DNA of 48,268 nt from a virus. The number at the start of each line of letters is the position of its first letter. Positions within the stretch are counted from its first letter, which is position 1. The notes beneath the pieces are model-generated. The model did not search any database, was not told the origin of the DNA, and saw nothing but the letters and a program-made list of their open reading frames with translations. The DNA is taken from positions 1-48,268 of the IMG/VR virus record IMGVR_UViG_3300037010_002542; one strand, written 5' to 3'. Below, piece after piece: positions 1 through 48,268 of this stretch. The position numbers and the translations under genes were made by a program.

Positions 1-2
1 AG

Positions 3-3000
3 ATCTCCAGTCGATCCCTCGGGGGACGCCCCCCGATCGTCGTCCGTCCGAACCAGGGTTCTACCCGACACACCCACGATCGGGAGGTGTCCGCGCTCAA
101 CTTCTTCCACAAGTGGGACCCCTTCGCAGGTACTCCCGTCGTCCCGTCGCTCATCCCGGACGTTACCTGGACGGGCAGCGACTGGGTCGTGGTCAGCCCC
201 TCGAAGGGGGATATCCACTCGGATCTCGGTACATACACGATCAAGTCGGGCCAGTTCTACCTGTCGGATCCGAGCTTCTACTTCGGCAACGGTACCGCGG
301 CGACGCATGACGGCATGGTACGTCGCGCCACGCTGTCCTGGTCGGGTAGCTTCAACGACGTTGTCGTGCAGCAGGGGCACCTCATCCCCATCCTCAACAT
401 CGTGGACGAGCACACGATCGAGATCGGGACCGACCTCAGTGCCTATGGCATTTCGAGCGGGCACACGAACCTCGAATGGGCCCTCGCGGGCTCCCCGACG
501 GGGCAGGGGCGCATCAAGAACCCGGGCTTCCGTGTCTCGGCCGAAGGCGAACTGCTGATCGGCACGAGCTACACGACCTTCGCCGACGACACGGTCCCCG
601 GACCTGGCTTCATCGGCGACATGGACACGGCGGACTCGCCGCTCATGTACCGCAAGAACTCCGTGGGGCTCAACGAAGGGTCTCTCACGGACGACTTCGC
701 CACGGACGTCAGCAATCACCTCCGCGGCAACATCTACTACCAGGGTGTCGCCGTGGGGCGCCCCAAGGGCTTCAGCGAGATGTACCGCGGGCTCTACGAG
801 CAGCCCGGGGTGGCGATCGCCTGGGGCGAGAACTTCTACGGCTTCCTCGACCGCTCCTACGAGGGCGCCGCGGCGCCCGTATCGAAGGTGAGCTTCTACC
901 GGCAGTCCTTCGGGCCCTACAACAACGGCCTCCGCTCGATGCAGATCGTCGGAGCGTCGAACCAGCAGGGCAACGCAGCCGCAGCACGGCTCCTGACCTC
1001 GCACCACGTCTTCACCCGACATGGTGGCCCGGCGACATTCACGGGCGGGTTCGCGACCGACGGGTACCGCAACTGCTTCGCCTACCCGGCGCTGTACTCC
1101 CTCAACATGGGGGCGGCCGAGGCGAAGACCGCGATCCAGGCAGCCTACACGGATGCGGTGGGTCGTCGGAAGATCCAGTTGCACGGGCCGGAGCAGCTCG
1201 ACAACTTCTCGGTCATCGCAGGGCAGACGGGCACTGGGGCGACGATCCCGGCCTTCGCCACTCCGAACAAGACATTCATCGTCAACGGCCTCACGGGCAT
1301 GACCCCCGCCTCCATCGGGCACTACCTCATCCTATCGGGCGCCTTGCACGCAGAAAACGTGGGGTACTTCCCCATTGTCGAGTACATCGACCCGACCAGC
1401 GTTATGGTGCGCAACCAGTACGGGATCGCCCCCGACCCGGGCGCGCCCGGGCAAATCAACTGGATAGAGACGCTCCCGCAGCAGAACCTGAACAGCGTTC
1501 TACTGAATGACCTCGGGCGTACACCGCCGGGGGATGCCCTCGATGTCATGGCGAAGAGCCCCACAACGCCCTCGTCGCCGATCGTTCTTTGGGATGGGCA
1601 AAGATTCGTGGCGGCTTGGTCGGCAGCGGTGGCGACGGGCAACCTGCCCATGCCGGGCCTCATCTGCTTCGGGGCCTTCCCCGGAGACGAGGACTCGTTC
1701 TTCCAGGGCACGGAACTCACGGGTGACGCATACGACAAGCTCCAGACCCTGGAGTTCGCACGCATCTCCTGTGGTGATCGTGTGGGTCCTGTTGGCGGCA
1801 TCGGCAACGCGGTGTCGCAGCTCTACGCCTGCGACATGGCCTTCTCCGGCAGCACCTACGCAGTTCTGTGGGTGGCAGGCTTGAACCCGACAACACCCGC
1901 TGTCCCCGGCGGGGAGCCCATGGGGGGCAGCGCCATCGGCGTCGCGATCTTCCATGGCACCGGAGCCGGCAGCGCTGCGTCGGTCTACATGATCGACGCC
2001 ACCGACTCGCTGATGGTGGACGCCGATCGGCCTGCTTACGCGAACCCCAAGATCGTTTGGGACGGGAAGTCCTTCGTCGCCATGTGGCGTCGTCTCAAGG
2101 GCTCGGGCGGGGCATCCACCGCGAACCGCACGATCGAATACTCGATCATCCCCGAACAGGGGGGGCTCGGACAGTCCCTGCAGGTCCGCCGAGTTGCCGC
2201 GGAAAGGAGCAGCATCGACCAGTCCGCTTTGGGCCTGGGTCTCGGTGTGATCGATGCCGGCGCGGGTGAGTACATCGAGGTGGATAAGTCCCATCCGGTG
2301 GCATGTCAGCCGGGAGATATCATCCTCGTCACGAAGACTCGTGCGGCGGGTGTAGACGACTACAAGGACGCTGGGGCCTACATGGTCGCGGATCACGACC
2401 TATTCAATGGTCGGATCTACCTGCACGGACAGGCACTGAAGAACTGGGGTGCAAACGTCTTCGGCATGATCCTGGGCGGGGCCAGCATCGGCGACCCCTT
2501 GAACCTACCGGGTCTCCCGATCTCCGGATCGAGTTCCGTGACGGCGGCCATCGCCTCGACGAACCCGAAGCCGAAGACCCTTGGGGGTGCGGCCTGGGGT
2601 GAGATCAAGCAGTTCACGACGGTCCTCCGTCTGAACGATGTCGTGTACAACGATGTGACGGACGAGTACGCAGTTCTCTACCAGGCGTACAACCCCCTCG
2701 TAGGCAGCGATTCTTCGCTGATCTTCTCGTCGTGGAAGAAGGGTTCCTTCCAGCTCCGTCAGCAGACGATCGTAGCCCAGATCGGGAGCGACACGGGCGT
2801 CGCCGCGATGGGCTTCAACGGCCACAATTTCCTCGTGGTGTTCTTCAACGACACCACGACGGCGGGACGCAACGCGGGTGACCTATCCTACCGGATCCTG
2901 TCCGCCACGGGGCAGGTAGAGGAGAGCGGCCTCATCGCTCCCCTGTCGGGGTCGAGCCGGGCACCCTACGGCATCGCTGAGGGTCAGGTCCCGGGCTCGG

Positions 3001-3809
3001 GCTTCGGCGTCCTCCAGGCAACCCCTCACGTTCAGCCCCAGGGTCGTCGCATCACGATCCGCTGGAACAACAGGCTCAATCGCTGGATCGTATCGGCGGG
3101 CTACCTCATGTACGACACGGTTGGGCCGGGCGTCGTCCCGTACGACACCACGTACACCCAGGCCCAGCATTTCATCACACCGCGCACTGATGGTGTGACC
3201 GCGTTTGCAACCGCAGCCACCCTGAGTGGACGGGTGCTGACCCTGAACGCACCCCACCCAGCAAGCGGCTACAACTTCCAGCCGGGGCTGCGCCTCACGA
3301 ACCACACGTCCGCCCCATACTCCACCGCGATGGTGGTCAACTACAATGCCGCGGCGCACACCGTGACGCTGGACCTGGACATGAGCGAGATGACCACCTC
3401 GTTCATCAACGACCTGACGGCCGGCAACTTCTACATTCTGCCGCGAGAAGACGTGTTCTGCTGGACCCTCGGATCCGACTCCCCGGCCATCCAGCTTCTG
3501 GATGCTGACGGCGTGTCCCTGGAGAACGTGGACGTCAGCGGCGGACAGACCGACATCGAGGAGCGCTTCGAGCACATGGCCCGCCCGATCTGGCGGTCCG
3601 GTGGTCCGGCAATGGGCAAGCCCTCGGGCGCGCTCCCGTTGCGCCCCAGTCAGTACAGCCACACGTTCCTCACGCCCGCGGACAAGGTCGAGACGCTTCG
3701 ACTCTCGAATGTCCGCTCGATGACACACACGAAGTACGGCTACGGGTTCAACCCGGGGGCACCTTCCTTCGATAGGGCAACCTTCGGCGACCGGAACAGG
3801 AAGGGTTGA
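3..3809 (+). CDS. giant virion/tail-associated protein, 5' end outside window
   Basis: Unrecognised at family level but virion-like: very long, rich in Gly, Thr, Asn and Asp, with no membrane segment or catalytic motif that I can see. Three related short motifs, IVLWDGQRFVAAW near residue 497 (counting from the GTG at 87), IVWDGKSFVAMW near 655 and MGFNGHNFLVVFF near 908, look like beta-propeller blade cores. A GTG at 87 could start it, but a GGAGG sequence overlaps that codon and the frame is open without a stop back to base 3. I therefore think the reading frame continues in from the left and only the C-terminal part is visible. It ends 3 nt before the next gene and probably shares a late structural operon with it. 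An adhesive or fibre role is inference from composition and neighbours. Confidence 0.85.
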   Translation: MSSRSLGGRPPIVVRPNQGSTRHTHDREVSALNFFHKWDPFAGTPVVPSLIPDVTWTGSDWVVVSPSKGDIHSDLGTYTIKSGQFYLSDPSFYFGNGTAATHDGMVRRATLSWSGSFNDVVVQQGHLIPILNIVDEHTIEIGTDLSAYGISSGHTNLEWALAGSPTGQGRIKNPGFRVSAEGELLIGTSYTTFADDTVPGPGFIGDMDTADSPLMYRKNSVGLNEGSLTDDFATDVSNHLRGNIYYQGVAVGRPKGFSEMYRGLYEQPGVAIAWGENFYGFLDRSYEGAAAPVSKVSFYRQSFGPYNNGLRSMQIVGASNQQGNAAAARLLTSHHVFTRHGGPATFTGGFATDGYRNCFAYPALYSLNMGAAEAKTAIQAAYTDAVGRRKIQLHGPEQLDNFSVIAGQTGTGATIPAFATPNKTFIVNGLTGMTPASIGHYLILSGALHAENVGYFPIVEYIDPTSVMVRNQYGIAPDPGAPGQINWIETLPQQNLNSVLLNDLGRTPPGDALDVMAKSPTTPSSPIVLWDGQRFVAAWSAAVATGNLPMPGLICFGAFPGDEDSFFQGTELTGDAYDKLQTLEFARISCGDRVGPVGGIGNAVSQLYACDMAFSGSTYAVLWVAGLNPTTPAVPGGEPMGGSAIGVAIFHGTGAGSAASVYMIDATDSLMVDADRPAYANPKIVWDGKSFVAMWRRLKGSGGASTANRTIEYSIIPEQGGLGQSLQVRRVAAERSSIDQSALGLGLGVIDAGAGEYIEVDKSHPVACQPGDIILVTKTRAAGVDDYKDAGAYMVADHDLFNGRIYLHGQALKNWGANVFGMILGGASIGDPLNLPGLPISGSSSVTAAIASTNPKPKTLGGAAWGEIKQFTTVLRLNDVVYNDVTDEYAVLYQAYNPLVGSDSSLIFSSWKKGSFQLRQQTIVAQIGSDTGVAAMGFNGHNFLVVFFNDTTTAGRNAGDLSYRILSATGQVEESGLIAPLSGSSRAPYGIAEGQVPGSGFGVLQATPHVQPQGRRITIRWNNRLNRWIVSAGYLMYDTVGPGVVPYDTTYTQAQHFITPRTDGVTAFATAATLSGRVLTLNAPHPASGYNFQPGLRLTNHTSAPYSTAMVVNYNAAAHTVTLDLDMSEMTTSFINDLTAGNFYILPREDVFCWTLGSDSPAIQLLDADGVSLENVDVSGGQTDIEERFEHMARPIWRSGGPAMGKPSGALPLRPSQYSHTFLTPADKVETLRLSNVRSMTHTKYGYGFNPGAPSFDRATFGDRNRKG

Positions 3810-3812
3810 TCG

Positions 3813-4445
3813 ATGTCCGCCCACTACCTCATCAACATCGCGGACAACCCTGTGGCGACGGCCACGATCCAGGACGTGCGCTACCCGACCAACGGGCAGT
3901 CCACGATTAACGGCCACTTCGTCGTACGTGTGCCGGATGGCGTGGCGGTCAAGAACCCCGTGGATGTGGGTGATCTGCTTACGAAAAAATACTTGGGTCT
4001 TTTGGCGGCCTACGCGGGATTTGGGCACATCACCTACGATGACTTGCTCGATGTGTCAGGTCTGAACCTCGCCGCCTCGGGGACGCTCGGGACCTTCGGC
4101 CTACGCAATCAGGTGGCACTTCAACCGGGGGGTTTGCTACAGACCGTGGTGACGCCCCTCGCCAGCTCGCCGACGCAAGCCATCCTGACATGGGAGCTGT
4201 ATGAGGTGACCGACCTCGACCCCTCGGCGAGCTACCTCACGCGCACCTACAAGGAGCTGGCCGCGAGCCCCTCCTTCGCGACTGTGCAGGTGAGCTTCGA
4301 CGGTGGGGTGACGTTCTTGGCCGTGACCGACAGCATCGTCCTGAATATCCCGCTGATCTCCCAGGGCAACCAGATGATCATCCGAGTCACGAACGCCCAC
4401 GCCACCAAGCGTGTACGCCTAGGCGGTTGGGCCGCGATTTATTAG
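3813..4445 (+). CDS. hypothetical virion-associated protein (210 aa)
   Basis: The 210-residue protein starts with ATG 3 nt after the stop of the giant upstream gene, with an AAGGG ribosome site 8 nt before it, so the two are probably co-transcribed and coupled. The C-terminal half (about residues 100-210) is beta-rich, with alternating hydrophobic strands and a phrase VQVSFDGGVTF typical of phage tail-decoration beta-sandwiches. No catalytic motif, signal peptide or membrane segment is visible. It could be a tail-fibre accessory, head-fibre or collar protein. Function is unassigned. Confidence 0.8.
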   Translation: MSAHYLINIADNPVATATIQDVRYPTNGQSTINGHFVVRVPDGVAVKNPVDVGDLLTKKYLGLLAAYAGFGHITYDDLLDVSGLNLAASGTLGTFGLRNQVALQPGGLLQTVVTPLASSPTQAILTWELYEVTDLDPSASYLTRTYKELAASPSFATVQVSFDGGVTFLAVTDSIVLNIPLISQGNQMIIRVTNAHATKRVRLGGWAAIY

Positions 4446-4461
4446 GCCCGCGGATCCATTT

Positions 4462-4517
4462 GTAAGCCCGCTAGGGGGCTAGCCGCACATCGCGGCTGGT
4501 GTACCGGCGAGGCTTAC
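4462..4517 (+). other. 56-nt cloverleaf-like structured element
   Basis: A 7-bp outer stem (GTAAGCC 4462-4468 with GGCTTAC 4511-4517) encloses three consecutive perfect or G-U-containing 4-bp hairpins: CTAG/CTAG with loop GGGG (4471-4482), CCGC/GCGG with loop ACATC (4483-4495), and CTGG/CCGG with loop TGTA (4496-4507). The fold is a compact four-way junction like a miniature tRNA. The canonical T-loop and anticodon arm are missing, so it is not a normal tRNA. It ends one base before the ATG of the next small gene and would bury that gene's GAGG ribosome site. It could be a translational switch, a processing signal or a recombination/homing site. Confidence 0.45.
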
Positions 4518-4518
4518 G

Positions 4519-4695
4519 ATGGGGATCCGACCGAACGATGACCGGGTTGCGCTCTATGTCCGCGTGCCTGTGGAATACCACACCGTCTTGAGGGTCGAGG
4601 CGGCACGTCAGCGGAAAAAGGTCGCCGACCTTGTGGTCGACCTTCTGACCCCCTTCGTTGAGGCGCACCCGTTGACGTCTGGCGGTCCCAAGTGA
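4519..4695 (+). CDS. small ribbon-helix-helix-like protein (58 aa)
   Basis: This 58-residue protein begins at ATG 4519. A beta-strand-like segment RVALYVRVPVEYHTVLRVEA is followed by two helices (AARQRKKVADLVVDLLTPF), the layout of Arc/CopG ribbon-helix-helix DNA-binding proteins. Its TGA overlaps the GTG start of the GIY-YIG endonuclease (GTGA), so translation is probably coupled. A plausible role is an autoregulator of the endonuclease cassette. Its start lies directly behind the cloverleaf-like element. The family is judged from pattern only. Confidence 0.65.
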   Translation: MGIRPNDDRVALYVRVPVEYHTVLRVEAARQRKKVADLVVDLLTPFVEAHPLTSGGPK

Positions 4696-5879
4696 CCAGG
4701 GCTGCGGAGAGGGGCCGCATATACCTCATCACCAACACGGTGGATGGGAAGGTCTACGTAGGGCAGACTGTACAGAGCCTCAAGAAGAGGTGGGGTCAAC
4801 ATAGGGGAGACGCCAAGCGTGGTGACCCTCGCCCACTGTACGAGGCACTGCGTCAGTACGGGAAAACATCGTTCACTGTCAAAGAGCTTGAGGTGTGTAG
4901 CCACATACACCACTTGAGCACGGCTGAGACTCGTTGGATTGCTCACTACGATAGTACGAACCCTGAGCGAGGGTATAACCGCACGCAGGGGGGCGGGCAG
5001 GCTTATACAAGAGAAGCCCGGGAGCGGATCTCGGATGGAGTTAAGCAATACTTCAGATCGAATCCGGAGAGGCCCGCTCAGATGTCGGTTGCAACGAAGG
5101 CCGCTTGGGCGCGTACTGAATCGCGAGCAAACTACATGAGGGCATTCGCGGATCCCGCTGTAAAAACACAACAGTCTGAGGCTCAGAAGGAGGCTTGGGC
5201 AGATCCAGCGGTACACGCACAGAGGATTGCGTCACTATACGATCCCCTCATCCTAGACGCTATTTCGGAGGCTTCTCGAAAATCGTGGGAGGATCCAGTA
5301 GTGCGGGCCAAACGACAGGATGCTATGGCCGCAGCATTTGCTCGTCCTGAGGTACGAGAGAAGAGGTCATCTTCCGCCAAAAAGAACTGGGGTGACCCTT
5401 ATACCAGAGCTAGACTAATGGCTGCCACGTCATGGACTAGTGATGAGATACAGGAGATCTCCAAAAAGATGTGGGCTGATCCCGAAGCCCGGGCTCGTTT
5501 GCTGGCAGCGCGTGCGACCCCTAGCGTCAAAGCGAAGCATTCGGCTGCTGTGAGAGAAGCGTTGGCGAAACCAGAGGTGAAGGCAAAGCAGTCCGCGTCA
5601 CTTAGGGCGCGTTGGGCTGATCCCGAAGCCCGGGCTCGTTTGTTGGCGCATACGAACAATGCCGAGACTTATGCACAAGTCTCGGCAGCACGTAAAAAAG
5701 TTTGGGCGAACCCCGAAGCCCGGGCCCGTCAAGCTGCGGCGATCAAGAAGTCGTGGGAAGACCCCGATGTGCGGGCTCGACGATCAGCAGCGATCAAAGC
5801 TGCCAAGGCCGCACGTAAAGCTCGCCTCGCAACCGCAGAGACGCCGGCACATCCGTCTGTGGGTGTGCACGAGAGCTGA
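4692..5879 (+). CDS. GIY-YIG homing endonuclease with tandem DNA-binding repeats
   Basis: The N-terminal 95 residues form a GIY-YIG nuclease domain: RIYLIT (residues 9-14), KVYVGQT (20-26), catalytic-type Arg33 in LKKRWGQH, and an AETRWIAHY segment carrying the expected metal-binding Glu. After that come many imperfect repeats built on a W-x-D-P-E-x-R-A-R core (for example WADPEARARLLAA), like the NUMOD-type DNA-recognition repeats of phage homing endonucleases. The GTG start overlaps the upstream RHH stop. Base composition appears richer in A+T than the flanking virion genes, consistent with a mobile cassette. There is no sign of an interrupted host gene, so it looks free-standing. It converges with the lipoprotein gene, only 18 nt apart. 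Confidence 0.88.
   Translation: MTRAAERGRIYLITNTVDGKVYVGQTVQSLKKRWGQHRGDAKRGDPRPLYEALRQYGKTSFTVKELEVCSHIHHLSTAETRWIAHYDSTNPERGYNRTQGGGQAYTREARERISDGVKQYFRSNPERPAQMSVATKAAWARTESRANYMRAFADPAVKTQQSEAQKEAWADPAVHAQRIASLYDPLILDAISEASRKSWEDPVVRAKRQDAMAAAFARPEVREKRSSSAKKNWGDPYTRARLMAATSWTSDEIQEISKKMWADPEARARLLAARATPSVKAKHSAAVREALAKPEVKAKQSASLRARWADPEARARLLAHTNNAETYAQVSAARKKVWANPEARARQAAAIKKSWEDPDVRARRSAAIKAAKAARKARLATAETPAHPSVGVHES
5472..5642 (+). repeat. 30-nt direct repeat inside the GIY-YIG gene
   Basis: Bases 5472-5501 and 5613-5642 are identical over 30 nt, offset by 141 nt (47 codons). A third diverged copy begins near 5701. They encode the W-A-D-P-E-A-R-A-R repeat unit. The near-perfect DNA identity suggests recent duplication or gene conversion among the repeats. 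Confidence 0.85.
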
Positions 5880-5897
5880 CCCCCGAAGTCGCCCTCT

Positions 5898-6830
5898 TCA
5901 GTCGTGCACGCAGCGGAGGGCACCCACCGTGTCGGGGTACTGCGTCGTCCACACCCCGGTGAGGATCCGCACGAAGTAACCGTTACCCGTCACGGGGTCG
6001 CTGTCCCGTGACATGTACTGCGTCTCGTGGAACTTGAAGATCGGGTCGGCGTCGATCGATCCGGGCACGCAGGTCGTCTTGACGCTGATCCCCACCCCGG
6101 GAACCAGTCCCGGGAACTGAGCGAGGATGCCATCGTACTCGCTCTTCGTCGGCACGCGCCAACCGCCGGTGCCGTAGTAGAGGGCGCACATCTTGTCGGA
6201 TGCGTTCCAGCCCGCACCCGTGCCGTAGTCAGTCGGGGCCCAGGTGATCCCGGTCTTCGAGTCCTTGATCGCGGTCCCGGTCGGCGACTTGGCGTCGGCA
6301 ACGATCTGGAGCCGGGTCGTCGGGGCCCCGCAGGCGCATGCTGCACCCTTCGTGGGGTCGATCACACAACTGTACCCGCAGTCGCCCGCGATGGGCCCCC
6401 ATGCGGTACCATCTGGCGTGCAGTATTCGGGCTGCATCCCCGTGCACCGGGTCGCGCCGGCCGTGCAGATGACCGGCGGGGGGCCGGTGTCCACCATTCC
6501 GCTGTCCGTCGTCGGGCTGGTGTCGCCGACCACGGCATCCGGTCCGGTGTCCTTCGTGTCGCCCCCGGCATCCGCCCCGCCCGTGTCCATCCCCGTCTCC
6601 GTCGGAGCCGCCTCGGCCCCCGTGTCCGTGCCCGCTTCCATCGGAACCCCGGTCTCCGCCTGAGCCGTGTCGGTCTCCGTCTCGGGGGCCGCATCCGTCG
6701 CCGGATCCGTCTCCTGGGCGCCCGGGCCCGTGTCGGTCTCCAGGCCAGCCACGTCAAAACCCGCCCCCGAGCACCCACAGGTCAGGGCAATCAGGGCAGC
6801 AGCCGTTTTCATCGTTTTCATCGTCTTCAT
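5898..6830 (-). CDS. DUF1566-type lipoprotein, myxobacterial style
   Basis: This 310-residue exported protein begins with repeated MKTMKTMKT, a hydrophobic signal segment and a Cys around residue 18-20 (LTCGCSG). That fits a lipoprotein, although the lipobox is not textbook. Residues about 25-115 are a low-complexity Thr/Asp/Glu/Ala linker. A Cys-rich patch follows (CTAGATRCTGMQPEYC), as is common in Myxococcota surface proteins. The C-terminus, with WAPTDYGTGAGWNASDKMC, GGWRVPTKSEY and ALRCVHD, matches a DUF1566/Lcl C-terminal domain. I chose ATG 6830 because AGGAGGG lies just upstream, rather than a longer frame. It is transcribed against its neighbours from a copy of the six-member promoter motif (6844-6875). 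A surface or superinfection-exclusion role is inference. Confidence 0.85.
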   Translation of the reverse strand: MKTMKTMKTAAALIALTCGCSGAGFDVAGLETDTGPGAQETDPATDAAPETETDTAQAETGVPMEAGTDTGAEAAPTETGMDTGGADAGGDTKDTGPDAVVGDTSPTTDSGMVDTGPPPVICTAGATRCTGMQPEYCTPDGTAWGPIAGDCGYSCVIDPTKGAACACGAPTTRLQIVADAKSPTGTAIKDSKTGITWAPTDYGTGAGWNASDKMCALYYGTGGWRVPTKSEYDGILAQFPGLVPGVGISVKTTCVPGSIDADPIFKFHETQYMSRDSDPVTGNGYFVRILTGVWTTQYPDTVGALRCVHD

Positions 6831-6843
6831 GGAACCCTCCTGG

Positions 6844-6875
6844 GCTACGTACGCGGGATCCCCGGCGGCAGTCCA
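6844..6875 (-). promoter_or_regulatory. phage-type two-box promoter (copy 1)
   Basis: On the minus strand, ATGGACT ends at 6870 and is followed after exactly 17 nt by GTACGTAGC (6852-6844). It matches five other copies in this window and precedes the lipoprotein ATG at 6830, leaving room only for a ribosome site and a very short leader. Confidence 0.75.
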
Positions 6876-6933
6876 TTGCCCTGCGGACAGGAAATCGTCC
6901 GCCCGGACATTAACGTGACCGATCTGAGGGCCC

Positions 6934-6951
6934 CCACGCAAAACCGCGTGG
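6934..6951. other. 6-bp hairpin in the divergent intergenic region
   Basis: CCACGC (6934-6939) pairs with GCGTGG (6946-6951) across an AAAACC loop. It lies in the 236-nt gap (6831-7066) between the leftward lipoprotein and the rightward virion gene. I see no other convincing signal in the right half of that gap. Confidence 0.4.
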
Positions 6952-7066
6952 TGCGGTGGGGTGCGTCAAATGTTAGCCGGCCTCGCGACTCTTCTTATCC
7001 GCGTGCCCGATGCAGGGTGGAGATCGCATCGCGGATCCCCAAGTTTCAGAAGGATCGGACCGAAGC

Positions 7067-10000
7067 ATGACCAGCAATAACTACGGGCCTGGTGTCTCTC
7101 GTGTGCTCGACCCGACGGGTCGGTCCTTCCTCGATGTCATCTTTCAGGAGGGGAAGCCCCCGTGTGACACCGAGTTCGACCTGCTTCAGGACATCACGAA
7201 CGACTGGCGCCGTATCCACACGCTTCGCGGTATGCCCTCAGGCTGGCTCGGCAACGAGACGAGCCTCCCCGCAGATTTCAACACGAACCCACAGTTCTCG
7301 AACTACTTCAAGTTCGGGCGTCAGCGGTCGGGCGAGACGCAGTCGATCATGTGGGCCGCGGTCAACGGATTCCTGGTCCCTGTCATGGGGACGCATACAG
7401 GCGCGCCGCCGGGATCTCCCAATGATGCTGACACCACGAACGTCATCACGCTCGACCCCCCTCCGTCGAGCAGCGGCGACCTTCGGACAGACTTCGCCTT
7501 CCTAGAGGTTTGGGTTGCGCGCATCTCGCCGAACCCCTCAGCCACGAACAAGCCCGCGTCGTCCGCCGTGTGGAAGTACGGCAACGTCGAGGGCGGGTTT
7601 TCCTTCCTCTCCGATGATCTCGTCGATCCGGCGCTCGGCTTCGAGACCACTCAACGGACCCAGCTCCAGTACCGCATCCGCGTCGTCAAGGGCGTCACGG
7701 GTCTCTCGGCGAACCCGGACGGGTTCGACCCCACGATCAAGGCGCAGGGCACCCAGGCGGCACCCCCACCCTCGGGGGGCTACTCCTTCGTCAACCAGCG
7801 TCTGAACGGCGATCCTGGCCTCTGGCGCGCCGGGGACGGGACCGCGAACACGCTCGGGACCGTGGACGGCTACGTCTACGCGATCCCGCTCTGCGCAGTG
7901 TTCCGCCGTAACGCAGCCGCATGGAGCGGTGATCCGTCTCCAAACCTGAACGGCAGCTTCAACCGGAACCCGACCGCGACCGATCGCACGGGCATCACCA
8001 CCTTCACGGGAGTGCCGACGCTCTCCCTGGGGCTCACCGCGATCGCCAACGAGGTCCTGCTCACCAGCACGGCGCACCTCCCGATCCCGACGACGCCGGC
8101 AGCCCCGGTGCTGATCAAGATCGGCGACGAGTTGATGTCGTACCAGGCGATCGACACACTGAACAGCAAGCTCACGGGCGTCATCCGTGGCCTGAACGGC
8201 ACCGTCGCGGAGACCCACCCCGTGGGGGCCACGATCATGCCGGTCTCGGGTCGCCCCGACGGTCTGTTCGCGGATCAGATCGCCCGGACGGACATCCTCG
8301 ATCTGAGGCACGCCGTGAACCCCAACGGCTTCGACTACGAGGCTCTCCTCTGGTCGAACATGGACAAGCTCTTCCGCGGCCAACTCCGCGCCAACTGGAA
8401 GCGTAGCGGCGGCGGGACGCAGGGCACGTTCGTCCACTACCAGGACAAGATCACGACGACCGGCAGCGTCGGTCTCGGCGTGACGAAGCTCGACGGCCCC
8501 GACGGCATCCGCCACGTCTTCTCGGATGCGGCGGTCATGGAGCCGGTCGAGCTGATCGTGCGCGCCACGGGAGCTGCCTTGCCTGCCGACGTGTCAGTGT
8601 CTTGGTCGTACCCCATTCAGGTGGACCACACCGCGCGGGCGGCCATCGGGTCGTTCACGGCAGGCGATGTCCTGTCGGTCCCCGTCTCGCAGTTCAAGAT
8701 CGGACTGCCGGGCGGCGATGCTGACCAGGTGCGCTTCGTGAACGACGGTGTTGCCGCTGTCACGATCCGCCGCGACGGGCAGACGACACCGATCTCCCCA
8801 ACGCTCTACTCCGTCACCCCCGCCAACCCGGGACCGAACGACGACCTCACGATCACGCTGCTTGGCGGCTTCCCCACGGTAGCCAACACGTCGTTGAACG
8901 ATGGGACGCAGCTCTATATCACGGTCAATGTGATGTACGGCCCGGGCCGAGGGCTTTCGCGTCGACCGGACTCGATCCACTCGGTGGCGTACATCACGCC
9001 GAGCACGGATCTTCTACTCCAGTCGCAGTCGACCGCCCTCGGGAACATCCCGACGCGTATCGCCTGGGCCCCGCTCTGGAGCAAGTACAGGCAGACCACC
9101 TACAAGAACATGATCCCGGTGACGTCGGAGACGTACGGGGATCTCGGGTCCAAGACCGTCGTTCTGACCCCCTTCCGTCGTGTCGCATGGCCGGCGGAGT
9201 TCCGGACCATGGACGGGACGAGCGTGAACGTCGCTCCGACATCGTTCCTCACGGGAACGGTGGGCTCCGTTCTGGGCATCGGCAGCACCTTCACCGACGG
9301 CTCGAAGAACTTCTCAGGAAGCGGTGTCATCGTCGGCGACGTCCTGACGATCCCCTCTGGCGCGGCGGCGGGCACCTACGTGGTCACGTCGGCCCCGGGT
9401 ACCACCACGCTGACGGTATCCCCTGCCTTCACGGGCACGGCGTCGGGCATCGCCTACTCGATCTCCCACGCCCAGGATCTCATGCCCCTGCTCAAAGCGG
9501 ACGGCGTGACCCCCAAGTGGGCCTCGACTGACCCGCTCGGCATGTTCTCGGGCACGACAGAGCCCACGCTCTCGACGAAGAACATCTACGTCACCCTGCC
9601 ACGCCACATGGTCCCTGGCTGGGGTGAGGTGCGTGTCCCCGTCCTGCGGTCGGACACGCCTTCCACCACGTTCGCCGAGGGCGTGAACTTCATGTGCCTG
9701 ACCAAGAAGGGCTTCACGCCTTTCTCGGACGGAGACAAGAACTACGTCCCGTACGACAACGGCGGCCTCACGTATGCGACGTTCGCTACGCAGAACCTCA
9801 CGACGCTGGCTCCGGCGACGTACAATACCGCGTTCACCTACGCGGGACCGGGCCTACAGTTCGCGGGCATCCGCCTATTCACGGACACACGCGGTCTCGG
9901 CCGCCAGGGTCTGGAGCTGCCCCCGTTCTACGGCGTTGCCCGTCTGTTCGCCGTGTACGAGGCTGCGGACTATCGCCTGCACGGTGGGTCGGCGTACAGT

Positions 10001-11464
10001 CCAACTACCAGGCAGCTCACGGGCGGCGGTGCGAAGAACCTCCTCCGTCAGGACTTCCAGGGGCCGACCTTCTGGATCGAGATCGACAGCGACGGGGACT
10101 CGACGTTCATTCTGAACGCGGAGACTCTCGACCTGTCGAAGTCGCCGAACCCGATCGCATCGTTCTCGGCCGGCAACTACGTCATCGAGGCGTCGATCTT
10201 CGGGTTCGACCGTGGGTCTTTCGATACATCGAAGCCGTTCCGGCTTGTGATGACACGCCCCACGAGCAGCTCGCTCATGCGCAGCCAGGCGGCCAGCGGT
10301 ACCCGTTCGTCGAACCTCGGCGTCCTCGTAGCAGGCCCGACGGGTGTGCTCCCGGGGCCGGCCGCATCGACGGACAACATCGTCATCAACTACTCGCGTA
10401 CGCCCTACCAGGGTGATGCGTGGGGCACGCAGGCCAACTACGTGGACACCGCGTACAGCGCCGGTGCGATCACGACGAGTGCGGCATACCAAGTCGTCTC
10501 CACGAAGCTGAACGACCAGGCCCTGACACGACCGAACCAGAAGGCCCTGGAGGTTCTCGCATCCATCGCATTCGAGACGACCCTCGGCACGGGCCGCCTG
10601 TCCGGTGACCTGCCGTCGAACCCGGCGACGTCGACGGACGTGCGCGCCATCGGGTACGAGGACATGTCGGTGTTCCCGCCGACCAGCTCGATCGACCCCC
10701 GTCCGAAGACCCTGCTCGGTGGGTTCTCGACGGCGAGTTCCGTCGAGCTGGCCTCGACCTACCACGGCATGACCGACCGACTCCCGATCGGCGCCCTGGT
10801 CAGGGACAAGGACTTCCGAGGCGAACACCTCGGAAGCAGCTCGACGAACCCTGGGCCCCTCATGACCTTCCGGTCCAACGGTGCGCCCAAGATGTTCTCC
10901 GCGCCGGTACAGCCCCCGAGGCCGGCCTCGCCGCCCCCGGGCCCCCCGCCGGGTCCGGTGCCGGGTGAGATCCTGGAAGCCCCGCTCGCGAACGCCGACA
11001 CCTCCTGCGGCGCTCCGGGCAACATCCTCGTCCATGTGGACGGGGAGCAGGGCAACTACGCGCTCCTCACGAACTACCGCACGACGCGCGGTGGGTCGGC
11101 CTTCGTCGCCAGCGGGGATCACCCCGGTGGCGAGGTCGTCGTGGGCCACGGACGCATCCAGGCGATGGACGGCCACACGAACGTCCTCTCCGGTCAGGCG
11201 TTCCTCGTCCGCAATGCGGTGACGAACGTGGGGGCCTCCGAGGTATCCCCGGGCGACGAGCTGATGATGGTGATCGTCACCACGGCCCACCGTCTCAGCA
11301 ACGGGACCGCGGTGGACTCGTTCGTCGCGATCAGCACGAACGGCACGATGGAGGGCTACTCGGCTGCGGATCTCTACCGCATCGAGGGGCACCCCCTCAC
11401 CTCGAACCACGTGCACATGGGCGTGGACCCGTCGACCATCGTGCTCAGCAAGAACGGGGGTTGA
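7067..11464 (+). CDS. large virion structural protein (1465 aa)
   Basis: The N-terminal segment FLDVIFQEGKPPCDTEFDLL resembles the opening of several large phage tail/baseplate proteins, which share a pattern of an aromatic residue, F-Q-x-G-K-P and an acidic stretch. The body is beta-rich and Gly/Thr/Ser-rich throughout. A Pro-rich linker (PPRPASPPPGPPPGP, about residues 1282-1301) separates a C-terminal domain of about 165 residues (starting near APGNILVHVDGEQG) that may be a distinct knob or receptor-contact module. I chose ATG 7067, preceded by AGAAGGA, over an upstream in-frame ATG at 7010. It is followed after 4 nt by the next gene. It is probably a tail, baseplate or fibre-attachment protein; the precise role is unknown. 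Confidence 0.87.
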   Translation: MTSNNYGPGVSRVLDPTGRSFLDVIFQEGKPPCDTEFDLLQDITNDWRRIHTLRGMPSGWLGNETSLPADFNTNPQFSNYFKFGRQRSGETQSIMWAAVNGFLVPVMGTHTGAPPGSPNDADTTNVITLDPPPSSSGDLRTDFAFLEVWVARISPNPSATNKPASSAVWKYGNVEGGFSFLSDDLVDPALGFETTQRTQLQYRIRVVKGVTGLSANPDGFDPTIKAQGTQAAPPPSGGYSFVNQRLNGDPGLWRAGDGTANTLGTVDGYVYAIPLCAVFRRNAAAWSGDPSPNLNGSFNRNPTATDRTGITTFTGVPTLSLGLTAIANEVLLTSTAHLPIPTTPAAPVLIKIGDELMSYQAIDTLNSKLTGVIRGLNGTVAETHPVGATIMPVSGRPDGLFADQIARTDILDLRHAVNPNGFDYEALLWSNMDKLFRGQLRANWKRSGGGTQGTFVHYQDKITTTGSVGLGVTKLDGPDGIRHVFSDAAVMEPVELIVRATGAALPADVSVSWSYPIQVDHTARAAIGSFTAGDVLSVPVSQFKIGLPGGDADQVRFVNDGVAAVTIRRDGQTTPISPTLYSVTPANPGPNDDLTITLLGGFPTVANTSLNDGTQLYITVNVMYGPGRGLSRRPDSIHSVAYITPSTDLLLQSQSTALGNIPTRIAWAPLWSKYRQTTYKNMIPVTSETYGDLGSKTVVLTPFRRVAWPAEFRTMDGTSVNVAPTSFLTGTVGSVLGIGSTFTDGSKNFSGSGVIVGDVLTIPSGAAAGTYVVTSAPGTTTLTVSPAFTGTASGIAYSISHAQDLMPLLKADGVTPKWASTDPLGMFSGTTEPTLSTKNIYVTLPRHMVPGWGEVRVPVLRSDTPSTTFAEGVNFMCLTKKGFTPFSDGDKNYVPYDNGGLTYATFATQNLTTLAPATYNTAFTYAGPGLQFAGIRLFTDTRGLGRQGLELPPFYGVARLFAVYEAADYRLHGGSAYSPTTRQLTGGGAKNLLRQDFQGPTFWIEIDSDGDSTFILNAETLDLSKSPNPIASFSAGNYVIEASIFGFDRGSFDTSKPFRLVMTRPTSSSLMRSQAASGTRSSNLGVLVAGPTGVLPGPAASTDNIVINYSRTPYQGDAWGTQANYVDTAYSAGAITTSAAYQVVSTKLNDQALTRPNQKALEVLASIAFETTLGTGRLSGDLPSNPATSTDVRAIGYEDMSVFPPTSSIDPRPKTLLGGFSTASSVELASTYHGMTDRLPIGALVRDKDFRGEHLGSSSTNPGPLMTFRSNGAPKMFSAPVQPPRPASPPPGPPPGPVPGEILEAPLANADTSCGAPGNILVHVDGEQGNYALLTNYRTTRGGSAFVASGDHPGGEVVVGHGRIQAMDGHTNVLSGQAFLVRNAVTNVGASEVSPGDELMMVIVTTAHRLSNGTAVDSFVAISTNGTMEGYSAADLYRIEGHPLTSNHVHMGVDPSTIVLSKNGG

Positions 11465-11468
11465 TCCG

Positions 11469-11723
11469 ATGGCCATCAAGCACCTGACCTACCTCGACAT
11501 CGATCCGGCCCAGCGATCGGAAGCCGCAGAGGAGGCGCGTAGGCGTCTCCGTGCGCACCTCTCCAGCCCGTTCACGACGGTCGACACGGCATCCCAGATC
11601 CAGGCCCAGATCGCGAAGATCGACGCGTGGGAGCATGGGCAGGTTCCGGCGGCGCCCGCCCCCAAGGCGGGACGTAGCCACGTGGTGGGTGTGTCCGAGA
11701 ACATGAAGATCAGCGAGAGCTGA
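11469..11723 (+). CDS. small hypothetical protein (84 aa)
   Basis: This 84-residue protein starts 4 nt after the large virion gene. It has an amphipathic, Arg/Glu-rich helix (about residues 14-30), a Gln-rich helix ending in KIDAWEHGQ, and a short Pro/Ala-rich tail. There is no catalytic motif. The tight spacing suggests a structural or assembly accessory translated with the upstream gene. Confidence 0.75.
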   Translation: MAIKHLTYLDIDPAQRSEAAEEARRRLRAHLSSPFTTVDTASQIQAQIAKIDAWEHGQVPAAPAPKAGRSHVVGVSENMKISES

Positions 11724-11743
11724 GAAGTAAGGGAACCCGCTCC

Positions 11744-12157
11744 ATGGACAATGACCTCTTCAAGGTGTTCATCAACTGGAACACCGGCCTGCTTTGCCTC
11801 GGCGTGTACCTGGTGACGTACGTGATCCGTACGGTCATCGAGGCTCTCTGGGGTGACCGTATCAAGGCCAGCAAGCTCTGGAACAAGCTCTGGAATGAGC
11901 TGTTCCTGCCTATCGGACCGATCGTGGCGGGGGCCCTCCTCGGGCTCCTCGCCAAGAAGTTCCCGCTGCCCACGCCCATCGCCGACAGCATCATGGCGAA
12001 GCTCATGTACGGCGGCGTCTGCGGCGTCCTCTCCGGATGGCTGTACGCACGCCTCCGCGGTCTGCTCAAGCCCGCCGCGGACCCCTCGGCCCCCGACCCT
12101 CTCATGGCCGCCGTCGTGGCAGCCCCTGCCGCGCCCGCAGCCCCCCAGAAGCCATGA
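11744..12157 (+). CDS. small multi-spanning membrane protein (holin-like?)
   Basis: This 137-residue protein has about three hydrophobic segments (near residues 13-35, 55-72 and 82-100), a basic stretch between the first two, and an Ala/Pro-rich soluble C-terminus. It has AAGGGA upstream and overlaps the next gene by ATGA. Size and topology are compatible with a phage holin, and the next gene is also a membrane protein. No endolysin is recognisable nearby, so the lysis role is only a hypothesis. It could equally be a virion or envelope-modifying membrane protein. Confidence 0.78.
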   Translation: MDNDLFKVFINWNTGLLCLGVYLVTYVIRTVIEALWGDRIKASKLWNKLWNELFLPIGPIVAGALLGLLAKKFPLPTPIADSIMAKLMYGGVCGVLSGWLYARLRGLLKPAADPSAPDPLMAAVVAAPAAPAAPQKP

Positions 12158-12699
12158 CAGATCCCACCCCGCAAGCGCCCTCTTTCTGGGCTGATGCCTG
12201 GGGGAAGATGAAGGCCGTTTTCCGGTGGATGGGCGTGAAGCTCATGGCACCGGGAGTCGCCCTCGTGGTCGTCGCCATCGCGATCGTGCTGATCGCGATG
12301 GGGGTGAAAGAGCTACAGATCGGGGGTCTGCTTGGGTGGCTCTTCGGCAAGAAGGACCCTGAGCAGAAGGCGATCGACATCGCCAACACGGTCCCCCCGC
12401 ACCGGGTAGATCCGAACGGCGTGCTCATCCCGCAGGGGACCCCAGACTCGAAGGGCGACACGCAGGCCGTCGTGGTCCCCATTCAGTCCCCGGGGATCTT
12501 CTCGAACCCAACCACGGTGACGTTCACGCCCCCCGGCTCGGACAAGCCCATCGAGATCCAGCTACCTGACGGCATCAAGAACAAGGATGTCGACAAGGTC
12601 ATCGTGGTCCAGCCGGGCAAGTTCGTCGTCACGGTCAAGGACAGCTCCGGGATCCCCGCCCAGAAGGTGGACGATCTCCTCAAGAAGTACGGCGGATAG
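12154..12699 (+). CDS. single-span membrane protein (181 aa)
   Basis: Translation starts at ATG 12154 inside the ATGA overlap with the preceding membrane-protein gene. A longer frame upstream is only the shadow of that gene. One strong hydrophobic segment lies near residues 31-50 (VALVVVAIAIVLIAMGV). The C-terminal domain of about 120 residues is Pro/Asp/Lys-rich and ends in a helix, ALQKVDDLLKKYGG-like. The topology of a short N-terminus, one span and a long soluble domain resembles an inner-membrane spanin or a tail-associated membrane protein. No family was recognised. Confidence 0.78.
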   Translation: MTDPTPQAPSFWADAWGKMKAVFRWMGVKLMAPGVALVVVAIAIVLIAMGVKELQIGGLLGWLFGKKDPEQKAIDIANTVPPHRVDPNGVLIPQGTPDSKGDTQAVVVPIQSPGIFSNPTTVTFTPPGSDKPIEIQLPDGIKNKDVDKVIVVQPGKFVVTVKDSSGIPAQKVDDLLKKYGG

Positions 12700-12716
12700 T
12701 TCGCTGTTCTCGTTGA

Positions 12717-12738
12717 GGACGGGTGTACAGCCCCGTCC
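12717..12738 (+). other. 7-bp hairpin in leader of the exported-protein gene
   Basis: GGACGGG (12717-12723) and CCCGTCC (12732-12738) form a perfect stem with an 8-nt loop. It lies 16 nt upstream of ATG 12755 and just before its GAGGAGG ribosome site. It could stabilise mRNA or attenuate between the genes; there is no T-run. Confidence 0.45.
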
Positions 12739-12754
12739 GTCGAGGAGGCATCAC

Positions 12755-13363
12755 ATGCGTATCAAATCCCTTCTGGCCGCGCTCGTCGCGGCCAGCTTGT
12801 TCTACACCCCCACGGCCCATGCGGCGGAATGTGAGGCTGGTTCCACCTGCGTCACCAAGTCGGACATGGACGTCTTCATCGCCCTCCTGCGCGAGAAGCA
12901 GTGTCTCCAGGGCACGAAGCCGGAAGTTACCACCGACTCCATCGCGATCGTCCTCGATCAAGACGGGCGCATCTTCGCTTCCGGGTCGAACCCGCTCCCC
13001 TGGACGCTGCGTGTGAAGTGGTGCGGGTACATGATCGAAGCCCAGGGCTCGACTCATATCGACGCTGCGATGCGTGTCGAGCAGGAGTCCGGGTTCCGCT
13101 TCCGGGTGAAGGCGTCGATGGGCATCTTGGGGGTCGAGGCGTTCAAGCGGACGCCCTGGACCGAGGCCGTGGACGTGGGCGTCCTCGTCGAGCCGTTTTT
13201 CTACCATTCGCTGAATCTGAATGTCGCGGTCGGCATGCGGTCCTTCGGGGCGGGTATCGGCCTCGACTTGGCGCGAAATTTCGGCCTATACGCCGGATAC
13301 GCGACAGCCTACTCGGGGCTACGCGCGAACCCGTACGTCGGGACCTACTTCTCGTTCTGGTGA
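12755..13363 (+). CDS. exported, outer-membrane-barrel-like protein (202 aa)
   Basis: A clear Sec signal peptide (MRIKSLLAALVAASLFYTPT, then AHA before AECE, cleavage after about residue 25) leads to a mature protein with a Cys-containing N-terminal region (CVTKSDMDVFIALLREKQCL). The last 65 residues alternate hydrophobic and polar positions (SLNLNVAVGMRSFGAGIGLD, NFGLYAGYATAYSGL) and end in GTYFSFW. A terminal aromatic residue is a hallmark of outer-membrane beta-barrels recognised by the Bam complex. ATG 12755 has an excellent GAGGAGG site; the longer upstream frame overlaps the previous gene. Finding this in a phage operon suggests a lysis-related or receptor-masking envelope protein. Only four or so strands are obvious, so it may be a partial barrel or oligomer. 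Confidence 0.82.
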   Translation: MRIKSLLAALVAASLFYTPTAHAAECEAGSTCVTKSDMDVFIALLREKQCLQGTKPEVTTDSIAIVLDQDGRIFASGSNPLPWTLRVKWCGYMIEAQGSTHIDAAMRVEQESGFRFRVKASMGILGVEAFKRTPWTEAVDVGVLVEPFFYHSLNLNVAVGMRSFGAGIGLDLARNFGLYAGYATAYSGLRANPYVGTYFSFW

Positions 13364-13372
13364 GGTTTTGAC

Positions 13373-13777
13373 ATGGGAAACAGCGCTGGAGTACACCTGG
13401 TCGTGGACGGCTTCGTGAAGGACCCGTCGATCTTCACGGCGGCGAACATCGAGCACATGTTCGCTTCGATCATCACGGCCCTGGAGATGAAGGCGCTGGG
13501 TCCGGCGCACATCTACGAGGTGCCAGTCGACCCGGAGATCCTACGCAGGGTCCAGGAGACGGGCACGTTCGAGGACTCGGGAGGCATCACGGCCGTGGTC
13601 GTGATCTCCACGTCCCACCTGAGCATTCACTGCTGGCCGTCGGAGAAGTTCTTCAGTTTGGATGTTTTTTCGTGCAAGGACTACCCGCACGAGAAGGCCC
13701 TGAGCATCGTCAAGCGTGTCCTTGGGGTGGCCTCGGCGAACGTCACGGTGCTGGCCCGAACCAAGCCCTCCCGTTGA
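13373..13777 (+). CDS. speD: SpeD-family pyruvoyl-dependent decarboxylase (AdoMetDC class 1b-like)
   Basis: This family is made as a proenzyme that self-cleaves before a Ser to create a pyruvoyl cofactor. It then decarboxylates S-adenosylmethionine to make the aminopropyl donor for spermidine. The diagnostic block is SHLSIHCWPSEKFFSLDVFS, with candidate pyruvoyl Ser81, His86 and Cys101 at the spacings (5 and 15) of the short bacterial/archaeal proenzymes. At 134 residues its length is typical. The residue before the cleavage Ser is Thr80 where the family usually has Glu. Some SpeD homologues, including phage ones, are known to have become arginine or ornithine decarboxylases, so the substrate is open. 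It starts 9 nt after the exported-protein gene, with GAGG upstream. No spermidine synthase is visible here. Confidence 0.88.
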   Translation: MGNSAGVHLVVDGFVKDPSIFTAANIEHMFASIITALEMKALGPAHIYEVPVDPEILRRVQETGTFEDSGGITAVVVISTSHLSIHCWPSEKFFSLDVFSCKDYPHEKALSIVKRVLGVASANVTVLARTKPSR

Positions 13778-13789
13778 TCCCACGGATCC

Positions 13790-13814
13790 TTTCGTAGGAA
13801 AACACCCTACGAAA
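13790..13814. other. 9-bp perfect hairpin after speD
   Basis: TTTCGTAGG (13790-13798) pairs with CCTACGAAA (13806-13814) across loop AAAACAC, 12 nt past the speD stop and 24 nt before the next ATG. There is no T-run, so it is either a weak terminator or an mRNA-processing/stability element. The perfect symmetry would also suit an operator. Confidence 0.5.
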
Positions 13815-13837
13815 CCCACACCCAAGGTACAGGGACG

Positions 13838-14980
13838 ATGAACATCATCGCGTTGATCTCGATGTCGCCGGAGGAAGCCAAGCGAATCCTTGGCTTCCCG
13901 CCGGGTGCGAACCCCACGGAAGATGAGGTCCGCAAGGCCCAGCGACAGCAGGCGGTCAAGCACCACCCCGACACCGGGGGTGAGGCTGGCAAGCTCGTCG
14001 AGGTCAACAATGCGGCGGACGTGCTCCTCAACAAGCACGACTACGATCGCCGTCCGGGTGATAGCGGTGGGTACGGTGGGCCCCCGGCCAGGGGCTACGG
14101 CTACAACACCGACCCGGCCCAGACCTGGAAAGAGCCCGAGCCCGAGGTCACCACGTTCGATGAGGCCAAGGCCAAGGCGGGCGTGCCCTCTGACGTCGAC
14201 TGGGTCTTCATCACGGACCGGCAGCGCGGGACGAGCTATTCGTCCGACGAGTTCAGCCGCTCTGAGGCCACCTGGGTCGCCTACGGTCGATCGGCCACCC
14301 AGCATGTCTTCGTCGGGATGAACCACTTCGCGAAGTCGGACTACTTCGTGGGCGGGCGTGCCCGTCAGGATCACTGGAAGATCGAGGTTCAAAGCTACCC
14401 CATCCGCGGGGACGAGGGGCAGCAGCCCGCGTGGCTCTACGGGAACGTCGTGAAGGCCCTCAAGAAGGCGGGCTTCGACGGGCGGTTCAACTCGAAGGTC
14501 GTCGACGCCAAGGGCTGGCACTTCGACGCCAAGTTCCCGCACGGCGCGGCGATGTCCCTCAAGCACTTCCTGGTCGAGACGGGCGCGGTCTCAGGTGACG
14601 ACGCCCGCGTTCAGGGGCGCAAGCACGTCATCGAGGCCGTGTACAGCAAGAGCTACTCACCCGATACGGCCCAATCCAAGCCTGACATCCACGAGGTGAC
14701 GTACGGGACCCCGCCGCACACCTACGTGGCGTACGAGGGTCTCTCGATCGTCATCAACGGCAGGCCCTACGCGCTCGACCAGGTCGACATGCAGCGTGTC
14801 GCGAAGGTCAAGCTGCGTGGCCGAAGCCTCCTCAACGCAATCTTCGGGGATACGGGGCAGACGAAGAAGAACCTCACACGGATGCAGACGGGCAAGCTGA
14901 TCCTCAAGTGGCTCTCGGAGAACCTGAAAAGCCTCCCTGAGGCCGCTCTCCAGACCCTTCGCGCCGCCGCCGAACAGTAG
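13838..14980 (+). CDS. J-domain protein with unknown C-terminal region (380 aa)
   Basis: The N-terminal 70 residues form a DnaJ-type J-domain: SPEEAKRILGFPPGANPTED, then a helix ending in AVKHHPDTGG (HPD triad), then helix III AGKLVEVNNAADVLL. J-domains stimulate Hsp70 ATPases, so this probably recruits host DnaK to a phage client. A Gly/Tyr/Pro-rich linker (about 75-95) leads to a C-terminal domain of about 285 residues with no motif that I recognise. Zinc-binding CxxCxGxG repeats of classical DnaJ are absent. Upstream is the 9-bp hairpin; downstream the next gene follows after 10 nt. Confidence 0.85.
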   Translation: MNIIALISMSPEEAKRILGFPPGANPTEDEVRKAQRQQAVKHHPDTGGEAGKLVEVNNAADVLLNKHDYDRRPGDSGGYGGPPARGYGYNTDPAQTWKEPEPEVTTFDEAKAKAGVPSDVDWVFITDRQRGTSYSSDEFSRSEATWVAYGRSATQHVFVGMNHFAKSDYFVGGRARQDHWKIEVQSYPIRGDEGQQPAWLYGNVVKALKKAGFDGRFNSKVVDAKGWHFDAKFPHGAAMSLKHFLVETGAVSGDDARVQGRKHVIEAVYSKSYSPDTAQSKPDIHEVTYGTPPHTYVAYEGLSIVINGRPYALDQVDMQRVAKVKLRGRSLLNAIFGDTGQTKKNLTRMQTGKLILKWLSENLKSLPEAALQTLRAAAEQ

Positions 14981-14990
14981 AAAGAGCCCG

Positions 14991-15539
14991 ATGCGCAACC
15001 CCTCGAAGCTGCTCCTCCGTGTTGCCGCTCGCTTCCAGCGCATCGCGGATCTGATGCCCCCGCTTGGGAAGCCGGGCGGGCCTTGCCAGGTCATCCAGCG
15101 CATCGAGGACAACGTCCGCAACCCGGCGTTGAAGGGCGAGCTGGAACGCGAGGTAGGCACGGGGCACACCCTGTCGAACCCGGACGCCTCGAAGATCTAC
15201 CCCCTCGACCGTGAGCCGGGCGCGGGCAGGATCAAGAACCTGCTCATCTCCAGCCATGCCCAGTACCGGATGGACCTCCGCAGCGTGACGGTGGAGGACG
15301 TGCAGCGCGCCCTCACGAACTGGTCCAAGGCCCTGAACGATCTCAAGTCGCAGAAGAACCCCTCCTACGACCGCATGATCCGCGAGATGAATGCGGGCTC
15401 GGTAGAGTGGAACGACCCCAAGTCGGGTCTTTTCCTCGTATTCGAGGTCCGCGGGGATCAGGCGGCGATCATCACGACCTACTGGAAGGGCCAGAAGGAC
15501 CCCCGGGCCGTGCCGCCCGCAGCTTGCGCACGTCGCTGA
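14991..15539 (+). CDS. hypothetical protein with DUF4258/BrnT-like core (182 aa)
   Basis: The central segment ISSHAQYRMDLRSVTVEDVQ followed by ALTNW has the H-x3-RM-x2-R-x-VT-x2-DV pattern seen in DUF4258/BrnT-like small RNase-fold proteins. It is followed later by strands FLVFEVRG and AAIITTYWKG, which would complete a RelE-like sheet. The N-terminal 85 residues are an extension of unknown role. Assignment is tentative. It starts 10 nt after the J-domain gene with AAAGAG upstream. If the fold is right, it could be an RNase or toxin-like protein, or simply a structural relative. Confidence 0.72.
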   Translation: MRNPSKLLLRVAARFQRIADLMPPLGKPGGPCQVIQRIEDNVRNPALKGELEREVGTGHTLSNPDASKIYPLDREPGAGRIKNLLISSHAQYRMDLRSVTVEDVQRALTNWSKALNDLKSQKNPSYDRMIREMNAGSVEWNDPKSGLFLVFEVRGDQAAIITTYWKGQKDPRAVPPAACARR

Positions 15540-15575
15540 AAGCGGTCTGCCCGAAAAACGCTCTTATCGAACATC

Positions 15576-15601
15576 TCGGGAGGAATATGCGCACCTCCCG
15601 A
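15576..15601 (+). other. 8-bp hairpin overlapping a mini-ORF start
   Basis: TCGGGAGG (15576-15583) pairs with CCTCCCGA (15594-15601). The 10-nt loop contains the ATG of a 10-codon ORF and the left arm contains its GGGAGG ribosome site, so the fold would sequester initiation. Confidence 0.5.
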
Positions 15602-15619
15602 ACGAAGGCGGTCGTCTAG
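15587..15619 (+). CDS. possible 10-aa leader peptide
   Basis: ATG at 15587 follows an ideal GGGAGG ribosome site (spacing 3-4) and reads MRTSRTKAVV before a TAG at 15617. The ATG of the following tail gene lies 3 nt after this stop and has no convincing ribosome site of its own. The mini-ORF may therefore serve to deliver ribosomes by termination-reinitiation. It may also be chance. Confidence 0.4.
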   Translation: MRTSRTKAVV

Positions 15620-15622
15620 GTC

Positions 15623-16843
15623 ATGCCCGTCTCCCCCAACTGCCTGATCGCGATCAATGCGGGCCCCTTCGTGGGCACGCCCAACGGCGTTGACGTCAGC
15701 CCCGGAGACACCATCTCGGTACGTCTCGCGGATACGACGGATGTGTCGCAGTGGTACCTCCTGGTTCTCGGGACGGACGAGCTGACGACAGCGCCGATCC
15801 TCACGGGCGTGAACATCGTGACGAACGAGGTGGCGACACCCGGCACCGTCGTGACCTTCACCTTCCCGAACTTCCGGGGCCGGTCGCTACGCTTCCAGTC
15901 CACGACCCAGGGCATCGGCGGCCCGTCGAGCACCACCTTCGGGTTCTACTCGTTGACCCTGCCGGGGCGCCGTGTGGGGAGCATCGGCGAGCAACGCGAG
16001 GGCAACACGAACTTCGGGTGGATCGTCCTCGTCAACCCAATCCTCCGCGAGGGTGCGGGCATCCTCCCCTACGACGATGCCGTGACGCTGCCCGCAACCG
16101 GGGCGATCACGATCCAGCAGGCGATCGACTACCTCAAGACGCACTCGGCGGGCACCCCGGGCTCTACGACGAGCGACGCGCTGGTTTGGACTGGACTCAC
16201 CTACGCCCCGAGACAGCTCACGGAAGACGACATCCTCCCGGGGTTCAACATCTCGTCCTTCTCGGGAGGAGGTCTCGTCGAACTGGGGGCCACGGTCGCG
16301 ACACCCTCTTTCACGGCGAGCTACGCGTCAGTGCCCGATGTCGGCGCGAACTCGGTCGTACTCACGGATACGGACGCCACCCCGCCGAAGGATGTGACGT
16401 CGACTCCGACGTCGTTCGCGAGCAGTGGTACTTTCACGAAGCTGACCTACGGCAACTCCATCACGTTCACGTTGACCGCCCACAAGGGGGCGGTGACCCG
16501 AACCGCGATGACCACGACGCTGTGGGCCCAGAAGGTCTTCTGGGGCGTGTCCTCGTCTGGGGGGCCGTACAACGCGGCCTTCATCGCGGGGCTGACCAAC
16601 AGCGCTCTTGCGACCTCGCGTGCCACGAGCTTCACCCTCACCCCGGGCATCACGGACAAGATCTATTACGCGTTCCGCTCCGCGTACGGGACACCGACGT
16701 TCAACGTCGGGGGCTTCGACGGCGGGTTCGAGTTGATTGCGTCGGCAGTGTCCGTGACGAACGCACACGGCGTGACAGAGAACTATGATGTCTGGCGCAG
16801 CGTCCAGGCAAACCTCGGCAACACCACTGTGACGGTGAGCTAA
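15623..16843 (+). CDS. tail-fibre/tail-sheet-associated structural protein (406 aa)
   Basis: A beta-rich N-terminal region is followed by a linker with LPATGAITIQQAIDYLKTH. The C-terminal domain of about 190 residues includes GNSITFTLTAHKGAVTRTAM, LWAQKVFWGVS, KIYYAFRSAYGTPTFNVGGF and DVWRSVQANLG. I recognise this last domain as a recurrent module at the C-termini of phage tail and fibre proteins. There is no enzyme motif. It ends 2 nt before the giant fibre gene, and the two probably form adjacent parts of the same tail-tip apparatus. Initiation may depend on the upstream mini-ORF. Confidence 0.85.
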   Translation: MPVSPNCLIAINAGPFVGTPNGVDVSPGDTISVRLADTTDVSQWYLLVLGTDELTTAPILTGVNIVTNEVATPGTVVTFTFPNFRGRSLRFQSTTQGIGGPSSTTFGFYSLTLPGRRVGSIGEQREGNTNFGWIVLVNPILREGAGILPYDDAVTLPATGAITIQQAIDYLKTHSAGTPGSTTSDALVWTGLTYAPRQLTEDDILPGFNISSFSGGGLVELGATVATPSFTASYASVPDVGANSVVLTDTDATPPKDVTSTPTSFASSGTFTKLTYGNSITFTLTAHKGAVTRTAMTTTLWAQKVFWGVSSSGGPYNAAFIAGLTNSALATSRATSFTLTPGITDKIYYAFRSAYGTPTFNVGGFDGGFELIASAVSVTNAHGVTENYDVWRSVQANLGNTTVTVS

Positions 16844-16845
16844 TC

Positions 16846-19800
16846 ATGGCCGTTCGAGTTCAAGACACGATCCTCCCGAAGAACGATGCGGACTTCCCGG
16901 TCGTCGACAGCGGGCACGTCAAGGGCGGGCACCACGAGGTTGCGAACGCTACTGCACGCGATGCGATCTCGGCCGCACTTCGATCCGTCGGGATGAAGGT
17001 CGTCACGCAGAACGACGGCAAGACCTGGCAGCTCGACTCCAACGCCACGACGTGGACTGAGTTCACCGGCGGCGGGGGTGGCGGTACTCTTGCTGGGGAC
17101 GTGACGGGCCCGAGTGGGACGAACATCGTGTCGGCCATCCAAGGGCTTCCCGTCCCCGATCCGGGCACGAAGGCCGAAGGGGCCCTCTTTGAGGCGCACA
17201 CAACGACGCACACGATCTCGGTGCCCTTCACCGCACCCACGACCATCGTCGCCGACTCGACGAATGCGGGAGTCTTCTACGTCGGGGACTACGACTACAA
17301 CCACCAGACGCCGGTCCTCTCGAAGTTCACGATCGCAGCGGGAACGGTCACTGCATCGGAGTTCCTCGACATCAGCCTCGCCGCAGGCGCTACGCACATC
17401 TGGGGCATCTACGATCTCGCCGAGGACGCCAACTACATCTATGTCGCCCTCAACCGCGGCTCCAATGTGCCGGTGCTCATCACGGATGGGGGCTGGGTAG
17501 CCATCGTCGACAAGGCCACGTTCACTGTCGTCGGGTGGGCTACGGTCAGCACTAAACCGTGGGACTGGAAGAGCATCTGTGCCGACGGCGCAGGCAACTT
17601 CTACGTTTTCGACTACTTCTCACAGCAGATCTCCAAGTATCACACGGCGAACCACATCGGGCAGGCACCCGCAAACGCGGTCCCCCCTGTTGTGACTGAG
17701 GTTGGGGCCGCCCATACATTCCGTATCCGCTTTGGCGGCGGGAAGGTGTGGGCCACCAACTGGGCGAGCGGCGGCGCGGTAGTCCGTCAGTACGACCCCA
17801 CGACACTCACGATCACGGCGTCCCTCGCGGACTTCGATGGTGGTGGGGTTGTCATCAACTCTCAGGCGATGGTCTACGACCCCGTCCACAGCGCTCTCTG
17901 GGTGAGCGGCTGGGACAACGTTGGCCCGAACTACGCCTACTACAAGGTCGAGCAGACGGGTCCGGGTGTGATCGCGGTGACGGCAGGCCCCGTCTACTCG
18001 ACGGGTGCGTTCGTCGACCCGCCCCCGGCCATGGCGATCCTTCCCTCGGGGAACGGCATCGGCACCGTCTCCGCGCAGGGACCGTACGTGGGTTTCATCA
18101 ACAGCGGGACGGCGACCTGGGTCGCAACGACCCAAACGAACGCGAACCTGTTCGACCAGTACATGGGCATCGCGACCGACGCGCTCAACGCGTACATGGT
18201 GGCGCCGTACACGAATAAAGCGGTGTCGACGATCGACTACCTGACATCTACGCTGACGAGCGGGACGATCACTCCTGCGGTGATCCCTCCGACGTGGGCA
18301 CTCCGCTTCGCGGTCCCAGCCGGGGACGTGACGGGCAATGTGGAAAGCTCCGTGGTCTCGGCCATCCACGGCATCCCCTCGATGGACCCGTCGTTGAAGA
18401 CGACAGGTGACGTAGTCGAGCTGCACCGTACGGACGTCGCCGGGCTCACCCCCACATGGACTTCTCCGCGTGCGCTCATCTCCGACGGGACATACCTATA
18501 CGTAGGGCAGTCGAGCCAAGGGGCAACTCCGTCCAGCCAAGGGACGATCTTCCGGGTCTCCCTGTCCGGGGCGGCGATCTCCGCCCTGAGCCCCCTCAAC
18601 CTGAACACGCTCTCGGGTGCAACACAGATCCGAGATATGGCACAGGACGCCACGTACCTCTACGCGGCTTGCTGGAACAACGGCAACATCGCGGTCATCG
18701 ACAAGGCGACCTTCGCGGTCGTCGGGTGGGCCTACACGGCAGGTAGCGCACAGAGTGTGTGCGCGGACGGGGCCGGGAACTTCTACGTCCTGGATCCCAA
18801 CAACGGTTTGGTTTGGAAATTCTCCGCTGCGGCTTGCCTCGGCAACCCTGTCAACAGCACCCCGCCCAACACCACGGCCGCAGTCTCCGGTCGTTGGGTC
18901 CGCTTTGGCGGGGGCAAGCTCTGGGTGACGAACGGCGGCAGCGGCGCCCCGAACGCCCTGACGAAGATCGATGCTGCCACGATGACAGTGGACCTCGCGG
19001 TCGCGGACATCAACGGCAACACGAACATGATGATCGCGGTCTACGACGTCGTGAACAACGTCGTGTGGGTCGCCGATCAGCTCAATGCCAGCAACAGCGT
19101 TCAAGTCCACAAGGTGGATCCCGCGACCCTCTTGTGGGTCGCCACCGTCACGGGTGCGCCGGTCTCTCCGGCCACTCAGTGGAAGCCCCCGTCCGGCCTT
19201 GAGTTCGGGCCGGATGCCAGCGGAACCCCCAACGCCTGGCTCTACGTGACAGGCCAGGGAGGGAAGTTCGGAGCGTCACTCATCGGTGCCATCAACCCCG
19301 CCACGGACACGTGGGAAGGCGCCCGCGCCACATCCACGGTTGCAGGGGATGGCGCAGAGGGGATCGCCGTCATCGGGGACTACGTGTACGTAGCCCGTTT
19401 CGATACAGGTAGCCTTGGGGTCACTGTCGGCGTGGACTACTGGAACCCCGTCGCGAACACCGTGGGCACCATCGTCGGCACCTCCTCAACATCCACTTGG
19501 GGCCTCCGCTACTCGCCGTTCGGAGGGGACCTCGACGGGACCCCCCGGGCCGCGACCGTCAACGCCCTGCGTGGCGTCCTGACCCCCGACCCGAGCACGG
19601 CCGTCGTCGGCTACACGATGACGTTGGCGCAAACGCCTACGTTCACGAACCCGCAGTTCCTCACTTGGGACCCGGTTTTGGCTAGGTTCTGGGTCCCCGA
19701 CTTCTCTATCCTAGCGGTCATCTCGTTCGATCCAGTCACCAAGCTGCCCTACACCATCGGAGCTGCGGACATCGCGGCCCTGGGCGGGATCATCGGGCTC

Positions 19801-22800
19801 TTCAAGATCGCGACGGACGAGAACTACGTGTACGCGCTCGCGGCCACGTTCGGCCCCGGCGGTCTCCTCGTCATCGACAAGGTCTCGGGAGCCATCGTCG
19901 GAATCGGATCGATCTCCGGCCCCAGTGCTCTCGTTCTCGACGGCCTCGGCAACGTGTGGGTCGCCGCCCACAACTTGGTCGCGAAGTTCACGATTACGTC
20001 TCTCGTCGGTGGTGTCGGCGTGGCGCCCGCCGCATCGTCTGCCATCACGGGCGCATACGACATCGCGTGGGACGCGACCACGGGGTTCCTGTACGTCTCG
20101 ACCAACTCGAACCTCAAGGTCATCCAGCTCCCGCCCGCAATGGTGGGTGGCTTCATCCCACCTCTTCCCAACTACACCACGCCCTTCGGGCACTCAACGA
20201 GGAAGCTCCTCGTGGCGTTTGGTTCCGTGTGGGTCGGTACGACACAGGCAGGGGTCTACAAGATCGACCCCGTAACGATGTCCGGGGCTCCGACGTCCAC
20301 GGGGCCGTTCTTGTTCTCCTTTGGTACCACGTTCTCCAGTCTCGCTGCTGACGCCACACACGTCTGGGCCGGGGACGAGGACACCAACGGCGTCTACACG
20401 ATCGACCCTGTCGGGAACGTGTTCGTAACGGATGCGAGTACGACTAACGGCAACGATCGCATCTTCGGCCTCGCGTTCGACGGCTCGAAGATGTGGGCGA
20501 GCCACGGATCCCTCACGCTGGGGCAGCAGGGGCTCGTCGGCATCAACGATACGACCTTTGCTGAGGATGTGCGCTACGTCGGACCCTTCGCCTTGACCTA
20601 CACGGCCGGCGGTGGTGGCGGCGGGGTCACATGGGCCAACGACCTTCTGGGGTCCACAAGCTCGTCGCAGACAGTCGTCGGCCTGCGAAGCACACCCATC
20701 AGCAACCCGCTGAATATCTACGGCGCGGGCACCACGCTCTGGTGGAACGGCAGTGCCTGGGATGGTTCTGCAGCCCCCCTCTCCCCAGGTGCACTCTTCT
20801 ACTGGAACGGAGGTAGCGTCGGCTGGGGCTTCCTGAGCGGCGGTGACCTCACGGGCACCTTCCCGACATGGACCGTCGCCAAGATCAACGGCGGGACAGC
20901 CCCGGCGACCCCACTCATCGGAGACGTGGGCAAGGTCATCGGAGTTACGGCAGCCGGAACCTACGGCCTCGTCACAGCGGGCGGTTCGGTCGCAGGACCC
21001 CAGACCGGCAACAATTACGCCCCGGTCAAGGTCAACATTTCGGGCGCCGCCGTTCAGTCGTGGATCAATCTGAACGGCGGCACGGGCTTCCGCACGGACC
21101 TCAAGGATGGGGACGTCGACGGGGTGCTCCAGGCCAGCCAGGTCTCTGGGGCCGTAGGTGCCCAGAGGAAGACCGCGGGGCTCACAGTCAGCGTCCTTGA
21201 GGCAGGGGACGCCCAGTGGAGCTACACGAACGCGGGGAAGTACCTTCAGACCACGGGCACCACAAGCCCGATGGCCGTTTCGTACGACTACAACAGCGGC
21301 ATGCTCGCCATCAGCAGGTCCGGGAGCAATGATATCCTGTTCCAGCCGATCACGAACGGTGGGCACGCCCCGTACGCGGTGAGTCTCGAAGCGGACCTCA
21401 TCGACGATTCCCACTCCTACGTAGCCCCGACGATCACGGGCAAGATGGTCCTCAAGGGATCGCTGGCCTACGCCGTCAAGAACTACTACTTCGGCGGGAG
21501 TGCTCGACAGAGCATCGTCGAGGTCGACGGAGATCGCGCCACGGCCCGAAAGAAGATGACGATCTTCGCGAACACCCGCGAAGCATTCGTCGTCTCGGCC
21601 GACAAGAACTCCAACCAGGCGGGCGACAGCGATGCCTTCGGCGTCATGTGGCAGGGCTTCGGGAACAACTACTACATCCAGAACCTGACCTATGTGTCAG
21701 CCGTTCAGGGTACGGTGTCGCTTGCAGGGTTCCTCTTCGCAACGACCATAACGTCTGCGTGGTGCGCACGTCCTCTTGGAGGAACGGGTGGAGTGAGCAC
21801 CTCGGGCCGCATCTACATGGGCCTCGATAACGGCCAGGTGCTGGAGTACAACGGCAACGTCGATCCGCCGGTCTTCGTCCGTGCCCTCTCGGGCAGCGTG
21901 GGTTGGCCGATCGTCGCCATCACGTCGGCTTTCTTCGGTTCGTTCGAGTGGCTGTGGATCCTCGACTCGCACGGGAATCTCGACCAGTTCGATCTCTCGA
22001 CGAATACGCTGACGACGTCGTTGGCGACGGGGTTCACAAACGCGCGTGAGATGACCATCACGGGCGGCACAAGGCACCTGGTGATGGTGAACAGCACCAG
22101 CGTCGGGCGCCTCGATAACCCCACGGGCATGACGGGGTTCACAACCGCCACCCCACCGCGCATCCTTTCCCCGGACCTTGGGAATGACCTTCGTAGCGTG
22201 GCGGCGAACAGCCAGACCGTCTACGTGGCCGATGCGAACAACGGTTACTGGACGCTGAACTTCACGAGCGCCCTGTCTTCGTCAACGTGGACGCAGCCGA
22301 GCCAGCTAACGGACATCACGGGCGCCGCCAAATGGGCCACCCCGAGCGTCGATTTCAGTGACACCCTACAGTATTCGAGCGGTCTGCCGCTTGATAACGT
22401 TCTGGGTGGCGACCGCATTGGCGGCGCCTACGTGACGAGTAAGGCGTGGGCACTCACTCCTGGTAAGGTGCTCACGGTGGTACTCGGGTCGGCCCCCACG
22501 GAGATGTATGGCCTGTCTTCTGGGAACGTGGTCGTTAGCCGCCCGGGATCCAAGGACCTCATCGCCATCGACCCATACACCCCGACCACGGGGCACGTCT
22601 TCCCGTTGACGGGGTCTGCATTCAAGACCGGGGGTCTATTCGGAGACGTGGTTGTCAGCGGCATCTGCGACGGCAACTACCTGCTCTCCAATGGGAGCTA
22701 CAACGGCATCTTCGCCATCGATACGACAAACCGACGTTTGCTCTTCTTCCGCACGGCACCTGGGTCCACGACCACGACGGGTAGCCCCGGGACGGTCCAC

Positions 22801-23523
22801 ATCGTCCACCCGACGCTGGGCTTTGGCGCCCAGCCAGGCGTCATCTGTGCGGCTGGAGACGGGTCGGGATGGATCATCACGAGCTGCGGGACCACGATCA
22901 CCTGCGTCGATCCGCTTACCCGCAGGCAGGTGTGGCAGGTGAGCCCTGCCATCCCCAGCCTCGGTGGGACGTACACGTCGATCGTTGGCGCAGGAGCGTA
23001 CGTCTACCTTTCGACGGATGCCGGCGAGGTACACCAGTACAATCTCGCCACGGGTGCCTTCATCCGCACGGTGCAGTCGTCTCAACCCCTCGCGGGGCAC
23101 ACGATCCCGAAGCTCTACGCGGACTTCTCGAACGTATACTGGACGGTCAACTACGGCGGCAGTGCGGACTGGAACCGGCTCGCCATCAACGCCACCACCA
23201 TCGCGACGACGCTCGCGATGGGGGCGATGGTGACCCTCGACATCGCCCCCGTGCAGTTCGGCAACTACATGGCCGTGCTCACGACAGGTGGGGTGCGGAT
23301 GCTCACGGGGTGGACCGGAGCCTCCCCCGCTCTCTTCGCGGTCGCCAACTTCCTCGGGTGGGGTGGGATGGGAACGCTCCGCCACGTCGCGGGGTTGTCG
23401 TCGAACAACTTCGTCGTGACGGACTCCGCCAACGACACGCTCTGGCAGTTCGACATCACGGCCGGAGCTGGGGCCCCTGCCCCCACCGCACTGCGGATCG
23501 CGGGGGTCGTGGCCTACATGTGA
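16846..23523 (+). CDS. giant tail-fibre-like protein with repeated ~400-aa modules (2225 aa)
   Basis: A boundary motif G-D-(V/L)-x-G-x-x-x-x-x-x-V-x-A-(I/L)-x-G recurs near residues 82 (AGDVTGPSGTNIVSAIQG), 491 (AGDVTGNVESSVVSAIHG) and 892 (GGDLDGTPRAATVNALRG). Degenerate copies lie near 1264 and 1332. Between them lie blade-like repeats such as VAIVDKATFTVVGWA, VAVIDKATFAVVGWA and YVYVAR, typical of NHL/YVTN beta-propellers. The protein therefore looks like a string of propellers on a fibre, with a further propeller-like region from about 1490 to the end. The GDVTGP-type motif is common in phage tail fibres. ATG 16846 has a GGTGAG site. A perfect 12-bp hairpin lies 47 nt after the stop. Host recognition is the likely role. 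Confidence 0.9.
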   Translation: MAVRVQDTILPKNDADFPVVDSGHVKGGHHEVANATARDAISAALRSVGMKVVTQNDGKTWQLDSNATTWTEFTGGGGGGTLAGDVTGPSGTNIVSAIQGLPVPDPGTKAEGALFEAHTTTHTISVPFTAPTTIVADSTNAGVFYVGDYDYNHQTPVLSKFTIAAGTVTASEFLDISLAAGATHIWGIYDLAEDANYIYVALNRGSNVPVLITDGGWVAIVDKATFTVVGWATVSTKPWDWKSICADGAGNFYVFDYFSQQISKYHTANHIGQAPANAVPPVVTEVGAAHTFRIRFGGGKVWATNWASGGAVVRQYDPTTLTITASLADFDGGGVVINSQAMVYDPVHSALWVSGWDNVGPNYAYYKVEQTGPGVIAVTAGPVYSTGAFVDPPPAMAILPSGNGIGTVSAQGPYVGFINSGTATWVATTQTNANLFDQYMGIATDALNAYMVAPYTNKAVSTIDYLTSTLTSGTITPAVIPPTWALRFAVPAGDVTGNVESSVVSAIHGIPSMDPSLKTTGDVVELHRTDVAGLTPTWTSPRALISDGTYLYVGQSSQGATPSSQGTIFRVSLSGAAISALSPLNLNTLSGATQIRDMAQDATYLYAACWNNGNIAVIDKATFAVVGWAYTAGSAQSVCADGAGNFYVLDPNNGLVWKFSAAACLGNPVNSTPPNTTAAVSGRWVRFGGGKLWVTNGGSGAPNALTKIDAATMTVDLAVADINGNTNMMIAVYDVVNNVVWVADQLNASNSVQVHKVDPATLLWVATVTGAPVSPATQWKPPSGLEFGPDASGTPNAWLYVTGQGGKFGASLIGAINPATDTWEGARATSTVAGDGAEGIAVIGDYVYVARFDTGSLGVTVGVDYWNPVANTVGTIVGTSSTSTWGLRYSPFGGDLDGTPRAATVNALRGVLTPDPSTAVVGYTMTLAQTPTFTNPQFLTWDPVLARFWVPDFSILAVISFDPVTKLPYTIGAADIAALGGIIGLFKIATDENYVYALAATFGPGGLLVIDKVSGAIVGIGSISGPSALVLDGLGNVWVAAHNLVAKFTITSLVGGVGVAPAASSAITGAYDIAWDATTGFLYVSTNSNLKVIQLPPAMVGGFIPPLPNYTTPFGHSTRKLLVAFGSVWVGTTQAGVYKIDPVTMSGAPTSTGPFLFSFGTTFSSLAADATHVWAGDEDTNGVYTIDPVGNVFVTDASTTNGNDRIFGLAFDGSKMWASHGSLTLGQQGLVGINDTTFAEDVRYVGPFALTYTAGGGGGGVTWANDLLGSTSSSQTVVGLRSTPISNPLNIYGAGTTLWWNGSAWDGSAAPLSPGALFYWNGGSVGWGFLSGGDLTGTFPTWTVAKINGGTAPATPLIGDVGKVIGVTAAGTYGLVTAGGSVAGPQTGNNYAPVKVNISGAAVQSWINLNGGTGFRTDLKDGDVDGVLQASQVSGAVGAQRKTAGLTVSVLEAGDAQWSYTNAGKYLQTTGTTSPMAVSYDYNSGMLAISRSGSNDILFQPITNGGHAPYAVSLEADLIDDSHSYVAPTITGKMVLKGSLAYAVKNYYFGGSARQSIVEVDGDRATARKKMTIFANTREAFVVSADKNSNQAGDSDAFGVMWQGFGNNYYIQNLTYVSAVQGTVSLAGFLFATTITSAWCARPLGGTGGVSTSGRIYMGLDNGQVLEYNGNVDPPVFVRALSGSVGWPIVAITSAFFGSFEWLWILDSHGNLDQFDLSTNTLTTSLATGFTNAREMTITGGTRHLVMVNSTSVGRLDNPTGMTGFTTATPPRILSPDLGNDLRSVAANSQTVYVADANNGYWTLNFTSALSSSTWTQPSQLTDITGAAKWATPSVDFSDTLQYSSGLPLDNVLGGDRIGGAYVTSKAWALTPGKVLTVVLGSAPTEMYGLSSGNVVVSRPGSKDLIAIDPYTPTTGHVFPLTGSAFKTGGLFGDVVVSGICDGNYLLSNGSYNGIFAIDTTNRRLLFFRTAPGSTTTTGSPGTVHIVHPTLGFGAQPGVICAAGDGSGWIITSCGTTITCVDPLTRRQVWQVSPAIPSLGGTYTSIVGAGAYVYLSTDAGEVHQYNLATGAFIRTVQSSQPLAGHTIPKLYADFSNVYWTVNYGGSADWNRLAINATTIATTLAMGAMVTLDIAPVQFGNYMAVLTTGGVRMLTGWTGASPALFAVANFLGWGGMGTLRHVAGLSSNNFVVTDSANDTLWQFDITAGAGAPAPTALRIAGVVAYM

Positions 23524-23570
23524 TCGTGGCGGACACCCGTTCTTGCAGATCTAGGTCGAAACGCCAGAAC

Positions 23571-23600
23571 CCCCGACACGACTACTGGGTCGTGTCGGGG
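23571..23600 (+). terminator. 12-bp hairpin terminator after the tail-fibre gene
   Basis: CCCCGACACGAC (23571-23582) and GTCGTGTCGGGG (23589-23600) form a perfect 12-bp stem with loop TACTGG. It closes the long rightward structural block. A T-rich stretch comes only about 30 nt later, so it may act through strong pausing or as a processing-protected 3' end. Confidence 0.65.
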
Positions 23601-23645
23601 CGCAGGGTACTACAGTGTGGGCCCTACTTTTCTCACGCGGGTTGA

Positions 23646-23677
23646 TGGACCGCCACCTACCCCCGGACGTACGTAGG
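23646..23677 (+). promoter_or_regulatory. phage-type two-box promoter (copy 2)
   Basis: GATGGACC (TGGACC at 23646-23651), then 17 nt, then GTACGTAGG (23669-23677). The ATG of the 57-aa gene is at 23683, seven bases after the TACGTA core, so transcription should begin at or next to the start codon. Confidence 0.8.
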
Positions 23678-23682
23678 GTGCC

Positions 23683-23856
23683 ATGAAGAAGAACCACGAA
23701 GTCATCCGCCTCGAAGACCTGACCCCCCGCAGCCCGATGCTCGTGGCGCTCTACAAGCGCCACGGATCGAACGCGCAAGCGACGATGAAGGACCGCCGCC
23801 GCCCCCGCGGTGGCAACCGCAACGTCCAGCGCGAGTACCGCGAAGAGCGGTACTAG
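23683..23856 (+). CDS. small basic protein (57 aa)
   Basis: The protein starts MKKNHEVIRLEDLTPRSPML and ends in a strongly basic tail (KDRRRPRGG, NVQREYREERY). It has no known family that I recognise. A nucleic-acid- or ribosome-binding role is possible from charge alone. Support for it as a real gene is its position exactly downstream of a promoter copy, in-frame with no ribosome site, as a leaderless message would be. A GC-rich hairpin follows 10 nt after the stop. Confidence 0.75.
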   Translation: MKKNHEVIRLEDLTPRSPMLVALYKRHGSNAQATMKDRRRPRGGNRNVQREYREERY

Positions 23857-23866
23857 GCTGGCGCTG

Positions 23867-23884
23867 CGGGCCCCTGGGGGCTCG
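23867..23884. terminator. possible terminator hairpin between convergent genes
   Basis: CGGGCCC (23867-23873) pairs with GGGCTCG (23878-23884), including one G-U, across loop CTGG. It lies between the 57-aa gene and the leftward RHH gene that converges on it, and could serve both. There is no T-run. Confidence 0.4.
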
Positions 23885-23894
23885 GTTGGGGTCG

Positions 23895-24119
23895 TCAGCC
23901 GGTGGTCTTGACCGCCGGCTCAGTCGTCTGCGTGGCTGCCTCCAGGGGGTTCGAGGACGGGAGCTTACGGACCTCGGCCCGCGCGACCTTCCACGCCCGC
24001 TGAACGACCCACGACAGGGAGCGATCCAGCCTCGCTGACTCTTCCTGGATTTCACGGAGCATGTCTTCCGGGAAGTACAGGCTCTGCTTTCTCTTGTCCG
24101 TCTTCGGTGCGTCGGGCAT
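23895..24119 (-). CDS. TIGR04563-like ribbon-helix-helix protein (74 aa)
   Basis: The core KRKQSLYFPEDMLREIQEES followed by ARLDRSLSWVVQRAWKVAR shows a short strand followed by two helices, the ribbon-helix-helix layout. It closely resembles the small TIGR04563 family that I associate with Myxococcales genomes. A disordered tail of about 25 residues follows. ATG 24119 has AAGGAG six bases upstream. It is likely a DNA-binding regulator, divergent from the phosphatase gene. The family call is from memory of the motif, not from a search. Confidence 0.82.
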   Translation of the reverse strand: MPDAPKTDKRKQSLYFPEDMLREIQEESARLDRSLSWVVQRAWKVARAEVRKLPSSNPLEAATQTTEPAVKTTG

Positions 24120-24168
24120 GGTATCTCCTTGTAGTTGCAGTACACCGACTCCGGACGGGACGTGATCC

Positions 24169-24969
24169 ATGCCTCGCACCATCGTCATCGGCGACACCCA
24201 CGGGATGTTGGAAGAGCTACGCGAGCTACTAGAAGCCGCCAAAGTGTGGCGTGGCGATCGCGTCGTGCTCCTCGGCGACCTCATCGACAAGGGGCCCGAA
24301 GGCCCTGCCGTAGTGAGCTTCGCACGTAGAGCGGGGTACGAGTGTGTGTTGGGCAACCACGAGGAGAAGGCCCTCCGCTGGCTGAAGCACGAGGACGTGC
24401 GCCTGGCGAAGATCGCGGCGAACCCGAAGCAGCAGGCCCCGGCGAACCCCATGAAGCCCTGGGGTGGCTCGGAGGAGGCTTGGCGGGTGCTACCGCCCGA
24501 GGATGTGGCCTGGCTGCGCACACTCCCCATGACGATCGATCTCGGCGGGGGCATGATCGCGGTCCACGCGGGGTTCCTGCCCGGCATCCCGATCGCCAAG
24601 CAGCACAAGAACGACATGTGCCGCATGCGCTGGATCGATCCAGTCAAGAACAAGATGGTCGCGATGGACAAGTCGCCGGACGGCATCCAGACGCCGGACG
24701 GGTCACGGTTCTGGATGGAACTGTGGGACGGGGTGGAAGGTGTGGTCTACGGCCACGTGGTGCACACCCTCGACGCCCCGCGGATCGACGTCAGACCCGG
24801 GGGCCCCCGGACATGGTGCTACGGCATCGACACCGGCGGGGTCCACGGAGGCAAGCTGACGGCGCTTGTGCTCAGAGACGACCTTTCCGATCCCGAGATC
24901 GTACAGGTCGACGCGAAACAGACCTACGTCCCGTTCGGCATCCACGGCAACGGGGCGGCCAGCGAGTGA
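24169..24969 (+). CDS. PPP-family metallophosphatase (ApaH/serine-threonine phosphatase-like)
   Basis: All the metal-binding signatures of calcineurin-like phosphoesterases are present: GDTHG (residues 8-12), GDLIDKG (36-42), GNHE (62-65), VHAG near 137 and GHVVHT near 198. This layout fits PPP-type protein phosphatases or ApaH-like diadenosine polyphosphate hydrolases; the lambda phosphatase is a phage precedent. At 266 residues it is slightly longer than the usual 220. A 45-residue insertion after GNHE is rich in Lys, Trp and Glu. It is transcribed divergently from the RHH gene. Substrate cannot be decided from sequence. Confidence 0.9.
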   Translation: MPRTIVIGDTHGMLEELRELLEAAKVWRGDRVVLLGDLIDKGPEGPAVVSFARRAGYECVLGNHEEKALRWLKHEDVRLAKIAANPKQQAPANPMKPWGGSEEAWRVLPPEDVAWLRTLPMTIDLGGGMIAVHAGFLPGIPIAKQHKNDMCRMRWIDPVKNKMVAMDKSPDGIQTPDGSRFWMELWDGVEGVVYGHVVHTLDAPRIDVRPGGPRTWCYGIDTGGVHGGKLTALVLRDDLSDPEIVQVDAKQTYVPFGIHGNGAASE

Positions 24970-25013
24970 TCCGGGGCCGCCGTGTCACCGTGCGATCGGT
25001 GTAGACCCTTCTC

Positions 25014-25118
25014 ATGGAGCACGTCGGTCTTCTGATCCTGCCGCTGGTCCTCGTGGGTGTGGTCGCCAGCGTTGTCATCAGCGCTCTACGGAGCCCCCCG
25101 CACCGCGCCGTGGACTGA
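25014..25118 (+). CDS. tiny single-span membrane protein (34 aa)
   Basis: ATG 25014 opens a 34-codon frame reading MEHVGLLILPLVLVGVVASV and ending in a short basic tail. Almost the whole protein is one transmembrane helix. It lies between the phosphatase and a convergent HNH gene, whose stop is 2 nt from this one. A CGGTGTAGA sequence just upstream could be a -10-like element. Small hydrophobic phage peptides are often regulatory or lysis-related, but nothing here proves a role. Confidence 0.5.
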   Translation: MEHVGLLILPLVLVGVVASVVISALRSPPHRAVD

Positions 25119-25119
25119 G

Positions 25120-25434
25120 TCAGACGTCCTCGTCGAGCTGCCCCCGGGCGAAGTCCTCGCGCTCTAGGAAGCCAGGGTGCATACCCTGATGCACCTCTCG
25201 ATGGCAATTTGCGCACAGCAGGACACACTTGTCGACTTCGAGCTTGACCGCCTCGAAAGACGTCATGCGGGAGCTAATTGTGAAGTCCTTGATCGCAGCG
25301 TCAATGTGGTGGAACTCTAGGCTCGCATCACAGCGGGTATACCCACAAATTTCGCAGCTTCCGCCCTTGTACGTGATAACCCGTTGGCGGAGCGCCTGGC
25401 GCCGCGCTGTAGCGCGAAATCGATCGTAGGGCAC
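25120..25434 (-). CDS. HNH homing endonuclease (104 aa)
   Basis: Cys pairs CEICGY and CANCH flank a beta-beta-alpha core, with ASLEFHHIDAAIKDFTIS supplying the H-H catalytic residues and HREVH completing the HNH motif, the usual free-standing phage HNH architecture. The GTG start at 25434 lies inside the loop of an 11-bp inverted repeat. It is divergent from a GIY-YIG endonuclease only 44 nt away, and the region seems richer in A+T than its surroundings, suggesting an imported homing island. Confidence 0.88.
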   Translation of the reverse strand: MPYDRFRATARRQALRQRVITYKGGSCEICGYTRCDASLEFHHIDAAIKDFTISSRMTSFEAVKLEVDKCVLLCANCHREVHQGMHPGFLEREDFARGQLDEDV

Positions 25435-25449
25435 ACCTCTACGATCGAT
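25419..25449. promoter_or_regulatory. 11-bp inverted repeat over the HNH start codon
   Basis: ATCGATCGTAG (25419-25429) is the exact reverse complement of CTACGATCGAT (25439-25449), with a 9-nt centre holding the GTG start of the HNH gene. As RNA it would hide the start; as DNA it would make a symmetric operator between two divergent endonuclease genes. Confidence 0.6.
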
Positions 25450-25478
25450 AAATAAACTACTTTTCTCGCCGCTGCTTC

Positions 25479-26342
25479 ATGATGAAAGAACATGCGGCAT
25501 ACGGTCAGGTGTATCTGGTGAGAAATGTGGTGACCCTCCAAGGATACGTAGGGCAAACTGTTTCGACTTTGAGGAATCGGTGGCGCCAACACAAGCAAAG
25601 TGGCAGCCCCTGCCGCTTGCTATCAGAAGCGATCAAGGAGTGGGGCCCTGATTCCTTCGAGATGATGAGATTGGACCTCGCCACTTCGGCAGATGACCTA
25701 AACGGCAAAGAAAAGGCTTGGATCCATAAGCTAGGGACTCTTGCCCCGAACGGGTACAACCTCTTTGAAGGTGGGGATCAACCGTCCTGGATACGCGCAC
25801 ACAAGTCCATTGGGCGGAAGCGATTTTTGACGGAAAGAGCTTCAAAGGGGTTTGCCAAGGGCCCGTCCACTCTGACTGCGGGTGATGTTCGGGTGATATT
25901 CCAGCGGTATGATGCGGGGGATAGTGTCCGGGGCATAGCAGCTACATTCGGTGTAGTCTCATCCACCATATCGCACATACTACGGGGGGACACCTGGACC
26001 CACCTGGGCCTACATACAACTAGGGTGCGGCACCACCGCATCACCACAGAGGAGGTGCGGCAGATTGTCTGTCTGAATCAGTCGGGGTTGCTCCATAAAG
26101 CGATCGCACAACAAAGCGGAAGGTCCCGGTCAACTGTCAGCAAGATTCTTAACGCGAAGATACACACGGGGGTTCGCTCCGAATGGGGGCTGAAACGTTC
26201 CAATCGTAAGTCAGCCGCAGAGTACCAGGAACAGATCCTGAAGCTACGAGCACAGGGATTGTCTTACGAAGCAATTGGGGAAAGCCTCAAGATCAGCACT
26301 AGCACGGCTTGGAGAGTATGTCGGAAAGCAGGTGTGCCGTGA
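25479..26342 (+). CDS. GIY-YIG homing endonuclease with C-terminal HTH repeats
   Basis: The nuclease domain shows GQVYLVRN, LQGYVGQT, LRNRWRQHK with the catalytic-type Arg, and NGKEKAWIHKLGTLAPNGYN with the metal-binding Glu. The C-terminal half holds at least three helix-turn-helix-like units, near residues 130-165 (SVRGIAATFGVVSSTISHIL), 185-215 (LLHKAIAQQSGRSRSTVSKI) and 255-285 (LSYEAIGESLKISTSTAWRV), as in modular phage homing endonucleases. It starts at paired ATG codons (25479/25482) without a clear ribosome site. It overlaps the start of the Dam gene. Confidence 0.88.
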   Translation: MMKEHAAYGQVYLVRNVVTLQGYVGQTVSTLRNRWRQHKQSGSPCRLLSEAIKEWGPDSFEMMRLDLATSADDLNGKEKAWIHKLGTLAPNGYNLFEGGDQPSWIRAHKSIGRKRFLTERASKGFAKGPSTLTAGDVRVIFQRYDAGDSVRGIAATFGVVSSTISHILRGDTWTHLGLHTTRVRHHRITTEEVRQIVCLNQSGLLHKAIAQQSGRSRSTVSKILNAKIHTGVRSEWGLKRSNRKSAAEYQEQILKLRAQGLSYEAIGESLKISTSTAWRVCRKAGVP

Positions 26343-27364
26343 CGTTGCGGATCGGTGTATCGGCACCGTCCGTGAAGACCACCCTGCCGCCCGAGGCCCC
26401 GAAAGCGCATCCCTTCATCAAGTGGGCCGGGGGCAAGGGGCAGCTCGTAGCCACGATCAAGGAGTTGCTCCCGAAGAAGATCCGGGGCTACTACGAACCA
26501 TTCCTTGGTGGGGGTGCGATGTTCTTCGCTCTCGCGGCGGAGAAGCGGTTCGAGCACGCCGTGATCAACGACTGGAACAAGGAACTGGTCGACACCTACC
26601 GCGTGGTCAGGGACTTCCCCGACGAGCTGATAGCCCACCTGCGTGCGAGGGAGACCTCCTACGAGCAGTCCCCGAAGTGCATGTACGAGGCTTGGCGGAA
26701 CCCAGACCCCGTCATGGCGGAGACGATGTCGGGCCCGATCCAACGGGCCGGGCGGTTCATCTTCCTGAACAAGGCGGGGTTCAACGGCCTCTACCGGGTC
26801 AATCGCAAGGGCGTGTTCAACGTCCCCTGGGGAAAGAAGCCGAAGGTCAAGACCTTCGACGAAGCGAACATCAGTGCCTGTGCGGCAGCCCTCAACGGGT
26901 CAATCTCCATACGTCACGGGAACTACTTCAACGCGATCGAGGATGCCCGTGAGGGAGACGTCGTGTACTTCGATCCCCCGTATGTCCCCCTGAATGCGAC
27001 GAGCGACTTCACCTCGTACACGTCGGACAAGTTCGGGATGAACGATCAGGGGCGCCTGGCGGTGCTGTTCAAGCAGCTAGCCGATCGTGGCGTCGCGGTG
27101 ATCCTGTCGAACTCCGACACGCCCGTGGTACGTGCCCTGTACGCCGGATGGGAAAGGGTCGAGGTACAGGTGAAGCGCGCCATCAACTCGAAGGGCACCG
27201 GGAGAGGTGCCGTCGGGGAGCTGCTGATCGTTGGACGTAGGGACCCACGAACGGAGCACCCGGCCGAGGGCGACATGTTCGCGACGAGCGCCCTGACCGC
27301 CGAGTTCGACGCGATCAACGAGCGGATCGAGAAAGAGTCCCGGACTACCCTAGAAGGCGCCTAG
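26318..27364 (+). CDS. dam: DNA adenine methyltransferase (Dam, D12 class)
   Basis: The enzyme transfers a methyl group from AdoMet to N6 of adenine. Motifs are in alpha-class order: AdoMet site HPFIKWAGGKGQL, YYEPFLGGGAMFF, a target-recognition region with AGRFIFLNKAGFNGLYRVN, catalytic VVYFDPPY, and LSNSD. The length is a little above the usual 280 residues because of an N-terminal extension and a C-terminal tail of about 40 residues. ATG 26318 has GGAG close upstream; a GTG at 26339 overlapping the endonuclease TGA is an alternative start. A role in protecting phage DNA from restriction is likely. Its 3' end overlaps the convergent phosphatase gene by 15 nt. Confidence 0.93.
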   Translation: MSESRCAVTLRIGVSAPSVKTTLPPEAPKAHPFIKWAGGKGQLVATIKELLPKKIRGYYEPFLGGGAMFFALAAEKRFEHAVINDWNKELVDTYRVVRDFPDELIAHLRARETSYEQSPKCMYEAWRNPDPVMAETMSGPIQRAGRFIFLNKAGFNGLYRVNRKGVFNVPWGKKPKVKTFDEANISACAAALNGSISIRHGNYFNAIEDAREGDVVYFDPPYVPLNATSDFTSYTSDKFGMNDQGRLAVLFKQLADRGVAVILSNSDTPVVRALYAGWERVEVQVKRAINSKGTGRGAVGELLIVGRRDPRTEHPAEGDMFATSALTAEFDAINERIEKESRTTLEGA

Positions 27365-27841
27365 GATCTGGGGCCGAGCCGGCAGCCGCTCCAGCATTCG
27401 CACGAAGAGCGGGTTGCGCATCGATCGGGGCCGGAGGCGGCGAACTTCGCGCACACAGGCCACCCCGGGCTTTCCCGTCAGCATGTGGATCGCCAGGGCA
27501 GATACGAGCCCTGAGCGGTTCCACCCCATCCTGCATGTGACGAGTACCTTGCCCCCGGTGGCGATGGCCGTGGCAACCTGCCTCGCGGTCTGGATAGCCC
27601 CCCGTAGCTGCTCGGACGCGAGGGTCTCGAAGTCGTCGTCATTGGGGGCGTAGAAGACCGTGACGCCAGGGAAAGCCTCCCCCGGAGGCTTTGGCTGGTA
27701 CTCCATCGCGCACAGGGCCAGGTGCGTGAAGCCCTGTGCACGGAGCGTCTCCCCGATAGGCGGGGCAGACCCCTGCCACAGCTTCGGGAAGACCTCGTGC
27801 GCGGTGAACCGCGGGACAGAGACCTGAGGTAGTACGACCAC
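27350..27841 (-). CDS. dual-specificity/tyrosine phosphatase-like protein (163 aa)
   Basis: The active-site loop VTCRMGWNRSGL gives C-x5-R-S, the phosphate-binding signature of the Cys-based phosphatase superfamily. The general-acid region YAPNDDD lies about 40 residues upstream, as expected. The His commonly found before the Cys is Thr here. The GTG start at 27841 is the only start giving the full domain. Its 3' end overlaps the convergent dam gene. Together with the PPP and histidine phosphatases it makes three unrelated phosphatases in the window. Substrate (phosphoprotein, RNA 5' end or nucleotide) is not deducible. Confidence 0.87.
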   Translation of the reverse strand: MVVLPQVSVPRFTAHEVFPKLWQGSAPPIGETLRAQGFTHLALCAMEYQPKPPGEAFPGVTVFYAPNDDDFETLASEQLRGAIQTARQVATAIATGGKVLVTCRMGWNRSGLVSALAIHMLTGKPGVACVREVRRLRPRSMRNPLFVRMLERLPARPQILGAF

Positions 27842-27848
27842 GGACGAC

Positions 27849-28049
27849 TCAGGCGCTCTTCAGAGCCACCTCGATGAGGGGCATGGCCGCCGCGGCAGCG
27901 GCTCCGACGAGCATGTGGTCCACGTGGGGGCTGGGATCAGGGCGCTGTGATTGCCTGACCGCGTCGAGAAACTGTCGTGACAACTCGACCATTTCGTCCG
28001 AGGCGTCGACAAGCTCCTCAACCCGTACTGTCTCTTCGTTCCGGCTCAT
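27849..28049 (-). CDS. small hypothetical protein (66 aa)
   Basis: The acidic N-terminal half (EETVRVEELVDASDEMVELS) is likely helical. The C-terminus is Ala-rich and hydrophobic (LVGAAAAAAMPLIEVAL), possibly a weak membrane helix. It lies between the coiled-coil membrane protein (4 nt away) and the phosphatase (7 nt away), so it belongs to the same leftward operon. No family was recognised. Confidence 0.72.
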   Translation of the reverse strand: MSRNEETVRVEELVDASDEMVELSRQFLDAVRQSQRPDPSPHVDHMLVGAAAAAAMPLIEVALKSA

Positions 28050-28053
28050 GACT

Positions 28054-28707
28054 TCACTTCTTCCTTGGTGGGGTCACCTGGGGTGTCTGTGGCGACGAGG
28101 ATGGCGGGTCGAGATACCCGAGTGCCGCCATGACGCCCCGCAAGAAGCCATTTGCTGTGTGCAGGTTCTCCTGAATGCGCCGGACTTCCTCCGCGCGCTT
28201 CTTCGACTCCTGCTCGTAGGACTCTGCGTCGACGAACTTGTCGCCAACCTGCTTCTCGAACTTCTCCGGAAGCAACGAGACCTGCGCACTGATCTGATCG
28301 AAAGCCTCTTCGAGTCGCTTGAGGCGCTCGGTGGCCGTCTTGACACGCAGGTCGATCCTCGCCTCGAAATCCTCGAAGTGATCCGAGCTGATCGACGTGG
28401 ACGATGTCCGTCGGTTCAACGCACGCGTGAGCCAGTCGGGGGGGTCGTCTTCCCACCCCTCGATCTCACGCTTGAACTTCCGGTGGGTTTCCAGGAAGGA
28501 CTTGAACTGGTCGTCTAGCTGGGAGAGCACAAGGAACATGCCCGTGCGCGGCTCGACAGAGGACCCTGCTGTTCCGACGGCTTTTTCGAGCTTCTCGATA
28601 CGTGCCCGCTGTTCCTTGAAGAACGCGAGCAACGTCGTGGCGGCCCCGGCCCCACCGGAGACTACGCCTGAGATTGCCGTTTGGATGATGTGCGGCCAGT
28701 CCGACAT
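28054..28707 (-). CDS. membrane-anchored coiled-coil protein (217 aa)
   Basis: A hydrophobic N-terminal segment (IIQTAISGVVSGGAGAATTL followed by LAFF, about residues 7-31) could span the inner membrane. Two long charged heptad-like regions follow (about 32-95 and 115-195, for example RVKTATERLKRLEEAFDQIS), and then a Pro/Ser/Lys-rich tail. The overall plan of an N-terminal anchor with a long coiled coil resembles inner-membrane spanins or signalling scaffolds. ATG 28707 has AGGGA upstream. It sits 13 nt downstream of thymidine kinase in the operon. Confidence 0.8.
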   Translation of the reverse strand: MSDWPHIIQTAISGVVSGGAGAATTLLAFFKEQRARIEKLEKAVGTAGSSVEPRTGMFLVLSQLDDQFKSFLETHRKFKREIEGWEDDPPDWLTRALNRRTSSTSISSDHFEDFEARIDLRVKTATERLKRLEEAFDQISAQVSLLPEKFEKQVGDKFVDAESYEQESKKRAEEVRRIQENLHTANGFLRGVMAALGYLDPPSSSPQTPQVTPPRKK

Positions 28708-28720
28708 CTGGGATCCCTAT

Positions 28721-29263
28721 TCAAGTGCCCGCGGGCGTAAAGCACCCGACGCACCGCGGTTCGTACATGTCCGCACCACCCACAAGGATGGCATCGCGGG
28801 ACTTGATGTTGCGGTGGGACCGGGCGGACGAGGCACCACACCGGGCGCACGTGCCACGCAGCTTCACCACTTCATCGGCAAAGGCAAGAAGGGCCGGGAC
28901 GGGACCGAAAGGGTGTCCGAAGGCATCCAGATCCAGGCCGCAAGCAACTACATGAACCCCCCGCTGATACGCGACCTCCACGATCTTGGGTACTGCGTCG
29001 AAAGAGAAGAACTGCACTTCGTCGATGGCGAGCATGTCGATCCCCTCGGGGATGTCATGTGCGTCGCGGGAGATGGTGGTGGCGTGGACCCGGGTACCTG
29101 CGTGGGAGATGATCTCCAGGCCCGGATTCCTCGTGTCGATGGCAGGCTTCACCACTGCCACGGTCGCACCGAACTCTTCCGCCTCCGCGACAGCGCGGAT
29201 CAGATACTCGGTCTTGCCCGCGAACATCGGGCCGACAACGACACGTAGGTTGCCTCGATCCAT
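28721..29263 (-). CDS. tdk: thymidine kinase (type II)
   Basis: Phosphorylates thymidine to dTMP for salvage during phage DNA synthesis. Seen: P-loop GPMFAGKTEYLI, Walker B/aspartate motif LAIDEVQFF, VVACGLDLDAFG, and two zinc-binding Cys pairs (GTCARCG and PRCVGC). These are the standard features of the short homotetrameric TK family, and at 180 residues the length is normal. The start at ATG 29263 leaves just MDRGNLRV before the P-loop region. No strong ribosome site is visible. It heads a leftward operon immediately behind the terminator of the GHKL ATPase gene. Confidence 0.94.
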   Translation of the reverse strand: MDRGNLRVVVGPMFAGKTEYLIRAVAEAEEFGATVAVVKPAIDTRNPGLEIISHAGTRVHATTISRDAHDIPEGIDMLAIDEVQFFSFDAVPKIVEVAYQRGVHVVACGLDLDAFGHPFGPVPALLAFADEVVKLRGTCARCGASSARSHRNIKSRDAILVGGADMYEPRCVGCFTPAGT

Positions 29264-29309
29264 TCGTTGATGGCGGAACACAGAAAGATCCTCAATCCGC
29301 AACGTGGTC

Positions 29310-29347
29310 AAAAAAGGAGCGCCCACCGACTGGCTTGTCGGTGGGCG
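29310..29347 (-). terminator. Rho-independent terminator of the GHKL ATPase gene
   Basis: On the minus strand an 11-bp perfect stem (CGCCCACCGAC, loop AAGCCA, GTCGGTGGGCG) is followed four bases later by six T residues, 24 nt after the stop of the GHKL gene. This is the clearest intrinsic terminator in the window. Confidence 0.9.
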
Positions 29348-29370
29348 TTCGATAAGGACTTCTACGGGCG

Positions 29371-30840
29371 TCAGGGTGCCGGCTTGTACCCGTGCCGAAG
29401 AAGGAGCGAAGGGTCTGCCAGAGCCGCCCCCACAAGCCGGGCGCCGAGACGGCCTACCTCGTCCGCAAACTCCAGTGTGAGATGATCCCGCACAGTATCG
29501 TGCGCCAGCTCGTGGAGGATCAGTTCCAGGTGCCGTGCCCCCAGGGGGCCCTCGAACCACGCCTTGCCGAGGCGCCCGAGGTTGAACGTGAGCACACCGT
29601 CGCCGTACCAGGCCGCGTGAGGCAGGGCGATCGCCTCGTTGACGATGCGGACCACGACGAGCTTGCGGATCAGGCGCCAGGCGAGGGCCGTGGCGAGGGC
29701 CTCGACGTTCTTCTGCCCCGCTGTGTACTTCTCGGGATCGATGACGTTCTCCTCCCTCCCCCCTTCCTTGTGGGCGGTCCCACTCGGGCGAATCTGCCCG
29801 GCAGGTTGGGCGAGCCCGTGGGTGCGGACGTTTTCCCACTGGGCCTTCGAGAGGGTCCCACCAGGGATGACCGTGTACCCCTCGTTGAGGAGCTGCTTGT
29901 TGGCCTCGCGATCGCTGGGATCGAACACCGCCCGCTTCTTGCCGAAGCGCTCATCGAGCACCTTGGTGAGGGTCACAGGATCGATGCGCTCGTCCTCGGT
30001 CGCGGCGTTGACCCAGACCTCCGAGGCATCGTCCTTCGTGAGCTGCTCCCGCATGTTGTCCGCCAGGGCGACACGAAGCGCCTGGAGGTAGGCGGGGGTC
30101 ACGTTGTCCCGGTCGAGGTTGAGCGGGATCTTCTGGTGTACGTTGACGTGCCACCTCTCGCCCCCCGTGAGCGGGACGATGGGGATCCCCATCTCGTAGA
30201 GCTGGGGGATCTCGCCCTCACGCACTGCGTGGACGGTCACGGGGCACTTGCGGGAGGTGCGGCGGAGGTAGCCCTGCTCGTCCGCGAGGTCCGTCGGTAG
30301 CGTCGCCTCGAAATGGGCGAGGGTCTCCCGCGGGGGGAGCGGCTCCCCATTGAAGGTCGTGGTGCAGCTCTCGGGAGCGATGAGGGTCTGGATGGCCTGG
30401 TACGTCTCGGCCAGCTCGGCCCGGGTCATGCGCAGGGTGCCCAGGAAGGCGGACCCCGCCTGGAGCTTCTTGGGGCCTTCTTTGCGCCCCTTGGATGTGA
30501 AGTAGACACTCCCCTTGGTGGAGATGATCTCGGCCTGCTCGCAGAGGGCGAGGACGAGCTTTTCACCCAGGTTGAAGCGGCCCCGCTTGTTCGGGTCGCC
30601 CATCTTCTCCGACGCGGCGAAGAGCGTGAAGGCGTGCGAGAGGTTCTTGAAGCCGTCCGGGTCGTCGTCGGTGACAAAGACCGTGGCGCAGGGCCGACCC
30701 TCGACGGGCTCCAGCTTGAGCCCGACGTTCTTCGCGTTCGTGTCCCAGGAGTTCTGGAGCAACTCGAAGATCGCGAAGGACTTCCCGCGCTTGTCGATCA
30801 GCTTCGCGAGCCCGGCCTTGTCGACGGTGAACCAGTCCAT
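29371..30840 (-). CDS. GHKL-type ATPase with C-terminal HExxH segment (489 aa)
   Basis: The N-terminal region has the Bergerat fold signatures: N-box ELLQNSWDT (Glu26, Asn30, Asp33), G1-like VTDDDPDGF (56-64) and G2-like KRGRFNLGEKL (85-95). These place it with the Hsp90/MutL/topoisomerase-VI/histidine-kinase ATPases. The middle (about 100-360) is of unknown fold. Near the C-terminus LILHELAHD (His443-Glu444-x-x-His447) matches the zinc-protease HExxH motif, followed by an acidic helix that could supply a third ligand. The pairing suggests ATP-driven conformational control of a metallo-hydrolase-like module. ATG 30840 has a GAGGAG site and lies 37 nt after promoter copy 3; an intrinsic terminator follows. 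Confidence 0.87.
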   Translation of the reverse strand: MDWFTVDKAGLAKLIDKRGKSFAIFELLQNSWDTNAKNVGLKLEPVEGRPCATVFVTDDDPDGFKNLSHAFTLFAASEKMGDPNKRGRFNLGEKLVLALCEQAEIISTKGSVYFTSKGRKEGPKKLQAGSAFLGTLRMTRAELAETYQAIQTLIAPESCTTTFNGEPLPPRETLAHFEATLPTDLADEQGYLRRTSRKCPVTVHAVREGEIPQLYEMGIPIVPLTGGERWHVNVHQKIPLNLDRDNVTPAYLQALRVALADNMREQLTKDDASEVWVNAATEDERIDPVTLTKVLDERFGKKRAVFDPSDREANKQLLNEGYTVIPGGTLSKAQWENVRTHGLAQPAGQIRPSGTAHKEGGREENVIDPEKYTAGQKNVEALATALAWRLIRKLVVVRIVNEAIALPHAAWYGDGVLTFNLGRLGKAWFEGPLGARHLELILHELAHDTVRDHLTLEFADEVGRLGARLVGAALADPSLLLRHGYKPAP

Positions 30841-30876
30841 CCTGCTCCTCGTTGGAACCCGTAGGGGGCGCCTTGT

Positions 30877-30908
30877 CCCATGTACGCCGGCACCTGGTCG
30901 CCGGTCCA
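30877..30908 (-). promoter_or_regulatory. phage-type two-box promoter (copy 3)
   Basis: On the minus strand AATGGACC (TGGACC at 30908-30903), then 17 nt, then GTACATGGG (30885-30877). It directs the GHKL ATPase gene with a leader of about 30 nt holding a GAGGAG site. It is back-to-back with copy 4. Confidence 0.8.
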
Positions 30909-30925
30909 TTGCAATGGTAGCACGG

Positions 30926-30950
30926 CCTTGAATCCCGGTGGGAGTCAAGG
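30926..30950. promoter_or_regulatory. imperfect palindrome between divergent promoters
   Basis: CCTTGA (30926-30931) and TCAAGG (30945-30950) flank inner arms CCC/GGG. A separate 12-bp palindrome CCATTGCAATGG lies at 30906-30917. Their position between two outward-facing promoters suggests a shared operator, but no binding protein is known. Confidence 0.4.
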
Positions 30951-30982
30951 TGAGCTGCGTGGTGTATGAGGGTGGAGGGTGA

Positions 30983-31014
30983 TGGACCCCCAGCCCCGTC
31001 ACGGCGTAGGTAGG
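30983..31014 (+). promoter_or_regulatory. phage-type two-box promoter (copy 4)
   Basis: GATGGACC (TGGACC 30983-30988), 17 nt, GTAGGTAGG (31006-31014), then a GGAGGG ribosome site and ATG 31028. Confidence 0.78.
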
Positions 31015-31027
31015 GGTGGAGGGACGC

Positions 31028-31588
31028 ATGAAGCAGTCGAGGGCTACGTCGGGGCTCTATATCCCGGAGAAGACGGACCTGCGTGAGATCACGTCCGATG
31101 CGAAGCGCTGTATCAGCATCGTCACCCTGGAGATGGGCTTCGATAGCCGGCTCCTGTGGCTCATGCTCGGGGAAGCGTCGCTCCGGTCCGCACGTGATAC
31201 CCCCGACGGGCGCTGGTTCCTCGAAGCGTTCCTGCCAGAGGGCGTCACCGACTTCGAGCACGATGGGGCGCTCGCGTTGCGGCTGCCCCTGATCGGGCTG
31301 ATGTTCAAGGGAGTCCGCCGTCACACGCTGAGGGCGACGGCCTGGATCGACCCCAACGAGGACCTGGAGAGCAATGGCAAGTGGGCCGAGTTCCACGTGC
31401 CCCGGCCCGGGTACAACCCGATGAAGCACAAGGAAGCGTTCCTGTGCAAGACGGGCCGCTGTGCCGAGAAGCCGCATACCATGGTGCCCCCGGGCTTCTA
31501 CGTCCCACCCTTCGACGAGGAATTGTACCTGGCGGTGCGCGGCAAGAAGGTCGAGATCACCCTCGGGTTGACACACGAGGACGAGTAG
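31028..31588 (+). CDS. hypothetical protein (186 aa)
   Basis: This soluble mixed alpha/beta protein has no motif that I recognise. The middle holds GALALRLPLIGLMFKGVRRH, a hydrophobic stretch flanked by basic residues. Later HVPRPGYNPMKHKEAFLCKT has a His/Cys cluster (FLCKTGRCAEKPH) that might bind metal. ATG 31028 is preferred over an upstream in-frame GTG/ATG-like start because it follows GGAGGG and the promoter. A second promoter copy separates it from the SNF2 gene, so it is expressed as its own unit or together with it. Function unknown. Confidence 0.8.
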   Translation: MKQSRATSGLYIPEKTDLREITSDAKRCISIVTLEMGFDSRLLWLMLGEASLRSARDTPDGRWFLEAFLPEGVTDFEHDGALALRLPLIGLMFKGVRRHTLRATAWIDPNEDLESNGKWAEFHVPRPGYNPMKHKEAFLCKTGRCAEKPHTMVPPGFYVPPFDEELYLAVRGKKVEITLGLTHEDE

Positions 31589-31592
31589 GCAA

Positions 31593-31624
31593 TGGACCGG
31601 CGGCACGGCGAGGGCGTACGTAGG
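31593..31624 (+). promoter_or_regulatory. phage-type two-box promoter (copy 5)
   Basis: AATGGACC (TGGACC 31593-31598), 17 nt, GTACGTAGG (31616-31624). The SNF2 gene ATG lies at 31630, seven bases after TACGTA, again predicting a leaderless transcript. Confidence 0.8.
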
Positions 31625-31629
31625 ACACC

Positions 31630-33948
31630 ATGAAGAATCGTCGCGAGGGTACGTGCGATGTCTGCGGCGTGGCCGTGGCCGCCCTTCAGGGAGAGCTGTT
31701 CGGGCCCCCCTGGAAGGTGAAGTGCGCCCTGTGCGCCGGTACGTCCGAGGTCGTGCGTATCATCATCTCGAAAGAGGGCGCGAACGCCGTCTTCAATCCG
31801 AGCGGCTACCTCGGTGCCGATCGCTTCGACATCTACCGTGTGGCGCTCGCGGGCGCCGGGTACGACGGGAAGCGCCGGGTGAACTTCACCCCCTTCGACA
31901 AGGCGCTGGGCATGATCGAGGCGCTCAAGAAGGGTGGGTTCGTTGTCGACGTCCAGCCCGCCCTGGTCGCCACCCTCCAGGCGGTGGCATCCGAGATTCA
32001 CTCCGGAGTGGCGGCGGCATCGGACCGTGCGGCGACTGTCGACGCGCGGCTCCGCGAACGCGGTCTCTACCTCTTCCCCTTCCAGAAGACCGGCGTGCGC
32101 TGGCTGGCGAGCCGCACGAACGCCCTGCTCGCCGACGAGATGGGGTTGGGCAAGACGATCCAGGCCCTGATCGCCATCCCTGAGGGCGCGCCCACCCTGG
32201 TCATCTGCCCTGCGGTGGCGAAGGGGGTCTGGGAGCGTGAGACGGCCAAATGGCGGCCGGACCTGCGCGTGACGCTCCTCTCCGGACGCAACAGCTTCCG
32301 CTGGCCGGAAGCCGGTGAGATGATCGTGGTGAACTACGAGATCCTGCCCAAGGACATGGTGACGGAGAAGGGCGCCGAGCCCGCCCCCGTGCACCTGGGA
32401 TGTCTTGCCGGCACGGTCCTCATCGCCGATGAGGCTCACGCGATCAAGAACCGCAAGACCCAGCGCGCGCAGCGCTTCCGGGCCATCTCGGAACGGGTGC
32501 AGGCGTCCAAGGGGCGGACCTGGCTGGTCACGGCCACGCCGCTCCTCAACAAGCCCCAGGAGATGTGGTCGATCCTCCAGGCGGCGAACCTGCACCGTGA
32601 GGCGTTCCTGAACTGGGATGGCTTCGTCAAGGTGATGAACGGCTGGCAGAGCGAGTACAGTTGGGAATGGGGCACCCCGAACGAGGCCCGTGCCGCCGAG
32701 TGCCTCCGCAAGGTGAGCCTCCGCCGCATGCGCAAGGAGGTGCTCCCCGAGCTTCCGACGAAGACCTACCGGACGGTGATGGTGGAGATCGACGCGAAGA
32801 CCCGCAAGATCTGCAACGCGCTGGAGAAGATGCTCCAGACGGTGATTCCCCGGAATGCCTGGGAACTCCTGATGGGCAAGCCGTCGAATCCCCGGGTGCG
32901 GCCCGACGACGCCTTCACGAAGGAAGACCTCGACAAGGCTCGCGCCATCGTGGGTGGTCTCCAGGGGGTGTCCTTCGAGGAGTTGTCCCGTGCACGTGCG
33001 GCGCTGGCGACGGCGAAGATCCCGGCACTCGTCGAGATGATCGAGCAGTATGAAGAGCAGGAGGAGCCGCTTGTCGTCTTCTCCGCCCACGTGGCCCCGA
33101 TCGAGCTGTTGGGCGAGCGTGAAGGCTGGGCATGCATCACGGGCAGCACGCCGAACGAACGCCGCCGCGAGATCGAGGACGCGTTCCAGGCGGGCAAGCT
33201 GAAGGGCATCGCCTGCACGATCAAGGCGGGCGGGGTGGCCATCACCCTCACCCGTGCGTCACAGATGATCTTCGTCTCGAAAGAGTTCACCCCCGCCCTG
33301 AACGAACAGGCGGAGGATCGCATCGTCCGCATCGGCCAGACGCGCGGGTGCGTGATCACGTCCCTCTACTCGGACCACCCGATCGATGCTCGGCTCGACG
33401 AGCTGCTCGCGGTCAAGCGGAAGATCATCGACGCGTCGGTGAATGCCTCGGGCGTCGGCGACGACGTCGAGCCCTACCAGATCCCGGACATCGACTTCGA
33501 TAACCTCGCGGCCGAGGCCGCTGAGGAAGCCCGCAAGGCGGACGAAGCTCGTGCCCTCGCGGGCGAGCGCGTCAAGCTCATCGAAGGCGAGAAGGCCAAG
33601 GCAGCCGAGGAGCAGGAGCGGCAGCGCAGGGAAGCCCTCGAACTGATCCGCAAGGGTACGATCCACAAGCTGCCCGAGGGCTGGAACCTGACGGAGAACC
33701 CCGCCCGCCGTCTGGCATGCAACGCACGTGAGGCGTGGGCGGCCGGCGCCCTCGTCACCCTGACGGATCTCGACCCGGATCGGGCACGCGCGCGCAACGA
33801 CGTGGGCTTCAACGCCTCCGATGGGGGCATGGGCCACAGGATGACGTTCGAGGTGCTCGTCGAGGGCCTCACCGACAAGCAGTGGTTGCTTGCGATCGCC
33901 CTCTGCACGAAATACTGGCGCCAGGTGGGCCGTCCCCCGGTGCTGTAG
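31630..33948 (+). CDS. SNF2-family helicase with N-terminal zinc finger (772 aa)
   Basis: Cys9-x2-Cys12 and Cys32-x2-Cys35 form a probable zinc ribbon. The helicase core follows: FPFQKTGVRWLA, ADEMGLGKT (Walker A, about 168-176), ADEAH (DEAH about 267-270), TATPLLNKP, and in the second lobe LVVFSAH, IKAGGVAITLTRASQ and EDRIVRIGQTR (motif VI). This is the order of SNF2/HARP-like dsDNA translocases, which remodel forks or strip proteins. A Glu/Ala/Lys-rich helical region (about 625-680) separates the core from a small C-terminal domain. Expression is from promoter copy 5 with no obvious ribosome site. The gene converges with a second SNF2 gene downstream. Confidence 0.93.
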   Translation: MKNRREGTCDVCGVAVAALQGELFGPPWKVKCALCAGTSEVVRIIISKEGANAVFNPSGYLGADRFDIYRVALAGAGYDGKRRVNFTPFDKALGMIEALKKGGFVVDVQPALVATLQAVASEIHSGVAAASDRAATVDARLRERGLYLFPFQKTGVRWLASRTNALLADEMGLGKTIQALIAIPEGAPTLVICPAVAKGVWERETAKWRPDLRVTLLSGRNSFRWPEAGEMIVVNYEILPKDMVTEKGAEPAPVHLGCLAGTVLIADEAHAIKNRKTQRAQRFRAISERVQASKGRTWLVTATPLLNKPQEMWSILQAANLHREAFLNWDGFVKVMNGWQSEYSWEWGTPNEARAAECLRKVSLRRMRKEVLPELPTKTYRTVMVEIDAKTRKICNALEKMLQTVIPRNAWELLMGKPSNPRVRPDDAFTKEDLDKARAIVGGLQGVSFEELSRARAALATAKIPALVEMIEQYEEQEEPLVVFSAHVAPIELLGEREGWACITGSTPNERRREIEDAFQAGKLKGIACTIKAGGVAITLTRASQMIFVSKEFTPALNEQAEDRIVRIGQTRGCVITSLYSDHPIDARLDELLAVKRKIIDASVNASGVGDDVEPYQIPDIDFDNLAAEAAEEARKADEARALAGERVKLIEGEKAKAAEEQERQRREALELIRKGTIHKLPEGWNLTENPARRLACNAREAWAAGALVTLTDLDPDRARARNDVGFNASDGGMGHRMTFEVLVEGLTDKQWLLAIALCTKYWRQVGRPPVL

Positions 33949-33958
33949 GAGGTACAGG

Positions 33959-34273
33959 ATGACTGCGGAGAAGGATGAGAACGGACTGCCTGACCCGAGG
34001 ACGAATGCGTCGGCATTCTGGGCGGCACTCAGCGACCAGGAGGTCTTCGAGGTCCTGACGGCGGCGCCAAAGGTCGCGCTCTGGCGCAAGACACGCAACG
34101 GGGCCATCACGTTCGACGGGGCCCGGTGCGTGGACGTCACGTTCGACGGGGCCCGGTGCGAGACGCAGGCGATCGGCGGTATCAACCCCGACGAACAGGT
34201 GGCCGCCGAGGCCAAGGCGCGCGGCTACCGCGTCCCGAACACGAAGGGCACCCCGGTGGCGTGGCCTCGATGA
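33959..34273 (+). CDS. small hypothetical protein with tandem duplication (104 aa)
   Basis: It begins at ATG 33959 after GGAGG and 10 nt past the SNF2 stop, so it is probably its co-transcribed partner. The N-terminal half, ASAFWAALSDQEVFEVL, is helical. The middle contains two copies of VTFDGARC-type sequence produced by a 30-nt tandem duplication. The C-terminus is basic. Its TGA abuts the TGA of the convergent second SNF2 gene with no base between them. Function unknown. Confidence 0.78.
   Translation: MTAEKDENGLPDPRTNASAFWAALSDQEVFEVLTAAPKVALWRKTRNGAITFDGARCVDVTFDGARCETQAIGGINPDEQVAAEAKARGYRVPNTKGTPVAWPR
34107..34160 (+). repeat. tandem 24-nt repeat, period 30 nt
   Basis: Bases 34107-34130 and 34137-34160 are identical. 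The 30-nt period keeps the frame and duplicates FDGARC, giving a pair of Cys residues ten apart. Confidence 0.9.
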
Positions 34274-35986
34274 TCAGGTAGGCGGGTCGACGGCGACGGG
34301 TAGAGGGATTCCACGATCGCGCAGGAAGGATTCGGCGAGGCGCTTGATGTGCCCTTCCTCGACTTCCAGCGTCTCGATCAGATCCGCTTCGGGATCGCGT
34401 ACGCCGTCGATCTGAGACTTCTTGAGGTTCAGGACGTCTGCCACGATGGGATCGCTCCCGGCCTCAGCAAGGAGGTAGTAGGCGAGCACGGGGTCTGGTT
34501 GGCCGTCGCGGTAGATACGGCCGACGCATTGCTCATGCACCCCGGGGGACCAGTCGAGTTCCCCGAAGACCACGGTGCGGCATACCTGCTGAAGACCATC
34601 CAGGCCCGCGCCCGAGCGCAGAGAGATGATGAGGATCTGGGAGGCACCCGAGATGAAGGCGGCCTTGGCCGCTTCCTTCTGGGTGACCGACTCGGACCCC
34701 GTGTACATGACGGGGTTCAGGTCCTTGAGACGGTCGAGCCAGATGTCGTAGACCGTACGGTGCCACCCGTAGAGCACGACCTTCTCCCCCGACTCCACGA
34801 GCAGGCGGACGAACTCCGCCACGTAGGGGGCCTTGGCGATCCCGGTGGCCTGCCGGAGGATGTTCGACAGCTCCTCGGAGGCCGACATCTTCTGGCCACG
34901 CTTCGTCTCACCCTGTTGGAGGATGATGCGCGCCAACTCCGCGGCCGACTTCCCGATCTTGTCCAGGGCGTCGGTGTCGGCGTCGATGTGGTGGATGGAC
35001 CTGCTGAGGGCGGGTAGCTCACGCCCGACGTCCGTGCGGGTACGCCGAAGCATGAGCCCAGAGCTGCGTACGTAGGCGCCGAACGCCTTCGGGTCCCGGA
35101 TCCTCGGCCTGTCACCGCCGTACCCGTTCCCGGAGCACCACTCACGCATGAACTCGTCGTGGGTGCCGAGGGAGTCCGCCCGCAAGGCGTTGATCACGTT
35201 GTAGATTTCACCCCCGTAGTTGTAGATGGGGGTCGCCGTGAGCCCGATGCGGTAGGCAGCCTGATCGGCGATGTGCTTCGCGGCGTTGTACTTCGCGGTG
35301 CCCTCGTGCCGAAGCTCCTGCGCCTCGTCGAAGATGATCGTGTGCACCTGCCCGGCAAGCACGTCTGCCCAACCCGCGAGCTTGTGGTAGTTCGCGATGA
35401 TGACGTCGGGGAAGCGGTCCCCGCATTTCTTCATGAGGTCGTAGGGCTTGCCCTTCGTCAGGATGTGTGTCTTGAGCCAGGGGGCGAATCGACCGATCTC
35501 GGCCTCCCACTGACGGGGGAGGTGGGTCAGGGTGACCACGAGGGCGGGCAGGGCACGATGTTCCGTGAGGGCGCAGATGGCCGAGGCGGTCTTGCCTAGA
35601 CCCACGTCGTCAGCGAGCAGGAGGGCGCCGTTCCGGAGTAGGAGGTCGGCGGCCACCCGTTGATACTCGCGGGCGGGGATGGCGAGCTGATCGAACGTCG
35701 GCGGGACGTACCCAGCCGAGATGATCTTCGCGATCTTGTCCTCGCGCTCGATGTGCGCCGCGGATCGGCTCTCCAGGACGTCGCGGGGCTCGACCTCCAT
35801 CGGGTAGCGGCTCAAGAACCAGAACAGCTCCCGGCAGTTCTCCTCGGTATCCGAGAGCAGGGCTACGCCGTACGCATCCTGCTTCAGCCGGGCGAATACC
35901 CGCTTGAGGCGGATCATCACGTAGGGCTCGCACTTGATGGCCCAGGCGTGCCGGCTCTCCCGGTATGTGACCGTCCCGACGTTCAT
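34274..35986 (-). CDS. second SNF2-like helicase (570 aa)
   Basis: Superfamily 2 motifs appear in order: PAREYQRVAADLL (Q-like), LLADDVGLGKT (Walker A, about 123-133), IIFDEAQELRH (DEAQ in place of DEAH, 220-223), LTATPIYN, LMLRRTRTDV, LIISLRSGAGLDGLQ and HEQCVGRIYRDGQ (motif VI). The N-terminal 105 residues are an accessory domain without zinc ligands. It is shorter than, and only distantly like, the other SNF2 protein here. Its ATG follows the stop of the nuclease-like gene by one base, so helicase and nuclease are probably made together. Roles in replication, recombination or counter-defence are possible. Confidence 0.92.
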   Translation of the reverse strand: MNVGTVTYRESRHAWAIKCEPYVMIRLKRVFARLKQDAYGVALLSDTEENCRELFWFLSRYPMEVEPRDVLESRSAAHIEREDKIAKIISAGYVPPTFDQLAIPAREYQRVAADLLLRNGALLLADDVGLGKTASAICALTEHRALPALVVTLTHLPRQWEAEIGRFAPWLKTHILTKGKPYDLMKKCGDRFPDVIIANYHKLAGWADVLAGQVHTIIFDEAQELRHEGTAKYNAAKHIADQAAYRIGLTATPIYNYGGEIYNVINALRADSLGTHDEFMREWCSGNGYGGDRPRIRDPKAFGAYVRSSGLMLRRTRTDVGRELPALSRSIHHIDADTDALDKIGKSAAELARIILQQGETKRGQKMSASEELSNILRQATGIAKAPYVAEFVRLLVESGEKVVLYGWHRTVYDIWLDRLKDLNPVMYTGSESVTQKEAAKAAFISGASQILIISLRSGAGLDGLQQVCRTVVFGELDWSPGVHEQCVGRIYRDGQPDPVLAYYLLAEAGSDPIVADVLNLKKSQIDGVRDPEADLIETLEVEEGHIKRLAESFLRDRGIPLPVAVDPPT

Positions 35987-35987
35987 C

Positions 35988-36377
35988 TCAGAACGCGCTG
36001 CCCGCCATGTGGACCATGCGCGCCGGCTTGTCCCCGAGGTCGGTGCCGATCGAGATGGAATAGACGTGTCTCATCTGAGTTGTTGCCAGGACGATCGCCC
36101 CGATCTTGTCCGAGTAGGCGTATCGATGGAGCTGCCGGGCGATCTCGGCGATCGATCCCTTGACCTTGACCTCCACCCCGATCGGAAGGTCGAGCGGGGG
36201 CTCACCCTCCTGTCCCGTGACGATGAAGTCGATGGTCCCGGCATCGCCCAGGTCGTACTCACGCTGGTAGGCCAGGTGCCTTGCGATGAATACGCGCTCG
36301 ATGCCGTCCTGGAGCAGCTTCTCGTCGGAGAAGCGCAGGCGGCATGCACGCAGGGCTTGGCAGACCACGTCGATCAC
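35988..36377 (-). CDS. PD-(D/E)XK nuclease-like protein (129 aa)
   Basis: Pattern seen: an N-terminal Glu (Glu27), then strand AGTIDFIV with Asp50, then LPIGVEVKVKG giving Glu69-x-Lys71, then a helix with RQLHRYAYSD (a Gln-Tyr motif typical of the fold) and a core strand GAIVLATT. This is the PD-(D/E)XK phosphodiesterase arrangement in a minimal single-domain form, like Holliday-junction resolvases or VRR-type nucleases. The GTG start at 36377 has CGGAG upstream. It is directly upstream of the SNF2-like helicase, suggesting a functional pair. Confidence 0.8.
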   Translation of the reverse strand: MIDVVCQALRACRLRFSDEKLLQDGIERVFIARHLAYQREYDLGDAGTIDFIVTGQEGEPPLDLPIGVEVKVKGSIAEIARQLHRYAYSDKIGAIVLATTQMRHVYSISIGTDLGDKPARMVHMAGSAF

Positions 36378-36398
36378 GAGGGGCTCCGGTACACCGGG

Positions 36399-37190
36399 TC
36401 AGGCCGTGACGAGGATGCGGGGCATGTAGATCGTGGTGTCCGTCGGCAGGGGCACCCCGGGCTGGCGTAGGACGCGCAGAACACCCTGGTGGCTGGCGAG
36501 CGGGGCCAGGTCCGGGTTCTGGAAGAGGTCATGGATGTCCATGTCGGCGCCGTCCATCTTGCAGGCACGTGCGACCATGATGCATAGCTGGCTGTAGTCG
36601 ACCTCCTTGAGGTTGTGCGCGAAGCCCCGTCCCTGGATGAGTCGGTAGACGCGCCCTGAAGGATCCTTGAGGTGGGTCGCGATCTCCTCGCCGGTGATGC
36701 CCTGGTAGGAGGCTCCCTCGAAGTTCCATCCGTAGTTCATCGCGAGCGCGAAGCCCTGCTTGATCTTCCCCTCGGTGTCGTTGTCGAGGCCCCAGATCTT
36801 GCCCACGGACACGACGAGTCCCGGAGGGTTGCCGAGTGCCGTGAGGTGGGCGTCGATCTTGGCCGACTGATCGATCATCGCCGCGGTCGATGACGTGATC
36901 GCCCGCGGCAGCGGGGGGAGCGTGACCTGACGCTGGACCCACATGAGGTCCGCGAGCTTCGGGGTGAGCAGAGAGCACCCTGTCATGTCGGCGATCTGCT
37001 GTTGCAGCTCCGCGGACACGTTGATGCGAACGCCGTCTACCTTCAGCGCATCGGCGAAGACCGAGAACTCCGCATGATGGCCGTTGTAGTCGGACACGAT
37101 GGTCGCGTACTCGACATCGAACTGACCCTGCCGGATCTGGTCCAGGATGTACGCGTCACGTGCTGCCCCCACCTCGGGAAAACTGGTCAT
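36399..37190 (-). CDS. conserved-looking hypothetical protein (263 aa)
   Basis: It is soluble and without signal peptide. Conserved-looking landmarks are SVGKIWGLDND, MNYGWNFEGASYQG, YRLIQGRGFAHN, DYSQLCIMVARACKMDG and LASHQGVLRVLRQPGVP. I associate this pattern with uncharacterised proteins of myxobacteria and relatives, but cannot name a family. Aromatic/His/Asp positions could form a catalytic site. It is the third gene of the leftward helicase operon, with AGGG before ATG 37190. Function unknown. Confidence 0.82.
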   Translation of the reverse strand: MTSFPEVGAARDAYILDQIRQGQFDVEYATIVSDYNGHHAEFSVFADALKVDGVRINVSAELQQQIADMTGCSLLTPKLADLMWVQRQVTLPPLPRAITSSTAAMIDQSAKIDAHLTALGNPPGLVVSVGKIWGLDNDTEGKIKQGFALAMNYGWNFEGASYQGITGEEIATHLKDPSGRVYRLIQGRGFAHNLKEVDYSQLCIMVARACKMDGADMDIHDLFQNPDLAPLASHQGVLRVLRQPGVPLPTDTTIYMPRILVTA

Positions 37191-37214
37191 TAACCAGCCC
37201 TAGGCATGAGGATG

Positions 37215-39407
37215 TTAATCGCGCAGACGTGCCCAGGCTGGTCGTCCCTTGGCGTTGTGGATCTTCATCGCCCGTGCGCGTGCCTCAGAGGTCAACGCCC
37301 GGAATCCCTCTACGAGGGCGGCCACCTTCACGGTTTCTTCCCGGGGCTCACCGGGCGAGATCCACCTGAGCTGGGCGGTGCGCTTCTTTTCGTCGTACGA
37401 CACTACCTCGCAGAGTCTCGTCGACACGACGTGCCGCCACTCGTCGCGTTCTGGTGCAGGGGCCGGAGGCGGATCCGCCGCGGGAGTGTGGTCCACCCCT
37501 TCCAGGATGAGGCGCCCTTCGGCGTTCAGACGGTCGAACGATACCCCACGCACCTTGCCGGATACCGCGCCGTTGGAATCGACACCGGCGACCCACACTA
37601 CCCGGTGATCCCTCCCGAGGCGACGTACGCTCACGGGCGAGCCATTCAGCATCCACTGCTGCCCCACACAGGGTACGCTCGGCGTGCCCGCCTCTACGGG
37701 GGCAGGGACATGCTCGGGTACATTGTACCCCAGGGACTCGGGCGCGCTGCCGCGGGCCATGGCACTGGAGTAGCGGGCACCATCCTCCCCCGCCAGGGCT
37801 CGGGTCGAGTAGACGACGAAGCGTCCGTCCTGGGACTCGCCCACGGCCACCGGCCCATCATCCACGTCGAGGATCGATCCAGCGGGCACGCTCGACGCGT
37901 AGTCGTCGATCGTGTTCCTATAGGCCAGCTCCGTCGTGTTCAGATCGAACACGGCACGGGGGACCCTCTCCACACGGACTGAGGGGACGATGCGGATGTC
38001 GACCGTGACGGGGGACTGGGCGACGACCTCGACGAGGGCGTTGATGCTGTGGTCGCAGTACCAGGCGTGCAGGGATCCTACCTGGAGGTCCGTGGCCACG
38101 GTGCTCGGGGCAGGCTGCGCCAGCATCCTCCGATAGCGATCGCGGACCTGATCCAATGCCATCGGAGGCGACGCGACCTCGGTGGACAGTTCGAGGTCGT
38201 GGTTGTCCTCGTACCCGAGGTGGAAGTCGGACACGAGGAGGACGTCGGGTACCCCACCGTCAACGACCCGGGATGCCACGAAGAAGTAGCGTCCGTCGGC
38301 CATGTGCCGGAGACCCCCTACCTCCCAGGTGTCGGAGCCCGACCAGGACCCGGACAGGAAGTTTCCCTGTGCCGTGGAGCGTAGCCGCAGGTCGTCGCCG
38401 CTGAGGATCTCGATGCCGTCGGACCCCACGATACGGACCGTGAAAGACCGCTCCTCGAAGGATTCCCCGCCCACACCCTGAGCTTCGTGGGTGATCCGCA
38501 CGAGCGCCGGGGGGTTCACGAAGCCCCAGTACGATCCGACGTACTGCCGCGCCTCGGACTGTCGACGACGTACGGCAGGAGGGGCCGCCACGAGGTCCGG
38601 AACCCACTCGTTGATGAGGGTGTCGAACGGTAGAGGGCCGCTCTCCGTCTCGATCGTACGTAGGATGGGGTCGACGGTCGCGATGCGTACCCGTTCACGA
38701 CTCTGGATGTGCCGGAGGGTCGTCCCGACCCGTACCCAGTTGGGCAGCCGCATCATGCGATCGCCGTAGGCATCGTGGGATAGGATGAAGCTCTCGGTGG
38801 ATGTCGAGCGGAGCCCCTCGGGGGTGTCGTACTCCACCACGTCACCCGTGTGGGATACGACCTGGTGCCAGATCCGGGTGCCGCACAGGACGTATGAGGC
38901 ACCCACCCGAAGTGCGTAGTAGGGGGCGTACTCCACGGCGAGTGTGTCGAGGGGTACGTCGACGTGGCTGGAGGTGTCGTACTGCCGCTGGAGGCGGACC
39001 ATGCTCGTCCGCGGGTAGGGGCGTGCGACGATGAACACCTCCGCACCCGGCCCGCGCCGGATAATCGGGTCGACCTCATCCTCCGGTCCATGATCGCCGA
39101 TGATGGGCCATGCGGGAATGACCTCCGCTCCGCGTGCCTCCCACTCGACCCCGTTCCGGTACACGGCACGCAGTCGCAGTGCGGCCTGAGGGATCTCGAC
39201 GTGCTCGATCCAACGGTGAGGGATCCATTCCCGACGCAGGAACTCCTCGGGGGCGATGTGGATCGTGGGGTTGTCGATCGGGCTGTTGATCCCGTGCGCA
39301 TGGGCGCCGCTCTGATTCACCTGGAACACGAACGCCTGCTCGTGTGGCACCCCGCCCTCGCCTCGTTGCAGTGCGACTCCGGGGACGACCCATGTGGGGA
39401 GCGGCAT
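37215..39407 (-). CDS. large protein with repeated SH3-like modules (730 aa)
   Basis: Repeating units of roughly 55-70 residues open with a W-containing strand: LPTWVVPGVAL (residues 3-13), MRLPNWVRVGTTLRHI (about 236), YVGSYWGFVNPPALVRI (about 310) and CVGQQWMLNGSPVSVRRLG (about 585). Each is followed by two or three strands and an acidic or aromatic end (for example FDTLINEWVPDL). This looks like tandem SH3-like beta-barrels, as occur in uncharacterised large-phage proteins. ATG 39407 with AAGGAG is chosen over the longer frame. It is 2 nt downstream of a gene carrying the same modules. A scaffold or nucleic-acid/protein-binding role is inference. Confidence 0.82.
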   Translation of the reverse strand: MPLPTWVVPGVALQRGEGGVPHEQAFVFQVNQSGAHAHGINSPIDNPTIHIAPEEFLRREWIPHRWIEHVEIPQAALRLRAVYRNGVEWEARGAEVIPAWPIIGDHGPEDEVDPIIRRGPGAEVFIVARPYPRTSMVRLQRQYDTSSHVDVPLDTLAVEYAPYYALRVGASYVLCGTRIWHQVVSHTGDVVEYDTPEGLRSTSTESFILSHDAYGDRMMRLPNWVRVGTTLRHIQSRERVRIATVDPILRTIETESGPLPFDTLINEWVPDLVAAPPAVRRRQSEARQYVGSYWGFVNPPALVRITHEAQGVGGESFEERSFTVRIVGSDGIEILSGDDLRLRSTAQGNFLSGSWSGSDTWEVGGLRHMADGRYFFVASRVVDGGVPDVLLVSDFHLGYEDNHDLELSTEVASPPMALDQVRDRYRRMLAQPAPSTVATDLQVGSLHAWYCDHSINALVEVVAQSPVTVDIRIVPSVRVERVPRAVFDLNTTELAYRNTIDDYASSVPAGSILDVDDGPVAVGESQDGRFVVYSTRALAGEDGARYSSAMARGSAPESLGYNVPEHVPAPVEAGTPSVPCVGQQWMLNGSPVSVRRLGRDHRVVWVAGVDSNGAVSGKVRGVSFDRLNAEGRLILEGVDHTPAADPPPAPAPERDEWRHVVSTRLCEVVSYDEKKRTAQLRWISPGEPREETVKVAALVEGFRALTSEARARAMKIHNAKGRPAWARLRD

Positions 39408-39409
39408 TG

Positions 39410-40783
39410 CTACTCCTTGCCTTCGCGCAGGTTGTGGGCGAGGTGGGCGTAGGCCGAGCGTCGGGTGATCTTCTGCATGCGATCGAAGTCGCGGTGCGCG
39501 TAGGTGGCGGTCTTGCCGTCCTTCAGCTTTACGGTCACGGTGTGGCGTTTCTCGTGGAGAGCCTCGACCACGACATCCTCCCCGGATTCCGTGCGCCACT
39601 CCTGCCCGGGCAGGACCTCGGCGTAGGGGGACTCAGTCGGGGACCGCAGGGGCGCGTAGAGGGTCAGGAAGTCGGCCCGAGCCATCGTGATCGGGAAGGG
39701 TACGTCCATGGAGCGGTACACGACCTGGGTGCCCATGTCCTCCATGATGATCACGACACCCTCCGCATCGACCTGACGCCAACGCTCCCCGATGGTGACC
39801 CGACATGCCTCGGGGAGGGTGTCCAGGTCGGCCTGGGTCGCATTTGAGAAGGGTGCCGGGGTGGGCGGGGGTGGCGCGACGGCCGCAGGCGGTGCCGGTG
39901 CCGGTGCCGGTGCCAGGGGTTCCTGCACGATAGCCCTCGGGAGGGTGTTGCTGAGCCGGGTAGGGTGCGCGAGTACGACCCCCGTTTCGGCTGCGGGCCT
40001 GTTCGGGCGACCCCCGAGCCGCTGGACTCCCATGGCGCTCCGCAGGCGTTGGGCCGGCCGGTTCTGTAGCACGATGTGTATCGCGGTGGGCTCCAACTCG
40101 ATGACCAGACGGACATCGGTCGGGTCGAACTGCTGCGGGTCGACTGGCGTGATGCTACGCAGATCGCCAAAGGCAGCACGCCCAGCCTCGATGCGACCCA
40201 CAGTCCCGAGCCCGGCAATGACGCCCAGCGCACTGGTGATCTGGGCGTAGTACCAGGCCCCCCGGACGGCGGCGCCGGTCAACGTGGCACTGGGCCCCCC
40301 GATCGTCGCCCAGTACCGCCCGCAGAGCGTGCAGCCCCACCATGACCAGGGAGCACGATCAGGCTTGGGCAGGCTGAGGTCCTCGGTAGGGTCGGGGCTG
40401 GCGCACGAGGGGCACGAAATCTCGCCCTGCGACGTCCTGTTCTGGACCCCGACGCCGACGGGGGCGTCGGTCAGGTATTCGAGCTGAATCCCGCGAGGGG
40501 CGTGGCGGGGGCAGATGTACTCGTCGCTGCCATCCCTACGCCATTTGAAGACAGCCTGCTCGGGGCAACCACGTCGGGCGCACGTGAGGCCCGTCCGCGG
40601 CGCGGGCTGGAGGAAGCTCCACATCATGTGGAACGACGTCAGGGCCTGCTTGGTACGGTGCCCTGCAAAGGATACGACGGTGACCCCCGTTGTGTCGACG
40701 TCCACGATGGTCCCGCGCTGCTCACGCCCGAGCGCGTCGGCCATCTGCCACAGTTCGCCGATCTGCGGATCCTGCTGCGGCAT
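39410..40783 (-). CDS. zinc-finger protein with SH3-like repeats (457 aa)
   Basis: It begins with an SH3-like unit (IGELWQMADALGREQRG). Two Cys clusters follow, CARRGC with CPRHAP (about 68-93) and CPSC with CTLCG (about 122-151), both probable zinc ribbons. A Pro/Ala linker comes next, then two more units, TIGERWRQVDAEGVVIIMED and VLPGQEWRTESGEDVVVEAL. ATG 40783 has GAAGG upstream; a TTG nine bases earlier is less likely. It is the first gene of the leftward operon running to the second SNF2 helicase and divergent from a J-domain gene. Partner of the 730-aa protein by shared modules. Confidence 0.82.
   Translation of the reverse strand: MPQQDPQIGELWQMADALGREQRGTIVDVDTTGVTVVSFAGHRTKQALTSFHMMWSFLQPAPRTGLTCARRGCPEQAVFKWRRDGSDEYICPRHAPRGIQLEYLTDAPVGVGVQNRTSQGEISCPSCASPDPTEDLSLPKPDRAPWSWWGCTLCGRYWATIGGPSATLTGAAVRGAWYYAQITSALGVIAGLGTVGRIEAGRAAFGDLRSITPVDPQQFDPTDVRLVIELEPTAIHIVLQNRPAQRLRSAMGVQRLGGRPNRPAAETGVVLAHPTRLSNTLPRAIVQEPLAPAPAPAPPAAVAPPPPTPAPFSNATQADLDTLPEACRVTIGERWRQVDAEGVVIIMEDMGTQVVYRSMDVPFPITMARADFLTLYAPLRSPTESPYAEVLPGQEWRTESGEDVVVEALHEKRHTVTVKLKDGKTATYAHRDFDRMQKITRRSAYAHLAHNLREGKE
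39891..39914. repeat. 6-nt tandem repeat, four copies
   Basis: GGTGCC is repeated four times, encoding part of the Pro/Ala linker of the zinc-finger protein. It is a likely site of slippage in whole codon pairs. Confidence 0.85.
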
Positions 40784-40875
40784 GATCAACAACCTTCACC
40801 GAGCATGGGGTTTACGAGCTGCACCGGGCTTTTTCTCCTAATCACTTCCAACACGTAGGTACACCGGAGGCGTGC

Positions 40876-41229
40876 GTGGCGGTAGCCCAGGACCCTGCGA
40901 TGGTGCAACAGGCGTTCGCCGACCTCGGCGTTCACCCGCACGACGTCGAGGCACTGAGCAGCCTTCCCTACGAGGAAGCCCGGCAGAGGCTGGTCTTGCT
41001 GAAGGATCTGGCACGAAAGAACTTTCGTCGGATGGCCCTGGAGCTGCACCCAGACCGCACCGGAAACGACCCCGAGAAGACGGCACGCTTCAAGCTGCTC
41101 TCGGTCATCCGGGACGATCTGGAGAGGGTCGAGGTCCGATTCAGGTCGAGGCAGGTCGTGAGTCCCCACGTGTACGTGCCGAAGAAGTCGACTACCCGAG
41201 TGCGCGTCCACGTGAAATACCGACGCTGA
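40876..41229 (+). CDS. small J-domain protein (117 aa)
   Basis: A GTG start at 40876 follows GGAGG. The helix DLARKNFRRMALELHPDRTG carries the HPD triad, preceded by a helix LPYEEARQRLVLLK and followed by DPEKTARFKLLSVIRDDLER, giving an almost free-standing J-domain. A basic strand-rich tail (VYVPKKSTTRVRVHVKYRR) may bind nucleic acid or a client. It is the second J-domain protein of the window. No Hsp70 is visible, so it probably works with host DnaK. It is divergent from the zinc-finger gene. Confidence 0.85.
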   Translation: MAVAQDPAMVQQAFADLGVHPHDVEALSSLPYEEARQRLVLLKDLARKNFRRMALELHPDRTGNDPEKTARFKLLSVIRDDLERVEVRFRSRQVVSPHVYVPKKSTTRVRVHVKYRR

Positions 41230-41280
41230 TCCCGGCACAAGGGAGGATGTCCCGGTGTAGACAGGGTGGGAGTATACTTT

Positions 41281-41301
41281 CGACGGGCGTCAAACCCGTC
41301 G
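41281..41301 (+). promoter_or_regulatory. 5'-leader hairpin with upstream TATACT
   Basis: CGACGGG (41281-41287) pairs with CCCGTCG (41295-41301) immediately before a GGGGAGG ribosome site. TATACT at 41273-41278 is a good -10 hexamer without a clear -35. Transcription from it would put the hairpin at the very 5' end of the mRNA of the 90-aa gene, where it could protect the message. Confidence 0.5.
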
Positions 41302-41311
41302 GGGAGGCGTG

Positions 41312-41584
41312 ATGACGAGCAAGGTAGAGATCGACGTGGACTACACGGGGGTCGAGGAGCGCATGATGGCATCCGAGCTAGGGGTCAGTTTCGGTCACCG
41401 ATCCGGCATGAGCGGCACGATCGGGAACTTCGCGCTGCTCTACGGGGGCCTGAAGCCCGCCGAGCGGCTGGCGTTCATCGAGATCGCATCGGGCCGCCGT
41501 ACCATCTACGACAATCTGGTCCCTGGGCTCCAGCACGCCGTCGACTCCGTGCGCCACCCGTTCTACCCGACCCGAAATAGCTGA
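41312..41584 (+). CDS. small hypothetical protein (90 aa)
   Basis: It starts at ATG 41312 behind GGGGAGG. The sequence is mixed alpha/beta with VEIDVDYTGVEERMMASELG, a Gly-rich turn and a helix LKPAERLAFIEIASGRRTI. There is no transmembrane segment or known motif. It precedes a RHH regulator by 73 nt and may belong to the same rightward unit. Confidence 0.75.
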   Translation: MTSKVEIDVDYTGVEERMMASELGVSFGHRSGMSGTIGNFALLYGGLKPAERLAFIEIASGRRTIYDNLVPGLQHAVDSVRHPFYPTRNS

Positions 41585-41657
41585 CCCGGTGTATCGACGC
41601 ACGCCGGAACCCATGCACGAGCGATCCCGGATGGGGTCGACCAGAACAGGATGCACG

Positions 41658-41906
41658 ATGCCGCGAAGAATCGGTGAGGACACCACCCAGATCACCCTCC
41701 GCCTGGAGACCGCCCTACTCAAGCGGGCGGAGCGCCTCGCCCCACGCATCTCGCCCGCCGACATCACGCTCATGCGGTCGGACGTCCTGCGCGCCGCGAT
41801 CGCGCGTGGCCTCAAGGGCATGGAGGAGGATTCGGCGAAGAAGTCCCCCCGGCGTAAGACGAAGGCGAAAGCCACCGTGAAGGCGAAAGCCACAGCGAGG
41901 GCGTGA
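41658..41906 (+). CDS. ribbon-helix-helix protein with histone-like basic tail (82 aa)
   Basis: The segment TTQITLRLETALLKRAERLA, then MRSDVLRAAIARGLKGM, gives strand-helix-helix as in CopG/Arc repressors. The last 22 residues are Lys/Ala/Arg repeats (KTKAKATVKAKATARA) resembling histone H1-type DNA-binding tails. ATG 41658 with AGGA upstream is preferred to longer in-frame starts that add a non-conserved leader. Its TGA overlaps the next ATG (TGATG), so it is coupled to the ATP-grasp gene. It is likely a DNA-binding regulator or a nucleoid-like protein. Confidence 0.82.
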   Translation: MPRRIGEDTTQITLRLETALLKRAERLAPRISPADITLMRSDVLRAAIARGLKGMEEDSAKKSPRRKTKAKATVKAKATARA

Positions 41907-42742
41907 TGTGGATGTGCCCCTCGAACGATCGTGTGGTGATCCTGTACCGCGAGGCGTCAACCTCCGCCGAGGAGCTGGCGGCAGCATCGCGCCACTTCCC
42001 CTGCGTGAAGTCCCGCCTGGACCTCCGTAGCGGGGACACGGTCATCTCACGCTACGGTGCCCTCCCCTTCTACAAGGAGCAGGCAGAGGACATCGATCGA
42101 CTCGGGGCACACCTCATCAACAGCCTCACGGCACACCGCTACGTCTCCGACCTGTACCAGTGGTATCGAGACGTGGGGCCGGATCTCACGCCTCGCACGT
42201 GGGCGGGGCTGGACGAGTTCGAGGACGCGCCAGAGGGTGAGTACGTGGTGAAGGGTGCCACGTACTCACGGAAGCACGACTGGGCGACCCATATGTACGC
42301 GCCCAACCGAGAGGCCGTACGTACCCTGTTCTCGACCCTTCAGCGGGACCCCCTCGTCGGTCAGGACCGCATCTACATCCGCGAGTACGTGCCTCTACGT
42401 AGCCATGGGGAGATGCCGTCCGGCCTCCCTGTCTCACACGAGTTCCGGTTCATCATCCTCGACGGGGTCATCGTCGCAGGGGGCTTCTACTGGTCCGAAC
42501 ATCTGGACAGGATCGGTTACACACCGCAGCCGTCCGAGGTGCCCCAGGACTTTCTACGTGCCGTCATCGATCGCGTGGGCCTCAAGTGTCACCTATGGTC
42601 ACTCGACGTGGCCCAGAAAAGAGACGGTAGCTGGGCTGCGATCGATCTCGGCGACGCGCAGATGGCGGGCACATGCACGATCGACGTCGAAGATCTGTAC
42701 GCGCGCCTGGCTCGGACGCTCCGTACGGGCAACCCGGACTAG
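41906..42742 (+). CDS. ATP-grasp domain protein (R2K/DUF4343-like, 278 aa)
   Basis: ATP-grasp enzymes join a carboxylate to an amine or thiol through an acyl-phosphate. Seen: GEYVVKGATYSRKHDW (nucleotide-binding Lys), IYIREYVPL, SHEFRFIILDGVIVAGG and SLDVAQKRDGSWAAIDLGDA with Asp residues for Mg2+. This order matches the small R2K/DUF4343 clade found in phages and bacteria, whose substrates are mostly unknown. It starts within the TGATG overlap of the RHH gene. It ends tail-to-tail with the 83-aa gene, sharing a CTAG. Peptide tagging or amino-acid ligation is possible. Confidence 0.88.
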   Translation: MWMCPSNDRVVILYREASTSAEELAAASRHFPCVKSRLDLRSGDTVISRYGALPFYKEQAEDIDRLGAHLINSLTAHRYVSDLYQWYRDVGPDLTPRTWAGLDEFEDAPEGEYVVKGATYSRKHDWATHMYAPNREAVRTLFSTLQRDPLVGQDRIYIREYVPLRSHGEMPSGLPVSHEFRFIILDGVIVAGGFYWSEHLDRIGYTPQPSEVPQDFLRAVIDRVGLKCHLWSLDVAQKRDGSWAAIDLGDAQMAGTCTIDVEDLYARLARTLRTGNPD

Positions 42743-42990
42743 GCTGACTTCAGGGGGACCACCGTCGGCGAGACCGTCCGTAGAACCTGCGTGACGATCC
42801 CCTCCTGCTCCGGCGACAGATCCTTCCCGTCGATCATGACGGTGAACTTGATCACGCTCTCCGGCTGCCCCTCGATCGGATGGGCCTGTATCTGCACGGT
42901 CAACCTGGCGGGGCTCACGAGCAACCTCAGCCCGAGTATCGGCTTGAGTACCGCCGCCAGGTTGTCGAGCATCTCCGGCGTCACGTCCAT
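42739..42990 (-). CDS. small hypothetical protein (83 aa)
   Basis: A helix (TPEMLDNLAAVLKPILGLRL) is followed by a strand-rich half (ARLTVQIQAHPIEG, VIKFTVMIDGKDL) and a final helix, EQEGIVTQVLRTVS. No family was recognised. Its start overlaps the end of the aldolase-like gene by 10 nt, placing it last in the leftward 47-42.7 kb operon. Confidence 0.75.
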   Translation of the reverse strand: MDVTPEMLDNLAAVLKPILGLRLLVSPARLTVQIQAHPIEGQPESVIKFTVMIDGKDLSPEQEGIVTQVLRTVSPTVVPLKSA

Positions 42991-44072
42991 AGCGCCGGGC
43001 TCCCATCCACGAGGAGGCTCAGCTCGGGCACCCGGCGTGCGTACCAGGACGGCGTGTCCAGCCCAGCCAGGCTGGACGCGAAAACAATCGACCCGTGCCC
43101 CCGGAGGTTCACGGCGAAGTCCGCCTTGTCACTGTCCGGGAAGAGGGCAATGACTTGATCGGCCTCCTCGATGGCACCACAGGGGACAGGCTCGTTCGTG
43201 TGTGGGGCGGACTCGATGTACGTGTGCGAGTGCAGCATGTACCGGACCCGGGAGTAGTGCTGGTAGAGGCGCACCTGAATGGGCGTGTCGACCGACGGTT
43301 TCTCGGGCCCGTAGTAGCGCACGGGATCGGCCGAGTCTGCGTCGACCGCGACGAAGTTCTCTGGCGAGATGTACCGCTTGTCGATGTCCCGGCGGGACAC
43401 GAAGATCAGGTTGCCCGAGCGCACGGACGGGAAGCCCTTCGCGCAGCGGAAGGACGCATTGCCCATCATGCGCTCGTGCCCGACGCCGTGGATGATCTCG
43501 TGGAAGCGCTCGGCCTGGTCCCGGACGAGCCCGTAGAAAGCCTCGTCGACGGGGGCCTGGATCTTGTCCCCGGCCTGTTCGGAACTTACCCGGGTGAACT
43601 CGGCCAGGCGTCGGAGGCGCTTGTCCAAAGCCTCAGCGACCAACGCTACGTCCGTCTCCTCCAGACAGTAGATGGACCCGAGCGGGTCCCAGATCGTGGC
43701 CTCGACGCGGTCACGGCTCCCCGTGATCTCGACGAGCAGGTTAGACTTCGTCTTGAGGGCTCGACCGAGGATCTCCGACCGGCCGTAGGCGTGGTCGAGA
43801 TTCCGCTTCGAGGTCACCAGGTACAGTCGAGGCCAACGTGCCTTGATGCCCTCGACGAACTTCGGGTACTCGTTCGGTACGTCCGCGAACCAGAGCACCG
43901 CGTCGACATCCCCGAGCAGGTTGGAGGCGGCCACCATGTCCTTGAGGTGACCTCCGTTCACGGACCGGCTCAGGACGCCCCGTTGTGCCAGGGCCTCCCC
44001 GAGTCGCCGCACGTAGCCGGAGGGGCGGCCCCCCTCCTCGTTGAAGACGCCGCCGACCAACATGATCTTCAT
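42981..44072 (-). CDS. fusion: Rossmann-like N-terminus with class II aldolase-like domain (363 aa)
   Basis: The N-terminal 170 residues begin MKIMLVGGVFNEEGGRPSGY and have alternating strands and helices, like a nucleotide-sugar or deoxyribosyltransferase-type fold; this is tentative. The C-terminal 190 residues carry class II aldolase/adducin features: MMGNASFRCAKGFPSV, ISPENFVAVD, PSVDTPIQVRLYQHY and YMLHSHTYIES with the paired zinc-type His, then LRGHGSIV. The catalytic Glu of fuculose/ribulose aldolases, usually in a P-S-x-E pattern, is Asp here. ATG 44072 has AGAGGG upstream. A sugar-phosphate retro-aldol or epimerase activity is possible but unproven. Confidence 0.78.
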   Translation of the reverse strand: MKIMLVGGVFNEEGGRPSGYVRRLGEALAQRGVLSRSVNGGHLKDMVAASNLLGDVDAVLWFADVPNEYPKFVEGIKARWPRLYLVTSKRNLDHAYGRSEILGRALKTKSNLLVEITGSRDRVEATIWDPLGSIYCLEETDVALVAEALDKRLRRLAEFTRVSSEQAGDKIQAPVDEAFYGLVRDQAERFHEIIHGVGHERMMGNASFRCAKGFPSVRSGNLIFVSRRDIDKRYISPENFVAVDADSADPVRYYGPEKPSVDTPIQVRLYQHYSRVRYMLHSHTYIESAPHTNEPVPCGAIEEADQVIALFPDSDKADFAVNLRGHGSIVFASSLAGLDTPSWYARRVPELSLLVDGSPALWT

Positions 44073-44080
44073 GGGACCCT

Positions 44081-44641
44081 CTACCAGCCGTGTTCGTTCG
44101 GATCGCAGACCTGGAGTACGTAGGGCGGCCCTGGATCGTGGCCCCGTTGATGGGGGCCCTCGAAGACCCACTGCTTGTACACGTGGTACGGCTTGCCTTC
44201 GATGTTAGCCACGCCGAGGTACTTCTCGATCGGGATCTCGTGCCCTTCGATGTACGTGTACCCCTCCCACCCACAGCACATGCACCACACGAGGATGCGG
44301 TCGTACCGGGGGAGCTGTTGTTCTGCCGGGAGTTCGGCGGGTAGGGCGTCGATGACGTCGTAGATCGTGGTCCGGGGCGTGTTGCCCCGGATCCGCGTGA
44401 AGTTCGTCCCGAATGCCCTGTTGTGGGCGACCACGTCCCAGGCCCGGGTCAGCAGCCGTTCACTGATCGTGACGGAGTGCTTGTAGGCTTCGTGATCGAG
44501 GCTCGTGAGGTGGTAGGTGCCATGGCAGGGGTCGAAGGACTCGACCATGAAGCGCACCCAGGACGCCGGGCGGTAGAAGGGTGGGACGAGGTCCTCGTCC
44601 CACGTGAGAATGAGCGGCTTGCCTACAGCGAACTTGAACAT
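44081..44641 (-). CDS. hypothetical protein with Cys cluster (186 aa)
   Basis: It starts at ATG 44641, seen as MFKFAVGKPLILTWDEDLVP; a longer frame upstream is the shadow of the next gene. It has a CMCCGWEGYTYIEGHE cluster near residue 125 and several His/Asp positions, suggesting metal binding. It lies 8 nt before the aldolase-like gene. No family was recognised. Confidence 0.78.
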   Translation of the reverse strand: MFKFAVGKPLILTWDEDLVPPFYRPASWVRFMVESFDPCHGTYHLTSLDHEAYKHSVTISERLLTRAWDVVAHNRAFGTNFTRIRGNTPRTTIYDVIDALPAELPAEQQLPRYDRILVWCMCCGWEGYTYIEGHEIPIEKYLGVANIEGKPYHVYKQWVFEGPHQRGHDPGPPYVLQVCDPNEHGW

Positions 44642-44646
44642 GGCGG

Positions 44647-44949
44647 CTACAACCCGAGCAACTTCTTCCAGGCCGGCGTGGGCCTGGACATCGGGGCCGG
44701 CGTAGTCTCGACCTGAGGCGCGGCGGGCTGCTTTCGGATCAGAATCACGGGCACGGCCTCCACGCGATCGCACTCGCAGGCGTACCATTCGATGCGGATG
44801 GTCCCGGGCGGGGGCTGCACGTTGTGGTGTGATCGGCGAATCCAGTCGTCCTCCTCGCCCGTGAGGAGACGGTAGGGTACCCCGCACACCAGACACACGT
44901 CCGGCGCGTCACGGTGTTCGACCATCTCCTCGGGCTTGTCGGAGGGCAT
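44647..44949 (-). CDS. small putative zinc-binding protein (100 aa)
   Basis: CLVCG near residue 19 and YACECDR near residue 57 give four Cys in a two-pair arrangement separated by about 35 residues, consistent with a zinc ribbon. A Pro-rich segment and a short basic C-terminus (WKKLLGL) follow. It is situated between the tRNA-binding gene (5 nt) and the 186-aa gene (5 nt), all in one operon. Function unknown. Confidence 0.76.
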   Translation of the reverse strand: MPSDKPEEMVEHRDAPDVCLVCGVPYRLLTGEEDDWIRRSHHNVQPPPGTIRIEWYACECDRVEAVPVILIRKQPAAPQVETTPAPMSRPTPAWKKLLGL

Positions 44950-44954
44950 GGGGA

Positions 44955-45824
44955 CTACTTCAGCCTCGTGCCGTTGGCAGGCACACCCGTCGGCTGAAAG
45001 ACGCTCAGCATGTCAGCATCCCCGGCCGCGAGGACCATCCCGCACGACTCCAGGCCCATCATCTTGATGGGCGGAAGGTTCGCGACGACGACGAGCCGGC
45101 GTCCGACCATCTCCTCGGGCGTGAAGGACTTGCCGAGCCCGGCCAGGATCTGGCGCGGGGCGGGCTCGCCGAGATCGATCATGAGGCGCAGGAGCTTGTT
45201 GCTCTTCGGCACGCGGTCAGCCTCGATCACGGTGCCCACGCGGAGTTCGACCCGCTGGAGACAGTCCATGACCGTGGGTTCGGGCATGACTGCGGGAGCT
45301 ACAGCTTCGGCCTCGGCGCGGGAAGTCGCCTGGAGACAGGCGGCGAGGCCGTTGCCCACGTCCGCGGACTGCTGCGCCACCACGGGGTCCTTCAGTGCTT
45401 CACGCATGGCCGCACCCAGACCGAAGGGCTTGCGGGGCGCAAGAGGGTCGGGAGTGGTCGGGGCGGGGTCGATCGGGGCGCTGTTCTTGAGGTCGTCCAT
45501 CATGTCCTGGTAGGTGTGTGCGGGGTGTCGAATCGACTGCACACGGTAGGGCGTTCCGGCTGCTTCGAGGCGCCCCATGTGAAGGCGCATGCAATCCTCG
45601 CGGTTGTAGAGCAGCGACATCTCGTCCCCAGGCTTGCGCAGCCTGGGATTGTCGTAGGACAGCACCCACAGGGGGCACTGGGTGTGCCATGAGACCCGTT
45701 CGCGGTACGCGAATGTCTGATAGGTCTCGTCCGTGATCGCCCAGTCAGGCCGGGAGATCAAGCCGTCGACAGGCACCTGCTCCCGGGTCATCGGACCCCC
45801 GGTCACCCGGCAACGAAGCTCCAT
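44955..45824 (-). CDS. protein with MetRS C-terminal-type tRNA-binding OB fold (289 aa)
   Basis: The last 105 residues match the Trbp111/EMAP-II/MetG C-terminal domain: VELRVGTVIEADRVPKSNKL, LLRLMIDLGE, RQILAGLGKSFTPEEMVGRR and LVVVANLPPIKMMGLESCGM. This domain binds the elbow of tRNA non-specifically. No aminoacyl-tRNA synthetase core is present; the N-terminal 185 residues are unrelated and start MELRCRVTGG. The ATG overlaps the TGA of the histidine-phosphatase gene. Next to an RNA methyltransferase, it suggests phage handling or protection of tRNAs. Confidence 0.88.
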   Translation of the reverse strand: MELRCRVTGGPMTREQVPVDGLISRPDWAITDETYQTFAYRERVSWHTQCPLWVLSYDNPRLRKPGDEMSLLYNREDCMRLHMGRLEAAGTPYRVQSIRHPAHTYQDMMDDLKNSAPIDPAPTTPDPLAPRKPFGLGAAMREALKDPVVAQQSADVGNGLAACLQATSRAEAEAVAPAVMPEPTVMDCLQRVELRVGTVIEADRVPKSNKLLRLMIDLGEPAPRQILAGLGKSFTPEEMVGRRLVVVANLPPIKMMGLESCGMVLAAGDADMLSVFQPTGVPANGTRLK

Positions 45825-46588
45825 CACGGGTCCCCACCCTCGTAGATGTAGCCCTTGTCCTCGCCGTCGATGATCGCACGAATCGAGCAGTTCTTCGGGT
45901 TCGACTCCTTGTCGAACCACTCGAAGGGCAGATGGAGCCACTGCTGGACGAACGCCCTGATCGTCGTCCCATGGGCCACGATCACGAGCCTCTGGACGCC
46001 GTGCTTCTGGGCATCGCGGTGGAACGTGCCGAACGCCTGGTGGACGCGCACAGCCACGTCGAAGCGGGACTCGCCGAGAGGCATGCGGGCCCAGAAGCGG
46101 CCTTCCATGTCCTCGCATTTCTTGTAGTGGGCGAACTCGTCCGGGTAGCGCTTCGCCAGGTCCTCGTCCGAGAGGCCATCGAAGAGTCCGAACTGCTGCT
46201 CGGCCAACAGGACGTGCTCACGCCGCCCGTGAGCCGGCACGCACTTCGTCAGGCGTTCGATCTCGCCGAGGATCTCGTCCGAGGTCTGGCGCGCACGCGC
46301 GTAGGGGCTGGTCCAGAGGCGGAACGGGTGCTTGCCCGTCACGATGTGACGCGCCGTCATGACGTCGAGTATGGACAGCCCGCTGATCGGGTTCTTGCTG
46401 AAGTTCACCGACTCGATGGGCCGGTTGTTCTCCCTCGCGACGAACCAGCGTGCGAGGAACTCCCCTGCCTTCTTCGCCTGCGCGCGTCCCCGTTCCGAGA
46501 GGTTGATCGCGTGATCGGGGAGCCTGCGATGAACGTCCTTGTCGACGTTCCCTTCCGACTCGCCGTGGCGTACGAGGAAGATTTCCAT
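45824..46588 (-). CDS. histidine-phosphatase family protein (254 aa)
   Basis: The RHG phosphohistidine motif is intact (FLVRHGESEGN, residues 4-14). Other landmarks are TSPYARARQTSDEI with the second phosphate-binding Arg, a MPLGESRFDVAVRV region with the acid Glu, and IVAHGTTIRAF with the second His. This is the cofactor-dependent phosphoglycerate-mutase/broad phosphatase superfamily. An insertion of about 35 residues after the first motif (near 45-80) is unusual. The ATG follows GTAGAGGAGATC. It is coupled by ATGA overlap to the tRNA-binding gene. Substrate unknown. Confidence 0.9.
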   Translation of the reverse strand: MEIFLVRHGESEGNVDKDVHRRLPDHAINLSERGRAQAKKAGEFLARWFVARENNRPIESVNFSKNPISGLSILDVMTARHIVTGKHPFRLWTSPYARARQTSDEILGEIERLTKCVPAHGRREHVLLAEQQFGLFDGLSDEDLAKRYPDEFAHYKKCEDMEGRFWARMPLGESRFDVAVRVHQAFGTFHRDAQKHGVQRLVIVAHGTTIRAFVQQWLHLPFEWFDKESNPKNCSIRAIIDGEDKGYIYEGGDP

Positions 46589-46605
46589 GATCTCCTCTAC
46601 ACCGA

Positions 46606-47187
46606 TCAGCCAGTGTTCCGGATCCCGAGGGCGTCGGCAACCCCGTCGTTCTCGGGGAAGTCGTGGCGGCGCTCGTTGAGCATGTCCCCGATCGTGATGT
46701 TCGGGTTCGCCTTCACGAGGCGATCGTAGAGCACGAGGTACACGGCCGCGGCCAGGTTCACGCAGTGCCTCGTCGGGATGACGACGAACTGATGGCAGTG
46801 CCGGAGGATCGGCGCCGGGATCGATCCATCCTCGGGGCCGAAGACGTAGAGGGCGTTCTCCGGGTGCACGAACACCGGGAGCTGCTCAGAGTTCGGGCGC
46901 AGCTCGACCGCCACGGGTACGACGGTGTCGTCGAACTGGTCGAGGAAGGAGTCGTACTGTCGCAGCTCGACGTCCTTGTACCCCTTCATGCGCTCCTCGC
47001 GGGGCAGGCGTTTCTTGCCTTCCATCGCGAAGGACACCCGCTCGCCGGTCCACCAGACCTGGGAGACGCCGAAGCAGCTCGCCGCGCGGACCGCGGCGCC
47101 CACATTGTGCGGGAACCTGGGGTTTACGAGGGCGACCGCGGGCACCTTGCCCTGCTTCTTCGCGTTCTTGCCGTACACCTCGGTCAT
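46606..47187 (-). CDS. SpoU/TrmH-family RNA 2'-O-methyltransferase (193 aa)
   Basis: The three SPOUT motifs are present: NPRFPHNVGAAVRAASCFG (motif 1), YVFGPEDGSIP (motif 2) and VVIPTRHCVNLAAAVYLVLY (motif 3), in the order forming the trefoil knot that binds AdoMet. At 193 residues it resembles TrmL/TrmJ-type tRNA ribose methylases rather than the longer rRNA enzymes. Its ATG overlaps the stop of the small exported protein gene (ATGA). With the tRNA-binding protein two genes downstream it suggests tRNA modification during infection. Confidence 0.9.
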   Translation of the reverse strand: MTEVYGKNAKKQGKVPAVALVNPRFPHNVGAAVRAASCFGVSQVWWTGERVSFAMEGKKRLPREERMKGYKDVELRQYDSFLDQFDDTVVPVAVELRPNSEQLPVFVHPENALYVFGPEDGSIPAPILRHCHQFVVIPTRHCVNLAAAVYLVLYDRLVKANPNITIGDMLNERRHDFPENDGVADALGIRNTG

Positions 47188-47384
47188 GTCTTCTTCTCCG
47201 GGCAGCGGGAATTGTGGGAGCCGTCGTTGCGGCTACAGTGCGGGCAGCCGTAGACGGGGTTGGACTTGTACCGCGGGGGAGGGCTCGGGGGTTCCGGCTC
47301 ATCCTCGGGCTCAGGTTCCGGGGACTGGGGGCAGAGGGTCGCGAGGGTCAGCGCGGTCGTGACGAGAGACCAGCGCAGCTTCAC
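47184..47384 (-). CDS. small Pro/Glu-rich protein with Cys/His tail (66 aa)
   Basis: A GTG start at 47384 (GAAGGTGG upstream) gives a short hydrophobic N-terminus (MKLRWSLVTTALTLATLC), possibly a signal or lipoprotein leader with an imperfect lipobox. A Pro/Glu repeat (PEPEPEDEPEPPSPPP) follows, then a C-terminus CPHCSRNDGSHNSRC that could bind zinc. The plan is reminiscent of small proline-rich outer spanins, but an inner partner is not evident. It is the first gene of the leftward operon. Confidence 0.68.
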   Translation of the reverse strand: MKLRWSLVTTALTLATLCPQSPEPEPEDEPEPPSPPPRYKSNPVYGCPHCSRNDGSHNSRCPEKKT

Positions 47385-47443
47385 GGGCGGCCACCTTCGG
47401 GTCGAACCTTGGGCATGATCCCAGGTACACCGACGGGACCCAA

Positions 47444-47475
47444 TGGACCGGGGACCGTCTCGCGGTGTACTAGCT
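47444..47475 (+). promoter_or_regulatory. phage-type two-box promoter (copy 6)
   Basis: AATGGACC (TGGACC 47444-47449), 17 nt, GTACTAGCT (47467-47475). ATG 47479 follows the TACTAG core by five bases with no ribosome site, so the mRNA is probably leaderless. Confidence 0.75.
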
Positions 47476-47478
47476 GAC

Positions 47479-48268
47479 ATGAAGGCAGCTCGAAAACCTC
47501 TCGCGTTCTTCTCACCCGACAACCTCGACTCATGGAGGCGTGCCGAGAAGCACGCGGGTCCGAAGGGCCGCGTTGCAACGATGCCCGACGTGATCGCCGC
47601 CCGCATCGCAACCCGCGAGAAGGGTTGGGACGCCGAGGCTTGGTCGAGCTACATCACCACGACGTCGAGCGAGTACGTCGGCACGTCGAGCGGCGGCACG
47701 AAGATCATCATTGTCGCCCACGGCAACGGGCCGCTGTCCAGGTATTCCGACGCCGAGAAGGTCTACCAGCGGGGCAAGGACGACAGGCAGACCTACCGTG
47801 GATCGATCTCGCGCGAGGAGTTCCTCAAGCTGGAGAGCGGTGGCTATGGCCCGGTGGAGATCGTCAGCCTCGACAAGTTCCTCGATCGGCACGAGTACGG
47901 CTTCATCAACAGCCTCGATGCGGACACTGCACGGGCGGAACACCTCTTCCGCGCCCGCCTGGGGCGTGACTACGAGGCGTACATCGAGGCCCACGTGGAG
48001 GTCGATCGGGAGTTCGGCAAGACGCAGTCCAAGCGGGATGGGGGCAAGGGGGCCCTTCCGCCGCTCTTCAGCCTCGGGGACCCGAGCGACACGCACTACG
48101 CCCTGAAGGCGCTGCGCGAGATGCCGCGGCGCTACTACGACACCCTGTACGCCTCGTCCGGACTCGGCAACCGCGCACTCGCGCACCTGCTGGTCGCCTC
48201 CGGCCTCCACAACATGAGCCTCCACGAGTACCGCACGCGCAGTGTGCTCTACGGCGAGTTCGGCCTGC
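47479..48268 (+). CDS. hypothetical protein, 3' end outside window
   Basis: The frame is open from ATG 47479 to the end of the window (263 codons seen, no stop). It begins MKAARKPLAFFSPDNLDSW and contains GTKIIIVAHGNGPLSRYSDA, a basic region around DREFGKTQSKRDGGKG, and helical stretches near the visible end. Codon use fits its neighbours, with G/C at most third positions. No family was recognised. Its promoter is a clear member of the six-copy set. Confidence 0.85.
   Translation, partial: MKAARKPLAFFSPDNLDSWRRAEKHAGPKGRVATMPDVIAARIATREKGWDAEAWSSYITTTSSEYVGTSSGGTKIIIVAHGNGPLSRYSDAEKVYQRGKDDRQTYRGSISREEFLKLESGGYGPVEIVSLDKFLDRHEYGFINSLDADTARAEHLFRARLGRDYEAYIEAHVEVDREFGKTQSKRDGGKGALPPLFSLGDPSDTHYALKALREMPRRYYDTLYASSGLGNRALAHLLVASGLHNMSLHEYRTRSVLYGEFGL

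Follow-up and report, generated by a model that had tools for sequence, protein, structure and literature searches.

Known SpeD homologues and their substrates

The closest described system is the class 1b SpeD, as represented by T. maritima TM0655 (PDB 1tlu/1vr7) and the SpeD of phage S-PM2; the known SpeD structures are dimeric. From the T. maritima complexes, we take F49, E62, W70 and E72 (T. maritima numbering) to be the AdoMet contacts. Substrate-shifted SpeDs are already known in phages, where they were first described only in 2023. The SpeD homologue of pelagiphage HTVC201P (SpeDA, AXH71538) is a characterised arginine decarboxylase (ADC) (PMC9992855), and PMC10407285 describes SpeDAs as having lost a Pro that is conserved in true AdoMetDCs. 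The same paper gives Gln, Thr, Phe and Tyr as the diagnostic residues of the SpeDC ornithine decarboxylases (ODCs).

A SpeD-like proenzyme gene in a viral contig

The window (the whole stretch of DNA that was analysed, a 48,268-base virus contig classed as linear) contains a speD-like gene at 13373-13777 on the plus strand, which encodes 134 aa and has an ATG start with a GAGG motif just 5' of it. Residues 8-129 of the product match Pfam AdoMet_dc (PF02675; E=8.7e-18, 65.1 bits with a cut-off of 25), and PHROG 3125 ('S-adenosylmethionine decarboxylase') matches with E=1.6e-15, both scores being far above chance. The AlphaFold model, computed with 47 family sequences (pLDDT 96.7), shows the T. 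maritima AdoMetDC fold; its top PDB matches by Foldseek are 1vr7_B/1tlu_A (E ~7e-9, prob 1.00), and the nearest solved structures are the T. maritima and Aquifex AdoMetDCs. By profile and predicted fold, the product is a class 1b SpeD proenzyme of the AdoMet_dc superfamily, in line with the SpeD-like proenzyme that a reading made earlier from the sequence only had proposed, and it resembles TM0655 and S-PM2 SpeD in fold, in size and in the Ser-His-Cys set with its spacing. Relatives sit on contigs as long as 393 kb, so the record probably covers only part of a large phage genome.

With its canonical fold and catalytic residues, the protein could be a true AdoMetDC with a divergent pocket, which, as several characterised phage SpeDs do, would deliver decarboxylated AdoMet to the spermidine synthase of the host. 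We regard this as possible though doubtful; the score with TIGR03330 (the NCBIfam AdoMetDC equivalog) is 57.8 bits, below the cut-off of 75.65, which speaks against it.

Active-site residues and the residue before the cleavage Ser

Ser81 (13613-13615), His86 (13628-13630) and Cys101 (13673-13675; all on the plus strand), which the sequence-only reading had placed at family spacing, correspond to T. maritima S63, H68 and C83 in the alignment, and are the predicted pyruvoyl precursor, a predicted processing residue and a residue predicted to act in catalysis/processing, respectively. Ser81 is invariant across the groups compared, and T73 occupies the position of Ser55. The four catalytic positions are retained almost everywhere across these groups and are intact in 12/12 analysed members of the subfamily to which the window protein belongs (see below). 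Since Ser81, His86 and Cys101 are conserved and the proenzyme is predicted to fold as a class 1b AdoMetDC, it would be expected to cleave itself at Thr80-Ser81 and to convert Ser81 into the pyruvoyl group.

Thr80 (13610-13612, plus strand) stands at the position of Glu62 in the alignment, as had been pointed out earlier; 68 of the 69 other viral SpeDs sampled have the usual Glu here. Within the subfamily, the residue is Thr (10) or Lys (1), the sole exception with Lys being L012. This Thr is no safe marker of a substrate shift. Genomes of Priestia, Brevibacillus, Bacillus and Peribacillus encode a [SA]-T-S-H SpeD whose C-terminal extension resembles spermidine synthase (for two of the fusions, Pfam confirms this), and in Fictibacillus a spermidine synthase gene directly follows a Thr-type speD. 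The Bacilli fusions (L098, L101, L105, L110) share the T-S-H motif with the window protein (S-T-S-H in most) but lie inside the canonical clade; Bacilli Thr-type SpeDs retain F49, P51, W70, P71 and E72, and those with a fused or adjacent spermidine synthase are probably true AdoMetDCs. Thr80 as a stand-alone marker was therefore ruled out, and the presence of the motif in these Bacilli SpeDs counts in favour of a true AdoMetDC. Thr also fits an enzyme that is processed and active, since the HTVC201P arginine decarboxylase has Thr before its cleavage Ser. We note that those of the Bacilli fusion genomes that were checked encode a canonical SpeD as well.

Substrate-side positions and a rebuilt loop

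We compared six AdoMet-side positions (Phe49, Pro51, Glu62, aromatic 70, Pro71 and Glu72 in T. maritima numbering). On average, 5.88 of the six are kept in canonical SpeDs, 4.89 in the Bacilli and other Thr-type SpeDs, 2.75 in the window subfamily, 1.86 in the pelagiphage ADC group and 0 in SpeDC-like sequences. The equivalents of Pro51, Glu62 and Glu72 are lost in 12/12 subfamily members analysed. In the window protein these three are replaced, aromatic 70 and Pro71 are retained (Trp88-Pro89), and the alignment of Phe49 is uncertain because of an insertion. The insertion (residues 51-69; 13523-13579, plus strand) is specific to the subfamily and takes the place of the F-x-P-x-G loop that precedes the cleavage strand in canonical SpeDs; residues 54-63 within it are predicted to form a helix. 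The hallmarks of the subfamily are this insertion of variable length, a D-[ED]-G-G-[IV] motif (where the window protein has S instead of E) and, mostly, F-S-C-K.

The window protein thus differs from class 1b SpeD in having Thr for Glu62, replaced Pro51 and Glu72, the insertion and a Lys after the catalytic Cys, besides falling in a separate clade (see below). Judged from the alignments, the substrate pocket of the subfamily appears changed around an intact catalytic core. The subfamily-wide loss of the Pro51, Glu62 and Glu72 equivalents together with the rebuilt loop argues against a true AdoMetDC, and the kept W88 and P89 argue for one. The pocket is also unlike the signatures of AdoMetDC, ADC and ODC alike, with Leu/Ser at E72 and Cys/Ala/Thr/Val after H68. 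These residues, the Lys after the catalytic Cys and the subfamily-specific helix would suit a self-cleaving enzyme that acts on another small amino compound, a substrate new to the family; we think this improbable, as the characterised SpeD homologues use AdoMet, Arg or Orn (PMC9992855, PMC10407285).

Like the window protein, HTVC201P SpeDA is phage-encoded, has Thr before Ser, lacks the F-x-P loop motif and contains an M-K-x-L-G stretch. Unlike it, SpeDA has W-D-E (W-P-S in the window protein), Gln at -5 and no long insertion; the two share 22% identity, and the SpeDA gene adjoins genes for DNA polymerase, exonuclease and ribonucleotide reductase. The window protein has lost Pro51 and kept Pro71, either of which may be the Pro that SpeDAs lack (PMC10407285). 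The SpeDC enzymes (PMC10407285) and the SpeDC-like L231, L210 and L244 share with the window protein the Thr before Ser and the F-S-C-K context. When the SpeDC diagnostic positions are taken from SpeDC-like sequences such as L231, the window protein has Thr alone, without Gln, Phe and Tyr (L011 and L154 of the subfamily do have the Gln). This count of one out of four ODC-diagnostic residues and the kept Trp88-Pro89 speak against the decarboxylation of Arg or Orn by the window protein, a reading that we nevertheless prefer (see below).

Phage relatives and co-occurring canonical SpeDs

A scan of viral contigs with the single protein as query gave no relatives, and the first family alignment was too diverse; narrower alignments retrieved a subfamily, which comprises the window protein, 11 other phage records and three MAG contigs (L091-L093). 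In the viral contig scans, the full-length relatives (L153, L154, L011, L155, L012-L018 and L156) share 34-64% identity with the window protein, and L016 and L017 encode an identical protein. The subfamily seems to be undescribed in the literature searched.

An additional canonical, Glu-type SpeD is found in two of the 12 phage records (323 kb and 213 kb). In the 323-kb contig (L012, 7513-8399), the canonical speD and then the variant speD lie in tandem with a stop/start overlap (ATGA), and in the 213-kb contig (G007) the two genes are located apart. Since a canonical SpeD is already present in these two phages, a second true AdoMetDC is less expected there. The pairs, and the adjacent and overlapping copy in particular, would also fit a non-enzymatic or regulatory partner, e.g. 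a subunit pairing with canonical SpeD, for which the trypanosome prozyme is the comparison case and the dimeric state of SpeD a favourable circumstance. We consider such a role very improbable, because, in contrast to degenerate paralogues, all members keep the four catalytic positions, and 10 of the 12 phage records (many of them incomplete) have no second SpeD. According to PMC10407285, some genomes pair SpeDC with canonical SpeD, and a second SpeD homologue per genome served as a search criterion for substrate-shifted SpeDs. Natural pairs of a canonical and a variant SpeD within one phage make a shift directly testable.

Another large phage with a canonical SpeD directly followed by a divergent one is the isolated jumbo Microcystis phage MaAM05 (L258, 247634-249178), which has a three-gene run of speD, divergent speD-like gene and speE. 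Its divergent copy, unlike the window protein, is of Glu-type and groups with Patescibacteria-like sequences, and MaAM05 has SpeE as well. If this divergent copy makes putrescine, the three genes together would give a route to spermidine that the phage itself encodes.

No convincing homologue of spermidine synthase, arginase/agmatinase, PLP-type ODC or deoxyhypusine synthase was found in the 12 phage records (many perhaps incomplete); one sub-threshold Spermine_synth match was seen in G006. The window record itself has no spermidine synthase, in agreement with the sequence-only reading. This absence is weak evidence, since most SpeD phages, including ones with proven AdoMetDCs, are not reported as SpeE carriers (PMC9992855), and the phage genome is probably covered only in part.

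Phylogenetic placement

The window subfamily forms one clade in every tree (support 97/87, and 100/98 in the enlarged tree). The main AdoMetDC clade, with the canonical SpeDs and the Bacilli fusions, excludes it (100/98, and 100/99 in the enlarged tree), and this split stays when the active-site columns are removed (98/97). The HTVC201P ADC group was the sister of the subfamily in two trees (90/81, and 96/84 without active-site columns), but this link was lost once four sequences were added (phiN3, LR756501 and the MaAM05 pair), and a firm ADC assignment by tree was dropped for that reason. The phylogeny suggested with the sequence-only reading puts the protein outside the main AdoMetDC clade and gives it no stable grouping with the characterised ADC. 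The trees left out the characterised crenarchaeal, Gimesia and phage LBP/UCP01-04 proteins. We note that the bacterial relatives of the pelagiphage ADC have a gene context without a polyamine cluster.

In AU tests, neither the grouping of the subfamily with the ADC group (p=0.41) nor that with the whole canonical clade (p=0.25) was rejected. The latter leaves room for a true AdoMetDC, and the lack of a stable placement beside either characterised group would agree with a substrate new to the family. A recent origin by duplication of the canonical SpeD found in two of the phages was rejected (AU p=0.0018), and so was a common origin with the Bacilli Thr-type SpeDs (p=0.036 and 0.009) or, by tree tests, with phage canonical SpeDs; the failure to nest within these two groups counts against a true AdoMetDC. 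The position in the tree does not suffice to assign the substrate, since a proven AdoMetDC (PMC9992855), the SpeD of Sinorhizobium phage phiN3, falls outside the main AdoMetDC clade and groups with SpeDC-like sequences, as its original authors also saw (PMC9992855). A true AdoMetDC beyond the main clade thus has a precedent.

Genomic neighbourhood

In several large phages, the speD of this subfamily occurs at one fixed place within a conserved gene block. In L154, L011, L014, L012 and L155, the block consists of a tail-like gene, small genes, a membrane-like gene and a secreted-like gene, followed by speD. In the window, it is headed by a gene (7010-11464, plus strand) for a 1484-aa tail-like protein (PHROG 1101 'tail protein', E=9.6e-7), which is 50-59% identical to its counterparts in these five contigs and partially matches the 'tail fiber protein' of Tunturiibacter phage Tunturi_5. 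The gene at 12037-12699 (plus strand) encodes a conserved protein with a hydrophobic membrane-like segment, probably a membrane protein (59-70% identity in five large-phage contigs; one homologue has a weak holin-like PHROG match with E=0.058).

Directly upstream of speD, 12755-13363 (plus strand) encodes a 202-aa protein with an apparent signal peptide, invariant Cys residues and a C-terminal half rich in beta strands, probably a secreted beta-rich protein. The longest ORF here would begin at 12587; the ATG at 12755 is favoured by homologues and by a GGAGG motif, and the gene sits upstream of speD in five other large-phage contigs. Neither a family match nor, with its model (pLDDT 73.8), a confident fold match was found for this protein; we note that ~8 predicted beta strands and an aromatic C-terminus are reminiscent of an outer-membrane barrel. 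Downstream of speD, the gene at 13838-14980 (plus strand) encodes a protein with an N-terminal DnaJ-like domain (Pfam DnaJ 25.3 bits in the window, just under the cut-off, and 37.3 bits in L012), and it is kept after speD in L011, L012 and L155.

The 'structural operon' of the sequence-only reading is only partly right, because the block mixes the tail-like gene upstream of speD with genes for membrane-like, secreted-like and DnaJ-domain proteins, which are the immediate neighbours of speD. The sequence-only reading also held that the enzyme may supply a polyamine for DNA packaging; no recognisable packaging genes were found among these neighbours. In L011, a GIY-YIG endonuclease gene comes just before the variant speD, in L012 the canonical speD takes that place, and L153, whose SpeD is the most similar one, lacks the speD neighbours of the window.

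Between speD and dnaJ lies a perfect 9-bp inverted repeat with a 7-base loop and no T run (13790-13814, plus strand), for which 100 shuffles gave no chance match (folding z=-1.88) and the syntenic relatives have no equivalent at the same place. Elsewhere in the window there are two homing-endonuclease-like genes (4692-5879 and 25479-26342) and, on the minus strand, a 387-aa ORF (44955-46118) with a C-terminal tRNA-binding domain (PF01588), which seems unusual for a phage.

Putative substrate and role

The reading that we find most likely, at slightly better than an even chance, is that the window protein is a pyruvoyl-dependent decarboxylase of Arg (yielding agmatine) or Orn (yielding putrescine). 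The pocket would be altered by the rebuilding of the F-x-P loop with its insertion and by the loss of both the Glu before Ser and the Glu of W-P-E, and the product, agmatine or putrescine, would enter the polyamine pathway of the host while a large tailed phage infects it. No agmatine- or ornithine-processing genes were found in the phage records, which speaks against this reading. The idea of a shifted substrate, raised earlier on account of the Thr, stays plausible through the AdoMet-side changes, the position outside the main clade and the canonical SpeD coexisting in two phages; the Thr itself is no valid basis for it. On this reading, the subfamily would extend the substrate-shifted phage SpeDs to large phages. 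More speculatively, and in our view rather unlikely, the subfamily may be a separate SpeD lineage specific to large phages, independent in origin of SpeDA and SpeDC and with a substrate of its own, its gene lying among envelope-type genes in a conserved late block and at times overlapping a canonical speD.

Other SpeD-like variants

Several other unusual SpeD-like proteins were seen. In a Berkelbacteria sequence (L100, 5917-7080), a SpeD domain of D-F-S-H type is fused to a methyltransferase of the NNMT/PNMT/TEMT family. Patescibacteria proteins of ~440-470 aa (L217, L222, L224-L230) have a SpeD-like domain in which S-N-L-x-x-H-like motifs replace S-H-x-x-x-H, and a 302-aa Gracilibacteria protein (L152) consists of two SpeD-like repeats without the usual S-H-x-x-x-H motif. 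In SpeD homologues of Chloroflexi/SAR202 (L149, L150), the catalytic Cys is replaced by Ala, and Lys precedes the Ser.
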